Part shown: one piece after another, positions 1 through 49,926 of the stretch
Numbering within the stretch: the first letter of the stretch is position 1
Layout: each line of letters begins with the position of its first letter
Position numbers and translations under genes: made by a program
Notes under the pieces: generated by a model
Databases searched by the model: none
Told to the model about the DNA's origin: nothing
What the model saw: the letters and a program-made list of their open reading frames with translations, nothing else
Origin: an uncultured Acetobacteraceae bacterium
GTDB taxonomy: Bacteria > Pseudomonadota > Alphaproteobacteria > Acetobacterales > Acetobacteraceae
Assembly: GCA_937873175.1 (NCBI GenBank)
Contig: CALMVT010000027.1
Location: forward strand, 1 to 49,926
Length of the DNA: 49,926 nucleotides
Direction: 5' to 3'

Positions 1-466
1 GGCCGTCGCCGTCCAGCCCGCACCATCCCGGCAATCCCGCCGAGCGCGCCACCGCCGCCGCCAGCGCCTGAAGCGTCGGCGTGGGCACGCTGGTTCGGAG
101 CGCCGCGGCGGTGGCCAGGACGGACTGATCGGTGTCGCCCTGCAAACGCGCGCAGGCGGCCAGGCCGGCCCACGCTTCGGACAACGCGTGGCGGCGGCCC
201 AACGTTTCAAACAGGCCGGCTGCCCGGGACAGGTTGCCGGCCTGCATCAAAACGCCGGCTAAAGCCAACGCGACAGTGCCATCATTTGGCAGCAGCCGGT
301 GGGCGCGCTCCAACCAACGCAGCGCCTCCGCCGCGTCGCCGTCCGCGGCTGCCGCCTGGCTGCGATCCCAGGCGAAGCGGGCCAGGTCCTGCCATTGCTG
401 GTCCGACGTCTGGCGACGGAGCGCTTCTGCCCGGGCCTGAACGTCCGACAGAAGGGCGTTGCTCAC
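1..466 (-). CDS. TPR-repeat protein, 3' end cut by window edge
   Basis: An open frame runs from a GTG at 464-466 off the left edge of the window, about 155 codons with no stop. The translation (MSNALLSDVQARAEALRRQ...) is alanine- and leucine-rich, with tetratricopeptide-like helix pairs such as AAEALRWLERAHRLLPNDG and ALALAGVLMQAGNLSRAAGL. It starts 41 bases after the Sel1-repeat gene and is probably the last visible gene of the same type I secretion operon. Alphaproteobacterial proteins with this kind of N-terminal TPR block often carry a glycosyltransferase domain further on, but that part lies outside the window, so the full function cannot be read. The GTG start is inferred from spacing and an AAAGGA-like stretch upstream. 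Confidence 0.65.
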   Translation of the reverse strand, partial: MSNALLSDVQARAEALRRQTSDQQWQDLARFAWDRSQAAAADGDAAEALRWLERAHRLLPNDGTVALALAGVLMQAGNLSRAAGLFETLGRRHALSEAWAGLAACARLQGDTDQSVLATAAALRTSVPTPTLQALAAAVARSAGLPGWCGLDGDG

Positions 467-507
467 GAGATCAGGGCTTTCTCGGCATCCGGTCCTTTGA
501 CGGCCGT

Positions 508-2292
508 TCAGTGGGCAGCGACGGGGTGCCCTTGCCTTTGCGGCGCCGGCTCGCTGGGGACCGGCGCCGGGGGCAACGCCGCCAAGTCCCGTTCGGCGTC
601 AACGATGCCAGCCTTGCGCGCGTGCTCCAGCAGGACGCGCGCCTGGGCGAGGTCGGTTTGCCCTGCCGTGCCGCGGGCGAGGTAGCGGCCGAGCATCAGC
701 ACGGCATACGGATGGCCCTTCTCCGCCGCCTTGGCGTACCAGCCCTGGGCCGCGACTCGGTCCATCGCGATGTCATGGCCGCCGCCCAGCATCGCGCCCA
801 TGGCGAACTGCGCGCCGACATGGCCCTTGTCGGCCGCTGCCTGGAACAGCTTGTAAGCCGCCGCATGGTCGCGCGGCCCGCCTTTCCCGTTCACCATCAT
901 CTCGGCCACGGCGACCTGGGCATCAACCATGCCGGCGTCGGCCGCGCGCTGCATCCAGGCCCGGCCTTCATGTAGATCGGCGTCCACGCCCCGGCCCTCC
1001 GCCAGCATGCGGCCATACCAGTACTGCGCATTCACCACGCCGTCCGCGGCCCGGCGCAGCCATTGCGCCGCCTTGGCGTCGTCGCGGTCGATCCCAACGC
1101 CCTCAGCCAGGCAAACGCCGAAGTTGAACGCTGCCACCAAGTCTCCGGAGGTCGCCGCCGCCTCGAACCATTCGCGCGTGCGCACCCGATCTTCCGGGCT
1201 CCCCGCGCCGGTCATCGCGATGTTTGCCAAGTCGGCCTGGGAAGACTTGTCGCCCTTCTCGCCGGCCAACCGCAGCCAGCGTGCGGCCTCGTTGGCGTCG
1301 CGGGACACGCCGGCCCCGGTCAGGTACAGCATGCCGAGCGCCCGGGCCGCCCCGCCGTGCCCCTGCTCGGCGGCGCGATGGAACCACGAGGCGGCCTCGG
1401 CATAGTTCGGCGGCAGGTCGCCGCCCTTGGCGTAAAGGTCGCCGACCAAGGCCGCCGCTTCCGGATCCCCCGCCAGAGCCGCCCGGCGCAGCCAACTTTC
1501 GCCGGATACGGGGTCGCGGTCCACGCCCCGACCCTCCATCAACGCCAAACCCCACCGTGCCTGGCCAGAGCGGACACCGCGCTCAGCAGCCCGGCGGTAC
1601 AGCTGGGATGCCGCTGCCGGATCGCGGTCCACGCCGGTGCCGGCCTCGGTCAGCACGCCGAGCAGGTACAAACCCAATGGCAGATTTGCGTCGGCTGCCT
1701 TGGCGATCTCGACAACAGCGATCTTGCGTTCCGCATCGGTGGTGGCAGTCCGCAGCAGCGCCAGCCCGTGGCCGAGTGCCCCCTGTGCGCAGCCGCCCTG
1801 GGCCGAGCGCCGATACCACTCGTCCGCGGCAGGCAGGTCGCGCAGGTGTTCCGGCCCCGAGGTCAGGACGTAGCCTACCAGCGCCTGTGCGTCGGCCGAA
1901 CCCGCCTCCGCTGCCGGCTTTGCCCAACGCAAGGCTTGGGCGAAATCCGGCTCGCCCGGCAGCGCCTCGGCGAACAGTCCGCCCGTCACCGACTCTCCGC
2001 TGCCGGCGCCCGTCAAGTACAAGGCGGCCAGCGCAGCCTGGGCCTCGATCTTGCCGCTTTCCGCCGCACACTGCAGCCAGTGCGCCGCCATCGACCGGCT
2101 GGGCGGCACGCCGTTGCCGTCCAGGTAAGCGCGCCCGACGCGGTATTGCGCCTCGGCATCTCCCCGCTGCGCCGCCTTGGCGACCACGGGGAAACCGAGG
2201 TGCCGCTCGTCGCCGTCCATCTGACGGTAGGCAAGCTGCAGCCGCGCGCCGGGTGATACGACCGACCGGACGCGGTCAAGCAGGCCGGTCAC
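508..2292 (-). CDS. Sel1-repeat (SEL1-like TPR) protein
   Basis: 594 residues built almost entirely of about a dozen Sel1-like repeats from residue 35 to 580, each with the pattern A-x-x-G-D-x-x-A-Q-x-x-x-G-x-x-Y-x-x-G-x-G-V-x-x-D and then A-x-x-W-x-x-x-A-A. Examples are DAEAQYRVGRAYLDGNGV and NAQYWYGRMLAEGRGVD. Sel1 repeats form alpha-alpha superhelices that act as protein-binding scaffolds. No signal peptide or membrane segment is visible, so it is probably cytoplasmic. The start is a GTG with GGAG about 10 bases upstream. It sits 25 bases downstream of the HlyD gene in a type I secretion operon, which suggests a role in handling or regulating the exported substrate; that role is inferred from context only. 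Confidence 0.88.
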   Translation of the reverse strand: MTGLLDRVRSVVSPGARLQLAYRQMDGDERHLGFPVVAKAAQRGDAEAQYRVGRAYLDGNGVPPSRSMAAHWLQCAAESGKIEAQAALAALYLTGAGSGESVTGGLFAEALPGEPDFAQALRWAKPAAEAGSADAQALVGYVLTSGPEHLRDLPAADEWYRRSAQGGCAQGALGHGLALLRTATTDAERKIAVVEIAKAADANLPLGLYLLGVLTEAGTGVDRDPAAASQLYRRAAERGVRSGQARWGLALMEGRGVDRDPVSGESWLRRAALAGDPEAAALVGDLYAKGGDLPPNYAEAASWFHRAAEQGHGGAARALGMLYLTGAGVSRDANEAARWLRLAGEKGDKSSQADLANIAMTGAGSPEDRVRTREWFEAAATSGDLVAAFNFGVCLAEGVGIDRDDAKAAQWLRRAADGVVNAQYWYGRMLAEGRGVDADLHEGRAWMQRAADAGMVDAQVAVAEMMVNGKGGPRDHAAAYKLFQAAADKGHVGAQFAMGAMLGGGHDIAMDRVAAQGWYAKAAEKGHPYAVLMLGRYLARGTAGQTDLAQARVLLEHARKAGIVDAERDLAALPPAPVPSEPAPQRQGHPVAAH

Positions 2293-2317
2293 GACGGGAA
2301 TGCTCCGGAACCGGGCG

Positions 2318-3706
2318 TCACGGCTCGCGCATCCCGTCCATCGCGACCGGCAGCACGCGGCTGAGCAGGTAGCTGACCACCGTGCGCTCGCCGACCTTGA
2401 TGTCCGCGGTGATCGGCATGCCAGGCGTCAAGCGGAACCCAGGGGGCGTGCCGTGCAGCTTGATCTCGTCGAGCGAAATGCGGGCCCGATAAAAGGCGGT
2501 GGCGTTGCTGGCGGCCGATGCCTGCTGGATGCCGCGCTGCTTCTCGTCAGGATTGCTTGTGAAGCTGTCGGCGCTGACCACGCGCACCTTGCCCTCGGCC
2601 GCGCCATACTGGGTGAACGGGAACGTGTCGAACTTGATCGTGACCGTGTTCCCCGGATGCACGAAGCCGGCATCCAGGCCGGCCACGTTGGCTTCCACCT
2701 CGTAGGGAGTTTCAGCCGGCACTAGGGTCAGGAACTGCTCGCCCGATTGCAGCACCGAGCCGGGCGACACCTTGGCGATGTTGTTCACGATCGAGTCCTG
2801 TTCCGCCCGCACCTCCACCAATTGCCGGCGCAGATCGGCTTTGTTCAGGTTCTCCCGCGCGTCGCTCAGCTTGCGGCTCTGTTCCGTCAGGTCTTGGCTC
2901 ACCTGGCCGCGCCATTGCTGGTTATAGGCGTCGCGCTCGGCCTGCATGGCTTGCAGGTCACGCGCCGCCTGCTCCACCTGATTCGTCGCGTTGCTCAGGC
3001 CGCGCTTGACCTCAAGCCGGCTGTCCGTCGCTGCCAAGCGGTTGATCTGGCTGCCGACCTGCAAACGCTCCAGCTCAATGCGCTTGCGCTCCAACTCCTC
3101 GGCGACCTTCAGCCGTTCGGCATACGCCTCCTTGTCCGCAACCGCCCGCTGAATCTGGCTTTGCAAGCTATTGATCTTCTGGGTGTAATTCTCGTTCTTG
3201 AAGCTGCGCTCGGCCTGGTGCTGAAGGAAGATGGCACCTTGCAGCACCGATAGCGCACTTCCATCCTTCGGCTTGTAGGTCATGCCGGACGCCTCAGCCT
3301 GCAAACGGTCGACCTCAGCCGCGAGGCTCGCGACTTGCGACTCCAGCGCGCTGGCATCAGCCATTGCAAAGGTGGGGTCGAGCCGGGCGAGCAGGTCGCC
3401 TTTGCGTACCACCTGGCCTTCCTTGACGTCGATTGAGCGGACAATGGCCGTTTCCAAGGGTTGCACGACGCTGGTGGCCGACTGGGCCACGATCTTGCCG
3501 GGCGTGGTGACCACCTTGTCGATCGGGATCAAGGCTGCCGCGCCGATACAGGCGGCTGCCAATGAGCAAACCACCCAAATAGTGCCGCGCGCGCCGTGCA
3601 AAACCGGAGCAACCGTAAGCGCAGCCGTGGGCGAATGGAACTCCAGCAGCCCCGGCAATGCAATGGCGTTCGCCTTTTCCGAATTGCGCAAGGTCAATTG
3701 AGCCAT
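2318..3706 (-). CDS. HlyD-family type I secretion periplasmic adaptor
   Basis: 462-residue membrane fusion protein. A short cytoplasmic N-terminus is followed by one transmembrane helix at about residues 42-64. A lipoyl half-motif (TPGKIVAQSATSVVQPLE and IDVKEGQVVRKGDLLARLD) comes next, then a long coiled-coil hairpin at about 125-300, then the second lipoyl half and a beta-barrel C-terminus with the family ending around GMPITADIKVGERTVVSYLL. In type I secretion this adaptor links the inner-membrane ABC exporter to an outer-membrane TolC-like channel; no TolC gene is in the window. It lies 108 bases downstream of the exporter gene on the same strand and has a GGAGAG ribosome site before its ATG. 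Confidence 0.95.
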   Translation of the reverse strand: MAQLTLRNSEKANAIALPGLLEFHSPTAALTVAPVLHGARGTIWVVCSLAAACIGAAALIPIDKVVTTPGKIVAQSATSVVQPLETAIVRSIDVKEGQVVRKGDLLARLDPTFAMADASALESQVASLAAEVDRLQAEASGMTYKPKDGSALSVLQGAIFLQHQAERSFKNENYTQKINSLQSQIQRAVADKEAYAERLKVAEELERKRIELERLQVGSQINRLAATDSRLEVKRGLSNATNQVEQAARDLQAMQAERDAYNQQWRGQVSQDLTEQSRKLSDARENLNKADLRRQLVEVRAEQDSIVNNIAKVSPGSVLQSGEQFLTLVPAETPYEVEANVAGLDAGFVHPGNTVTIKFDTFPFTQYGAAEGKVRVVSADSFTSNPDEKQRGIQQASAASNATAFYRARISLDEIKLHGTPPGFRLTPGMPITADIKVGERTVVSYLLSRVLPVAMDGMREP

Positions 3707-3814
3707 GGAACTCTCCGTCTAGCGGCCAAGCAGGCTGCCTGTGTTCGTGTCGCCGGGCAAAGGCCGACGGATCTTAAGGACGCCGCCGGCCCTGCAGCAA
3801 AGCCTGGTGCTGTT

Positions 3815-6097
3815 TCAGTCTCCTTGGGCGAGCACCGGCACGATCGGCGGCGGCCGGCCCATGGCCCCGTCAAGATGGCGGTTCTGCTGCGACCACAGCA
3901 TCTTGTAGATCGCGCAGCGTTCCAGCAGCACGCGGTGCGGCGCCAGATCGACCACGGCGCCCTTGTCCATCACCAGGATCAGGTTGCAATCGACCAGCGA
4001 GGAAAGGCGGTGAGAGACGATGACCATCGTGCGTCCCTTGCCGAGCCGGGTCAGGTTGGCGTTGACCAACGCCTCGCTTTCGGGGTCGAGAGCGCTGGTG
4101 GCCTCGTCCAGGATCATCAGCCGCGGATCGGCGATCACCGCGCGGGCAATGGCCAGCCGCTGGCGCTGCCCGCCGGACAGGTTGGCTGACCCTTCCTCGA
4201 TCCAGGTATCGTAGCCTTGAGGCAGGCGCTCGATGAATTCCTCCGCGCCCGCCAGCCGCGACGCTTTAACGACGTCTTCCAACGTCAGCCCCGGGCGCCC
4301 CGCGGTGATGTTGTCCCGCACCGTGCCGCGGAACAGGAAGTTGTCCTGCAGCACGACCCCGAAGCTCCGCCGCAGGTGCGTGAGGTTGATTTCGCGCAAC
4401 TCGACGCCGTCGATCTTGAGGAAGCCGCTATACTCGCGGTTGATGCCTTGCAGTAGTCGGGTGATCGTGCTTTTGCCCGAGCCGCTGCGGCCCACGACGC
4501 CCAGCATGGTGCCGGCAGGAACCTCGAAGCTCACCTTGTCGAGCGCCGGCAGCTTGGAGCCTGGATAGGTGAAGTTCAGGCCCTCGAACGTCACGTCGCC
4601 CTTGAACTTCGGGCGCAGGCCGCCCTGCATCGCCGCGGTCTCGTTGGGGTTGTTCAGCACCGCCGCGACCTGGCCGATGGACGCGCGCACGTCCTCGAAG
4701 TCCTCGATCAAGCGCGCCAGCCCGACAAGCGGCTGAGTCACGCGGCTGCCCAGCATCATGAACGCGACCAGCCCGCCCACCGCGATGCCGCTCGTGTCCT
4801 GCATGGCGATGTAGGCGCCAATCATGATGACGCCGCGCTGGATGAACGATTCGATGGGGTTGATAATCGTCTGCGGCCAGTTGGCGAGGCGACCGGCTTG
4901 TAGCTTCAGCTTTCCGGCCTTGGCGGTGCGCTCGTCCCACTCCGACCGGCGCTGCGGCTCAAGCGCCAGCGACTTCACGGTGCGGATGCCGTGCACCGTT
5001 TCCACCATGGTGCTGGCCTTCTCGGACTCGGCGGCGGTCAGCTTGCCGATCACCTTCCGCAACGCGGGCAGGAAGGCCATGATCACAAGCGCGATGACCA
5101 CGGCGCAGACCAAGACGATCCACGCCAGCGTCGGCTCCATCCAGAACAACAGCGGCACCAGGAACACCAAGGTGAACATGTCGAGAAAGGTGCCCATCAG
5201 CTTGCCGGTCAGGAACTCACGGATCTTCCAAACCTGCATCAAACGATAGTTGATCTGACCGGCCGGATTCTTCTCGAAATAGTCAAGCGGCAAGCCGAGC
5301 AGCCGGTTGAACACATGCAGATGCAAGCGGGCGTCAACCCGGGTCGAGACGACCTGCACCAGCTCGCGCCGGGCGTAGCCGAGCAGAGTCTCATACATCG
5401 TTGTGATGAGCAGGATGGTGCTGAGGAGCACCAGCGTGGACAGGCTATGATGGGTCACCACGCGGTCCACCACCGTCATGACCAGCATCGGCGGGATAAT
5501 GGTCAGCGCGCTCAAGGTGATGGAAGCGACGCTGACATCGCGCAGCGAACGCTTCTCCTTGCCGACCAGGCTCATGAGCCAGCCGAGCGAGAAACGCTCC
5601 TCCCCTTCTGCCTCCCCGCGTAAGCGGCGGATCAGCAAAACCTCGCCGCCCCAGGCCTGGGACAAGCGCAATTCGTCCACTGGAATTGCGGGATCGCTGG
5701 ACGAGGCCGTGGGGTCCCTGATCCAGATGACGTTGCGGCTTGGGTCGCTGCCGACCAGCAGCCCGGCGCCCCCATCCTTCAGCAACAGCACCACGGGCGA
5801 GGCCGGGCGCTCGCTGCCCTGCAGCTTGAAGAGCTGCTTCCAGCGCACGCGCTCCGCCTTGGCCGACAGACCCTGATCGCGCGCCCAAGCCACCAGCGAA
5901 GCCGGAGACGGCACCGCTTCGTTCAAGGCAGGGCGGAAATCCTCAAGGTGCAGGTCAAGCCCATGGTGGCGTGCAACGGCGATCACCGCCATCAGGCGGG
6001 TCTGCGGCCCGGCGCCGGGCCGGTCGCCACCGATCGTTCCAGCATTGATCAGCGAGGGTGCGTCGTTGGCGGAAGCAGTCGAGGTGAGTTGATGCAC
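3815..6097 (-). CDS. Type I secretion ABC exporter with C39-like domain (HlyB type)
   Basis: 760 residues. Residues about 25-170 form a C39-like domain that lacks the catalytic cysteine: where peptidases have a C-G-x-x-C type motif this reads TRLMAVIAVARHHG, so it should bind rather than cleave its substrate, as in HlyB. A six-helix membrane domain covers about 190-470. The ATPase domain has Walker A GRSGSGKST (Lys542), signature LSGGQ at 640-644, Walker B LMILDE ending at 665 and the switch histidine in VSHRL (His696). It starts at a GTG preceded by AAGGA at a 7-base spacing. It is the first gene of a minus-strand operon with HlyD, the Sel1 protein and the TPR protein. The exported protein is not identifiable here. 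Confidence 0.94.
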   Translation of the reverse strand: MHQLTSTASANDAPSLINAGTIGGDRPGAGPQTRLMAVIAVARHHGLDLHLEDFRPALNEAVPSPASLVAWARDQGLSAKAERVRWKQLFKLQGSERPASPVVLLLKDGGAGLLVGSDPSRNVIWIRDPTASSSDPAIPVDELRLSQAWGGEVLLIRRLRGEAEGEERFSLGWLMSLVGKEKRSLRDVSVASITLSALTIIPPMLVMTVVDRVVTHHSLSTLVLLSTILLITTMYETLLGYARRELVQVVSTRVDARLHLHVFNRLLGLPLDYFEKNPAGQINYRLMQVWKIREFLTGKLMGTFLDMFTLVFLVPLLFWMEPTLAWIVLVCAVVIALVIMAFLPALRKVIGKLTAAESEKASTMVETVHGIRTVKSLALEPQRRSEWDERTAKAGKLKLQAGRLANWPQTIINPIESFIQRGVIMIGAYIAMQDTSGIAVGGLVAFMMLGSRVTQPLVGLARLIEDFEDVRASIGQVAAVLNNPNETAAMQGGLRPKFKGDVTFEGLNFTYPGSKLPALDKVSFEVPAGTMLGVVGRSGSGKSTITRLLQGINREYSGFLKIDGVELREINLTHLRRSFGVVLQDNFLFRGTVRDNITAGRPGLTLEDVVKASRLAGAEEFIERLPQGYDTWIEEGSANLSGGQRQRLAIARAVIADPRLMILDEATSALDPESEALVNANLTRLGKGRTMVIVSHRLSSLVDCNLILVMDKGAVVDLAPHRVLLERCAIYKMLWSQQNRHLDGAMGRPPPIVPVLAQGD

Positions 6098-6219
6098 AAA
6101 ATATTCCTTGTCTCACACACGTCCGCAGGCGGCAAGCCGCTTGCTGGACGCGGACCGCATAGCACACGACCGCACTGATTTGGGAAGAAATGATGCGGTT
6201 TGACCTCCCTTGCGCCGTC

Positions 6220-6225
6220 ATTATA
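6220..6225 (-). promoter_or_regulatory. Possible -10 element for the type I secretion operon
   Basis: On the minus strand this reads TATAAT, a perfect -10 hexamer, inside an AT-rich patch (6217-6254) that contrasts with the GC-rich surroundings. No good -35 hexamer lies at the expected distance, so the call is weak. It would give a leader of roughly 115 bases before the exporter gene at 6097. The same AT-rich patch could also carry a promoter for the plus-strand acetyltransferase gene at 6296. Confidence 0.3.
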
Positions 6226-6295
6226 AATTTTTTTGCGTTTAAACTTTGTTAAAGTGCGGCTGGTTTGCGCCCCGATAGCCCGCTAAGACAAAGCA

Positions 6296-6814
6296 ATGGA
6301 CATCCGCCCTGCCGCCCCCGCCGATATCCCCGAGATCCAAGCCATCTACGCCCACCACGTGCTGCATGGCGCCGGCACGTTTGAGGAAGTACCGCCCTCC
6401 GTCGAGGAGATGCAGGACCGCTACCAGGAGATTGTGGGCCATGGCTGGTCGTTTCTGATCGCCACCGATGCGACGGGCGTGCTTGGCTATGCCTACTTCA
6501 CGCAGATGCGCGGCCGGTCAGCTTACCGCTACACCGCCGAGAACAGCATCTACGTGCGCGAGGACGTGCGCGGCCAGGGGGTCGGCAAGGCTTTGGTTCA
6601 GCAGTTGCTCGCGGACGCGACGGCCGCAGGCTTCCGGCAAATGGTCGCGGTAATCGGCGATTCGGAAAACGTCGGTTCGATCGGGGTGCACGCTTCGCTG
6701 GGGTTTCAGCGCGCCGGGCTGTTGCGCGGGTCAGGGTTCAAGTTTGGGCGGTGGGTCGATACCGTATATATGCAACGTGCGCTTGGCCGCGGCGATACGG
6801 ATATCCCGGATTAG
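6296..6814 (+). CDS. GNAT N-acetyltransferase, phosphinothricin acetyltransferase-like
   Basis: 172 residues with the GNAT fold. The N-terminus (DIRPAAPADIPEIQAIYAHH), the TFEEVPPS segment and the central AENSIYVREDVRGQGVGKAL stretch match the Pat/Bar and MddA group. The Q-G-V-G-K loop is the acetyl-CoA pyrophosphate-binding motif, and G-F-x-x-A-G and W-x-D-T-V-Y-M near the end are also typical. Members acetylate free amino groups of phosphinothricin, methionine sulfone, methionine sulfoximine or similar amino-acid analogues; the substrate cannot be told from sequence. The gene is monocistronic, divergent from the secretion operon, and its stop overlaps the end of the convergent small gene by three bases (TTAG at 6811-6814). 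Confidence 0.9.
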   Translation: MDIRPAAPADIPEIQAIYAHHVLHGAGTFEEVPPSVEEMQDRYQEIVGHGWSFLIATDATGVLGYAYFTQMRGRSAYRYTAENSIYVREDVRGQGVGKALVQQLLADATAAGFRQMVAVIGDSENVGSIGVHASLGFQRAGLLRGSGFKFGRWVDTVYMQRALGRGDTDIPD

Positions 6815-7134
6815 GCGAGTCGGAACCGCGCCGCGGCCACCGGGTCCGATTGCAAGGCTGCCCTGACCGCCGCCTCCAAGGACCGCCCCTCGACCAGGAC
6901 CCGGCGGAAAAACGCCACCTCGCCCCGCGTCCGCTGCATGAATAAACGGCCCAGCGCCTGCGCGGCCGGGCTGCGCGCCACGCAGCAGGCGCACCCAGCG
7001 CCGTGGCCGGGCGGCCCAGCCAAGTTGTGCCCAGGCGGCCCGTCCAACATGCCGGCCAGCAGAATATCGCCCTCTCGGGCGTCCTGGTGGTTGCCGAACA
7101 CGACGGGAATGCGGGCGTCAAACATCGGGGTCAT
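6811..7134 (-). CDS. Small protein of unknown function with a GCACC motif
   Basis: 107 residues that I cannot assign to a named family. The frame has good codon use, and its stop is shared with the convergent acetyltransferase in the four bases TTAG. The protein begins MTPMFDARIPVVFGNHQDA, has a glycine/proline/histidine-rich middle (GHNLAGPPGHGAGCACC), then a helical C-terminal half (SPAAQALGRLFMQRTRGEVAFFRRVLV). The C-A-C-C plus nearby histidines could bind a metal; this is inference. It is divergent from the ArsR-methyltransferase gene, sharing a 39-base intergenic region that holds a candidate operator. No clear ribosome site precedes the ATG, so the start is uncertain by a few codons. 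Confidence 0.6.
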   Translation of the reverse strand: MTPMFDARIPVVFGNHQDAREGDILLAGMLDGPPGHNLAGPPGHGAGCACCVARSPAAQALGRLFMQRTRGEVAFFRRVLVEGRSLEAAVRAALQSDPVAAARFRLA

Positions 7135-7143
7135 AGCATGGAC

Positions 7144-7162
7144 ATAAGGATGTCTTTATACT
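7144..7162 (+). promoter_or_regulatory. Candidate ArsR-family operator overlapping a -10 box
   Basis: ATAAGGATGTCTTTAT at 7144-7159 is an imperfect 16-bp palindrome; inside it, GACAT-AAGG-ATGTC (7141-7154) is a perfect inverted repeat. TATACT at 7157-7162 looks like the -10 box of the downstream gene, so the palindrome overlaps the promoter and a bound repressor would block it. The implied transcript starts only a few bases before the ATG at 7174. ArsR-family dimers bind AT-rich palindromes of this size and commonly autoregulate. The assignment to the adjacent regulator is inference. Confidence 0.5.
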
Positions 7163-7173
7163 AGAAGCAAGCT

Positions 7174-8145
7174 ATGGATGTACTTTTGACCGCGCTGCGT
7201 GCTGTTGCCGAGCCGACCCGGCTGCGGCTGCTCGCGCTGGCGGCGCGCGGCGCTTTCTGCGTGATGGACTTCACTGAGATCCTTGGCCAAAGCCAGCCGC
7301 GCCTGTCCCGCCACCTGAAGCTGCTTTGCGACGCCGGGCTGCTGGCGCGGGTGCGCGAAGGGGCCAACGTGTGGTTCGGGCTGCCGTCCGACGCCGGGCT
7401 GATCCGGGATGTGCTGGCCCGCTTGCCGGAGGATGACCCGGTGCTGTCCGCCGACCGCCGCGGCGCCGCCCGGGTGCTGGCGGAGCGGGCGCGTATCGCT
7501 TCCGAAAGCTTCCGGCGCAAGGGCGCGGATTGGGACGAGATGCGGGCATTGGACCTGCCGGCCGCGGCCGTGGAAGCGGCGGTGCTGCGCCTGCTGCCCG
7601 GCCCGCGGCTCGGCCGGATGCTGGACATCGGCACCGGCACCGGACGGATGCTGGAGCTGCTGGCGCCGCGCATCTCGGCCGGGCTGGGCGTGGATGCCAG
7701 CCGGGCAATGCTGGCGCTGGCGCGGGCACGGCTGGCCAAGGACACGCTGGCGCATTGCGCCGTGCGTCAAGCGGACATGTACCGCCTGCCGTTGTCCGGG
7801 GGTTACGACCTCGTGCTGCTGCAAATGGTGCTGCATTACGCCGAGGACCCGGATGCCGCCTTGGCCGAGGCCGCCCGCGTCCTCGCGCCGGGCGGGCAGC
7901 TGGTCGTGGTGGACCTGGCCGAGCACGGCCGCGACGACCTGACGGACCGCTTGGCGCATCGCTGGCCCGGCTTCACGGACGCGGCCATGCAGGCGGCGTT
8001 CGACCGGGTGGGCCTGCGGCTGGCTGCCCCGCTGTCGGTGCCGGGTCCGCTGGAGGTGCGGCTCTGGTCCGGCGTGATGCCGGCGCCGGGGTCGGACGCA
8101 TACCGGACCGAACATGCCCACGAACCTGTTTCCGAGGACGCCTGA
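7174..8145 (+). CDS. ArsR-family regulator fused to a SAM-dependent methyltransferase
   Basis: 323 residues with two domains. Residues 1-75 are a winged helix of the ArsR type (AVAEPTRLRLLALAARGAF, then SQPRLSRHLKLLCDAGLL as the recognition helix region). Residues about 130-260 are a class I methyltransferase with motif I LDIGTGTGRMLELL near residue 149 and PGGQLVVVDLAEHG as the motif III region. No metal-binding ELCVCDL motif is present, so it probably senses S-adenosylmethionine or S-adenosylhomocysteine instead of metal. Fusions of this kind recur beside metF/metH in alphaproteobacteria. The stop overlaps the metH start by one base (TGATG), so the two are translationally coupled. Confidence 0.92.
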   Translation: MDVLLTALRAVAEPTRLRLLALAARGAFCVMDFTEILGQSQPRLSRHLKLLCDAGLLARVREGANVWFGLPSDAGLIRDVLARLPEDDPVLSADRRGAARVLAERARIASESFRRKGADWDEMRALDLPAAAVEAAVLRLLPGPRLGRMLDIGTGTGRMLELLAPRISAGLGVDASRAMLALARARLAKDTLAHCAVRQADMYRLPLSGGYDLVLLQMVLHYAEDPDAALAEAARVLAPGGQLVVVDLAEHGRDDLTDRLAHRWPGFTDAAMQAAFDRVGLRLAAPLSVPGPLEVRLWSGVMPAPGSDAYRTEHAHEPVSEDA

Positions 8146-11100
8146 TGACCCGACCCCATCTGCTCGACGCGCTACGTGACCGGGTGCTGCTCTGCGACGG
8201 CGCCATGGGCAGCCGCGTGCAGGCGCTGCCGCTCGATGTCGAGCGCGACTATTGGAACCAGGAGAACTGCACGGAGGTGCTGAACCTGTCTCGCCCGGAT
8301 CTGGTACGCGACATCCACCGCGGCTACTTCGAGGCCGGCGCGGACATGGTGGAAACCAACACCTTCGGCGGCTCGCCCATCACGCTGGGCGAATTCGGCC
8401 TGGGCGAGCGGGCGCACGAGATCAACAAGATCGCGGCGGAACTGGCGCGGGAAGCGGCGGAGGGCTTTTCGGACGGGCGGCACCGCTGGGTGGTCGGCAG
8501 CATCGGGCCGGGCACCAAGCTGCCCAGCCTCGGTAACATCGCCTATGACCCTTTGGAGGCGGCGCTCGCCGAGCAGTCGCGCGGGCTGATCGAGGGCGGG
8601 GTCGATGCCATCCTGATCGAGACCTGCCAGGACACGCTGCAGATCAAGGCCGCGGTGAACGGCGCCAAGATTGCCCGGGCGGAGGCTGGCACGGACACGC
8701 CGATCTTCGTGCAGGTGACGGTGGAAACCACCGGCACGCTGCTGGTCGGCCCGGATATCGCCGCCGCGGCCACGGTGGTGCATGCGCTCGACGTGCCGCT
8801 GATCGGGTTGAACTGCGCCACGGGGCCGCAGGAAATGTCGGAGCACGTGCGCTGGCTCGCCGCCAACTGGCCCGGCCTGCTGTCGGTGCTGCCCAACGCC
8901 GGCCTGCCGGAGTTGGTGGACGGGCGCACGCGCTACCCGCTCGACCCCGAGCAGATGGCGAGCTGGATGGAGCGGTTCATCCAGGAGGACGGGCTCAACC
9001 TGATCGGCGGCTGCTGCGGCACTGACACACCGCATATCCAGGCGTTGGATGCCATGCTACGCCGCCGGGGCGAGGGTTCGCGCCCGGCACCGGTCCTACG
9101 CAAGCCAGTGTGGGTGCCGAGCGTCGCCAGCCTTTATGGGCAAACGGCGCTTCGCCAGGAAAACAGCTACTTTTCCGTTGGCGAACGCTGCAACGCCAAC
9201 GGGTCCAAGAAATGGCGGGAATTGCAGGAACGCGGCGATTGGGACGGCTGCGTGTCGGTCGGGCGGGATCAGGTGGCGGAAGGGTCCAACAGCCTGGACG
9301 TGTGCACCGCCTTTGTCGGCCGCGACGAGGTGGCCGAGATGAACGAGGTCATCACCCGGTTTACCAGCAGCGTGAACTCGCCGCTCGTCATCGACAGCAC
9401 GGAAACGCCCGTGCTGGAAGCGGCGCTGCGGCTGCACGGCGGCAAGCCGATCATCAACTCGATCAACTTCGAGGACGGCGAGCAAGCTGCGCACGACCGC
9501 ATGGTCTTGGCCAAGAAGTTCGGCGCGGCGGTGATTGCGCTGACCATCGACGAGACCGGCATGGCCAAGACGCCGGAAGCCAAGCTCGCCATTGCGCGGC
9601 GCCTTGTTGAGTTCGCCTGCGGCAAGCATGGCTTGCCGCAGCCGGACCTGCTGATCGATCCCCTCACCTTCACCGTCGCCACCGGCAACGAGGACGACCG
9701 CAAGCTCGGTCAGTGGACGCTGGAAGGGATCAAGCTGATTCGGGACGCTTTCCCCGACATCCAGATCATCCTGGGCCTGTCCAATATCAGCTTCGGCCTC
9801 AACCCGGCGGCGCGCGCCGTGCTGAACTCGGTGTTCCTCGACCATGCCGTGCGCGCCGGCATGACGGGCGCCATCGTGCACGTGAGCAAGATCAGGCCCT
9901 TGCACCTCATTGCTCCCGAGGAAGTGCAAGTGGCCGAGGACCTGCTGTTCGACAGGCGGCGGGAGGGCTACGACCCGCTGCAGCGTCTCCTGGAACTGTT
10001 CGCCGACCGCAAGCTGGCGGACGTGGCGAAAAAGGCGCGGGCCGACACGGTGGAGGGCCGGCTCAAGGACCGCATCGTGGACGGCGACCGCAAGGGTCTG
10101 GCGGAGGAATTGGACGAGGCGATGCTGACCCAGGCGCCGCTCGACATCATCAACAACGTGCTGCTCGACGGCATGAAGGTGGTGGGGGAACTGTTCGGCG
10201 CGGGCAAGATGCAGTTGCCCTTCGTGCTGCAGTCGGCCGAGACGATGAAGGCCGCGGTCGCCCACTTGGAGCCGCACATGGAGCGGGTCGCCGGGCAGGA
10301 GAAGGGCACCATCGTGCTGGCCACCGTCAAGGGGGACGTGCACGACATCGGCAAGAACCTGGTCGATATCATCCTGACCAACAACGGTTACCGGGTGGTC
10401 AACCTCGGCATCAAGGTGCCGCTCGCCGACATGGTGGCCGCCGCGAAGGAGCACCATGCCCATGCCATCGGCATGTCGGGCCTGCTGGTGAAAAGCACGG
10501 TCGTGATGCGGGAGAACCTGGAGGAGATGGGGCGCCAGGGGCTTGAAATCCCCGTCGTGCTGGGCGGCGCCGCGCTCACCCGCAACTACGTCGAGGACGA
10601 CTGCGTGCGGGCCTATGCCTCTGGGCGGGTCGCTTATGCCCGGGATGCGTTCGACGGGCTGAGCCTGATGGACAAGGTGACGGGCAACGGCTTCGACGAC
10701 TACCTGGCCGCCGTGCAGGCCAAGCGGGCCGGCAAGGCGCGCAACACGCAGCGCATGCTGGGCCAGGCCGACCAGCGCGCCTACCGACCGGTCGATGTCG
10801 CAGCGGTGCAGGCGCGTCGGCGCCGGCTGACGGCCGAGGTGCCGCCGCCCACGCCGCCGTTCTGGGGCGCGCGGATGATCGAGGCGGCGCCCAAGGCGGT
10901 GATCCCGTTCCTGAACGAGCGGTCGCTGTATCAATTTCAGTGGGGCTTCCGCAAGCAGGGCAGGACGCTGGAGGATTTCCTGGGTTGGGCCAAGCAGGAA
11001 CTGCGCCCGGTGATGCGCCGGATGCTGGCGATCTGCGAGGCGGACAGCATCCTGCGTCCCCAGGCGATCTACGGCTACTGGAAGGCTGCCGGCCAAGGTA

Positions 11101-11633
11101 ATGATCTCATTGTATTCGAGCATGATGGGCAGACCGAGCTGTGCCGCTTCTCCCTGCCCCGCCAACCCAAGGAGGACGGCGAGTGCATCGCCGACTTCTT
11201 CTACGACGTGGACGACGAGGAGCGTGACGTGATCGGCCTGCAGGTCGTCACCGTGGGGCAGAAGGCGTCCGACACGGCGCGGCTGTGGTTCGAGGACAAC
11301 CGCTACCAGGACTACCTTTACCTGCACGGCCTTTCGGTGGAGGTGGCGGAGGCGATGGCGGAGTACACCCACAAGCGCATTCGGGCCGAGCTGGGCTATG
11401 CCGGGGAGGACGACCGCGACATCGAGCGCATGCTGTCCCAGCATTACCGCGGGTCGCGCTACTCCTTCGGCTACCCGGCCTGCCCCAAGCTGGAGGACCA
11501 GGCACCGTTGCTGCGCCTGCTGGGCGCCGAGCGGATCGGCGTATCGCTGTCGGACGAGTGGCAACTGCACCCGGAGCAGTCCACGAGCGCCATCGTCGTG
11601 CTGAACCCGCGGGCGAAGTACTTTTCGGTGTAG
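8145..11633 (+). CDS. metH: Cobalamin-dependent methionine synthase
   Basis: 1162 residues, full length. It transfers a methyl group from 5-methyltetrahydrofolate to homocysteine through cobalamin. Domains in order are homocysteine binding (1 to about 320, zinc ligands Cys224, Cys290 and Cys291 in GLNC and GGCCG), pterin binding (from about 341, YFSVGERCNANGSKK), cobalamin cap and binding (about 620-880, with DVHDIGKN placing the cobalt ligand at His733), and the SAM-binding reactivation domain (from about 905, ending in RYSFGYPACP). The true start is the ATG at 8145, overlapping the regulator stop; the frame stays open upstream but that part is antisense-like filler. No metF lies beside it, unlike in many relatives. 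Confidence 0.97.
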   Translation: MTRPHLLDALRDRVLLCDGAMGSRVQALPLDVERDYWNQENCTEVLNLSRPDLVRDIHRGYFEAGADMVETNTFGGSPITLGEFGLGERAHEINKIAAELAREAAEGFSDGRHRWVVGSIGPGTKLPSLGNIAYDPLEAALAEQSRGLIEGGVDAILIETCQDTLQIKAAVNGAKIARAEAGTDTPIFVQVTVETTGTLLVGPDIAAAATVVHALDVPLIGLNCATGPQEMSEHVRWLAANWPGLLSVLPNAGLPELVDGRTRYPLDPEQMASWMERFIQEDGLNLIGGCCGTDTPHIQALDAMLRRRGEGSRPAPVLRKPVWVPSVASLYGQTALRQENSYFSVGERCNANGSKKWRELQERGDWDGCVSVGRDQVAEGSNSLDVCTAFVGRDEVAEMNEVITRFTSSVNSPLVIDSTETPVLEAALRLHGGKPIINSINFEDGEQAAHDRMVLAKKFGAAVIALTIDETGMAKTPEAKLAIARRLVEFACGKHGLPQPDLLIDPLTFTVATGNEDDRKLGQWTLEGIKLIRDAFPDIQIILGLSNISFGLNPAARAVLNSVFLDHAVRAGMTGAIVHVSKIRPLHLIAPEEVQVAEDLLFDRRREGYDPLQRLLELFADRKLADVAKKARADTVEGRLKDRIVDGDRKGLAEELDEAMLTQAPLDIINNVLLDGMKVVGELFGAGKMQLPFVLQSAETMKAAVAHLEPHMERVAGQEKGTIVLATVKGDVHDIGKNLVDIILTNNGYRVVNLGIKVPLADMVAAAKEHHAHAIGMSGLLVKSTVVMRENLEEMGRQGLEIPVVLGGAALTRNYVEDDCVRAYASGRVAYARDAFDGLSLMDKVTGNGFDDYLAAVQAKRAGKARNTQRMLGQADQRAYRPVDVAAVQARRRRLTAEVPPPTPPFWGARMIEAAPKAVIPFLNERSLYQFQWGFRKQGRTLEDFLGWAKQELRPVMRRMLAICEADSILRPQAIYGYWKAAGQGNDLIVFEHDGQTELCRFSLPRQPKEDGECIADFFYDVDDEERDVIGLQVVTVGQKASDTARLWFEDNRYQDYLYLHGLSVEVAEAMAEYTHKRIRAELGYAGEDDRDIERMLSQHYRGSRYSFGYPACPKLEDQAPLLRLLGAERIGVSLSDEWQLHPEQSTSAIVVLNPRAKYFSV

Positions 11634-11677
11634 CCCTCGCCTGCTAATCCGGTCCGGCGATAGGCGCAGGGGCAGCT

Positions 11678-12565
11678 TTGGACCAGATCGGGCGCATCGC
11701 CGGCATCACGATCATCATCGGCGTCGCCGTGCTGGCGATGAAGGCGGCGGCGTGGTGGCTGACCGGCAGCGCCGCGCTGTACTCGGACGCGCTGGAAAGC
11801 GTGGTCAACGTGGTGGCGAGCCTGGTCGCTTTCGGAGCGCTGCGCCTCGCGGCCCGGCCGGCCGACGCGAACCATCCATACGGGCATGACAAAGTCGAGT
11901 TCTTTGCCGCGGTGATCGAGGGCGTGCTGATCATCGTCGCCGCCGGGTCGATCCTGCAGCATGCCTGGGCGACCTGGAGCGAGCCGGTGTCGTTGCAGCA
12001 GCCCTGGCTCGGATTGGGGATCAACGCCCTGTCTACCGCGGTCAATGCGGGCTGGGCGGCCGTGCTGGTGCGGGCGGGCAAGCGGCACCGCTCGCCGGCG
12101 TTGCGGGCTGACGGGCGGCATCTGTGGACGGACGTGGTGACGTCGGTCGGCATCGCGTCCGGGCTGGTGCTGGCGGTGCAGACCGGGCTGCATTGGCTCG
12201 ACCCAGCGCTGGCCGTAGGGGTTGCTGTCAGCGTGCTGTGGTCCGGCGTGCGATTGGTGACGGACAGCGTCGGCGGCCTAATGGACGCGGCGCCCGCCGG
12301 GGTGATCGTGGAGCGCATCCGCCTGCTGGTCGGCCAGCACGCCGACGGCGCCATCGAGGCGCACGACCTGCGCACCCGGCACGCCGGGCGGCTGACCTAT
12401 CTTGAGTTCCACCTCGTGGTGCCCGGCGACATGCGGGTGGCGGAGGCGCACGCGATCTGCGACCGGATCGAGGCGGCGCTGAAAGCCGAAGTCGAGGGCC
12501 TGGTCATCACCATCCACGTCGAGCCGGAACTAAAGGCCAAGCACAGCGGCGTGCTGGTCCTGTGA
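11678..12565 (+). CDS. Cation diffusion facilitator metal transporter
   Basis: 295 residues with six predicted membrane helices and a cytoplasmic C-terminal ferredoxin-like domain (about 210-290), as in the FieF/CzcD family of proton-coupled metal efflux proteins. The HPYGHDKVEFF loop after helix 2 is the family hallmark. The helix-2 metal ligands are Glu40 and Asn44, where FieF has Asp-Asp; helix 5 has His148 and Asp152 (RHLWTDVV). The metal is therefore not predictable from this alone. The start is a TTG at 11678 with AGGGG upstream. It lies 44 bases after metH on the same strand, in a block that also holds tonB-like and cobalamin adenosyltransferase genes. Confidence 0.9.
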   Translation: MDQIGRIAGITIIIGVAVLAMKAAAWWLTGSAALYSDALESVVNVVASLVAFGALRLAARPADANHPYGHDKVEFFAAVIEGVLIIVAAGSILQHAWATWSEPVSLQQPWLGLGINALSTAVNAGWAAVLVRAGKRHRSPALRADGRHLWTDVVTSVGIASGLVLAVQTGLHWLDPALAVGVAVSVLWSGVRLVTDSVGGLMDAAPAGVIVERIRLLVGQHADGAIEAHDLRTRHAGRLTYLEFHLVVPGDMRVAEAHAICDRIEAALKAEVEGLVITIHVEPELKAKHSGVLVL

Positions 12566-12578
12566 TGGCGCCCTTTGG

Positions 12579-13205
12579 ATGAAAGCCTGGGTTGTGCCGG
12601 CGTCGGCGGCGCTGCACCTCGCGGCCATCGCGGCGCTGCTGCCCTGGCCCGCCGGGCGCGTGGATGGCACGGCGGAAACGGCGCCCGTCGAGGTCGAGCT
12701 GGTACAGCAGCCCGACGCCACCCAGGGCGTTCCGGCCAGCGCTCCCAAGACGGAGGCCACCAGCGTGCCGCCGGTTCAGCAACCCGCCCCGCCCGAACCG
12801 GAGGCGCTGCCGGTGCCGGCCGTCACCCCTGCCCCGGCCGCAAAACCAGCCGCTGCCGCCGTCAACCTCGGAGACGCCGAGGAAACCCGCGACGGCATGG
12901 ACGTGACCGGACGCGGCGTGATCCCGCCGCGCCCAGACAGCGCGTTCCGCAACCAGCCCCCGGCTTATCCCCTTGAAGCGGCGCGGCAGCGCGCGCAAGG
13001 GACCGTGACGCTGCTGATCCACGTTTCGGCGCAGGGCCGGCCGCAGGATGTGGTCATCGCCAACAGCAGCGGCGCCGAAAGCCTGGACCGCGCGGCGCGC
13101 AACGCCGTGCGGCGCTGGCGCTTCACCCCGGCGCAGGTCCGGGGCACGCCGGTGCCGTTCGACTACTCGCTCGACATCCGTTTCATCCTTGGGGACAAGC
13201 CATGA
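12579..13205 (+). CDS. TonB-family energy transducer
   Basis: 208 residues. One N-terminal membrane anchor (about residues 5-24) is followed by a proline/alanine-rich linker (about 30-95) and a TonB C-terminal domain (about 125-205) containing YPLEAARQRAQGTVTLLI, then SLDRAARNAVRRWRF and VPFDYSLDIRFIL. TonB proteins couple the inner-membrane proton gradient, through ExbB/ExbD, to outer-membrane receptors for siderophores, cobalamin and other ligands. No exbBD or receptor gene is adjacent. The gene starts 13 bases after the transporter and its stop overlaps the start of the cobalamin adenosyltransferase by four bases (ATGA), which suggests cobalamin uptake as its task; that link is inference. 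Confidence 0.9.
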   Translation: MKAWVVPASAALHLAAIAALLPWPAGRVDGTAETAPVEVELVQQPDATQGVPASAPKTEATSVPPVQQPAPPEPEALPVPAVTPAPAAKPAAAAVNLGDAEETRDGMDVTGRGVIPPRPDSAFRNQPPAYPLEAARQRAQGTVTLLIHVSAQGRPQDVVIANSSGAESLDRAARNAVRRWRFTPAQVRGTPVPFDYSLDIRFILGDKP

Positions 13206-13756
13206 TCAGAATCGACAAGGTCGTGACCCGCGGCGGCGATGGCGGGGAAACTTCGCTGGGCGACGGCGCCCGCGTGCCGAAGGACGCCCTGCGCGTCGAA
13301 GCCTACGGCACCGTTGATGAGGCGAACGCGGTGATCGGGTTGCTGCGCCTGCACACTGCGAATGACCCGGAAGCCGACGCCATGCTGGCCCGCATCCAAA
13401 ACGACCTATTCGATGTGGGCGCCGACCTTTGCGTGCCGGGCGCCGCGGGCGAGCGCCTGCGGGTGACGGACGCGCCGAGCGCGCGATTGGAGGCCGAGGT
13501 CAGTACGATGAACGCGGCCCTGCCGGCGCTCACCAGCTTCATCCTGCCCGGTGGCACCCCGGCGGCCGCCCATGCTCACCTGGCGCGCACCATCGTGCGC
13601 CGGGCCGAACGCTTGGTGGTGCGCTTGTCCCGTGAAGAGGAAGTGAACGCGGCGGTGATCCGGCTGCTGAACCGGCTATCGGATCACATGTTCGTGCTTG
13701 GCCGCCGGCTCAACCCCGGCGGCGACGTGCAGTGGGTTCCCGGCGCGAACCGGTAG
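13202..13756 (+). CDS. PduO-type corrinoid adenosyltransferase
   Basis: 184 residues. It transfers the adenosyl group of ATP to cob(I)alamin, making coenzyme B12. Family motifs are all present: TRGGDGGETSLGDGARVPKD near the N-terminus (ATP-binding loop), EAYGTVDEANAVIG, FDVGADLCVP, the arginine-rich helix RTIVRRAERLVV and NRLSDHMFVLGRRL at the C-terminus. This is the trimeric PduO family, distinct from CobA and EutT. The start overlaps the tonB-like stop (ATGA), indicating one transcript. The gene ends two bases before the convergent CBS gene. It could be named pduO or cobO in different schemes, so the symbol is left empty. Confidence 0.95.
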   Translation: MIRIDKVVTRGGDGGETSLGDGARVPKDALRVEAYGTVDEANAVIGLLRLHTANDPEADAMLARIQNDLFDVGADLCVPGAAGERLRVTDAPSARLEAEVSTMNAALPALTSFILPGGTPAAAHAHLARTIVRRAERLVVRLSREEEVNAAVIRLLNRLSDHMFVLGRRLNPGGDVQWVPGANR

Positions 13757-13758
13757 GC

Positions 13759-14193
13759 TCAGGCCGCCCCGGAGACGTAAGCCTTGAGGCTGTCCACCTC
13801 CTGCTCCTGTTGGCTGAGCCGGGCCTTCACGATGTCGCCGATGCTGACAAGGCCAACCATCCGGTCGCCGTCCATGACAGGCAAGTGGCGGAACCGCCCA
13901 TGGGTCATCATCTCCGTTGCCTGAATCAAGGTTGTGGCGTGCGTGACGGTTTTCAGGTTTCGCGTCATCAGTTGCGCCGCCGTCATCGACAGGGTCCGGC
14001 TACCATGTTCGGCCAGGCTGCTGACGATGTCTCGCTCGCTGACGATGCCGAGGAGCTGCTGCGCGGCGTCCATCACAACCAGCGCGCCGATGCGCCGGGC
14101 GGCAAGCTGTTCCGCCACCTCGGCGATCGTCGCGGTTGGGGCGATATGGGCAATTTCGTGACCTTTGTGCTTCAAGATTGCAGCGATCGTCAT
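13759..14193 (-). CDS. CBS-domain pair protein
   Basis: 144 residues made of two CBS motifs, about 8-65 and 75-130, with no catalytic partner domain. Typical segments are IGALVVMDAAQQLLGIVSERDIV and HLPVMDGDRMVGLVSIGDIV. Stand-alone CBS pairs bind adenine nucleotides (AMP, ATP, NADH or SAM) and modulate partner proteins; the partner is not evident. A strong GGGAGG ribosome site precedes the ATG. The gene is convergent with the adenosyltransferase and lies downstream of no obvious operon mate on its strand. Confidence 0.93.
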   Translation of the reverse strand: MTIAAILKHKGHEIAHIAPTATIAEVAEQLAARRIGALVVMDAAQQLLGIVSERDIVSSLAEHGSRTLSMTAAQLMTRNLKTVTHATTLIQATEMMTHGRFRHLPVMDGDRMVGLVSIGDIVKARLSQQEQEVDSLKAYVSGAA

Positions 14194-14296
14194 GGCGAGC
14201 CTCCCTTACCGAGATCGGGATGCTGCACACCTGCCGGGCTGCATTGCAAACGGTGAGTGAGCAGCCGCAGCAATCCGTTCCTATTGCAAAATTAAG

Positions 14297-16066
14297 CTAC
14301 TCCGCAGCGTGCGCCAGGGCTGGGCTGAGCTGGGTGGCAACCAACTCGGCGAAGCGGCCCTGCCGCGCCAGGAGCTGATCGAAGCTGCCGCGCTCCACCA
14401 CACGCCCCTGATCGAACACAAGGATTTCGTCGGCGTCGCGCACGGTGCTGAGCCGGTGGGCGATGATGAAGGTGGTGCGGCCCTTCATCAGCGTGGCCAT
14501 GGCACGCGACACCCGGGCCTCCGTCGCGGCATCAAGCGCGCTGGTCGCCTCGTCCAGGATCAGGATCGGCGGGTCCTTCAGCAGCGCGCGGGCGATGGCC
14601 AGGCGCTGGCGCTGGCCGCCGGACAGGGTGGCGCCACGCTCGCCGACCACCGTGTCATAGCCCTGGGGCTGGCGGATGATGAACTCGTGCGCGTCAGCCT
14701 GGCGGCAGGCGCGTTCGATGTCTTCGTCGGTCGCATCGAACCGGCCGATGCGCAGGTTCTCCCGGATCGAGCGGTTGAACAGCATGCTTTCCTGGAACAC
14801 CACGCCGATGGAGCTGCGCAGGCTTTCGAGCGACACGTCGCGCAGGTCCTGCCCGTCGATTTTGATGGTGCCGTGCACGGGGTCCCACAGGCGTTGCAGC
14901 AGGTTCATCACGGTTGATTTGCCGGCGCCGGTCTGGCCGACGAGGGCCACGGAGGTGCCGGGCCGCGCGGTGAACGACACGTCCGTCAGGATGTTGGGAC
15001 CGCCCGGGTAGGCGAAGCCCACCTTGTCGAAGCGGACCTCGCCGTGCGGCGCCAGGAGTTCCGCCGCGTTCGGGCGCTCCGGAACGGAGGATTTCGCGTC
15101 CAGCACCCCGAAGAAATCCTCCAAGATCGGCATCTGGAGGAACAAGCGGGACGCGAACTGCACCGCCGATTCCAGGCGGCCGATCAACAGCGTGGCAAAG
15201 CCCATGAAGGACACGATCTCGCCCACCGTCGCCTTGCCCTGGATGTGCAGCACGGTGCCGATCAGCACGATGGCGATCACCGCGAGCGTGCTGGCGGCGC
15301 GGGTCAGCACGTTGACCACGGCCCACCAGTTCAGCACGGGGAACTGGTAGCGGATCACGTCGTCGATGATCTGGCCGAAGATGCGGCTTTCGGCGGCAAG
15401 GCGGGTAAAGGACTGCACGACCATGACGTTGGCCAGGGCGTCCTGCGCCGTGCCGGCCAGGTGCGAGTGGTAGTGTTCGACCCGGCGCTGCCCGGCTTCC
15501 GTCTTTCGCACCACCGCAACCGTCAGCGCGACGAACACCACCACCAGGACCACCAGGGTCAGAGCGAGGCGCCAGTTCAGCAAGAAGGTGAACGGCAGCA
15601 GGACGATCACCGCGACGTAGGTGGAAAGCTGGTCCTTGAAGAAGGTGAGCCAAAGCCCGAACAGCGCGTCCGATCCGCCCAGCATGACCTTCATCAAGCG
15701 CCCAGAGTGGATGTCGCCGTGAAAGGACAGCGGCAGCGACAGGACATGGCTGAAGTAGCGGTTCATGACCTGCAGGCGGTTGTGGTGCGCCATGCGCTCG
15801 GAATGCAAGGAGGTCGCGATGTTGGCGGCGATGGCCGACGCGCCCACCGCGAACCAGATGCCCAGCAACGCGGCGGACTGCGACCAAAGCTGGTCCGACG
15901 AAAGCTGGTCGGACCGCGTCAGCAAGCCGATCACCCGGCCGAACAGCACGGGGTCCAGGAACTGCAGCCCGGCCACGATGATGTTCGCCCCGCCCAGCAT
16001 GATTGCCAAGCGCTTGTCGGATCGCAAGACGGCAAGAGCCTGCCGGTAGATTTTGATGAAACGCAT
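14297..16066 (-). CDS. ABC exporter, cyclic beta-glucan type (NdvA/ChvA-like)
   Basis: 589 residues from the ATG at 16066 (MRFIKIYRQALAVL); a TTG seven codons upstream is possible but less like relatives. A six-helix exporter membrane domain (about 15-315) is fused to one ATPase with Walker A GQTGAGKST (Lys383), signature LSGGQRQRLAIARALL, Walker B PILILDEATSALD and switch IIAHRLSTV. The N-terminal sequence, with DPVLFGRVIGLLT, resembles the NdvA/ChvA proteins that export cyclic beta-1,2-glucan to the periplasm. The matching glucan synthase gene (ndvB/chvB) is not in the window, so the substrate is tentative; a multidrug or lipid exporter cannot be excluded. Confidence 0.85.
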   Translation of the reverse strand: MRFIKIYRQALAVLRSDKRLAIMLGGANIIVAGLQFLDPVLFGRVIGLLTRSDQLSSDQLWSQSAALLGIWFAVGASAIAANIATSLHSERMAHHNRLQVMNRYFSHVLSLPLSFHGDIHSGRLMKVMLGGSDALFGLWLTFFKDQLSTYVAVIVLLPFTFLLNWRLALTLVVLVVVFVALTVAVVRKTEAGQRRVEHYHSHLAGTAQDALANVMVVQSFTRLAAESRIFGQIIDDVIRYQFPVLNWWAVVNVLTRAASTLAVIAIVLIGTVLHIQGKATVGEIVSFMGFATLLIGRLESAVQFASRLFLQMPILEDFFGVLDAKSSVPERPNAAELLAPHGEVRFDKVGFAYPGGPNILTDVSFTARPGTSVALVGQTGAGKSTVMNLLQRLWDPVHGTIKIDGQDLRDVSLESLRSSIGVVFQESMLFNRSIRENLRIGRFDATDEDIERACRQADAHEFIIRQPQGYDTVVGERGATLSGGQRQRLAIARALLKDPPILILDEATSALDAATEARVSRAMATLMKGRTTFIIAHRLSTVRDADEILVFDQGRVVERGSFDQLLARQGRFAELVATQLSPALAHAAE

Positions 16067-16190
16067 GACGCCATCCGCTGCGAGCAAAGGTGACCGGGCA
16101 AGCGCGCCTCTCAGCGACGCGCAACGGCATCTACGCGCAGATCACGGCAACATGAGGGCAGGCACAAAAGAAATTTTGAAATCAGCGGAG

Positions 16191-17051
16191 TCAGGCCCGC
16201 TGCGCCCGAAACCATACAGAGGGGCTGGCGAACTCGTCCTGCGCCGCAACCGTCAGGATTTCGCGGGAGCCGGCCTCAGCGGTGCGGCGCAGCAGGCCAT
16301 GAACCGCGCTCCCAGCCGCTTCAAGCGCGGCCTGCGCCTGGCCGGTCCGCAGGTGGTGGAACAGGAACAGGGCGGCTACCGCGTCGCCGGCGCCGTTCAC
16401 CGACAACGGCAGCAGCGGCGTGCGCAGCAGGTAGGCGCCTTCCGCATCGACGGCCAGCATGTCCACCACGTCCGGCGGCGTGTCGCCGGTCTGCAGGCTG
16501 GTGACCAGCACGGTCCGCCGGCCGCCCGGCGCCATCATCGCCCGCATCCGCGCCACCGCGTCAAGCGCGTCGCCGAGCGTGGCGCAGGGCACGCCGGTCA
16601 GGTGCTCCAGCTCGAACTGGTTGGGGGTCAGGATGTCGGCGGCGGGCACGGCGTGGTCGCGCAGCAGCTCGGCGATGCCCGGGCGGACGAAAACGCCGCG
16701 CCCATGGTCGCCGATCACGGGATCGCAGCAGTACAGCGCGGCCGGGTTGGCGGCGCGGACCCGGGCCACGGCGTCCAGGATGGCTGCGCCGATCCCCGGA
16801 TCGCCCATGTAGCCGGACAGCACCGCGTCGCAGGACGGCAGCACGCCGCGGGCGGCGATGCCGTCCACCAGGTCCCGCACCGCCGCCCCGGTGAACACCT
16901 GGCCGGTCCAGGCGCCGTAGCCCGTATGGTTGCTGAACTGCACGGTGTTCACCGCCCAAACCTCGGCGCCCAGCCGCTGCAGCGGGAACACGGCCGAGGC
17001 GTTGCCGACATGGCCGTAAGCGACCCAGGATTGGATGGACAGGATGTTCAC
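16191..17051 (-). CDS. pdxY: Pyridoxal kinase
   Basis: 286 residues, matching the usual PdxY length of about 287. It phosphorylates pyridoxal and related vitamers in vitamin B6 salvage. The N-terminus [15 protein letters not shown] is the family signature, [14 protein letters not shown] lies mid-protein, and [15 protein letters not shown] supplies the catalytic aspartate (GAGD). The GTG at 17051 is chosen because it gives the canonical N-terminus and clears the upstream SDR gene by 17 bases; longer versions would overlap that gene. The pairing with an SDR may reflect coupled B6 metabolism, which is inference. Confidence 0.93.
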
Positions 17052-17068
17052 GGTGCAACCCCGGGCCG

Positions 17069-17821
17069 CTATGCGCAGCGGCCCCCATCCACCGGGAGCA
17101 GCACGCCGGTGATGAAGCTGGAAGCGTCCTCGGCAAGCCACAGGCAGGCGTTGGCGATGTCAGCCGGCGTGCTCATGCGGCCGAGCGGGATGGTGGACAG
17201 GAAGCGGGCGCGGTTCGCCGGGGTGTCCGGGACGCCCATGAACTCGGTCAGCAGGTTGGTGGCGCCGATCACCGGGCACACCGAGTTGACCCGGATGTTG
17301 TCGGGGGCAAGCTCGGTCGCCATGCATTGCGTGATGGTGTTCACCGCGCCCTTGCTCCCGTTGTACCACACGAGGCCAGGGCGCGGCCGGATGCCGGCGG
17401 TGCTGCTGATGTTGATCAGCGACCCGCCCCGGCCCTGCCGCTGCATGGCCGGCACGGCCGCCTGCGCCATCCAGTAGATCGACTTGACGTTCACGGCGTA
17501 AACCCGGTCGAACTCGTCCACGCCCACATCCAGCATCGGGCGGTTGCGGTGCGTGGTGCCGGCATTGTTCACCACGATGTCGAGCCCGCCGAAGTGCCGC
17601 GTGGCCGTATCGACCATGGCCTGCACGTCCGGCCCGCGGCTCACGTCGCCGGGCACCGCGACGGCCGCGGCGCCGATGTGGCCCGCGACTGTTTCTGCGG
17701 CCTCAACCCGCAGGTCGGCGCAAACGACCTGCGCCCCTTCCGCGGCGAACAGCCGGGCGATGCCCTCCCCGAACCCGCCGCCCGCGCCGGTCACCAGCGC
17801 CACCTTGCCCTGTAGCCGCAT
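17069..17821 (-). CDS. Short-chain dehydrogenase/reductase
   Basis: 250 residues, a classical SDR. The nucleotide-binding motif is [10 protein letters not shown] near residue 11, followed by Asp at the end of beta-2 (CADL, suggesting NAD preference), NNAG near 87, the catalytic Ser in NISSTAG and the Tyr-x-x-x-Lys pair in YNGSKGA. The C-terminus ends PVDGGRCA. The substrate is not evident. It lies immediately upstream of pdxY on the same strand, so a role on a pyridoxal-like substrate is possible, since some pyridoxal 4-dehydrogenases are SDRs of this size, but generic alcohol or sugar substrates are equally open. Confidence 0.92.
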
Positions 17822-17942
17822 CGCCGTTCCCCCCCTTTGCAGCGGGGCACGCTAATCGCCGGGCACGGCGGCGGCAACGGGGTTGCGGCCCCGCCCGCGC
17901 CCGCTTATCCGGCGTTCTGGACAACCGAGCAGGAGCCTGCCC

Positions 17943-19019
17943 ATGCCCGACCCGTTGCTATTCCAGCCGATTACCTTCCGGTCGGTGACGGCGCGCAACC
18001 GCATCGCGGTTTCGCCGATGTGCCAGTACTGCGCGACAGACGGGCTGGGGGATGACTGGCACATCCAGAACCTCGGCGCCAAGGCGATGGCCGGTCCGGG
18101 CTTCGTGTTCACGGAAGCGACGCACACCTCCGCCATTGGCCGGATCACGCTGGGGTGCCTGGGGCTGTGGGATGCCGAACAGTTGGCATTCCTGCGCCGG
18201 GTCACGAGGCTGATCGAGTACGGCGGGGCGGTGCCGGGCATTCAGATCAGCCATGCCGGGCGCAAGGCCAGCAGCCAGCGGCCGTGGGAAGGCGGGCATG
18301 CCCTGCTGCCGGACGATGGCGGCTGGGTCCCGCTGGCCGCGAGCGCCCTGCCGTTCCATGCCGACGCGATCACGCCGCACGCCATGGATGGGGAAGAAAT
18401 CCGCGGCGTCGTTTCGGAGTTCGCGCATTCCGCCCGGTTGGCGCGGGAAGCCGGGTTCCGCGTGGTGGAGCTGCACGCGGCGCACGGCTACCTGCTGCAT
18501 TCGATGCTGTCGCCGATTTCCAACCAGCGCAATGACCGGTATGGCGGGGACCTGGCCGGGCGCGCGTCCATGCTGATGGAGGTGATCGACGCCGTGCGGG
18601 CGGAGTGGCCCGATGACCTGCCGCTGTTCGTGCGGCTGTCCTGCACCGATTGGATGCCCGGCGGGTTGACCATGGACGACGCGGTGCAGCTCGGCCGCTG
18701 GCTGCGGGCGCGGGGCGACGTGGACCTGATCGACTGTTCCACCGGCGGCGTGTCGCCCGCGGCCCGCATCCCGTCGGTGCATCCGGGCTACCAGGTGCCG
18801 TTCGCTGAGCGGGTGCGGGCCGAGGCGGGGATCGCCACGGGCGCGGTCGGCATGATCCGAGGCGCCGAGCAGGCGGCGGAGATCGTCGCCAATGGTCGCG
18901 CCGACCTGGTGTTCGTCGCGCGGGCCGTGCTGGCAGACCCGGCCTGGACGCTGCGGGCGGCCGAGGCCCTAGGAGTCCGGATCGAGCTCGTCAAGCAGTA
19001 TCAGCGCGCCCGTACCTGA
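17943..19019 (+). CDS. NADPH-dependent ene-reductase, YqjM/NamA type
   Basis: 358 residues, an FMN-binding old yellow enzyme of the thermophilic-like (YqjM) class, which reduces C=C bonds of enones. The class-specific cysteine lies in SPMCQYC (Cys27), the substrate-binding histidines in HAAHGYLLHSMLSP, and the FMN phosphate-binding region in VFVARAVLADPAW near the end. A well-placed AGGAG at 17931-17935 fixes the ATG at 17943. The gene is divergent from the SDR and appears monocistronic. Physiological substrate is unknown, as for most members. Confidence 0.93.
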   Translation: MPDPLLFQPITFRSVTARNRIAVSPMCQYCATDGLGDDWHIQNLGAKAMAGPGFVFTEATHTSAIGRITLGCLGLWDAEQLAFLRRVTRLIEYGGAVPGIQISHAGRKASSQRPWEGGHALLPDDGGWVPLAASALPFHADAITPHAMDGEEIRGVVSEFAHSARLAREAGFRVVELHAAHGYLLHSMLSPISNQRNDRYGGDLAGRASMLMEVIDAVRAEWPDDLPLFVRLSCTDWMPGGLTMDDAVQLGRWLRARGDVDLIDCSTGGVSPAARIPSVHPGYQVPFAERVRAEAGIATGAVGMIRGAEQAAEIVANGRADLVFVARAVLADPAWTLRAAEALGVRIELVKQYQRART

Positions 19020-19045
19020 GACCTTCTGCGCCCAGCCCTGACGGC

Positions 19046-19075
19046 TTGTGGCGCGGTGGCAGACGCGGCTATACC
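19046..19075 (+). promoter_or_regulatory. Candidate promoter of rpmE
   Basis: TTGTGG at 19046-19051 and TATACC at 19070-19075 are separated by 18 bases, a fair match to a housekeeping promoter. The site lies just after the ene-reductase gene and about 50 bases before the rpmE start, where an independent promoter would be expected. Confidence 0.4.
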
Positions 19076-19124
19076 CTGCGGCTTCGCCGCCGGTCGGTAT
19101 CGGCGGCCCCATGGAGCGCATGCT

Positions 19125-19349
19125 ATGAAGCCCGGCATACACCCGGATTACCACGAGATCACCGTCATCATGACCGATGGCACCCAGTTTAAGACGCGCA
19201 CCTGCGCCGGCAAGGCCGGCGACACCATGCGGCTGGACATCGACCCGAAGTCGCACCCTGCCTGGACCGGGGTGCAGCGCCTGATGGACACGGGCGGCCA
19301 GGTTGCCAAGTTCAACAAGAAATTTGCCGGCCTGGGCATCCGCAAGTAG
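19125..19349 (+). CDS. rpmE: Ribosomal protein bL31
   Basis: 74 residues, a component of the large ribosomal subunit at the subunit interface. The start [19 protein letters not shown] and the ending [20 protein letters not shown] are diagnostic. It lacks the CxxC zinc ligands and has a single cysteine, so it is the zinc-free (C-minus) form common in alphaproteobacteria. The ATG at 19125 is preceded by GGAGCG. The gene has its own candidate promoter upstream and a strong intrinsic terminator 32 bases downstream. Confidence 0.96.
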
Positions 19350-19381
19350 CCGCCCGCCGCGCTTTTTTCGCGAAGAACCAG

Positions 19382-19425
19382 GCGCCGCACCCTCTTGAAC
19401 CGGGGTGCGGCGCTTTCTATTTCTT
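19382..19425 (+). terminator. Intrinsic terminator of rpmE
   Basis: GCGCCGCACCC (19382-19392) and GGGTGCGGCGC (19403-19413) form a perfect 11-bp stem with a 10-base loop, followed by the T-rich run TTTCTATTTCTT at 19414-19425. It sits 32 bases after the rpmE stop. The loop and the T-rich run also contain the two boxes of a candidate heat-shock promoter, described separately. Confidence 0.85.
19394..19422 (+). promoter_or_regulatory. Candidate RpoH (sigma-32) promoter of hsp20
   Basis: CTTGAA at 19394-19399 and CTATTT at 19417-19422 are separated by 17 bases. This agrees with the CTTGAA-N17-CTATNT type consensus described for alphaproteobacterial RpoH. The upstream box lies in the loop of the rpmE terminator and the downstream box in its T-run. 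Transcription would begin near 19429, giving a leader of about 95 bases ahead of the small heat-shock gene. Confidence 0.55.
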
Positions 19426-19466
19426 CATCGTTCGAGGCGCCCATCCGGGGCCACGAAGCCTAAATC

Positions 19467-19526
19467 GAACCGGCTCGTTCGGGCGGTTCATCTACAGGAC
19501 CTTGCTTTTTGGAGGTTTATTTTATG
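19467..19526 (+). promoter_or_regulatory. ROSE-like RNA thermometer in the hsp20 leader
   Basis: Two foldable elements precede the hsp20 ATG. GAACCG (19467-19472) pairs with CGGTTC (19484-19489). Further on, CCTTGCTTTTTGGAGG (19500-19515) can fold so that CCTTGC partly occludes the GGAGG ribosome site at 19511-19515. ROSE elements of alphaproteobacterial small heat-shock genes have exactly this UUGCU anti-Shine-Dalgarno segment close to a GGAGG and melt at high temperature. The assignment rests on motif and position, not on a computed fold. Confidence 0.6.
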
Positions 19527-19994
19527 ACGTACGATTTCGCTCCGCTGTTCCGTACTGCCATTGGTTTCGACCGCATGGCCCGCCTCGCCGGCGCGGCCCA
19601 GGAAACGGTGTCGCAGTCCTACCCGCCCTATAACATCGAGCGCATCGGTGACGACAGTTATCGCCTGACTATGGCGGTGGCCGGTTTCGCGCCGGATGAC
19701 CTTGAGCTGACAGTGCGGGAGAACTCGTTGGTCATCACCGGTCGCGTCAAGGCCGAAACTGAGGCTGGCGAAGTTTTGTTCCGCGGCATCGCGGGCCGCG
19801 CGTTTGAGCGTCGGTTCGTGCTGGCTGACCACATCGTGGTCGACGGCGCCGATCTGCAAAACGGCTTGTTGCACGTCGGCCTGAAGCGTGTGGTGCCGGA
19901 GGCGCTGAAGCCCCGCCGCATCCAGATCGGCAGCGCCGCGCAGGCGACGCCGGTGATCGCGAACGACAGCAAGGACGCCTCGCAGGCTGCCTAA
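19524..19994 (+). CDS. Hsp20/IbpA-family small heat-shock protein
   Basis: 156 residues: ATP-independent chaperone that holds unfolding proteins and forms large oligomers. The N-terminus FAPLFRTAIGFDRMARL matches IbpA-type proteins, the alpha-crystallin domain covers about 35-130 (YNIERIGDDSYRLTMAVAGF to LLHVGLKRVVPE) and the C-terminal I-x-I oligomerisation motif is RRIQIG. A near-perfect GGAGG sits 8 bases before the ATG inside the ROSE-like hairpin. A heat-shock promoter candidate lies upstream and an intrinsic terminator follows, so the gene is a stand-alone heat-inducible unit by sequence. Confidence 0.95.
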   Translation: MTYDFAPLFRTAIGFDRMARLAGAAQETVSQSYPPYNIERIGDDSYRLTMAVAGFAPDDLELTVRENSLVITGRVKAETEAGEVLFRGIAGRAFERRFVLADHIVVDGADLQNGLLHVGLKRVVPEALKPRRIQIGSAAQATPVIANDSKDASQAA

Positions 19995-20012
19995 CGGCCG
20001 CGAGTTGGATAA

Positions 20013-20043
20013 GGGCCGGGCCAAATGCCCGGCCCGTTTGCTT
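20013..20043 (+). terminator. Intrinsic terminator of hsp20
   Basis: GGGCCGGGC (20013-20021), loop CAAAT and GCCCGGCCC (20027-20035) make a perfect 9-bp GC stem, followed by GTTTGCTTTC. It lies 18 bases after the hsp20 stop and just before the end of the convergent DUF1192 gene. The T-rich tail is only on the plus-strand side. Confidence 0.75.
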
Positions 20044-20241
20044 TCATGAACGCTTGAATACGCTGTCTGCTGCCGCGCGGTGCCCCTGCTTGCGGGTGAT
20101 CTCCTGCTCCGCCCGGACAATCTCGCTGCGCAGGTCTGCAATGTAGGCTTCCAGTTCCGCAACGCCCAATGCGTCAAGCACCGGTCGCGTAAGCTGCGCC
20201 CTTGGCCGCGGTGCCTCGTCCTCGGTCAACCCGTTCCCCAT
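20044..20241 (-). CDS. DUF1192 family small protein
   Basis: 65 residues with the DUF1192 pattern: an acidic/proline N-terminus (LTEDEAPRPRAQ), then LGVAELEAYIADLRSEIVRAEQEI, a short coiled coil, and a tail ending AADSVFKRS. The family is small, alphaproteobacterial and of unknown function. The ATG at 20241 is chosen because a strong GAGGGAG ribosome site precedes it; a longer frame upstream lacks one. It diverges from trcR with a 119-base gap. Confidence 0.85.
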   Translation of the reverse strand: MGNGLTEDEAPRPRAQLTRPVLDALGVAELEAYIADLRSEIVRAEQEITRKQGHRAAADSVFKRS

Positions 20242-20264
20242 GTGCTCCCTCGTCGACAGATTGC

Positions 20265-20294
20265 TTGACCCTCGGGACACCGCGGGTCCATATC
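20265..20294 (+). promoter_or_regulatory. Candidate promoter of trcR
   Basis: TTGACC at 20265-20270 and CATATC at 20289-20294 are separated by 18 bases, a good -35 and a weak -10. It lies in the divergent region between DUF1192 and trcR and would give a leader of about 60 bases. The spacer contains the small inverted repeat GGAC-N7-GTCC, of unknown meaning. Confidence 0.4.
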
Positions 20295-20360
20295 CCGGTT
20301 TTTCATGTTGGACCGCCTTGCCCCGCTATGGCTGCCGTGCGGCGTCGAAGGACAGAAGTA

Positions 20361-20939
20361 ATGAGCCTCCCGTTGATGCCAAAGGCTACCGCCGTTTGGC
20401 TGATTGAAAAGACCGCGTTGACGTTCACGCAGATTGCCGAGTTCTGCGGCATGCACCCGCTTGAGGTGCAGGCGATTGCCGATGGCGAGGTGGCTCAGGG
20501 CATCGTCGGCTACGACCCGATCGCCAACAGCCAGTTGACCACGGAGGAGATTAAGCGCTGCGAGGCCGATCCCGCGGCGCGTCTCAAGCTGATTCCGGCC
20601 AACAACCCGATCAACAAGCGGTCACGCGGGGCGCGCTACACCCCGGTGGCCAAACGCAACGACCGACCGGACGCCATCGCCTTCGTGATACGGAACTTTC
20701 CGCAATTGAGCGAGGCCCAGGTCATCAAGCTGCTCGGCACGACCAAGGACACCATCCAGAAGGTACGCGAGCGCAGCCATTGGAACAGCACCAACATCAA
20801 GCCGCGCGATCCCGTGATCCTGGGCCTGTGCACGCAAACCGATCTGAACGCGATGGTCACCCAGGCCAATGAGCGTTTAGCGCGCGACGGCAAGGCTGTG
20901 CCGGTTCCTCCTCCTCCCGAAGCCGATGAGGCCGCCTGA
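20361..20939 (+). CDS. trcR: TrcR-like cell-cycle transcriptional regulator (DUF1013)
   Basis: 192 residues with the highly conserved DUF1013 sequence: MPKATAVWLIEKTALTFTQ, then IAEFCGMHPLEVQAIADGE, and ARYTPVAKRNDRPDAIAF. A central helix-turn-helix-like part includes SEAQVIKLLGTTKDTIQKV. The family is nearly confined to alphaproteobacteria and is annotated as a cell-cycle regulator (TrcR); direct functional evidence is limited. The ATG at 20361 has AAGGA upstream. It is probably monocistronic, convergent with a DUF465 gene. Confidence 0.88.
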   Translation: MSLPLMPKATAVWLIEKTALTFTQIAEFCGMHPLEVQAIADGEVAQGIVGYDPIANSQLTTEEIKRCEADPAARLKLIPANNPINKRSRGARYTPVAKRNDRPDAIAFVIRNFPQLSEAQVIKLLGTTKDTIQKVRERSHWNSTNIKPRDPVILGLCTQTDLNAMVTQANERLARDGKAVPVPPPPEADEAA

Positions 20940-20981
20940 ACCAGGCAGGCGGCCCGCAGGCTTGCGCTTGGCCGATCGGGC

Positions 20982-21146
20982 TTAGCTGCGCAACCGCTCC
21001 ATCTCCTCTTTCAGCTTCAGCTTCTCAACCTTGAGCCGCGCCAACGCATCGCTATCCGGCTGGGGGCGCTGGTCCTCGTCCGCGATGCGGTGCTCCAGGG
21101 TCGCATGACGCTCCTTGAGGGTCTCGATGTGGGCCTGCAGGTTCAT
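20982..21146 (-). CDS. DUF465 (YdcH-like) small coiled-coil protein, copy 1
   Basis: 54 residues: MNLQAHIETLKERHATLEH, then RLKVEKLKLKEEMERL. The pattern of a helix, a short acidic turn and a second helix with L-K-x-x-K-L-x-L-K-E-E matches the DUF465/YdcH family of unknown function. The ATG is preceded by GGAGG. A second DUF465 gene lies 194 bases away on the opposite strand, and the two diverge. The short length hides it from many gene finders, but the ribosome site and family match make it secure. Confidence 0.85.
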   Translation of the reverse strand: MNLQAHIETLKERHATLEHRIADEDQRPQPDSDALARLKVEKLKLKEEMERLRS

Positions 21147-21340
21147 GGTGCCTCCTCGTAAATTCGTCTTGCTTAGGCCGCAGCGCCGGCTGCGCCGTCG
21201 CTGCCTGACAACGCTAATATCGCTATGCGGTCGAATGCCATATGAATCGAGAATGACACGAAAACGGGAACGACGGCGAGAGATGCTCCGCCCATCCAAG
21301 TTGCGTGGCATCCAGAAAGTCGCCGTGGTAATGGCACGGC

Positions 21341-21541
21341 ATGCTGACCGACCGTGACTCCCTGCTGCGCCAACTGCACGAACTGCGCAGCGAGCATCGT
21401 GATCTTGACACCGTGATCGCCCGGCTGTCCGAGGCCGGGACAGACCAACTGCACCTGCAGCGGCTCAAGAAGCGCAAGCTGCTGTTGAAGGACGAGCTGT
21501 CCTGGCTGGAAAGCCGGCTGATCCCGGACAACATCGCTTGA
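21341..21541 (+). CDS. DUF465 (YdcH-like) small coiled-coil protein, copy 2
   Basis: 66 residues: a helical hairpin with [19 protein letters not shown] and [19 protein letters not shown], again DUF465. Its last codons and stop (ending RLIPDNIA) are duplicated immediately downstream in the 26-bp tandem repeat. The stop and the next ATG overlap as TGATG, and after a tiny duplicated reading frame a second TGATG begins purE. It is therefore probably translated together with purE. Confidence 0.88.
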
Positions 21542-21569
21542 TGTTGGTCCCGGACAACATCGCCTGATG
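21522..21569 (+). repeat. 26-bp tandem duplication across a stop/start junction
   Basis: A 22-base segment (21522-21543) recurs with one mismatch at 21548-21569, offset by 26 bases. Each copy ends in TGATG. The duplication creates a frame of eight codons, MLVPDNIA, at 21541-21567 between the DUF465 stop and the purE start. Both junctions keep the one-base overlap of stop and start. Confidence 0.9.
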
Positions 21570-22064
21570 CCGGACTGGGCGACCGCCGCGCAGGTCGGCC
21601 TGATCATGGGCAGCCAGTCCGATTGGGCGACAATGCAGCATGCGGCCGAGGTGCTGACCCGGCTCCACGTCGCACATGAAGCCCGCATCGTGTCGGCGCA
21701 CCGGACGCCTGACCGCCTTTCGGAATACGCCAGGGCGGCCCACGAGCGTGGCTTGCGGGTGATCATTGCCGGGGCTGGCGGCGCCGCGCATCTGCCGGGC
21801 ATGTGTGCGGCCTGGACCTCCCTGCCGGTGCTGGGCGTGCCGGTCGAGAGCCAGGCGCTGAGCGGCATGGACAGCCTGCTGTCCATCGTGCAGATGCCGG
21901 CGGGCGTTCCCGTGGGAACGCTGGCGATTGGCCGGGCGGGCGCGGTGAACGCCGGGCTGCTGGCCGCCGCGATCCTGGCGCTCGCCGACCCGGCGCTTGC
22001 CGCGCGCTTGAACGACCTGCGGGCCGAGCAGACTGCCGCGGTCGCCCACGCGCCCGAGGGCTGA
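21567..22064 (+). CDS. purE: N5-carboxyaminoimidazole ribonucleotide mutase
   Basis: 165 residues, class I PurE. It isomerises N5-CAIR to CAIR in purine synthesis, acting after PurK. Phosphate and substrate-binding motifs are present: [17 protein letters not shown], the conserved histidine in SAHRTPDRL, and [16 protein letters not shown]. The start at 21567 overlaps the stop of the duplicated mini-frame. purK follows after four bases. Confidence 0.96.
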
Positions 22065-22068
22065 GGCG

Positions 22069-23199
22069 GTGCCGGCGCTGCCGCCCAACGCGACGATCGG
22101 CATTATCGGCGGCGGCCAGCTCGGCCGCATGTCCGCCATGGCCGCGGCCCGGCTGGGCTACCGCTGCCATATCCTGACGCCGGAGCCGGACAGCCCGGCA
22201 GCCCAGGTCTCGGCCGCCTGCACCTTGGGCGATTACGAGGACCCGGTCGCCTTGCGGCGCTTCGCCGAGGCCGCCGATGTCATCACCTTCGAGTTCGAGA
22301 ACGTGAGCGCCGCCGGGCTGGAGCTGTTGGCCTCCTTACGGCCTGTGCACCCCGCCCCGGCCGTGCTGCGCATCAGTCAGGATCGGGTGCTGGAAAAGAG
22401 CTTTCTGGCCGACGCCGGAGTGCCGACGGCACCGTGGCGAGCGGTGGAGACGCTTCCGGACCTGCACGCCGCCGTGGACGCGCTGGGCCTGCCGGCCGTG
22501 CTGAAAACCACCCGGCTCGGTTATGACGGCAAGGGACAGGCCGTGCTGCAGGCGCGGGAGGACATCGAACCCGCATGGGCGGCGCTCGATCCCAAGCCTT
22601 TGATCCTTGAAGGGTTCGTCAACTACGCTTGCGAGATCAGCGTCATCGTTGCCCGCGGGGCGGACGGCGCCGGCACGGTGTTTGACGCAATGGAGAACCG
22701 GCACCGCGGCGGCATTCTCGACCTCACCTTGGCGCCGGCCCGGGTGGCGCCGGGCACGGCCACCGAGGCGCAACGGGTCGCCTGGCGCGTGGCCGACACG
22801 CTGGCCATGGTCGGCCTGCTGGCGGTGGAGATGTTCGTGGACCCGTCCGGGCGCGTGCTGGTCAACGAGATCGCACCGCGCCCGCATAACTCCGGTCATT
22901 GGACCATCGACGCCTGCCCGGCGAGCCAGTTCGAGCTGCATGTCCGCGCCGTGGCCGGCCTGCCGCTGCCGCCGGGCCGGCGGCATGCGGACGCCGTAAT
23001 GAAGAACCTGGTCGGGCCGGAGGAGGCCGCACTTTGGTCGCAGGTCGTCGCGACCCCCGGCCTGATCCCGCACCTTTACGGCAAGGCAGAGGCTAGGCCC
23101 GGCCGCAAGATGGGCCATGCGACCCGGCTGTTCCCCTTGAACGGCCTACCGGACGACGAAGGCATCCGGCGGGCGCTCGGCTGCCTCGCGCCGGCCTGA
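22069..23199 (+). CDS. purK: N5-carboxyaminoimidazole ribonucleotide synthase
   Basis: 376 residues, ATP-grasp enzyme that carboxylates AIR with ATP and bicarbonate, forming N5-CAIR for PurE. The N-terminal GIIGGGQLGRM loop, the FEFENV motif, the central ATP-grasp (LKTTRLGYDGKGQAV and LILEGFVNYACEISVI) and the C-terminal VNEIAPRPHNSGHWTIDAC are all diagnostic. The start is a GTG four bases after the purE stop, so the pair form one unit. Confidence 0.96.
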   Translation: MPALPPNATIGIIGGGQLGRMSAMAAARLGYRCHILTPEPDSPAAQVSAACTLGDYEDPVALRRFAEAADVITFEFENVSAAGLELLASLRPVHPAPAVLRISQDRVLEKSFLADAGVPTAPWRAVETLPDLHAAVDALGLPAVLKTTRLGYDGKGQAVLQAREDIEPAWAALDPKPLILEGFVNYACEISVIVARGADGAGTVFDAMENRHRGGILDLTLAPARVAPGTATEAQRVAWRVADTLAMVGLLAVEMFVDPSGRVLVNEIAPRPHNSGHWTIDACPASQFELHVRAVAGLPLPPGRRHADAVMKNLVGPEEAALWSQVVATPGLIPHLYGKAEARPGRKMGHATRLFPLNGLPDDEGIRRALGCLAPA

Positions 23200-23289
23200 C
23201 CGGCGCTCCGGCTTGTAGTCGGGCGGGCCAAATGCGATTGTCCCGGCGAAGGCGACGGGCCCGGCTTGGGCCAGCTCAACGAGGACCGC

Positions 23290-24516
23290 ATGGCCAGGAT
23301 CAAGGTGGCAACCCCCGTCGTCGAGCTCGACGGCGATGAGATGACGCGCATCATCTGGGGCTTCATCAAGGACAAGCTGATCCTCCCCTACCTTGATATT
23401 GACCTAAAATACTATGACCTCGGCATCGAATACCGGGACCAGACCGATGACAAGGTCACGGTCGATGCCGCCAACGCCATCAAGCAATACGGCGTCGGCG
23501 TGAAGTGCGCGACCATCACGCCGGACGAGGCCCGGGTCACGGAATTCAAGCTGAAGAAGATGTGGCGCAGCCCGAACGGCACCATCCGCAATATCCTGGA
23601 CGGCACCATCTTCCGCGAACCCATCATCTGCAGCAACGTGCCCCGCCTGGTGCCGCACTGGAGCCATCCCATTGTCATCGGGCGCCACGCCTACGGCGAC
23701 ATCTATCGCGCAACCGAGCGGAGGATCCCCGGACCCGGCAAGGTCACGCTGACCTACCATCCGCCCGGCGGCGAGCCGGAGATCATGGACGTCTTCGACT
23801 TCAAGGGTCCCGGCGTCGCCTTGGGTATGCACAACACCCGTGCGTCCATCGAGGGCTTCGCCCGCGCGAGCTTCAATTACGGCATCGCCCGCAGGTATCC
23901 CGTTTACTTGTCTACCAAGAACACGATCCTGAAAGCCTATGACGGCATGTTCAAGGACGTGTTCCAGGAGATCTACGAGGCCGAGTTCGCGGCCGAGTAC
24001 AAGAAGCTCGGCCTGACCTATGAGCATCGCCTGATCGACGACATGGTGGCCAGCGCGCTCAAGTGGAACGGCGGCTACGTTTGGGCGTGCAAGAACTATG
24101 ACGGCGACGTGGAAAGCGACATCGTGGCCCAGGGCTTCGGCAGCCTCGGCCTGATGACCAGCGTGCTGATGAGCCCGGACGGCAAGACGGTTGAGAGCGA
24201 AGCTGCGCACGGCACGGTGACGCGTCATTACCGCGAGCATCAGAAGGGGCGGGAAACCAGCACCAACCCCATTGCCTCCATCTTTGCCTGGACCCGCGGC
24301 CTGGCCTATCGTGGCCAGTTCGACTCGACGCCCGAAGTCACGCGCTTCGCGGACACCCTGGAACGTGTGTGCGTCGAGACGGTCGAGAGCGGCGCCATGA
24401 CCAAGGACCTTGCCATCCTGATCGGCAAGCAACAGCCGTGGCTCAACACGCAGGACTTCCTGGACCGCATCGACGCCAACCTGCAGGCGGCCATGGCGGT
24501 GTCGAAAGCCGCCTGA
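23290..24516 (+). CDS. icd: NADP-dependent isocitrate dehydrogenase
   Basis: 408 residues of the dimeric, eukaryote-like (type II) IDH found in alphaproteobacteria, oxidising isocitrate to 2-oxoglutarate with NADP. Typical segments are [72 protein letters not shown] and [16 protein letters not shown]. The ATG at 23290 has GAGGA six bases upstream; an earlier start eight codons upstream is unlikely. Confidence 0.97.
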
Positions 24517-24549
24517 CACCAGCATACCCGCCGACGTTTTGAAGGAAGA

Positions 24550-25407
24550 ATGCTCATGGATGGACTGCAAGGCTTGACACGCTACCCCCTGCCCCGGCGC
24601 AGCGTGATGATGACCGGGTTGATCAGCGGCTTCACGCTCGCGACCACCCGGGTGGAGGCGCAGGCGATCCATACCGATGCGGCCGGCCTTGTCGCCGGGG
24701 AAACCACGGTTCCGACCGACAAGGGCGACTTGCCGGCGTACTTCGCCCGACCGGACGGCTCCGGGCCGTTCCCGACCGTGCTGGTCATCGAGGAAATCTT
24801 CGGCGTCCACGAGTACATCAAGGACACCTGCCGGCGGTTAGCGAAGGCCGGATACCTCGCGGTGGCGCCGGAGTTGTATGCGCGGATTGGCGACCTGTCG
24901 AAGATGACCGACGTGAGCGCCATTGTCCGCGACGTGATCAGCAAGACGCCGGACGACCAACTCCTGCGGGATTTGGACGCGACGGCGACATGGGCAGCGG
25001 CCCACGGGGGCGATCCCAAGCGGTTGGTAGTGACTGGCTTCTGCCGCGGCGGCCGCAATACCTGGCTGTATGCGGCGCACAACCCCGCCTTGAGGGCCGC
25101 CGTGGCGTGGTATGGCCCCGTCGGCGGCACCCCGTCCAGCATTCAGCCGCGCAACGCGGCGGACGTCGCGACTGAACTCAAGGCGCCGTTGCTGGGCCTG
25201 TACGGCGGGCAGGACGCGGGCATTCCTGTGGCCGACCTGCAGGCCGCCGCCGCGAAGGCAGTCAGCGCGGGCAAGACCGTGCAGATCCATGTTTTCGACG
25301 ACGCCCCGCACGGCTTCCACGCCGATTACCGGCCGAGCTACCGCAAGGCTGATGCCGAAGCAGGCTGGCAGGAGATGCTGGGGTGGTTCAGCAAGAACCT
25401 CGCCTGA
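24550..25407 (+). CDS. Dienelactone hydrolase family protein, likely exported
   Basis: 285 residues, alpha/beta hydrolase of the DLH family. The catalytic triad is readable: nucleophile Cys in GFCRGG, Asp in YGGQDAGIP and His in DAPHGFHADY. The N-terminal 35 residues contain PRRSVMMTGLISGFTLATT, a double arginine ahead of a hydrophobic stretch that resembles a Tat signal, so export is likely. The physiological substrate is unknown. AAGGAAG precedes the ATG. It follows icd by 33 bases and is convergent with alaS. Confidence 0.9.
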   Translation: MLMDGLQGLTRYPLPRRSVMMTGLISGFTLATTRVEAQAIHTDAAGLVAGETTVPTDKGDLPAYFARPDGSGPFPTVLVIEEIFGVHEYIKDTCRRLAKAGYLAVAPELYARIGDLSKMTDVSAIVRDVISKTPDDQLLRDLDATATWAAAHGGDPKRLVVTGFCRGGRNTWLYAAHNPALRAAVAWYGPVGGTPSSIQPRNAADVATELKAPLLGLYGGQDAGIPVADLQAAAAKAVSAGKTVQIHVFDDAPHGFHADYRPSYRKADAEAGWQEMLGWFSKNLA

Positions 25408-25439
25408 CCAGCTTGGGCAGCGCCGCCGGGCGGTGCGGG

Positions 25440-28079
25440 CTAACCCGCCAGCATCGCCCGGATCGCGTCGAATGCGTCCGGAACCGCGTCGGCGTTCGGT
25501 CCGCCGGCTTGCGCCAGGTCGGGCCGGCCGCCGCCGCCGGTGCCTCCCAGGGTGCGGCTTGCAGCGCGCACCAGATCCACGGCGCTGAAGCGGGGCAGCA
25601 AGTCCGGCGACACCCAGACCACGAGGCTGGCTCGCTGGTCCGCCGTGGAGGCCGCGGCCACCACGCTGCTGCCGATCTGCGTGCCGATGGCCTCGGCCAT
25701 TCCCTTCAAGTCCCGCGGCGACACCTCGCCGAGGTTGCGCGCTGCAAAAGGCACATCGCCGATCGTCTCAACCGACGCAGCGGCGCCGCCGGTTGCGAGC
25801 TTTCGCTGCAGCTCAGCAATCTGCTGTTCGGACTTGCGGCGGTCCTCAATGAGCTGACCAACGCGGTCCACGACCTCGGCCGGGTTCGTGCGCAGCAGGT
25901 TGGCCACTTCGGACAGCCTGCGGTCGGCCTCGGCGACGGCAGCGAGGGCGGCATCGCCGGCCACCGCCTCAATGCGGCGTACCCCGGCGCTGACGGCGCC
26001 CTCTCCCACGATGCGGAACAGCCCGATGTCGCCGGTCCGCCGGACATGCGTGCCGCCGCACAATTCGACGGAGAACGCCTTCCCGCCCACCGCCGGGCCG
26101 CCCATCGACACGACGCGGACCTCATCGCCGTATTTCTCGCCGAACAACGCCATGGCGCCCTCGGCCACCGCAGTCTCTGGGGTCATCAGCCGCGTGGAAA
26201 CCTCGCTATTCTCGCGCACGCGCGCGTTGACCTCCGCCTCGACCAGGGCCAGATCGGCTCGGCTGATCGGCGTGGGCTGGCTGACATCGAAGCGCAGGCG
26301 GTCTGGGGCGTTCAGGCTCCCCTTCTGCGTCACGTGCGGACCCAGGCGCTCGCGAAGCGCGGCGTGCAGCAGGTGCGTCGCGCTGTGATGCGCCCGCACC
26401 GCGCCGCGGCGCGCATGATCGACCTCGGCGATGACCGAAGCGCCCAGCGTCGCCGTCCCGCTCTCGACGGTCCCGAATTGCACGAACAGGTCGCCGAGCT
26501 TCTTCTGCGTATCCTCGACGCGGATGCGCAGCCCACCCGGCCCGGTCATCACCCCGGCGTCGCCGACTTGGCCGCCGCTTTCCGCGTAGAATGGCGTCTG
26601 GTTCAGCACCACGGCAACCGCCTGCCCCGCCTCGGCCTGTTCCACCGCCGCGCCGTCGGCCACGAGCGCCACGATCTCCCCCTCGGAGCTCTCGGTGGTG
26701 TAGCCGAGGAACTCCGTGGCGCCCGTCTGCTCGCGCACGTCGAACCAGATGCGCTCGGTCGCGGCATCGCCCGACCCGGCCCATGCCGCGCGCGCCCGCG
26801 TCCGCTGTTCCTGCATCGCCACGTCGAACCCGGCCACATCCACGGTCCGCCCTTCCTCGCGCAACGCGTCCTGCGTGAGATCGAGCGGGAAGCCGAACGT
26901 GTCGTAAAGTTTGAAAGCGACATCGCCGGGCAGCGCGCCGCCTTCGCCGAGCCGCCGGGTTTCTTCCGACAGCAAGCCGAGGCCACGCTCAAGCATCGCC
27001 TTGAACCGGTCCTCCTCAAGCCGCATCGTTTCCACGATCAGCGGCTCGGCGCGCGGCAGTTCCGGATAGGCCGCGCCCATTTGACGGATCAGGGCGGGCA
27101 CGAGGCGGTGGAACATCGCTTCCTTGGTGCCCATCATGTGCAGATGGCGCATTGCACGGCGCATGATGCGGCGCAGGACGTAGCCGCGCCCATCCTTTGA
27201 TGGCAGCACGCCGTCGGCGATCATGAACGAAACGCTGCGCAGATGATCGGCCACGACGCGGTGGCTGGTCTGGAACGGCCCGTCCACCGCCTGCCCCGTG
27301 ACCTCCGCGCTGGCAATCACCAAGGCCCGCATCATGTCGATGTCGTAGTTGTTGTGCTTGCCCTGCATGACAGCGGCAAACCGCTCAAACCCCATGCCGG
27401 TGTCGATCGACGGGTGCGGCAGCGGCGTCCGGACACCGGGCGGCCCCTCCTCGAACTGCATGAACACGAGATTCCAAATCTCGATGAAGCGGTCGCCGTC
27501 CTCATCCGCGCTGCCGGGCGGCCCGCCGGGGATGTCCTCGCCATGGTCGAAGAAGATCTCCGAGCAGGGACCGCAGGGACCTGTGTCCCCCATGCGCCAG
27601 AAATTGTCGGCCGTGGCGATCCGCAGGATGCGGTGGTCAGGCAGCCCGGCGATCTTGCGCCACAGTTCGGCCGCCTGCTCGTCCTCCGAATACACTGTGA
27701 CCAGCAGCTTCTCCGGCTTGATGCCGAAATCCCGGGTCAGCAGGCTCCAGGCCAGTTCGATGGCGAGCGGCTTGAAGTAATCTCCGAAGCTGAAATTGCC
27801 CAGCATCTCGAAGAACGTGTGGTGCCGGGCCGTGTAGCCGACGTTGTCGAGGTCGTTGTGCTTGCCCCCGGCTCGCACGCATTTCTGCGCCGTCGTGGCC
27901 CGGACGTACGGGCGCTTCTCCTGTCCGGTGAAAACATTTTTGAACTGCACCATCCCGCTGTTGGTAAACAACAGGGTGGGATCGTTCAACGGCACAAGGG
28001 AACTGCTCGGCACCACCTGGTGGCCGTGCCGGGCGAAAAAATCGAGAAACGTTGCACGGATGTCGTTGCTGCTGACCAT
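25440..28079 (-). CDS. alaS: Alanyl-tRNA synthetase
   Basis: 879 residues, full length. Charges tRNA-Ala and edits mischarged Ser and Gly. The class II catalytic core is at the N-terminus ([46 protein letters not shown]). The editing domain has [10 protein letters not shown] near residue 563 and [15 protein letters not shown] near 672 as zinc ligands. The C-Ala domain ends with [13 protein letters not shown]. Although recA sits upstream on the same strand, DUF3072 and the deaminase intervene. Confidence 0.98.
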
Positions 28080-28163
28080 GGCGGAGGCGGATCGTCCTAT
28101 GAGGATACGTTCCAGTCCCTACCCCAGGCAGCGTGCGCTGTCATCCGCGCGACGGCCAGAAGG

Positions 28164-28397
28164 TCAGTGGTTCTTGCCGCGTCCAGTTTTCTGCTGCAGT
28201 TCGTCGATTTTCAACGAGGCGTCAGCCTTGTTCAAAGAAGGGTCGAACTCTTCCCCGGCCTCTTCGCAAAGCGTCTTGAGGTAGCTTGCCTGCGCCCCCG
28301 TCATCGTCTCGTTGCCGGTTGTCCAGTCATGCGGGTCCTTCTCGACGTTCGACGGCGTTGCCTGATCGTCCGGTCCAGCTTTTGGGTTCGTGCTCAT
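28164..28397 (-). CDS. DUF3072 family protein
   Basis: 77 residues containing the DUF3072 core: DPHDWTTGNETMTGAQASYL, then KTLCEEAGEEFDPSLNKADA and SLKIDELQQKTGRG. The family is common in proteobacteria and actinobacteria, is small and hydrophilic, and has no known function. GAGG precedes the ATG. It lies between the deaminase gene and alaS on the same strand, with short gaps of 35 and 84 bases. Confidence 0.88.
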   Translation of the reverse strand: MSTNPKAGPDDQATPSNVEKDPHDWTTGNETMTGAQASYLKTLCEEAGEEFDPSLNKADASLKIDELQQKTGRGKNH

Positions 28398-28432
28398 GAT
28401 TGCCTCAACGTTGAAAGTTCACAAATGTTCCA

Positions 28433-28882
28433 TCAGCGCTGATACGGCAATGGCAGCAAGGTGCTGACCGGCACCTTCTGCAGGCCGGACGCAGTGCTGA
28501 TGATGACGAGCGCCGCGGCGTCGTAGTCGGTCAGGTTCTCGCGGCACGCGCCGCACGGCGACACCACCGCGATTTCCTGGACCAATTCTTCCGGCTTGGG
28601 ATGCCGGACAGCCACGGCGCACTCAATGGTGCCGTCCCCGTCCATCACCGCGCGGCCCAGCGCGATGGCCTCCGCGCAGATCGAGAGCCGCCCAACCGTG
28701 GCACCCAGGTGCACGCCCGTCCATATCCGCCCGTCCCGGCTGCGCAGCGCGGCGCCGACCGTGTGCCAGAACGGACGGTAATGCCGCAGCAGCACGGTCC
28801 GGGCGGCCTCGACGAGTTGGTGGTCCGCCACCGTCAACGGCAAGGCAGCGAGCGGACCCGGCAGCGGCGGGTGGTCCGGCAA
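28433..28882 (-). CDS. Cytidine deaminase-like protein resembling blasticidin-S deaminase (Bsr)
   Basis: About 149 residues from a TTG one base after the recA stop; a GTG at 28831 would give 132 residues, and the choice is open. Zinc-deaminase motifs are C69-A-E71 (ICAEAIALG) and PCGAC with Cys110 and Cys113. From memory, the alignment with Bsr of Bacillus cereus is unusually close across the whole protein: VHLGATVGRLSICAEAIA, CAVAVRHPKPEE, VVSPCGACRENLTDY and the ending LLPLPYQR all have counterparts. It could deaminate cytidine, blasticidin S or a related nucleoside. The gene abuts recA and may share its SOS-controlled transcript. Confidence 0.85.
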   Translation of the reverse strand: MPDHPPLPGPLAALPLTVADHQLVEAARTVLLRHYRPFWHTVGAALRSRDGRIWTGVHLGATVGRLSICAEAIALGRAVMDGDGTIECAVAVRHPKPEELVQEIAVVSPCGACRENLTDYDAAALVIISTASGLQKVPVSTLLPLPYQR

Positions 28883-28883
28883 T

Positions 28884-29924
28884 CTAGTCGGCCGCCTCCG
28901 CGTCGTCGCCCTCCTCCGGCGGGGCCAGCATCGTGTTCGCCACGACGCCAGATTGGTCGCGCACCCGCTTCTCGATCGCCTCCGACATGTCCTTATGGTC
29001 GCGCAAGTACTGCTTGGCGTTTTCGCGGCCCTGGCCGATGCGGGTGCTGTCGTAGCTGAACCAGGCACCCGACTTTTCCACGACGCCCGCCTTCACGCCG
29101 AGGTCGATCAGCTCGCCGACCTTGCTCACGCCCTCGCCATACATGATGTCGAACTCAACCTGCCGGAACGGCGGGGCCAGCTTGTTCTTGACCACCTTGA
29201 CCCGGGTCTGGTTGCCGACAACCTCCTCGCGGTCCTTGATCTGGCCGATGCGCCGGATCTCCATGCGGATCGAGGCGTAGAACTTGAGCGCGTTGCCGCC
29301 CGTGGTCGTCTCGGGGTTGCCGAACATCACGCCGATCTTGAGCCGGATCTGGTTCAGGAAGATCAACATGGTGTGCGACTTGGCGACGCTGCCGGTCAGC
29401 TTGCGCAGGGCCTGGCTCATCAGCCGGGCGTGCAGGCCGACATGGGCGTCCCCCATCTCGCCCTCGAGCTCGGCGCGCGGCACGAGGGCGGCCACGCTGT
29501 CCACCACCACGATATCAACCGCGCCGGACCGCACCAGCGTGTCGCAGATCTCAAGCGCCTGCTCGCCGCCGTCGGGCTGGCTCAGCAAAAGGTTGTCGAC
29601 ATCGACGCCGAGCTTGCGGGCATAAACCGGATCGAGCGCATGCTCCGCGTCGATGAACGCGCAGGTGCCGCCGCGCTTCTGCGCTTCCGCCACCGCGTGG
29701 AGCGCAAGGGTGGTTTTGCCCGAGCTTTCCGGGCCGTAGATCTCGACCACCCGGCCCCGCGGCAACCCGCCGATGCCAAGCGCCAAGTCCAGGCCCAGCG
29801 AACCGGATGGGATGGTCTCGATCGCTTGGTCGCCGGCCTTGGCGCCCATCCGCATGATCGAGCCCTTGCCGAATGCCCGCTCAATCTGCGTCAAGGCCGC
29901 ATCGAGCGCTTTGTTCTTGTCCAT
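28884..29924 (-). CDS. recA: Recombinase RecA
   Basis: 346 residues. Strand-exchange ATPase and co-protease for LexA. Walker A is [10 protein letters not shown] (Lys70), Walker B lies in [20 protein letters not shown], and loop L2 contains [18 protein letters not shown]. The acidic tail is [10 protein letters not shown]. The ATG at 29924 is preceded by AAGGA at a 7-base spacing; a longer frame upstream runs into the promoter region. A promoter and LexA box lie 106-149 bases upstream. Confidence 0.98.
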
Positions 29925-30029
29925 GTTTGATCCTTGTTCCGCCCGTTCGCACGGCCCCATTCGCCCGGCACAGTGTCACACCAGCAAACGAAACCGCAAC
30001 TATCCGCTGAGCTTCCCTCAAGAGAGTCA

Positions 30030-30058
30030 GAGATAGGCGGCACAAGGCCTGGATGCAA
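30030..30058 (-). promoter_or_regulatory. recA promoter
   Basis: Read on the minus strand, TTGCAT (30058 to 30053) and TATCTC (30035 to 30030) are separated by 17 bases, a good housekeeping promoter. The LexA box GTTC-N7-GTTC directly abuts the upstream hexamer. The leader to the recA ATG would be about 100 bases. Confidence 0.65.
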
Positions 30059-30073
30059 GAACAAAATGTGAAC
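30059..30073 (-). promoter_or_regulatory. LexA (SOS) box of recA
   Basis: GAACAAAATGTGAAC on the plus strand, equal to GTTC-N7-GTTC read toward recA, is an exact match to the alphaproteobacterial LexA site. It touches the -35 hexamer of the recA promoter and ends two bases before the flhB stop codon, so it lies wholly between flhB and recA. Confidence 0.85.
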
Positions 30074-30074
30074 T

Positions 30075-31130
30075 TCAGGAACGGCCCCGGGCTTGACCGC
30101 GCAGCCGCCAGACATAGGCGATGATCTCCGCGACCGCTTGAAAATGCTCGGCCGGCACCTCGGCTTCCACGTCCAAAGTGTGCAGCGCCCGGGCCAGCGG
30201 GGGATTGGCCACCAAGGGCACCCCGTGCTCCGTTGCCAGCGCACGGATTCGCGCGGCGACCTCGTCCATGCCCTTCGCCACTACGCGCGGCGCGGACTGC
30301 TTGCTGCGGTCGTAGGCGAGCGCGACCGCGTAGTGGGTCGGGTTGGTGACCACCACGGTCGCCGCAGGAACCGCCGCCATCATGCGCTTGCGGGAGCGGG
30401 CCAGGCGCATCTGGCGCAGCTTGGCCTTGAGGTGCGGGTCGCCCTCGCTGTCCCGGTGCTCCTCCTTGATCTCCTGCGCGGTCATCCGCATGCGCTTGGC
30501 GAAGCGGAAGCGGACCCAGCCCACGTCGAGCAAGGTGATGCCTGCCTGGCAGGCAAGGACCAGCACGCAAAGATGGATCAAGTCGCGGGTCAAGCGGTCC
30601 ATCAGGCGCTCGGGCGGCCACATCACCGAGGCGGTGACGCCGGGCAAGGCGTCCGCCAAGGCGCGCCACGCTGCCCAGGCGAGGACGCCGATCTTGGCCA
30701 GGGCCTTCAGGGCCTCAACCAGGTTGTTCATGCCGAACACGCGCGACAGGCCGCGCTTCGGGCTGAGCCGGGACAGGTCCGGGGCCAATGCCTTGCCGTG
30801 CACCAGGCCGCCAGTTTGCAGCAGGACCGACGCCGCACCCGCCACCAATATGGCGCCGACCAACGGCCCGGCGGTCGTCAGCAGCGCCCAGCCGGCATTC
30901 CGCAGGGCTGTCCCGGGCGCCGCGTCCATGGCCAGCATGCGGACCAGCCGCGTCGAAAGGCTGCGGGTCAGCCCGGGTCCGGTCATCACCAGCATCAGGG
31001 TCGCGGCCCCCAGCCCGGCGAGGACGGGCAGCTCCCGCGACAGCGGCGTTTCGCCTGACTCCCGGGCACGCCGAAGCCGAGTTTCAGTGGCCGGCTTGTC
31101 GCGGTCTTCGGCTTCCGCCCCTTCCGCCAC
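30075..31130 (-). CDS. flhB: Flagellar export apparatus protein FlhB
   Basis: 351 residues. Inner-membrane gate and substrate-specificity switch of the flagellar type III export apparatus. Four membrane helices lie in the N-terminal two thirds, and the cytoplasmic domain has the autocleavage motif NPTH with Asn263-Pro264 (VVTNPTHYAVALAYDR). The N-terminus (DKPATETRLRRARESGETP) is family-typical. It is the last gene of the minus-strand flagellar run, 15 bases after fliR. Confidence 0.96.
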   Translation of the reverse strand: MAEGAEAEDRDKPATETRLRRARESGETPLSRELPVLAGLGAATLMLVMTGPGLTRSLSTRLVRMLAMDAAPGTALRNAGWALLTTAGPLVGAILVAGAASVLLQTGGLVHGKALAPDLSRLSPKRGLSRVFGMNNLVEALKALAKIGVLAWAAWRALADALPGVTASVMWPPERLMDRLTRDLIHLCVLVLACQAGITLLDVGWVRFRFAKRMRMTAQEIKEEHRDSEGDPHLKAKLRQMRLARSRKRMMAAVPAATVVVTNPTHYAVALAYDRSKQSAPRVVAKGMDEVAARIRALATEHGVPLVANPPLARALHTLDVEAEVPAEHFQAVAEIIAYVWRLRGQARGRS

Positions 31131-31145
31131 GGCGCGACTCCAGCC

Positions 31146-31919
31146 TTACAAGCCGGGCAAACCGGACCATGCGGTGTGCACCGCCTCGGTCCAAGCGCCC
31201 AGGATGTGCGACGCCAGAACGCCTAGCAGCACGATCCCGCCCAGGATCTGCCCTGGCGTGGCCGCGGTGTAGACCTGCAACTGCGGCACCAGGCGGGCCA
31301 GCAGGCCCATTGCCACCTGAAACACCAGCCCCGCCAGCAGGAACGGCGCCGAAAGCCGGAGTGCCAGGCCGAAGCAGGCCATCAGCGCACCCGTGACGCT
31401 CTCGGCCAGCGGCCCCGCCGGCAGGGCGGAACCGGGCGGCACAAGCTGGTAGCTTCCGGCCAGCGCGGTGAGCGGCAGGGCGTAAAGCCCGGTTGAGAGG
31501 ATCACAACAGGCGCCACTATGCCGAACAGCCGGGACATGGCCGCGGATTGGCCACCCAACGCCGGGTCTTGCTGCACGACGCTCGACAGGCCGAGCATGT
31601 AGGACACCACCGCCCCTGCCATGCCGAGCGCCATCGCCGGCAGCCGGGCCATCCAACCGAGCAGGGCGCCGACCAATAACTCGGTCGCGACCATCGCGGC
31701 CCCGCCCAGGCCGACCTCGGGCACCGCGGGTATCAACGCCGCGACGGCCGGAACCAGGAGCACAGTGATCGCCAGCGTCAGCCCCGCACGAACGGTGGGC
31801 GGCGGCTCGGCCTCTCCCAGGCCCGGCAGCAGCATCACTGTCATGCCGGTGCGGGACAGCACGAGGGCGAAGGCAAACGCCCAACCCGGCAGCGCCGCCA
31901 GCAGCGCCGCGTCATCCAA
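31146..31919 (-). CDS. fliR: Flagellar export apparatus protein FliR
   Basis: 257 residues, strongly hydrophobic with about six membrane helices. FliR packs with FliP and FliQ to form the export gate core. The middle segment, EVGLGGAAMVATELLVGALLG, and the C-terminal APFLLAGLVFQVAMGLLARL are typical. It lies between fliQ (27-base gap) and flhB on the same strand. Confidence 0.95.
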   Translation of the reverse strand: MDDAALLAALPGWAFAFALVLSRTGMTVMLLPGLGEAEPPPTVRAGLTLAITVLLVPAVAALIPAVPEVGLGGAAMVATELLVGALLGWMARLPAMALGMAGAVVSYMLGLSSVVQQDPALGGQSAAMSRLFGIVAPVVILSTGLYALPLTALAGSYQLVPPGSALPAGPLAESVTGALMACFGLALRLSAPFLLAGLVFQVAMGLLARLVPQLQVYTAATPGQILGGIVLLGVLASHILGAWTEAVHTAWSGLPGL

Positions 31920-31946
31920 CGCCCCACCTCCATGGGACGGGGGCGG

Positions 31947-32219
31947 TCACTGACCGCCGACGACGATCAGGCGGTCCATCAGCACATGGGTGTAGTCCGC
32001 CAGGCTGGAGGCCATGAACGGCCCAAGCAGCGCCAACGCGCCGCCCAGCACCAGCAGCTTCGGCAGGAACACAAGGGTGGCCTCGTTGATCTGCGTGACC
32101 GCCTGGATCAGCGACACCACCAGCCCGACCGCGAGCGCCGCGACCAGCAACGGGCCGCCAAGCTTCAGCACGATCCACAGTGTTTCCCGGAGGGACGCTG
32201 CGATCTCGACGTCATCCAT
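31947..32219 (-). CDS. fliQ: Flagellar export apparatus protein FliQ
   Basis: 90 residues with two membrane helices: LWIVLKLGGPLLVAALAVGL, VVSLIQAVTQINEATLVFLP and the second helix ending in FMASSLADYTHVLMDRL. QAVTQINEATL is the family signature. FliQ is a small subunit of the export gate. One base separates it from the fliE stop. Confidence 0.96.
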   Translation of the reverse strand: MDDVEIAASLRETLWIVLKLGGPLLVAALAVGLVVSLIQAVTQINEATLVFLPKLLVLGGALALLGPFMASSLADYTHVLMDRLIVVGGQ

Positions 32220-32220
32220 G

Positions 32221-32535
32221 TCAGATCGGCATCCGCATCACGTCCTGATACGCCTGCACGACACGGTCGCGGATGGTGACGGCGGATTGCAGCGCCAGCT
32301 CCGCGCGGGACACGGCCGTAACCACTTCCGTCAGGTTGCCGCCCCCGGCGATGGCCTGCATCGACTGCGCGTCCGCCTGGTGCCCGGCATCGACAACGGA
32401 GCCGAGCGCCCGGGTCAGCATGTCGCCGAAGCCCGACGCCGCCGGCCCACCCTCCCCCGATCCGGCGCCGTTCTGCACACGCGCATACGCGCCGGCGGCG
32501 CCGGCTGGGGTGACGGTGAGGACCGGGACCGTCAT
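32221..32535 (-). CDS. fliE: Flagellar hook-basal body protein FliE
   Basis: 104 residues. FliE joins the MS ring and export gate to the proximal rod. The C-terminal half is typical: ADAQSMQAIAGGGNLTEVVT followed by AELALQSAVTIRDRVVQAYQ and MRMPI at the end. The start codon overlaps the flgC stop by four bases, indicating coupled translation. Confidence 0.94.
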   Translation of the reverse strand: MTVPVLTVTPAGAAGAYARVQNGAGSGEGGPAASGFGDMLTRALGSVVDAGHQADAQSMQAIAGGGNLTEVVTAVSRAELALQSAVTIRDRVVQAYQDVMRMPI

Positions 32536-32939
32536 TTCAGCATCTCGATCGTGCGTGTCAGCATCGACCGGGTCACCTCCATCACGTTCATATTCGCGCT
32601 GTAACCGCGCTGCGCTTCGCGCATGTCCATGACCTCGATGAAGCTGTTGACGTTGGGCGTGCGGACATAGCCCTTCGCGTCAGCTGCCGGGTGAGACGGG
32701 TCGAAGCGCGTGGGCAGCTCGCCTTGGTCCGGTGCGATGGTTTTGACGCGGACGGTTGTGGCGCCCAGCGCCGCATCCATCCGATTCTCGAACGAGATCA
32801 CCTTGCGGCGGTATGGCTCCGCGCCGGGCGTGGAGCCGGTGGTGTCTTGGTTGGCCAGGTTTTCGGCAATGGTGCGCAGGCGGGCCGTTTGCACGTCCAT
32901 GCCGCGGGCCGAGATGGTGAGCGCTTTGGTGATGTCCAT
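32532..32939 (-). CDS. flgC: Flagellar proximal rod protein FlgC
   Basis: 135 residues. Proximal rod subunit of the basal body. The N-terminus has the rod/hook signature ISARGMDVQTARLRTIAENLANQDT, here spanning about residues 8-33, and the C-terminus has the paired helix MRGxxxxYSANMNVMEVTRSML (DMREAQRGYSANMNV). It lies five bases after flgB. Confidence 0.95.
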   Translation of the reverse strand: MDITKALTISARGMDVQTARLRTIAENLANQDTTGSTPGAEPYRRKVISFENRMDAALGATTVRVKTIAPDQGELPTRFDPSHPAADAKGYVRTPNVNSFIEVMDMREAQRGYSANMNVMEVTRSMLTRTIEMLK

Positions 32940-32944
32940 GGCTG

Positions 32945-33349
32945 CTACCCCGCCCGGCCCATGGCTGTTCGGAACATGCTCTGGTACTTGCGATACAGGT
33001 TCGCCACCAGTTCCTGCGTGCTGGACGTGTCGGCCACTTTGGTCAACTGATCCTCCATCGCAACGCCGTTGCCGTCCGGCGAACGTTCTCGCGGCCGAAG
33101 CGTCTGGCCGGAGTGCAGGGTGCTGGTTATGGCGATGTGCTTGGGGTCGGTTCGCGCCAGCGCCGCGGCCGGGTCGGCGTGCGCCAGGGCCTTGGCGAAG
33201 GGCGCCAGGTCCCGTGGCTGGTAGCCGGGCGTGTTGGCGTTGGCCACGTTCTGCGCAAGCAGCTCCTGCCGTCGCCCCACCCAGGCAAGGCGCTGCTCCG
33301 CCAAGCGGAACAAGCCGATATCGGCGGAGCCTACTCCGTTCGGGTCCAT
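32945..33349 (-). CDS. flgB: Flagellar proximal rod protein FlgB
   Basis: 134 residues. Proximal rod subunit, first gene of the minus-strand flagellar operon flgB-flgC-fliE-fliQ-fliR-flhB. Key segments are RRQELLAQNVANANTPGYQ near residue 25 and the C-terminal QELVANLYRKYQSMFRTAMG. The ATG at 33349 is chosen because it gives the canonical MDPNGVGSADIGLFRLAEQR beginning and has GGGGGA upstream; the frame stays open further but with no family match. Confidence 0.94.
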   Translation of the reverse strand: MDPNGVGSADIGLFRLAEQRLAWVGRRQELLAQNVANANTPGYQPRDLAPFAKALAHADPAAALARTDPKHIAITSTLHSGQTLRPRERSPDGNGVAMEDQLTKVADTSSTQELVANLYRKYQSMFRTAMGRAG

Positions 33350-33392
33350 TACATTCCCCCTGGTTGCCCGCGAGCAGGATGCACGAGTTTGG

Positions 33393-33437
33393 TTAACAGG
33401 ACCTTTAAGCGAATTTGAAACGAATTGGTAACCAATT
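33393..33437. promoter_or_regulatory. Divergent flagellar control region with palindrome and CtrA-like site
   Basis: Between flgB and the small gene preceding fliO. AATTGGT-A-ACCAATT at 33423-33437 is a perfect 15-bp palindrome in an AT-rich patch. TTAA at 33393-33396 and TTAA at 33405-33408 are spaced by 8 bases, one more than the TTAA-N7-TTAA consensus of CtrA, which controls flagellar genes in many alphaproteobacteria. No -35/-10 pair is convincing. Function is inferred from position. Confidence 0.45.
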
Positions 33438-33454
33438 ATTGTCATGCTGCGGGA

Positions 33455-33751
33455 ATGATGAACCTGTCTGTTTCCCATGATCCGGAACTCTGGCCACAGC
33501 CTGTTCACGATGCCGCGGGCGAGCTGGCGAGCCTGTCAAAAACTTTGCACGACACGGTGAACCTCGCCGCGGGCCTGGCCGCGGGCGGGCGCCGGGTTGA
33601 CGTGACTGGGCTTGAGCGGTCGGTGGGACTGCTCTGCGCGAAGGCGCTCGACCTGCCCCCGCGCGAAGGCCGCGCCGCATGCGCCTTGCTTTTTTCATTG
33701 CTTGGTCGGATTGATGCGTTGGGCGTGGCGCTCCGAACCGCGGGCCCGTAG
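33455..33751 (+). CDS. Small helical protein of unknown function in flagellar operon
   Basis: 98 residues starting MMNLSVSHDPELWPQPVHDA. The rest is alanine/leucine-rich and probably two or three helices (ELASLSKTLHDTVNLAAGLA, GLERSVGLLCAKALDLPP, ACALLFSLLGRIDALGVAL). No signal peptide or membrane segment is obvious. I do not recognise the family. GCGGGA lies just before the ATG. It is the first gene of the plus-strand unit with fliO and fliP, so a role in flagellar assembly or its regulation is likely from context alone. Confidence 0.65.
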   Translation: MMNLSVSHDPELWPQPVHDAAGELASLSKTLHDTVNLAAGLAAGGRRVDVTGLERSVGLLCAKALDLPPREGRAACALLFSLLGRIDALGVALRTAGP

Positions 33752-33779
33752 CGATTCTTCAACGGCAAAAGGCCGCCTG

Positions 33780-34064
33780 ATGTCCGCTTTGATCCAAACC
33801 CTTGCAATGGCTGGGGCGGCGCTGGCCGCGGTGCTCGGCGCCATCGTGCTGGCCGGGCGGGGCGCGCGCATGCTGCGGCTTGCCCAGCCTGCCGCCGGGC
33901 GCCGGCTTGTGATGGGGGAAGCCCTGGCCTTGGACCGCACCCGGCGGCTGCAGTTGGTGTCGTGCGACGGGCGCGAGCTCCTTCTGCTGATCGGCAGCAG
34001 CTCCGAACAGGTGGTCGGTTGGCTGCCACTCCCGTCGGCCGGCACGTCGGGAACCATCCTGTGA
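33780..34064 (+). CDS. fliO: Flagellar biosynthesis protein FliO
   Basis: 94 residues. Small membrane protein that stabilises FliP during assembly of the export gate. One N-terminal membrane helix (IQTLAMAGAALAAVLGAIVL) is followed by a compact domain with RRLVMGEALALDRTRRLQLV, typical of FliO/MopB. Its stop overlaps the GTG start of fliP (GTGA at 34061-34064). The ATG at 33780 has AAAGG nearby. Confidence 0.87.
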   Translation: MSALIQTLAMAGAALAAVLGAIVLAGRGARMLRLAQPAAGRRLVMGEALALDRTRRLQLVSCDGRELLLLIGSSSEQVVGWLPLPSAGTSGTIL

Positions 34065-34807
34065 AGCAAGCGCCAGGGCGTTTCGCCTGCGCGGCGCTGC
34101 TTATCCTGGCGCTGGCCCCGACACTGGCCCACGCGCAATCGGTCAACATCGACCTGGGCGCGGCCGGGCAGGCGGGCGCGACGGGCCGGCTTGTCCAGTT
34201 GACCGCCCTTGTCACCGTGCTGTCGCTCGCGCCCAGCCTGCTGGTGATGGCCACCGCGTTTACCCGGATCGTCATCGTGCTTTCGCTGCTGCGGAGCGCG
34301 ATCGGCGCGCAAGGCACGCCGCCCAACACCGTGCTGATCGGTTTGGCCCTGTTCCTCACCTACTTCGTCATGCAGCCGGTGGTGGACCAAGCCTGGACCG
34401 GCGGCCTGCTGCCGATGACCCAGGGCCAGGTCGGAGAAATGGAGGGACTGCGGCTAACCGCGGAACCGTTCCGAGCCTTCATGGCCGCCAACGTCCGGGG
34501 CGCCGACCTGCAGCTCTTTCTCGACCTGGGGCAGATCCAAGCGCCGCCCACCCCGGATCAGGCGCAGTGGCGTGCCCTGGTGCCCGCCTTCATGATCGGC
34601 GAGATGCGGCGCGCGTTTGAGATGGGGTTTCTGCTCTACCTGCCGTTTCTCGTCATCGACCTGGTTGTCGGCAGCGTGCTGATGAGCCTGGGCATGATGA
34701 TGCTCCCGCCCAACGCGGTGTCGCTGCCGTTCAAGCTAATCTTCTTCGTTCTCGTGGATGGCTGGCGGCTGATCTCCGGCAGCTTGGTGCAGGGGTTTGC
34801 GACGTGA
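34061..34807 (+). CDS. fliP: Flagellar export apparatus protein FliP
   Basis: 248 residues. Core of the export gate with FliQ and FliR. A cleavable signal peptide is visible (CAALLILALAPTLAHAQ). Signature segments are SLLVMATAFTRIVIVLSLLR, then RSAIGAQGTPPNTVLIGLAL and the C-terminal MMMLPPNAVSLPFKLIFFVL. The start is a GTG overlapping the fliO stop. The gene lies on the opposite strand to its partners fliQ and fliR, but within the same cluster. Confidence 0.96.
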   Translation: MKQAPGRFACAALLILALAPTLAHAQSVNIDLGAAGQAGATGRLVQLTALVTVLSLAPSLLVMATAFTRIVIVLSLLRSAIGAQGTPPNTVLIGLALFLTYFVMQPVVDQAWTGGLLPMTQGQVGEMEGLRLTAEPFRAFMAANVRGADLQLFLDLGQIQAPPTPDQAQWRALVPAFMIGEMRRAFEMGFLLYLPFLVIDLVVGSVLMSLGMMMLPPNAVSLPFKLIFFVLVDGWRLISGSLVQGFAT

Positions 34808-34915
34808 TGCCGTAACCCTCCCACTCCGCCTCGGCGCTGGTCTTGAGGCCCGCAACGGCGCAGCATACAGCTTCGCCGTCAACGGGCGGCCAGCCCGGCA
34901 GCATGGGGGAATGCG

Positions 34916-35896
34916 ATGAAGGCCATCGTGATCGACAAAAACGACGGCGGCCAGCAGGTGGCCCTGCGCGACTTCGACGAAGCCGGGCTGATGGAGGGCG
35001 ACGTGACCGTCCGCATCTCTCACTCGTGCCTGAACTATAAGGACGGCCTCGCCTTGACCGGCAAGGCCCCGGTCGTGCGCCGCTTTCCCATGATCCCCGG
35101 CATCGACTTCGCGGGGGTGGTGGAGACTTCGGCGCATTCCGGCTTCAAGCCCGGCGACGCCGTGCTGCTGAACGGCTGGGGCACCGGGGAAACGCATCTC
35201 GGCGGCTATGCCGAGCGGAGCCGGGTCAAGGGCGAGTGGCTGATCCCGCTGCCTCCTGGCCTCACGCCCGCGCAGGCGATGGCGGTCGGCACGGCGGGCT
35301 ACACGGCGATGCTGTCACTGATGGCCGTCGAACGCCACGGCCTCACGCCTGATGCCGGCCCGGCGGTCGTCACCGGGGCCGCCGGCGGGGTCGGCTCGGT
35401 CGCGGTCGCCTTGCTGCATCGCACGGGCTGGCGGGTGATCGCTTCCACCGGGCGGATGGCGGAGGCCGAGTACCTGATGGGCTTGGGCGCGAACGAAGTC
35501 ATCGACCGCGCCAGCCTGGCCGGCACGCCGAAGCCGCTTGCCAAGGAGCGTTGGGCAGCGGCCATCGATTCCGTGGGTTCGGCCACGCTGGCCAACGTCT
35601 TGTCCATGACGCGGTCGGGCGGCGCGGTCGCGGCGTGCGGGCTGGCGGGCGGCATGGACCTGCCAGGGTCGGTCGCGCCGTTCATCCTCCGCGGCGTGGC
35701 GCTGCTCGGCATCGAGTCCGTGATGGCGCCCCGGGCGCGTCGGACCGAAGCCTGGAACCGGCTGGCCCAGGAGCTTGACATGGCCAAGCTGGACGCGATG
35801 ACCCGCACGATCGGTTTGGCCGACGTGCGGCAAGCGGCAGAAGACATCCTCGCCGGGCGCATCCGCGGACGGGTCGTGGTTGAAATCGGCGGCTGA
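34916..35896 (+). CDS. acuI: AcuI/YhdH-type acryloyl-CoA reductase-like MDR oxidoreductase
   Basis: 326 residues of the zinc-independent medium-chain reductase family. The YhdH/AcuI signature is present: SCLNYKDGLALTGKAPVVRR, PGIDFAGVVE, GLTPAQAMAVGTAGYTAMLS, then the NADPH loop VVTGAAGGVGSVAVALL. AcuI reduces acryloyl-CoA to propionyl-CoA with NADPH, protecting against acrylate, for example during dimethylsulfoniopropionate breakdown. No other DMSP gene is visible. It is 108 bases after fliP and 149 bases before the betaine cluster, so it may be independent of both. Confidence 0.88.
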   Translation: MKAIVIDKNDGGQQVALRDFDEAGLMEGDVTVRISHSCLNYKDGLALTGKAPVVRRFPMIPGIDFAGVVETSAHSGFKPGDAVLLNGWGTGETHLGGYAERSRVKGEWLIPLPPGLTPAQAMAVGTAGYTAMLSLMAVERHGLTPDAGPAVVTGAAGGVGSVAVALLHRTGWRVIASTGRMAEAEYLMGLGANEVIDRASLAGTPKPLAKERWAAAIDSVGSATLANVLSMTRSGGAVAACGLAGGMDLPGSVAPFILRGVALLGIESVMAPRARRTEAWNRLAQELDMAKLDAMTRTIGLADVRQAAEDILAGRIRGRVVVEIGG

Positions 35897-35920
35897 ACCG
35901 CGGGGCATCCCGGCCATGTC

Positions 35921-35954
35921 GCTTGCAGGCAAGCTGCCGGCGTGGCAGTGCAAG
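35921..35954 (+). promoter_or_regulatory. Palindrome and nested hairpin upstream of the DgcA-like gene
   Basis: GCTTGC-AG-GCAAGC at 35921-35934 is a perfect palindrome. The same stretch also forms a larger fold: CTTGCA (35922-35927) with TGCAAG (35949-35954), enclosing CTGCC/GGCAG. It could be an operator for the cluster regulator or a terminator of acuI, though no T-run follows. A TATGAT at 35983-35988, about 58 bases before the next ATG, may be a -10 box. Confidence 0.4.
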
Positions 35955-36045
35955 AAAGCAGCCAACGCCTCACGCATCTTGCTATGATCCGCCCGTGCGT
36001 GGCAGGACCGCCCCGCGCCCGGCCCATTGACCGAGGAATGGAGCC

Positions 36046-38112
36046 ATGAACGCCATCGGCGACGTGCTCGACCGCACCAAGGACCCGTTGCTGCAACCAT
36101 ACCGGCTGCGGCATCTCACGTTGCGCAACCGGGTGATGAGCACGGCGCACGAGCCGTATTATAGCGAAGACGGGATGCCGAAGGACCGCTATCGGCTGTA
36201 TCACGTCGAAAAGGCGCGGGGCGGCGTGGCGCTGACCATGACCGCCGGGTCCGCCATCGTGTCGCCCGACAGCCCGCCGGTGTTCGGCAACCTGCTGGCC
36301 TACAAGGACGAGATTGTCCCCTGGTTGCGGCGCCTTACGGACGAATGCCACGAGCACGGCTCGGCGGTGATGATCCAGATCACCCACCTTGGCCGCCGCA
36401 CCGCCTGGAACAAGGCGGATTGGCTGCCGGTATTGGCGCCTTCCCCGATCCGGGAGGCGGCCCACCGCGCCTTCCCGAAGGCGGCGGAGGACTGGGATAT
36501 CGACCGCGTGGTGGCGGACTACGCTGCCGCGGCGCAGCGCATGCAGGCGGCGGGGCTGGACGGGCTGGAGATCACCGCCTACGGCCACCTGCCGGATCAG
36601 TTCTGGTCGCCGGCCACCAACCACCGGGAGGACGCCTTCGGCGGCGACCTTTCAGCCCGCATGGCGTTCTCGCTCCGCGTCATGCAGGCGATGCGGGACG
36701 CCGTGGGGCCGGACTTCCTGCTCGGCCTGCGCATGGTGGCGGACGAGGACTGGGAGATCGGCCTGTCGCGGGAGGAGGGCATCGAGATCGCCCGGCGCTT
36801 CAAGGCGTCCGGCCTTGCCGATTTCCTGAACGTCATCCGCGGCCACATGGACACCGACAACGCGCTGGCGGACGTGATCCCCATCGCCGGCATGCGCTCC
36901 GCCCCACATCTCGACTTCGCGGGCGAAGTGCGGGCGGCGGCCGAGATCCCGGTGTTCCACGCCGCCCGCATCAACGATGTCGCCACTGCCCGCCACGCCA
37001 TCGCGGAGGGCAAGCTCGACATGGTCGGCATGACCCGGGCGCTGATCGCCGACCCGCACATCGTCCGCAAGGTGATGGAGCGGCAGGAGCACCTGATCCG
37101 CCCCTGCGTCGGCGCGAGCTACTGCATCGACCGCATCTACGAGGGCAACGAGGCGCTGTGCATCCACAACGCGGCCACCGGGCGGGAAGCCACGATGCCG
37201 CAGGTGGTGACGCGCACGGACGGGCCGCGGCGCCGGGTGGTGGTGGTGGGCGCCGGCCCGGCCGGGCTGGAAGCGGCGCGGGTTGCGGCCGAGCGCGGCC
37301 ACGCCGTCATCCTGTTCGAGGCAACGGAGCAGGCGGGCGGGCAACTCCTGCTCGTCGCGCGCTCGCCCCGGCGGCGGGAGCTGATCGGCATCGTGGATTG
37401 GCGGCTGTCGGAGCTGGAGCGCCTCGGCGCGGACCTGCGCTTCGCCACTTGGGCGGAGGCGGGCGACGTGCTGGCGGAGGAACCGGACGTGGTGTTCGTC
37501 GCGACCGGCGGCATCCCGAACACAGAGATTCTCGCCAGCGGCAACGAGCTGGTTACATCGACCTGGGACTTGGTGTCCGGCGCGGTGAAGCCGGCGGAGC
37601 GGGTGCTGATCTACGACGACAACGGCAATTACCCCGGGATGCAGGCGGCCGAGTTGGTCGCCACCGCCGGGTCGGAACTGGAGATCGTGACGCCGGAGCG
37701 GAACTTCGCGCCGGAGCTTGGCGGCTTGAACCATGCGGGCTTTGCCCGGGTATTTCAGCGTGCCGGGGTGCGCATCACCATTAACAGCCGCGTGCTCTCG
37801 GTGCGGCGGGAAGGCAACAAGCTGGCGGCGACGCTCGGCAGCGACTACGGTCCGCGCACGGAGGAACGCCTGGTCGATCAGGTGGTGGTCGAGCACGGCA
37901 CGCTGCCGCTCGATGAGCTGTACTTCGCGCTGCGGCCCGGCTCGGTGAATTTGGGCGAAGTGGATCACCGGGCGCTGCTGGCCGGGCAGCCGCAAACCGT
38001 GGTGCGCAACCCCGACGGTGCTTACCGCCTGATGCGCATCGGCGACGCGGTCGCCAGCCGCAACATCCATGCAGCCGTGTTCGACGGGCTGCGCCACGCC
38101 AAGGACCTTTGA
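36046..38112 (+). CDS. DgcA/StcD-like flavoprotein N-demethylase
   Basis: 688 residues. The N-terminal FMN barrel (about 15-350, with YGHLPDQFWSP and NHREDAFGGD) resembles old yellow enzymes; the C-terminal half (about 395-680, VVVVGAGPAGLEAARVA) binds a second nucleotide, as in trimethylamine dehydrogenase. Between them is the iron-sulfur segment with Cys354, Cys360 and Cys372; the position of the usual second cysteine is Ala357. In Pseudomonas the homologue DgcA demethylates dimethylglycine, and in Sinorhizobium StcD acts on N-methylproline. Here it precedes the betaine oxygenase by three bases, so dimethylglycine to sarcosine is the likely step. No dgcB is present. Confidence 0.9.
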   Translation: MNAIGDVLDRTKDPLLQPYRLRHLTLRNRVMSTAHEPYYSEDGMPKDRYRLYHVEKARGGVALTMTAGSAIVSPDSPPVFGNLLAYKDEIVPWLRRLTDECHEHGSAVMIQITHLGRRTAWNKADWLPVLAPSPIREAAHRAFPKAAEDWDIDRVVADYAAAAQRMQAAGLDGLEITAYGHLPDQFWSPATNHREDAFGGDLSARMAFSLRVMQAMRDAVGPDFLLGLRMVADEDWEIGLSREEGIEIARRFKASGLADFLNVIRGHMDTDNALADVIPIAGMRSAPHLDFAGEVRAAAEIPVFHAARINDVATARHAIAEGKLDMVGMTRALIADPHIVRKVMERQEHLIRPCVGASYCIDRIYEGNEALCIHNAATGREATMPQVVTRTDGPRRRVVVVGAGPAGLEAARVAAERGHAVILFEATEQAGGQLLLVARSPRRRELIGIVDWRLSELERLGADLRFATWAEAGDVLAEEPDVVFVATGGIPNTEILASGNELVTSTWDLVSGAVKPAERVLIYDDNGNYPGMQAAELVATAGSELEIVTPERNFAPELGGLNHAGFARVFQRAGVRITINSRVLSVRREGNKLAATLGSDYGPRTEERLVDQVVVEHGTLPLDELYFALRPGSVNLGEVDHRALLAGQPQTVVRNPDGAYRLMRIGDAVASRNIHAAVFDGLRHAKDL

Positions 38113-38115
38113 ACC

Positions 38116-39366
38116 ATGACCGCCATCACGCAGTCCGGCTTGGATGCCCTGGTTGCCCGGCGCCGGCCCGGCCACAGCCTGGAGGCCGCGTTCTACACCA
38201 GCCAGGACGTGTTCGACCTGGATATGCGGCTGATCTTCGGCCGGCACTGGATTTTCGTCGCGAGCGAGCCGGAAGTCCCGGAAGCCGGCGATTACGTGAC
38301 GGTGCAGTTGGGCGGCACCTCCGTGGTCCTGGTGCGCGACGACGACATGGCGGTGCGCGCGTTCCACAACGTTTGCCGCCACCGCGGCGCGGTGATCCTG
38401 CGGGACGGCAAGGGCTTCGTCGGCAACCTCGTCTGCCCCTACCACCAGTGGACCTACGACCTCACGGGCGCGCTGATCCACGCCGAGAACATGCCGTCCT
38501 GCGTCGGCTCGCCCGAGCATGGGCTGAAGCCGGTGCACGTGCGCAGCCTGGCCGGGCTGCTGTTCATTTGCCTGGCCGACGAGCCGCCGGTGGACTTCGA
38601 CGACGTGGCGGCGCAGGTCGGCCCTTACCTCGCGCCGCACGGGCTGCAAGACTGCAAGGTGGCGGCGCAGATCGACTTGGTTGAGCACGGCAACTGGAAG
38701 CTGACCATCGAGAACAACCGCGAATGCTATCATTGCGGCGGCCATCCGGAATTGCTGTGCAGCCTGTTCCACTTCTTCGGCTACACGGCCGCCGACGTGA
38801 CGCCGGCTCAGGCCGAGGACTATCAGCGCTTCCTGCGTACCCAAACGGAGTTCGAGGCCATCTGGGACGCCGCCGGCCTGCCCTGGCGCGCGCTGGAGGA
38901 TTTGCACGGCCGCCCGACCGGGTTCCGCACCGAGCGGCTGGCGCTCGACGGACCCGGCGAAAGCTACACGATGGACGCGCGCCAGGCATCCCGGCGCCTG
39001 GTCGCCGGGTTCACTCAGCCGCGCATGGGGGCGCTGCACCTGCACACCCAGCCGAACAGTTGGCACCACTTCTTGGGCGACCACGCCGTGACCTTCGCAA
39101 CGATCCCTGTGGCGCCCGGGCGCACCCTGGTGCGGACGACCTGGCTGGTGGCCAAGGATGCGGTGGAGGGCGTCGATTACGACGTGGACCGCCTGACCGA
39201 AGTGTGGCGCGCGACCAACGAGCAGGACGCGAGCTTCGTCGAGATGGCGCAAGCCGGCGCCGCCAGCGCGGCGCACGAACCCGGCCCGTATGCTCCGGCC
39301 GAGTACATGGTCGATGCCTTCTGCACCTGGTATATCGAGCGGCTGCGCGCCGGCATGGGCCAATGA
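38116..39366 (+). CDS. gbcA: Rieske oxygenase of glycine betaine (GbcA-like)
   Basis: 416 residues, alpha subunit of a Rieske non-haem iron monooxygenase that demethylates glycine betaine to dimethylglycine. Rieske ligands are Cys87, His89, Cys107 and His110 (CRH-x17-CPYH). The mononuclear iron ligands lie in NRECYHCGGHPE (His206, His210) and probably Asp371. Stachydrine demethylase (Stc2) is a close relative, so proline betaine is an alternative substrate; the adjacent sarcosine oxidase genes favour glycine betaine. The matching reductase gene is at 40598. Confidence 0.92.
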   Translation: MTAITQSGLDALVARRRPGHSLEAAFYTSQDVFDLDMRLIFGRHWIFVASEPEVPEAGDYVTVQLGGTSVVLVRDDDMAVRAFHNVCRHRGAVILRDGKGFVGNLVCPYHQWTYDLTGALIHAENMPSCVGSPEHGLKPVHVRSLAGLLFICLADEPPVDFDDVAAQVGPYLAPHGLQDCKVAAQIDLVEHGNWKLTIENNRECYHCGGHPELLCSLFHFFGYTAADVTPAQAEDYQRFLRTQTEFEAIWDAAGLPWRALEDLHGRPTGFRTERLALDGPGESYTMDARQASRRLVAGFTQPRMGALHLHTQPNSWHHFLGDHAVTFATIPVAPGRTLVRTTWLVAKDAVEGVDYDVDRLTEVWRATNEQDASFVEMAQAGAASAAHEPGPYAPAEYMVDAFCTWYIERLRAGMGQ

Positions 39367-39379
39367 TAGAGGGGGACAG

Positions 39380-40423
39380 ATGACGGACGGGGGCGGGCCG
39401 ACTCTCCGCGTCGGCTTCATCCTCGCCAACAACTTCACCTTGTCGGCATTCTCCCTATTCGTTGATGCCCTGCGGCTGGCGGGGGACGAAGGCGACCTGT
39501 CCCGCCCGATCCGGTGCCAATGGCCGGTGATGGCGGCGCGCACCGACCCGGTGCGCAGCAGTTGCGGGGTGCTGGTCATGCCGACCAGCGGGCTGCTGCC
39601 GCCGGACGAACTGAACTACGTCGTGGTGGTCGGCGGCCTATTGCGGGCCGGACCGGCGCTTGATCCGGCGGCGCGCGCCTACCTGCGCCGGGCTGCAGCC
39701 GCCGGCACGTTGTTGATTGGCGTGTGCACCGGCAGCTTCCTGCTGTGCCGAGAGGGCCTGATGGCGGGACGCCGGGCTTGCGTGAGCTGGTTCCACTACC
39801 AGGATTTCAAAGACGAGTTCCCGGATCAGGACGCGGTGGCGGACCGGCTGTTCCTGGTGGACCGCGACCGCATCACCTGCTCCGGCGGCAGCAACGTGGC
39901 GGACCTCGCGGTTTACCTCATCAAGCGGCATGTTGGCCCGGCGCAGGCGCAGAAAGCGCAGCACGTCATGCTGCTCAACCGCATCCGCAGCGCCGACGAC
40001 GCGCAGCCGCACCCGCCAATTGCCAGCGAGGGCAACCAATCCGACGAGAAGGTGCGCCGCGCCCTGCTGACGATGGAGCAGAACCTGGGTGCGCCGCTGC
40101 CGATAGACGAGGTGGCGCGCCGGGTCGGCTTGTCGCCCCGGCAGTTGGAGCGGCGGTTCCAACAGGTTCTAGGCGTGTGCCCCACGGCGGCTTACCGCGA
40201 GCTGCGGATGCGATACGCGAGCTGGTTGCTGAACAACACGGCGCTCAGCGTGACGGAGGTGGCCATCGAGGCCGGGTTCGCGGACGGTGCGCACTTCTCG
40301 CGCCAGTTCCGCGGAGCGTTTGGACACCCGCCCAGCCTGCACCGGTCCACCTCTGGCCTCGTTGCCGGACGGGCGGTGATCAACCCGGGACTGATGCCGC
40401 CGGAACGCCGGCAATATATCTGA
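39380..40423 (+). CDS. GbdR-like AraC/GlxA-family transcriptional regulator
   Basis: 347 residues from the ATG at 39380 (MTDGGGPTLRVGFILANNFT), with AGGGGGA upstream. The N-terminal DJ-1/PfpI-like domain (about 8-190) has the cysteine motif GVCTGSFLLC and the conserved ACVSWFHYQDF and DRDRITCSGGSNVADLA. The C-terminal AraC domain (about 235-335) has two helix-turn-helices, LPIDEVARRVGLSPRQLERRF and LSVTEVAIEAGFADGAHFSR. GbdR of Pseudomonas senses glycine betaine and dimethylglycine and activates this pathway. It is placed inside the cluster between the oxygenase and reductase genes, with a regulatory gap after it. Confidence 0.92.
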   Translation: MTDGGGPTLRVGFILANNFTLSAFSLFVDALRLAGDEGDLSRPIRCQWPVMAARTDPVRSSCGVLVMPTSGLLPPDELNYVVVVGGLLRAGPALDPAARAYLRRAAAAGTLLIGVCTGSFLLCREGLMAGRRACVSWFHYQDFKDEFPDQDAVADRLFLVDRDRITCSGGSNVADLAVYLIKRHVGPAQAQKAQHVMLLNRIRSADDAQPHPPIASEGNQSDEKVRRALLTMEQNLGAPLPIDEVARRVGLSPRQLERRFQQVLGVCPTAAYRELRMRYASWLLNNTALSVTEVAIEAGFADGAHFSRQFRGAFGHPPSLHRSTSGLVAGRAVINPGLMPPERRQYI

Positions 40424-40431
40424 ACACCACT

Positions 40432-40517
40432 GCTTGGTGTCGCAAAGATACAAGCTCTGCGCCGTATTCCGACAAGCATTTGCAGTGTGCACATAACAGC
40501 ATTGCGTTGTTGCTTGT
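40432..40517 (+). promoter_or_regulatory. Regulatory region before gbcB with four GCTTG/CAAGC elements
   Basis: This 174-base gap (40424-40597) is relatively AT-rich. It holds GCTTG at 40432-40436, CAAGC at 40451-40455, CAAGC within ACAAGCA (40472-40478) and GCTTG within TGCTTGT (40511-40517). The last two form a perfect 7-bp inverted repeat with a 32-base spacer. Similar elements occur before the DgcA-like gene and soxB. No clear -35/-10 pair was identified. AraC-family activators usually bind such repeated elements; assignment to the GbdR-like protein is inference. Confidence 0.45.
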
Positions 40518-40597
40518 TGTACATGCGGAACATTGGGAATGCTTTCATCCATGATCGACACGGCAGTGCGATCGGCTGACATCTCGGTGCCAGCCGC

Positions 40598-41692
40598 ATG
40601 CTGAATGGCGGCCCGCCGCAGATCACCGGCGACGCGCTTCCGGTTTGGGGCGTGGATCACGACGGCGATCTGGAGTGCCTGGCGGTGACGGAGGAAACGC
40701 ATGATGTGCGGAGCTTCCACTTCGCGACCGACCGGCCTTGCCGCTTCCGCTTCGAGCCGGGCCAGTTCCTGACGCTGGAACTGCCGATCGGCGGCGAGAC
40801 GGTGTTCCGCTGTTATACGATCTCCTCCCCGCCGACCCGGCCCGAAACGCTGTCGATCACCACGAAGCGCGTGCGCGGCGGCCCGGTCTCTAATTGGCTG
40901 CATGACACCGTGCGGCCCGGCGTGCGCCTGCGGGCCACCGGGCCGTCCGGCGACTTCGTGCTGCCGCGCGTGTCGGCCGCGTCGCTGCTGCTGCTGTCAG
41001 GCGGCAGCGGGGTGACGCCGCTGATGAGCATGGTGCGGACCCTGTTCGATCGGGCCGAGGATCGCGATGTCGTGTTCGTGCACAGCGCCCGCTCGCCGCG
41101 CGACATCATCTTCCGGGAGGAGCTTGCGCTGATGACGCGCCGCCTGCCGCGCCTGCGGGTGGCGCACGTGGTGGAAAGCACGGAGGGCGAGCCGGGGTGG
41201 CCCGGCCTGGTCGGGCGGCTCGACGCCCGCGCGCTCGGCCTGCTGGCGCCCGACTTCATGACGCGGGAGGTGTACTGCTGCGGCCCGGCGCCCTACATGG
41301 CCGGGGTGTGCGCGCTGCTGGACCAGGCGGGGTTCGACCGAAGCCGTTACCACGAGGAAAGCTTCAACTTCGAGGCACTGCCGGACGCGGTTCACAAGGA
41401 CGTTGCTGACGCCGAGGCCATCGCGGAGTCAACCTTCAGCGTGACCTTTGCCAAAACCGGCAAGGTGGTCGCCTGCCCGCCCGGCACCACCGTGCTCGCG
41501 GCGGCGAAGGCGGCGGGGCTGCGCTTGCCGTCCTCCTGCACGCGCGGGGTCTGCGGCACCTGCAAAAGCCGGATGCTGTCGGGTCGGGTCGATATGCGGC
41601 ACGGCGGCGGCATCCGCCAACGAGAGGTTGATCAAGGCATGGTATTGATCTGCTGTAGCCGCCCGCTCGAAGACTTGGTGATCGACCGATGA
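40598..41692 (+). CDS. gbcB: Betaine oxygenase reductase component (GbcB-like)
   Basis: 364 residues. Electron-transfer partner of the Rieske oxygenase: FAD-binding domain (RCYTISSPPTRPE), NAD-binding domain (LLLLSGGSGVTPLMSM and EVYCCGPAPYM) and a C-terminal plant-type [2Fe-2S] ferredoxin with Cys314, Cys319, Cys322 and Cys352. It passes electrons from NADH to GbcA. The stop overlaps the ABC ATPase start (ATGA), so reductase and importer are coupled. Confidence 0.93.
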   Translation: MLNGGPPQITGDALPVWGVDHDGDLECLAVTEETHDVRSFHFATDRPCRFRFEPGQFLTLELPIGGETVFRCYTISSPPTRPETLSITTKRVRGGPVSNWLHDTVRPGVRLRATGPSGDFVLPRVSAASLLLLSGGSGVTPLMSMVRTLFDRAEDRDVVFVHSARSPRDIIFREELALMTRRLPRLRVAHVVESTEGEPGWPGLVGRLDARALGLLAPDFMTREVYCCGPAPYMAGVCALLDQAGFDRSRYHEESFNFEALPDAVHKDVADAEAIAESTFSVTFAKTGKVVACPPGTTVLAAAKAAGLRLPSSCTRGVCGTCKSRMLSGRVDMRHGGGIRQREVDQGMVLICCSRPLEDLVIDR

Positions 41693-42969
41693 CCCCCCTC
41701 GCGCCGGTCAACTTCGAGATCGGGCCGGGCAGCACGCCCGCCACCGCCGCGCCTGTGGACACCCGGCCCGCGCTGATCGAAGTGCAGGACGTGAGCAAGA
41801 TGTTCGGCGACCGTGGGGCGGAAGCGCTGGCGATGCTTGCCGCCGGGGAGGACCGGGCCGCCGTGCTGGCGCGGACCGGCACAGCCGTCGGCCTCAACCA
41901 CGTCAGCTTCGACGTGGCGGAGGGCGAGATCCTGGTGGTCATGGGCCTGTCCGGCAGCGGCAAATCGACCATGCTGCGCTGCCTCAATCGCTTGATCGAA
42001 CCGAGCAGCGGCACGATCCGTGTGCGCGGCGCCGACGTGACCGCGATGGCGCCGGGCGTTTTGCGCGAGTTCCGGCGCAAAACCTTTGGCATGGTGTTCC
42101 AGCACTTCGCGCTGTTCCCGCATCGGACCATCCTGGGCAATGTGGAGTTCGGCCTGGAAGTCCAGGGCATGGCAAAGCCGGCCCGGCGTGACAGCGCCAT
42201 GCGCGCCATTGAGCTTGTGGGCTTGAAGGGCTGGGACGCGCGCTACCCGAGCGAGTTGTCGGGCGGCATGAAGCAGCGCGCGGGCCTGGCGCGGGCGCTT
42301 GCGGCGGACGCGGCGGTGCTGCTGATGGACGAGGCGTTCAGCGCCCTCGACCCGCTGATCCGCCGTGACATGCAGCAGGAACTGGTGGAGTTGCAGCGCC
42401 GCCTGCGCAAGACCATCGTGTTCGTGTCGCACGACCTGGACGAGGCCATCGCGCTGGGCGGGCGCATCGTGCTGATGAAGGATGGCGCCATCGCGCAGGC
42501 CGGCACCGCCGAGGCGATCCTTGCAAACCCGGCCACCCCCTACGTCGCGCGCTTCGTCGAGCACATCGACGTGGCCTCTGTGCTCAAGGTCGGCACGTTG
42601 ACGGCCGTCCCGCCCTGCGTGCTGCGTCCCGGGGACGACCCGGCGGCGGCGGCGGACCGGATGGAGGCGATGGGCTGCGACAGCGCGTTGGCGATCAATG
42701 CGGCCGGGCGCCTGCTGGGCCGGGCCGACCTTTCGGCGCTGCGGCGGGTGCCGGCCGGCCAAGGCGTGGACCGCGCCGTCCAGCCTTGCGCCCGCGTGCC
42801 CGCTTCCGCGTCCGTCAAGCAAGCACTCCCGGTCGTGGCGGAAGAGGCGGAGCCGGTCGCGGTGGTGGACGACGCTGACCGGCTGCGCGGCACGATCGAC
42901 CGCGTCGGAATCATCAACGCCCTGGCCCGGCAGTCGCGCCGGCCCGCCCAGGAGGCCACCGCGCCATGA
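41689..42969 (+). CDS. Betaine/choline ABC importer ATPase (ProV/ChoV type)
   Basis: 426 residues. N-terminal region EVQDVSKMFGDRGAEALAML, with the family's inserted segment before strand 2, is typical of ProV/OpuAA/ChoV. Walker A is GLSGSGKSTML, the Q-loop VFQHFALFPHRT, signature LSGGMKQRAGLARAL, Walker B VLLMDEAFSALDP and H-loop VSHDLDEA. The C-terminal CBS-like region (about 300-420) may sense ionic strength, as in OpuA. Overlaps at both ends join it to gbcB and the permease gene. Confidence 0.92.
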   Translation: MTPLAPVNFEIGPGSTPATAAPVDTRPALIEVQDVSKMFGDRGAEALAMLAAGEDRAAVLARTGTAVGLNHVSFDVAEGEILVVMGLSGSGKSTMLRCLNRLIEPSSGTIRVRGADVTAMAPGVLREFRRKTFGMVFQHFALFPHRTILGNVEFGLEVQGMAKPARRDSAMRAIELVGLKGWDARYPSELSGGMKQRAGLARALAADAAVLLMDEAFSALDPLIRRDMQQELVELQRRLRKTIVFVSHDLDEAIALGGRIVLMKDGAIAQAGTAEAILANPATPYVARFVEHIDVASVLKVGTLTAVPPCVLRPGDDPAAAADRMEAMGCDSALAINAAGRLLGRADLSALRRVPAGQGVDRAVQPCARVPASASVKQALPVVAEEAEPVAVVDDADRLRGTIDRVGIINALARQSRRPAQEATAP

Positions 42970-43808
42970 ACTGGTCCGTTCCCCGCATTCCGCTTGATGA
43001 TTGGTGCGACGCGGCGCTGGACTGGCTGACCACCGCGCTTTCGGACGTGACCCGCGCGGTCAGCCATACGGTGTCGGACTGGATCGCGGCGTTGACCGCG
43101 CTGCTGCAGTTGGTGCCGCCGCCGGTGGTCATCCTGGCCTTTGGGCTGCTGGCCTGGCGCGTGTCGGGCTGGCGGCTGGCCATCGGCACGATGCTCGGCT
43201 TCGCGCTGTTGTGGAACCTGCGGCTGTGGGACCCCATGATCACGACGCTGGTGATGGTGGTGCTTTCCACTGCGGCCTCCATCGCCATCGGCCTGCCGCT
43301 CGGCATTGCTGCCGCGCTCAGCGCGCGGACCTGGCGGATCGTGGCGCCCACCATGGACATGGCGCAGACCATGCCGAGCTTCGTTTACCTGATCCCGGCG
43401 ATCCCGTTCTTCGGCCTGGGGCCGGTGTCGGCCTGCTTCGCCACCGTGATCTTCGCCATGCCGCCCACCATACGGCTTACGGCGCTCGGCATCCTGCAGG
43501 TGCCGAGCGAGATGACAGAGGCCGCAGACTCCTTCGGCACGACGCGCATGCAGAAGCTTTTCAAGGTGCAGTTGCCGCTGGCGCTGCCGACCATCATGGC
43601 GGGGATCAACCAGACGATCATGCTGTCGCTGTCCATGGTGGTGATCGCGGCGATGATCGGCGCGGGCGGGCTAGGGCGCGAGGTATGGAGCGCGATCCAG
43701 CGGCTGGAAGCCGGGCGCGGTTTCCAGGCCGGGGTTGCCATCGCGGTGCTGGCCATCATCCTCGACCGGATCACGCAGCAGGTGTCGCGCCGGGTGCAGC
43801 CGCGCTGA
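42966..43808 (+). CDS. Betaine/choline ABC importer permease (ProW/ChoW type)
   Basis: 280 residues with six or seven membrane helices. The EAA-type loop is EAADSFGTTRMQKLFKVQLP, and TMDMAQTMPSFVYLIPAIPF is a ProW/ChoW signature. The start overlaps the ATPase stop (ATGA). The product forms the channel of a quaternary-amine importer with the flanking genes; the precise betaine is not predictable. Confidence 0.93.
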   Translation: MNWSVPRIPLDDWCDAALDWLTTALSDVTRAVSHTVSDWIAALTALLQLVPPPVVILAFGLLAWRVSGWRLAIGTMLGFALLWNLRLWDPMITTLVMVVLSTAASIAIGLPLGIAAALSARTWRIVAPTMDMAQTMPSFVYLIPAIPFFGLGPVSACFATVIFAMPPTIRLTALGILQVPSEMTEAADSFGTTRMQKLFKVQLPLALPTIMAGINQTIMLSLSMVVIAAMIGAGGLGREVWSAIQRLEAGRGFQAGVAIAVLAIILDRITQQVSRRVQPR

Positions 43809-43835
43809 CCGAAGAATAACCCAAAGGAGCATCTC

Positions 43836-44690
43836 ATGCTGAGACGACAGGTTCTGGCAGCCGTTCCCGCCGCCGCCGCCGCCGCCGCTTTTGGCAGCCC
43901 TGCCCGTGCCGCCGGCAAAGGAACGGTCAGGATTGCTTACGTCGAGTGGGCGGACACCATCGTCGCCACCAATATCTTGGCGGTGGCGTTGAAGCAGGCT
44001 GGCTACGACACGCGCCTGACCCCGGTGTCGGGTGCCGCGATGTGGGAAGCCGTGGCGTCCGGCGACGCGGACTGCATGGTTGCGGCCTGGTTGCCGGCGA
44101 CGCATGCGGCCTACTACGCGAAGCTGAAGAACAAGGTGGACCTGCTCGCGCCGAACATCGAAGGCGCCAAGATCGGCTGGGTGGTGCCGGATTACGTGAC
44201 CGTTGGCTCCATCGCGGACCTTAACGCGAACGCGTCCATGTTTGGGGGCAAGGTCATCGGCATCGATCCCGGAGCCGGGCTGATGCGCGCGTCGGAAAAG
44301 GCCATGAAGGAGTATAGCCTGGGGTCGATGCAGTTGGTCGAGGGCAGCGACGCCACCATGGTGGCCGCGCTCAAGGACGCGATCACGCGCAAGCAGCCGG
44401 TTGTTGTCACGGGCTGGACGCCGCATTGGATGTGGGCCTCGTATAAGCTGAAGTATTTGGCGGACCCCAAGAACGTGTTCGGCGGCGACGAGACGGTGTA
44501 CAACGTGGCGCGTAAGGGCCTGGCCAAGGACATGCCGGAGGTCCACGCCATCCTGAGCCGCTTCAAGCTGTCGCTTGCGGAAGAGCAGGCGCTGATGCTG
44601 AAGAACCAGGCGGGCGGGGTCGATCCGGCCAAGACCGCGGCGGAGTGGGTCAGTCAAAACCCGGACGTCGTGAAGTCCTGGATGACCTGA
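43836..44690 (+). CDS. Betaine ABC importer substrate-binding protein
   Basis: 284 residues with a signal peptide (LAAVPAAAAAAAFGSPARAA). It belongs to the OpuAC/ProX/ChoX group that captures quaternary amines in an aromatic box; aromatic candidates include Trp in VEWADT, AWLPATHAAYY and GWTPHWMW. AAAGGAG precedes the ATG at a good distance. It follows the permease by 27 bases, completing the importer. Confidence 0.92.
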   Translation: MLRRQVLAAVPAAAAAAAFGSPARAAGKGTVRIAYVEWADTIVATNILAVALKQAGYDTRLTPVSGAAMWEAVASGDADCMVAAWLPATHAAYYAKLKNKVDLLAPNIEGAKIGWVVPDYVTVGSIADLNANASMFGGKVIGIDPGAGLMRASEKAMKEYSLGSMQLVEGSDATMVAALKDAITRKQPVVVTGWTPHWMWASYKLKYLADPKNVFGGDETVYNVARKGLAKDMPEVHAILSRFKLSLAEEQALMLKNQAGGVDPAKTAAEWVSQNPDVVKSWMT

Positions 44691-44709
44691 CCGCCCAGCC
44701 TGGCGAGAT

Positions 44710-44740
44710 CAAGCAAGCGGCGCGTCGCGCCCACGCAAGC
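44710..44740 (+). promoter_or_regulatory. CAAGC repeats upstream of soxB
   Basis: In the 80-base gap between the binding-protein and soxB genes, CAAGC occurs at 44710-44714, 44714-44718 and 44736-44740, all in the same orientation. The same pentamer or its complement recurs upstream of gbcB and of the DgcA-like gene. It may mark regulator half-sites or be chance in GC-rich DNA. Confidence 0.35.
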
Positions 44741-44770
44741 GCGGCGGCGGCGTCGTGGTGAGAATGAAGC

Positions 44771-46027
44771 ATGAAGCATTTCTCCGCAGCCCGCCTGGCC
44801 CGCGAGGCCCTGCGTGGCCAATCCGGTTGGACCGAGCATTGGCGTTCCCCGGACCGCCCGGCCCACGCCTACGACGCCGTGATCGTCGGCGGGGGCGGGC
44901 ATGGGTTGGCCACAGCCTATTACCTGGCCAAGCAGCATGGCATCCGCCGGGTTGCAGTGCTGGAGAAGGGTTGGCTCGGCGGCGGCAACACCGGGCGCAA
45001 CACGACCATCATCCGCAGCAATTACCTGATGGAAGAAAGCGCCGCGCTGTACAACCATGCGGTCAAGCTGTGGGAAGGGCTGTCGCGGGAACTGAACTAC
45101 AACGTCATGTTCTCGCCGCGCGGCGTGATGATGCTGGCCCATACCGTGCACGACGTGCAGGTGGGCAAGCGGCATGTGTATGCGAATCAGTTGGCCGGCG
45201 TGGACAACGATTGGCTGTCGCCGGATCAGGCGCAGGAATATTGCCCGCCGCTGAGCCTTGATGCCGGGATGCGCTACCCGGTGCTGGGCGCGGCGCTGCA
45301 GCGCCGGGGCGGGACGGCGCGGCACGATGCGGTGGCCTGGGGCTACGCCCGGGCGGCGAGCGCGCTGGGCGTGGACATCGTGCAGAACTGCGAGGTGACG
45401 GGCATCCGGCGAGACGCGGGCGGCGCGGTGTGCGGCGTGGACACCACCCGCGGCGCGGTCGCGACCCGGCGCGTCGGCGTCGTCGCGGCCGGGCACACCA
45501 GCGTCGTTATGGCGCAGGCCGGGGTGCGTATGCCGCTGGAAAGCTACCCGCTGCAGGCGCTGGTCAGCGAACCCGTGAAGCCGTGCTTCCCCTGCGTCGT
45601 CATGTCCAACACGATCCACGCCTACATCAGCCAGTCCGACAAGGGCGAGCTGGTGATCGGCGCCGGCACGGACGCCTACACCAGCTACAGCCAGCAGGGC
45701 GGCCTGCACATCGCGACCCACACGCTGGACGCGATCTGCGAGTTGTTCCCGCAGTTCCGGCGCATGCGGATGCTGCGCAACTGGGGCGGCATCGTCGATG
45801 TGACGCCGGACCGCAGCCCGATCATCGGCAAGACGCCGGTGCCGGGGTTGTACGTGAATTGCGGTTGGGGCACCGGCGGGTTCAAGGCGACGCCCGGCTC
45901 CGGCCATGTGTTCGCGCACACGATGGCGCACGACGCGCCGCACCCGATCAACGCGCCCTTCGCTCTCGACCGCTTCCGCACGGGGCAATTGATCGACGAG
46001 GCTGCGGCTGCGGCGGTGGCGCATTAA
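44771..46027 (+). CDS. soxB: Sarcosine oxidase beta subunit
   Basis: 418 residues. Subunit of heterotetrameric sarcosine oxidase carrying FAD and a covalently bound FMN, where sarcosine is oxidised to glycine. The FAD-binding motif is [18 protein letters not shown] near residue 37; [17 protein letters not shown] holds the histidine that anchors FMN in characterised enzymes (His185 here). The C-terminus has [18 protein letters not shown]. soxD follows with no gap. Confidence 0.96.
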
Positions 46028-46369
46028 ATGCTGCTGATTCCCTGCCCGATCTGCGGCGCCCGGCCGGAAGCGGAATTCACCTATGCCGGCGAGGCGCACA
46101 TCGCGCGCCCGGTTGACCCGGCGGCGCTCGACGATCACGCCTGGGGCGAGTTCCTGTATGCCCGCACCAATCCCAAGGGCGACCACGCTGAGCGGTGGCG
46201 GCACACCCATGGCTGCGGCCGGTTCTTCAACGCGCTGCGCAACACCCATACCGACCGCTTCACCGCAAGCTACCTGGCCGGCGCTACCCGCCCGCATGGC
46301 ACGCCGACCACTGAAAGCCTGGATGCCCCGGCCATGCGGAGCGAAACCGAGCAATGGGGCCAGGCATGA
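46028..46369 (+). CDS. soxD: Sarcosine oxidase delta subunit
   Basis: 113 residues. Small zinc-binding subunit. The ligands Cys6, Cys9, His59 and Cys63 (PCPICGARPE and WRHTHGCGRFF) are all in place. RTNPKGDHAERWRH is family-typical. The ATG directly follows the soxB stop, and its own stop overlaps the soxA start (ATGA). Confidence 0.96.
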   Translation: MLLIPCPICGARPEAEFTYAGEAHIARPVDPAALDDHAWGEFLYARTNPKGDHAERWRHTHGCGRFFNALRNTHTDRFTASYLAGATRPHGTPTTESLDAPAMRSETEQWGQA

Positions 46370-49311
46370 GCATCCGCTTCAGCTTCGACGGGCGCACCTA
46401 CCAGGGCGAACCCGGCGACACCCTTGCCTCCGCCCTGTTGGCGAACGGCGTGCGGCTGATGGGCCGGTCGTTCAAGTATCACCGCCCGCGCGGCCCGCTG
46501 GCGGCCGGGTCGGAGGAGCCGAACGCGTTGGTCGAGGTGGACCGCGGCGGCGGGGCGCGCACGCCGAACCTGCGGGCGACGCAGGTGGAACTGTATGACG
46601 GCCTGGTGGCACGCAGCCAGAACAGGTTTCCGTCGCTCGGCTTCGACGTAGGGGCAGTGAACGACGCGGCGGCGCCGGTGCTTTCGGCCGGGTTCTACTA
46701 CAAGACATTCATGGCGCCGGAGGGGGCTTGGGCCAAGCTGTATGAGCCGCTGATCCGCCGTGCCGCCGGGCTTGGCCGCGCGCCGGAGGTGGCAGACCCG
46801 GACCATTACGCCAGCCGCTACGCCCATTGCGACGTGCTGGTGATCGGCTCCGGCCCGGCCGGGCTGGCCGCCGCCGTCGGGGCGTCCCAAACCGGCGCCC
46901 GGGTGATCCTGTGCGACGAGCAGCCCCGGTTCGGCGGAAGCCTGCTTTCGGACCGCAACGCGCGCATCGATGGGATGGCGGCGGCGGATTGGGTCGCGGC
47001 GCAAGTCGGCACGCTGGCAGCGCGGCCGGATGTCACGCTGCTGACCCGCACCACGGCGTTCGGCTGGTATCCCGACAACATGATCGGCCTGGCCCAGCGG
47101 CTGACCGACCACCTGCCCGACCCCGACCCGGCGCTGCCGCGGGAGCGGCTGTGGCAGGTGCGCGCCAAGCAGGTCGTCATCGCCGCGGGCGCTATCGAGC
47201 GGCCTCTGGTGTTCTCCGGCAACGACCGGCCCGGCGTCATGCTGGCCGATGCCGCCCGCACCTATGCTGTGTGCTACCGCGCAGCGCCTGGCCGGCGCGC
47301 GGTGATCGCCACCACCAGCGACACCGCCTACCGCGCGGCGCTCGACCTGCAGGCGAGCTGCGTGGAGGTGGCGCTGATCGCCGATGCGCGCCAGGTGGCG
47401 GACGGGCCGCTTCCCGCCGCCGCCCGGGCCGCCGGCATCCGGGTAGAAACGGGCATGCAGGTGCTGGCGACCCGCGGGCGGCGCGGCATCCGTGTGGCCA
47501 TCGTGGGTCACGTCGATGCCGATGGCCGGGTGCGGAGCCGCGAGTGGGTGCGCTGCAGCCTGCTGGGCATGAGCGGCGGGTGGACGCCTTCGCTGCACCT
47601 GTTCTCGCAGTCGCGCGGCAAGCTGCGTTACGACGCGACGACGGAAACCTTCTTGCCGGGCGAGTCCGCGGCGGCGGAGCGGTCCGCGGGCGCGTGCCGC
47701 GGCGTGCATGGCCTAGAGGATGTGCTGCTCGACGGCGCTATGGCCGGAAGCGCCGCGGCGCATGATGCCGGGTTCGACGCCCCAGGCCCGGTACGGCGCC
47801 GGGTGGAGGGCGCGATGGCCGCCCGCTGGACCGCCCCGGTGCCGTCCCGGCGCAAGCAGCGCCGCGCCTTTGTCGATTTCCAGAACGACGTGACCAGCAA
47901 GGACCTGCTGCTCGCGACGCAGGAGGGGTTCCACAGCATCGAGCACGTGAAGCGCTACACCACGACCGGCATGGCGACCGACCAGGGCAAGACCAGCAAC
48001 ATGAACGCCCTGTCTATCGTGGCGGCGGAGCTGGGCCGGCCAGTACCCGCGGTCGGGCTGACCACCTTCCGCCCGCCCTACACCCCCGTGACATTCGGCA
48101 CGCTCGCGGCGTACAGCCGCGGCGTGCTGTTCGACCCCGTCCGCACCACGCCGGTCCACGGCTGGGCGGCGGCGCACGGTGCGGTGTTCGAGGACATCGG
48201 CCTGTGGAAGCGCGCCCGCTACTTCCCGCGCGGGTCCGAAGGGATGCACGGGGCCGTGGCGCGGGAATGCCGCACGGTGCGCGCCGCGGTGGGCCTGTTC
48301 GACGCGTCGACGCTCGGCAAGATCGAGGTCGTGGGGCCGGACGCGGCCGAGTTCATGAACCGCATGTACGTGAACCCCTGGACCAAGCTGGCGCCCGGGC
48401 GTTGCCGCTACGGGCTGATGCTGGGGGAGAACGGCTTCCTGCTGGACGATGGCGTTGCGGGCCGCCTGGCGCCTGACCGCTTCCACGTCACCACCACGAC
48501 CGGCGGCGCACCGCGCGTGCTGGCGCTGATGGAAGACTTCCTGCAAACGGAGTGGCCGGACCTGCGCGTGTGGCTGACCAGCGTCACCGAGCAGTGGGCG
48601 GTGCTGGCCGTGCAGGGTCCGCGTGCCCGGGACGTGCTGACGCCGCTGGTGGATGGCTTCGACATCAGCGCCGCCGCCATGCCGCACATGAGCGTGGCCG
48701 TGGGCAGCATCGGGGGTGTCCCCATGCGGCTGTTCCGCGTGAGCTTCACCGGCGAGCTTGGCTTTGAGGTGAACGTGCCCGCCGGGCACGCCATGGCGGT
48801 GTGGGAGGCCTTGCACGCCCGGGTAGAGGCGCTCGGCGGCTGCACCTACGGCACGGAGGCCATGCACGTCCTGCGAGCGGAAAAAGGCTACATCATCGTA
48901 GGCCAGGAAAGCGACGGGACGGCGACGCTGGGCGATCTCGGCCTTGAGTGGGCCATCGGCAAGGCGAAGCGGGATTTCGTCGGCAAGCGCTCGCTGAACC
49001 GTCCGGACATGACGGCGGCGGGGCGGCGGCAATTGGTGGGGCTGCTGACCGCCGACCCCGGCTACGTGCTGGACGAAGGCGCGCAACTGACGGCGCACGC
49101 GCCGCCGCCGCCGGGCACGCGCTCGCTCGGGCACGTCACCTCATCTTATGGGGAAGCGACATTGGGCCATTCCATCGCGCTCGCCATGCTGGCCGACGGG
49201 CGTGCGCGCCGGGGCGAGACGCTGTATGTGCAACGGGCGGGCGGGATGGTGCCGGTCCGCGTTGTTGATCCGGTGTTCCTCGACCCGGAAGGAGTGCGGC
49301 TCAATGCCTGA
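46366..49311 (+). CDS. soxA: Sarcosine oxidase alpha subunit
   Basis: 981 residues. The N-terminus (RFSFDGRTYQGEPGDTLASA, then GRSFKYHRPRGPLAAG) forms the 2Fe-2S-like fold. The NAD domain (VIGSGPAGLAAAVGAS near residue 160) and a C-terminal GcvT-like domain (about 580-980, TPVHGWAAAHGAVFEDIGLW and MYVNPWTKLAPGRCRYGLML) bind tetrahydrofolate, which accepts the methyl-derived carbon. The ATG at 46366 is chosen because it gives the family N-terminus and overlaps the soxD stop by four bases; an ATG four codons upstream is less likely. Confidence 0.96.
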   Translation: MSIRFSFDGRTYQGEPGDTLASALLANGVRLMGRSFKYHRPRGPLAAGSEEPNALVEVDRGGGARTPNLRATQVELYDGLVARSQNRFPSLGFDVGAVNDAAAPVLSAGFYYKTFMAPEGAWAKLYEPLIRRAAGLGRAPEVADPDHYASRYAHCDVLVIGSGPAGLAAAVGASQTGARVILCDEQPRFGGSLLSDRNARIDGMAAADWVAAQVGTLAARPDVTLLTRTTAFGWYPDNMIGLAQRLTDHLPDPDPALPRERLWQVRAKQVVIAAGAIERPLVFSGNDRPGVMLADAARTYAVCYRAAPGRRAVIATTSDTAYRAALDLQASCVEVALIADARQVADGPLPAAARAAGIRVETGMQVLATRGRRGIRVAIVGHVDADGRVRSREWVRCSLLGMSGGWTPSLHLFSQSRGKLRYDATTETFLPGESAAAERSAGACRGVHGLEDVLLDGAMAGSAAAHDAGFDAPGPVRRRVEGAMAARWTAPVPSRRKQRRAFVDFQNDVTSKDLLLATQEGFHSIEHVKRYTTTGMATDQGKTSNMNALSIVAAELGRPVPAVGLTTFRPPYTPVTFGTLAAYSRGVLFDPVRTTPVHGWAAAHGAVFEDIGLWKRARYFPRGSEGMHGAVARECRTVRAAVGLFDASTLGKIEVVGPDAAEFMNRMYVNPWTKLAPGRCRYGLMLGENGFLLDDGVAGRLAPDRFHVTTTTGGAPRVLALMEDFLQTEWPDLRVWLTSVTEQWAVLAVQGPRARDVLTPLVDGFDISAAAMPHMSVAVGSIGGVPMRLFRVSFTGELGFEVNVPAGHAMAVWEALHARVEALGGCTYGTEAMHVLRAEKGYIIVGQESDGTATLGDLGLEWAIGKAKRDFVGKRSLNRPDMTAAGRRQLVGLLTADPGYVLDEGAQLTAHAPPPPGTRSLGHVTSSYGEATLGHSIALAMLADGRARRGETLYVQRAGGMVPVRVVDPVFLDPEGVRLNA

Positions 49312-49879
49312 CACCATCGCACTGGACCGTTTGCGGCCGGCTGACGCGACGCTGGGCCTGTCCGGGCCGTTGGACGGGGCGGCGCCGGTCATCGTGCCGG
49401 GCCGGCTATCGCTGCGGCCAGCCGCGGACATGGCGCGGCTGGCGCTGCGCGGCGACCCGGCGGCCCTAGGCGCGGCATTCGGCTTGGCGCTGCCGACGCA
49501 GCCGTGCCGGGCCGTGGCATCGGACGGGCGCTCTGCACTCTGGCTCGGGCCGGATGAGTGGCTGTTGCTGGCGTCCCCCGGCACGCTGAGTGCGGACGCC
49601 GCGGTTGCGAGCGCTTCGGTGGTGGACATTGGGCATCGCCAGATCGGGCTGGTGCTGGAAGGGCCGGGCGCTGTGGACGCGCTCGCGGCGGGCTGCCCGC
49701 TGGATCTGCACCCGACGGCCTTCCCGGTTGGCATGTGCACCCGGACCGTGTTCGGCAAGGCGGAAATCGTGCTCTGGCGTGAGGGCGCAGAGCGGTTCCA
49801 CATGGAGGTTTGGCGCTCCTTCGCGGCTTACGTGCACGGGCTGCTTGAGCGCGCGGCAGCGTGCGCAAGAGGCCCCTAA
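49304..49879 (+). CDS. soxG: Sarcosine oxidase gamma subunit
   Basis: 191 residues, GcvT-like small subunit. Typical segments are RLSLRPAADMARLALRGD, ALWLGPDEWLLL, SVVDIGHRQIGLVLEGPGAV, then GCPLDLHPTAFPVGMCTRTV and FHMEVWRSFAAYVHGLLE. The ATG overlaps the end of soxA by eight bases. It completes the soxBDAG set; the next gene, beyond the window, cannot be read. Confidence 0.94.
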   Translation: MPDTIALDRLRPADATLGLSGPLDGAAPVIVPGRLSLRPAADMARLALRGDPAALGAAFGLALPTQPCRAVASDGRSALWLGPDEWLLLASPGTLSADAAVASASVVDIGHRQIGLVLEGPGAVDALAAGCPLDLHPTAFPVGMCTRTVFGKAEIVLWREGAERFHMEVWRSFAAYVHGLLERAAACARGP

Positions 49880-49926
49880 GCAGACTTCGCTGACTTGCAC
49901 CATGGATGGCGTATGGGTGGCATGGT

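Follow-up and report, generated by a model that had tools for sequence, protein, structure and literature searches.

One element between rpmE and hsp20 in an uncultured Acetobacteraceae bacterium very probably serves, judging from comparison with its relatives, both as the intrinsic terminator of rpmE and as an RpoH promoter of hsp20, with the promoter nested in the terminator. Acetic-acid bacteria and their relatives show the same arrangement in dozens of genera. The dual role had been proposed in the first-pass annotation of the window (the whole stretch of DNA analysed, 49,926 nucleotides), and the proposal gained strong support from conservation, covariation, the adjacency of rpmE, the presence of rpoH, and the CTTG-type promoters predicted for clpB and dnaK. 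A nested terminator-promoter followed by a thermometer-like leader is, in our judgement, the best explanation of the locus as a whole, and one that we hold with considerable confidence.

A predicted hsp20 promoter within the hairpin downstream of rpmE

In the window, rpmE, encoding ribosomal protein L31 (19125..19349, + strand; stop codon 19347-19349; Pfam PF01197, E 6.4e-26), is followed by hsp20, encoding a small heat-shock protein (19524..19994, + strand; Pfam PF00011, E 3.9e-17), and 174 nt separate the rpmE stop from the hsp20 start. The predicted terminator hairpin of rpmE (19380..19415, + strand), called from the sequence, its fold and covariation in relatives, begins thirty nt after the stop. 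Its arms GCGCCGCACCC (19382-19392) and GGGTGCGGCGC (19403-19413) form an 11-bp perfect Watson-Crick stem, which reaches 14 pairs (19380-19415) when wobble G-U and A-U ends are counted. The loop is CTTGAACC, 8 nt, and TCTATTTC comes after the stem. When the strand from 19360 to 19430 was folded, the z-score was -5.7, and equal stability was found in 0/200 shuffles.

The loop contains CTTGAA (19394..19399, + strand), the predicted -35 box of an RpoH-type hsp20 promoter, which is also found in relatives. The terminator U-tract TTTCTATTT (19414..19422, + strand) takes in the putative -10 box CTATTT (19417..19422, + strand) and is broken there by C and A; the box lies at a spacer of 17, a spacing likewise seen in relatives. 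Transcription of hsp20 would start 6-8 nt past this box, at 19428..19430 on the + strand. The 11-bp perfect stem, the CTTGAA in the loop, the CTATTT in the T-run and the 17-base gap between them had all been described in the first-pass annotation, and its description and coordinates proved correct.

An exact search for CTTGAA-N16-17-CYATNT in the 6.39-Mb genome of the organism gave 1 match, the hsp20 site, and the reversed control gave 2. The promoter motif by itself is thus not significant in this genome, and the case is built on its place, its conservation and comparison. Poor conservation of the boxes in close relatives had been named as a finding that would speak against the idea; we found both boxes in all four genomes of the genus that our searches yielded (L001 and L003-L005, with CCATTT as the -10 box in L004) and in many genera.

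We also surveyed terminator-like hairpins in the window and in loci L003-L111 and L237-L296, some of which overlap or repeat. Among 673 such hairpins, CTTG was in or beside the loop in 59 and CTTGAA in 26. The results showed that 25 of these 26 were the rpmE-hsp20 element (22 distinct), and the remaining one (L292) lies, by our reading, within the rpmE coding sequence. The idea that CTTGAA is just a loop of preferred sequence was rejected on the basis of this survey together with the CTTGAA promoters that have neither a hairpin nor an upstream rpmE.

Recurrence of the nesting across Acetobacteraceae

We searched for hsp20 loci in 60 relatives, in 249 genomes of the family, and in named genomes (the best 80 of 593 loci). 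A relative of hsp20 was found at E <= 1e-35 in 217 of the 249 family genomes. The 152 family genomes that we examined came from the better-scoring matches and are not a random sample (30 from the search of 60 relatives, 22 from the search of 249 genomes, and 100 others). We defined a locus as rpmE-adjacent when rpmE lies <=450 nt upstream of hsp20, and as fused when a stem of >=9 bp has CTTG in or at its loop.

By these definitions, rpmE was directly upstream of hsp20 in 127 of the 152 genomes, and a stem of >=9 bp around the -35 box was found in 84/127 rpmE-adjacent loci, compared with 3/25 other family loci (Fisher p 6e-7). Longer stems gave the same picture: >=10 bp in 78 and >=12 bp in 69 of the 127 adjacent loci, against 1 and 0 of the 25 others. 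When each of 69 genera (a hand assignment based on the genome handles) was represented by a single genome, 37/54 adjacent loci and 2/15 others were fused. We also compared 108 distinct loci, made up of 30 from the search of 60 relatives and 78 distinct named loci from the best 80 of 593, with L002 and two duplicates omitted; here stems of >=10 bp were present in 30/50 adjacent and 1/58 non-adjacent loci. The fused named genomes include Acetobacter orientalis (L043), Komagataeibacter europaeus (L045), K. swingsii (L047) and Roseomonas acroporae (L044), as well as Gluconacetobacter azotocaptans (L039), where the -10 box was not called.

Among the 125 adjacent family loci with a callable promoter, the -35 box was CTTGAA in 111, its CTTG letters being conserved partly by construction because the promoter finder requires CTTG; the spacer was 17 in 91, 16 in 31 and 18 in 3. 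The two adjacent loci without a callable CTTG (L117 and L148) are among the 43/127 that fail the stem test, and this number of adjacent loci below the threshold indicates that nesting is not essential. The strict test misses bulged stems, as in four near-misses of similar sequence with a stem of 8 (L020, L212, L224 and L226). A looser RNAfold criterion, pairs enclosing the -35 box, passed 109/125 adjacent loci but also 14/24 others; because GC-rich DNA satisfies it too easily, we kept to the strict test.

The rpmE-hsp20 pair also occurs in other families of the class (loci L271, L288, L292 and L293; genomes G036 and G051). A search of other Alphaproteobacteria for the same overlap had been suggested at the outset; of the four loci read, L271 is fused, whereas L288, L292 and L293 keep separate signals.

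A total of 129 Hsp20 proteins were placed on a quick tree, with a midpoint root and many weak forks. All 38 fused loci fell on one side, with the Acetobacteraceae, whose 73 rows comprise these 38, 22 adjacent unfused loci and 13 without rpmE. On this tree the fused label requires at least 21 changes, and well-supported branches force 6 of these, so fusion has arisen or broken several times. A single short protein does not distinguish gain from loss, and some noise comes from the 9-bp threshold.

Covariation of the stem around the fixed -35 box

The flanks of the fixed -35 box carry little sequence information at most positions, and their pairing is nonetheless kept. We aligned two register groups of loci. 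In the first (22 rows, 20 distinct), 94.2% of cells were paired, and the covariation score was 0.741 versus 0.258 for shuffled alignments; two-sided changes occurred at 10/12 pairs, a count matched by 36/500 shuffles. In the second (23 rows, 21 distinct), 87.7% were paired, the covariation score was 0.550 versus 0.203, and two-sided changes occurred at 12/12 pairs, matched by 0/500 shuffles. When the partner was shifted by 1-3 columns, pairing fell to 48-55% in both groups.

Since both groups had been picked for stems of >=9 bp, we repeated the test without stem selection, using chimeras in which the 5' flank of one species was joined to the 3' flank of another. Over the 125 adjacent loci, the native stem averaged 10.9 bp, whereas the chimeras averaged 7.5 and the shuffles 5.6. 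The corresponding values for 24 non-adjacent loci were 5.2, 4.6 and 4.8 bp. These sequence comparisons showed two separate constraints under selection, one on stem pairing and the other on the letters of the boxes.

The hairpin as the probable terminator of rpmE

In the 84 fused loci, the hairpin lies at a median of 30 nt downstream of the rpmE stop. A separate strong terminator upstream was called in 3 of these 84, compared with 11 of the 41 unfused adjacent loci that have a promoter; in those 11 (for example L009, L017, L126 and L214) the terminator comes before the promoter. No separate strong terminator was called in the other 30/41, where rpmE must end in some other way, which counts against the terminator reading. 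The U-tract of the window, TTTCTATTTC, has 7 T of 10 and is interrupted. Within the first 8 nt of the tract, 4-6 T were found in 60 of the 84 fused loci and 1-3 T in 24, and such short or broken tracts also weigh against a terminator. The window element had a positive d'Aubenton-Carafa-type score, as did 82% of the 84 fused loci.

We then considered 29 rpmE loci from across the class. In 25 of them hsp20 is not within 300 nt, and CTTGAA was absent from all 21 terminators called among these 25, so that a CTTGAA loop as a feature of any rpmE terminator was rejected. The other four have hsp20 within 300 nt; the terminator is separate in L288, L292 and L293, and L271 is the fused one.

The weak U-tracts with 1-3 T would also suit a hairpin that acts as some other transcript-end or leader element, or as an inverted-repeat protein site, the T-run then being the -10 box only. 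We regard this reading as very unlikely: the hairpin is found mostly where rpmE precedes it, just past the rpmE stop and where other terminators are missing, and the positive scores of the window element and most fused loci speak for termination. That the arms vary while their pairing is retained argues against a protein site in particular.

The probable RpoH-type promoter

The genome encodes RpoH (TIGR02392, 369 bits, above the cut-off). The E. coli sigma32 consensus is printed as NNCTTGAA-N13-18-CNCCATAT (PMC3669281), and that of S. meliloti RpoH1 is given as CTTGAA-N16-CCTATAT (PMC8844928). Compared with the E. coli and S. meliloti sequences as given in these sources, the boxes of the window are similar in the -35 CTTGAA, in a -10 of the CCATNT/CYTATNT kind, and in a spacing of 16-17 nt. 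CTTGAA with C[CT]A..T at 16-17 nt was also found ~90-150 nt upstream of hsp20 in many Rhizobiales and Rhodobacterales loci without rpmE, and such promoters usually have no hairpin.

Other heat-shock genes of the family were also scanned. CTTG promoters scored >=11 upstream of clpB in 10/24 loci with the start found (shuffles 0.8%). Upstream of dnaK, CTTGNN-N17-ATACAT was present in 21/29 loci, and only 4/29 scored >=11. The groES loci (L237-L266) have a highly conserved CTTGAC in 26/29, usually with a CTA[GC][AC]T-like -10, unlike the hsp20, clpB and dnaK types; their CTTGAC-N17-CTAGAT may equally be a sigma70 promoter, and other control may apply. The idea that RpoH promoters generally sit in hairpins was rejected, as stems of >=9 bp were present in 1/24 clpB and 5/29 groES leaders.

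Taken together, the hsp20 boxes probably form an RpoH-type promoter. They could instead be read as a sigma70 promoter, to which TTGAAC-N17-TATTTC is a partial match, and the sigma70 and RpoH promoter sets of S. meliloti are reported to overlap, with 298 sites (PMC3616915). We consider this reading improbable because no sigma70 match reached the scan threshold, and because CTTGAA with C[CT]A..T recurs upstream of hsp20 across the class.

As a side observation, a stem of >=9 bp surrounds CTTG in 5/29 dnaK loci, with 10 bp in the genome of the window itself (L350), 16 bp in L328 and 14 bp in L354, and no T-tract. The gene upstream of the dnaK promoter in these three loci is apparently grpE, as judged by eye. 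These hairpins are possibly a second, weaker case of a nested -35 box.

A ROSE-like thermometer candidate in the hsp20 leader

The first-pass annotation had overlooked a further layer, the hsp20 5' leader of ~95 nt (19429..19523, + strand), in which a covariance model points to a ROSE-like RNA thermometer candidate. Three hairpins are predicted on the + strand. Hairpins I (19431..19457) and II (19467..19489) come from the consensus fold of 28 leaders and together have compensatory changes at 16/20 predicted pairs. In hairpin III (19497..19518), CCTTGCT (19500-19506) faces the Shine-Dalgarno sequence GGAGG (19511-19515); this hairpin is absent from the RNAalifold consensus of the 28 leaders. 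The CCTTGC..SD motif was found in 142/149 family leaders, and the broader T[TC]GC[TC]..SD motif in 147/152 family and 76/77 class-wide leaders, compared with 17% and 24% of shuffles. U[UC]GC[UC] facing the Shine-Dalgarno sequence is the motif of ROSE thermometers.

We ran the leader covariance model (R1) on 59 sources, namely the window, L002 and 57 of the best 80 of 593 named loci. In 42 of them by our count, the window included, a match at E <0.05 ended at hsp20, and conservation of the leader (19429-19526 in the window) reaches beyond the family; the 81.9 bits of the window follow by construction, the window being in the model. No Rfam match to ROSE or another thermometer was found, whatever threshold was used, in the window or in sets of 20, 18 (E<=2) and 10 loci. 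With ViennaRNA, whose energy model has no non-canonical pairs, the median unpaired probability of the Shine-Dalgarno sequence over 60 leaders was 0.23 at 25 C and 0.30 at 50 C, and 0.23 and 0.26 in shuffled leaders; that of the window leader went from 0.175 to 0.194. In view of the missing Rfam match and the little computed opening, we term the leader ROSE-like only. As a candidate, it would add translational heat control independent of the overlap, and model R1 could be the starting point for a new thermometer family or for the extension of an existing one.

Two further Rfam matches, ctRNA_pGA1 on the element (E 0.19, far under gathering) and sbcD on L228, were taken as chance hairpin matches. 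The genome also has a second hsp20 (L002), a paralogue at 45-47% identity with a CTTGCA site and no rpmE found upstream; its leader ends CTTCGCTCGCAGGAGG before the start region, and the leader model gives no match to it.

Proposed mechanism and the question of coupling

We propose that at the end of the rpmE transcript the two arms would pair as a GC-rich hairpin, and that this hairpin and the short U-tract behind it would stop transcription. Read as DNA, the element would have its -35 box (CTTGAA) in the loop and its -10 box (C[CT]ATTT) in the U-tract, with the 3' arm serving as spacer. The two sets of signals fit because the 3' arm and the first U residues span ~16-17 bases, which is the spacing of RpoH; a promoter that remains near the end of rpmE can therefore come to be enclosed by a hairpin. 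The RpoH promoter would start the hsp20 mRNA ~6-8 bases past the -10 box, and in this mRNA the last leader hairpin would cover the Shine-Dalgarno sequence. Heat would then probably work twice, through RpoH on initiation of the mRNA and through the leader on translation.

Whether the two functions are also coupled is a separate question. Neutral compaction, in which terminator and promoter share DNA owing to the short gap between rpmE and hsp20 and have no regulatory link, agrees with the nested anatomy and is a rival over coupling only; we see the arguments for and against it as evenly balanced. The distances favour it, as only 14/84 fused loci have >=45 nt free between the rpmE stop and the hairpin (median 30 nt), and in the 11 unfused loci where a separate terminator was called the gap is always >=198 nt. 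The at least 21 changes of the fused label on the quick Hsp20 tree, 6 of them forced, also suit it. However, fusion is also seen at long gaps: in L207 (328 nt) and L209 (400 nt) no separate terminator was called, and L026 (312 nt) combines fusion with a separate terminator. Repeated fusion or loss over dozens of genera with differing stems moreover exceeds one frozen accident, although coupling is not required by that. Compared with the two coupled schemes, interference and reinitiation, compaction without coupling is the cheapest option.

Interference had been put forward in outline in the first-pass annotation. In this scheme, polymerases that reach the rpmE terminator and pause there would occupy the region from -35 to -10 and lower RpoH initiation in fast growth, and the hsp20 promoter would be released once ribosomal-protein transcription drops in heat shock. 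The geometry, by which termination is expected right at the -10 box, is consistent with this putative effect, the rest of which we infer; the 43/127 adjacent loci that manage without overlap by the stem criterion count against it, and we consider it rather doubtful. A termination-coupled sigma switch seems to us more improbable still. Here the polymerase ending rpmE would stay over the hsp20 promoter, capture RpoH in heat and restart in place, and ribosomal-protein traffic would then be an instant local polymerase supply for a heat-shock gene. According to PMC6978380, most intrinsic terminations in vitro leave the E. coli polymerase bound to the DNA, and restart at a downstream promoter rises from 37% to 55% on sigma70 addition; its authors state that retention and reinitiation after termination have not yet been observed in vivo. 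An archaeal polymerase is reported to recycle from terminator to promoter in vitro (PMC2253867). In the nest, the hsp20 promoter sits where the polymerase is expected to stop.

Relation to known systems

The nested terminator-promoter with its leader resembles Pseudomonas ibpA (PMC3669281) and rhizobial sHSP genes (PMC3989490), which are described as having an RpoH promoter followed by a ROSE-type thermometer. Shared with these are the CTTGAA -35 box, a spacer within the printed range and a short hairpin-bearing leader; unlike them, as they are described in these sources, the hsp20 promoter downstream of rpmE sits inside the terminator hairpin of the upstream gene. In Gluconobacter oxydans, likewise an acetic-acid bacterium, a ROSE element was predicted by Rfam upstream of the Hsp20 gene GOX_RS07835, whose start site was undetected (PMC5756330). 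The present leaders differ from it in having no Rfam ROSE match, and the overlap is unmentioned in the part of that report concerned with this gene. As in the system of PMC6978380, a polymerase at a terminator would be able to restart if it held or gained sigma; that system is E. coli sigma70 in vitro, and no natural terminator-promoter nest is described in the sections relevant here. Terminator-promoter elements of yeast are treated in PMC10298055.

At the E. coli frd-ampC junction, neighbouring units share a terminator/promoter region, and the terminator, which acts as an attenuator, is located downstream of the ampC promoter. The rpmE-hsp20 junction is alike in sharing such a region and differs in that the promoter lies within the terminator itself. 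The component parts are already known, and our searches of open-licence papers found no description of a terminator-embedded heat-shock promoter or of its conserved nesting. The rpmE-hsp20 element is apparently a natural, family-wide case of one DNA stretch acting as terminator and promoter, with constraints that covariation can separate. It makes an in vivo test possible of termination and initiation at one site, and of whether they hinder or help each other; related species supply natural fused and split versions as controls.

Neighbouring genes

Past hsp20, at 20044-23199 of the window, lie a DUF1192 gene on the - strand and then the trcR cell-cycle regulator gene; beyond trcR come two DUF465 small-protein genes in opposite directions, followed by purE- and purK-like genes. 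Sequence resembling the DUF1192 gene was seen by eye downstream of hsp20 in some relatives.
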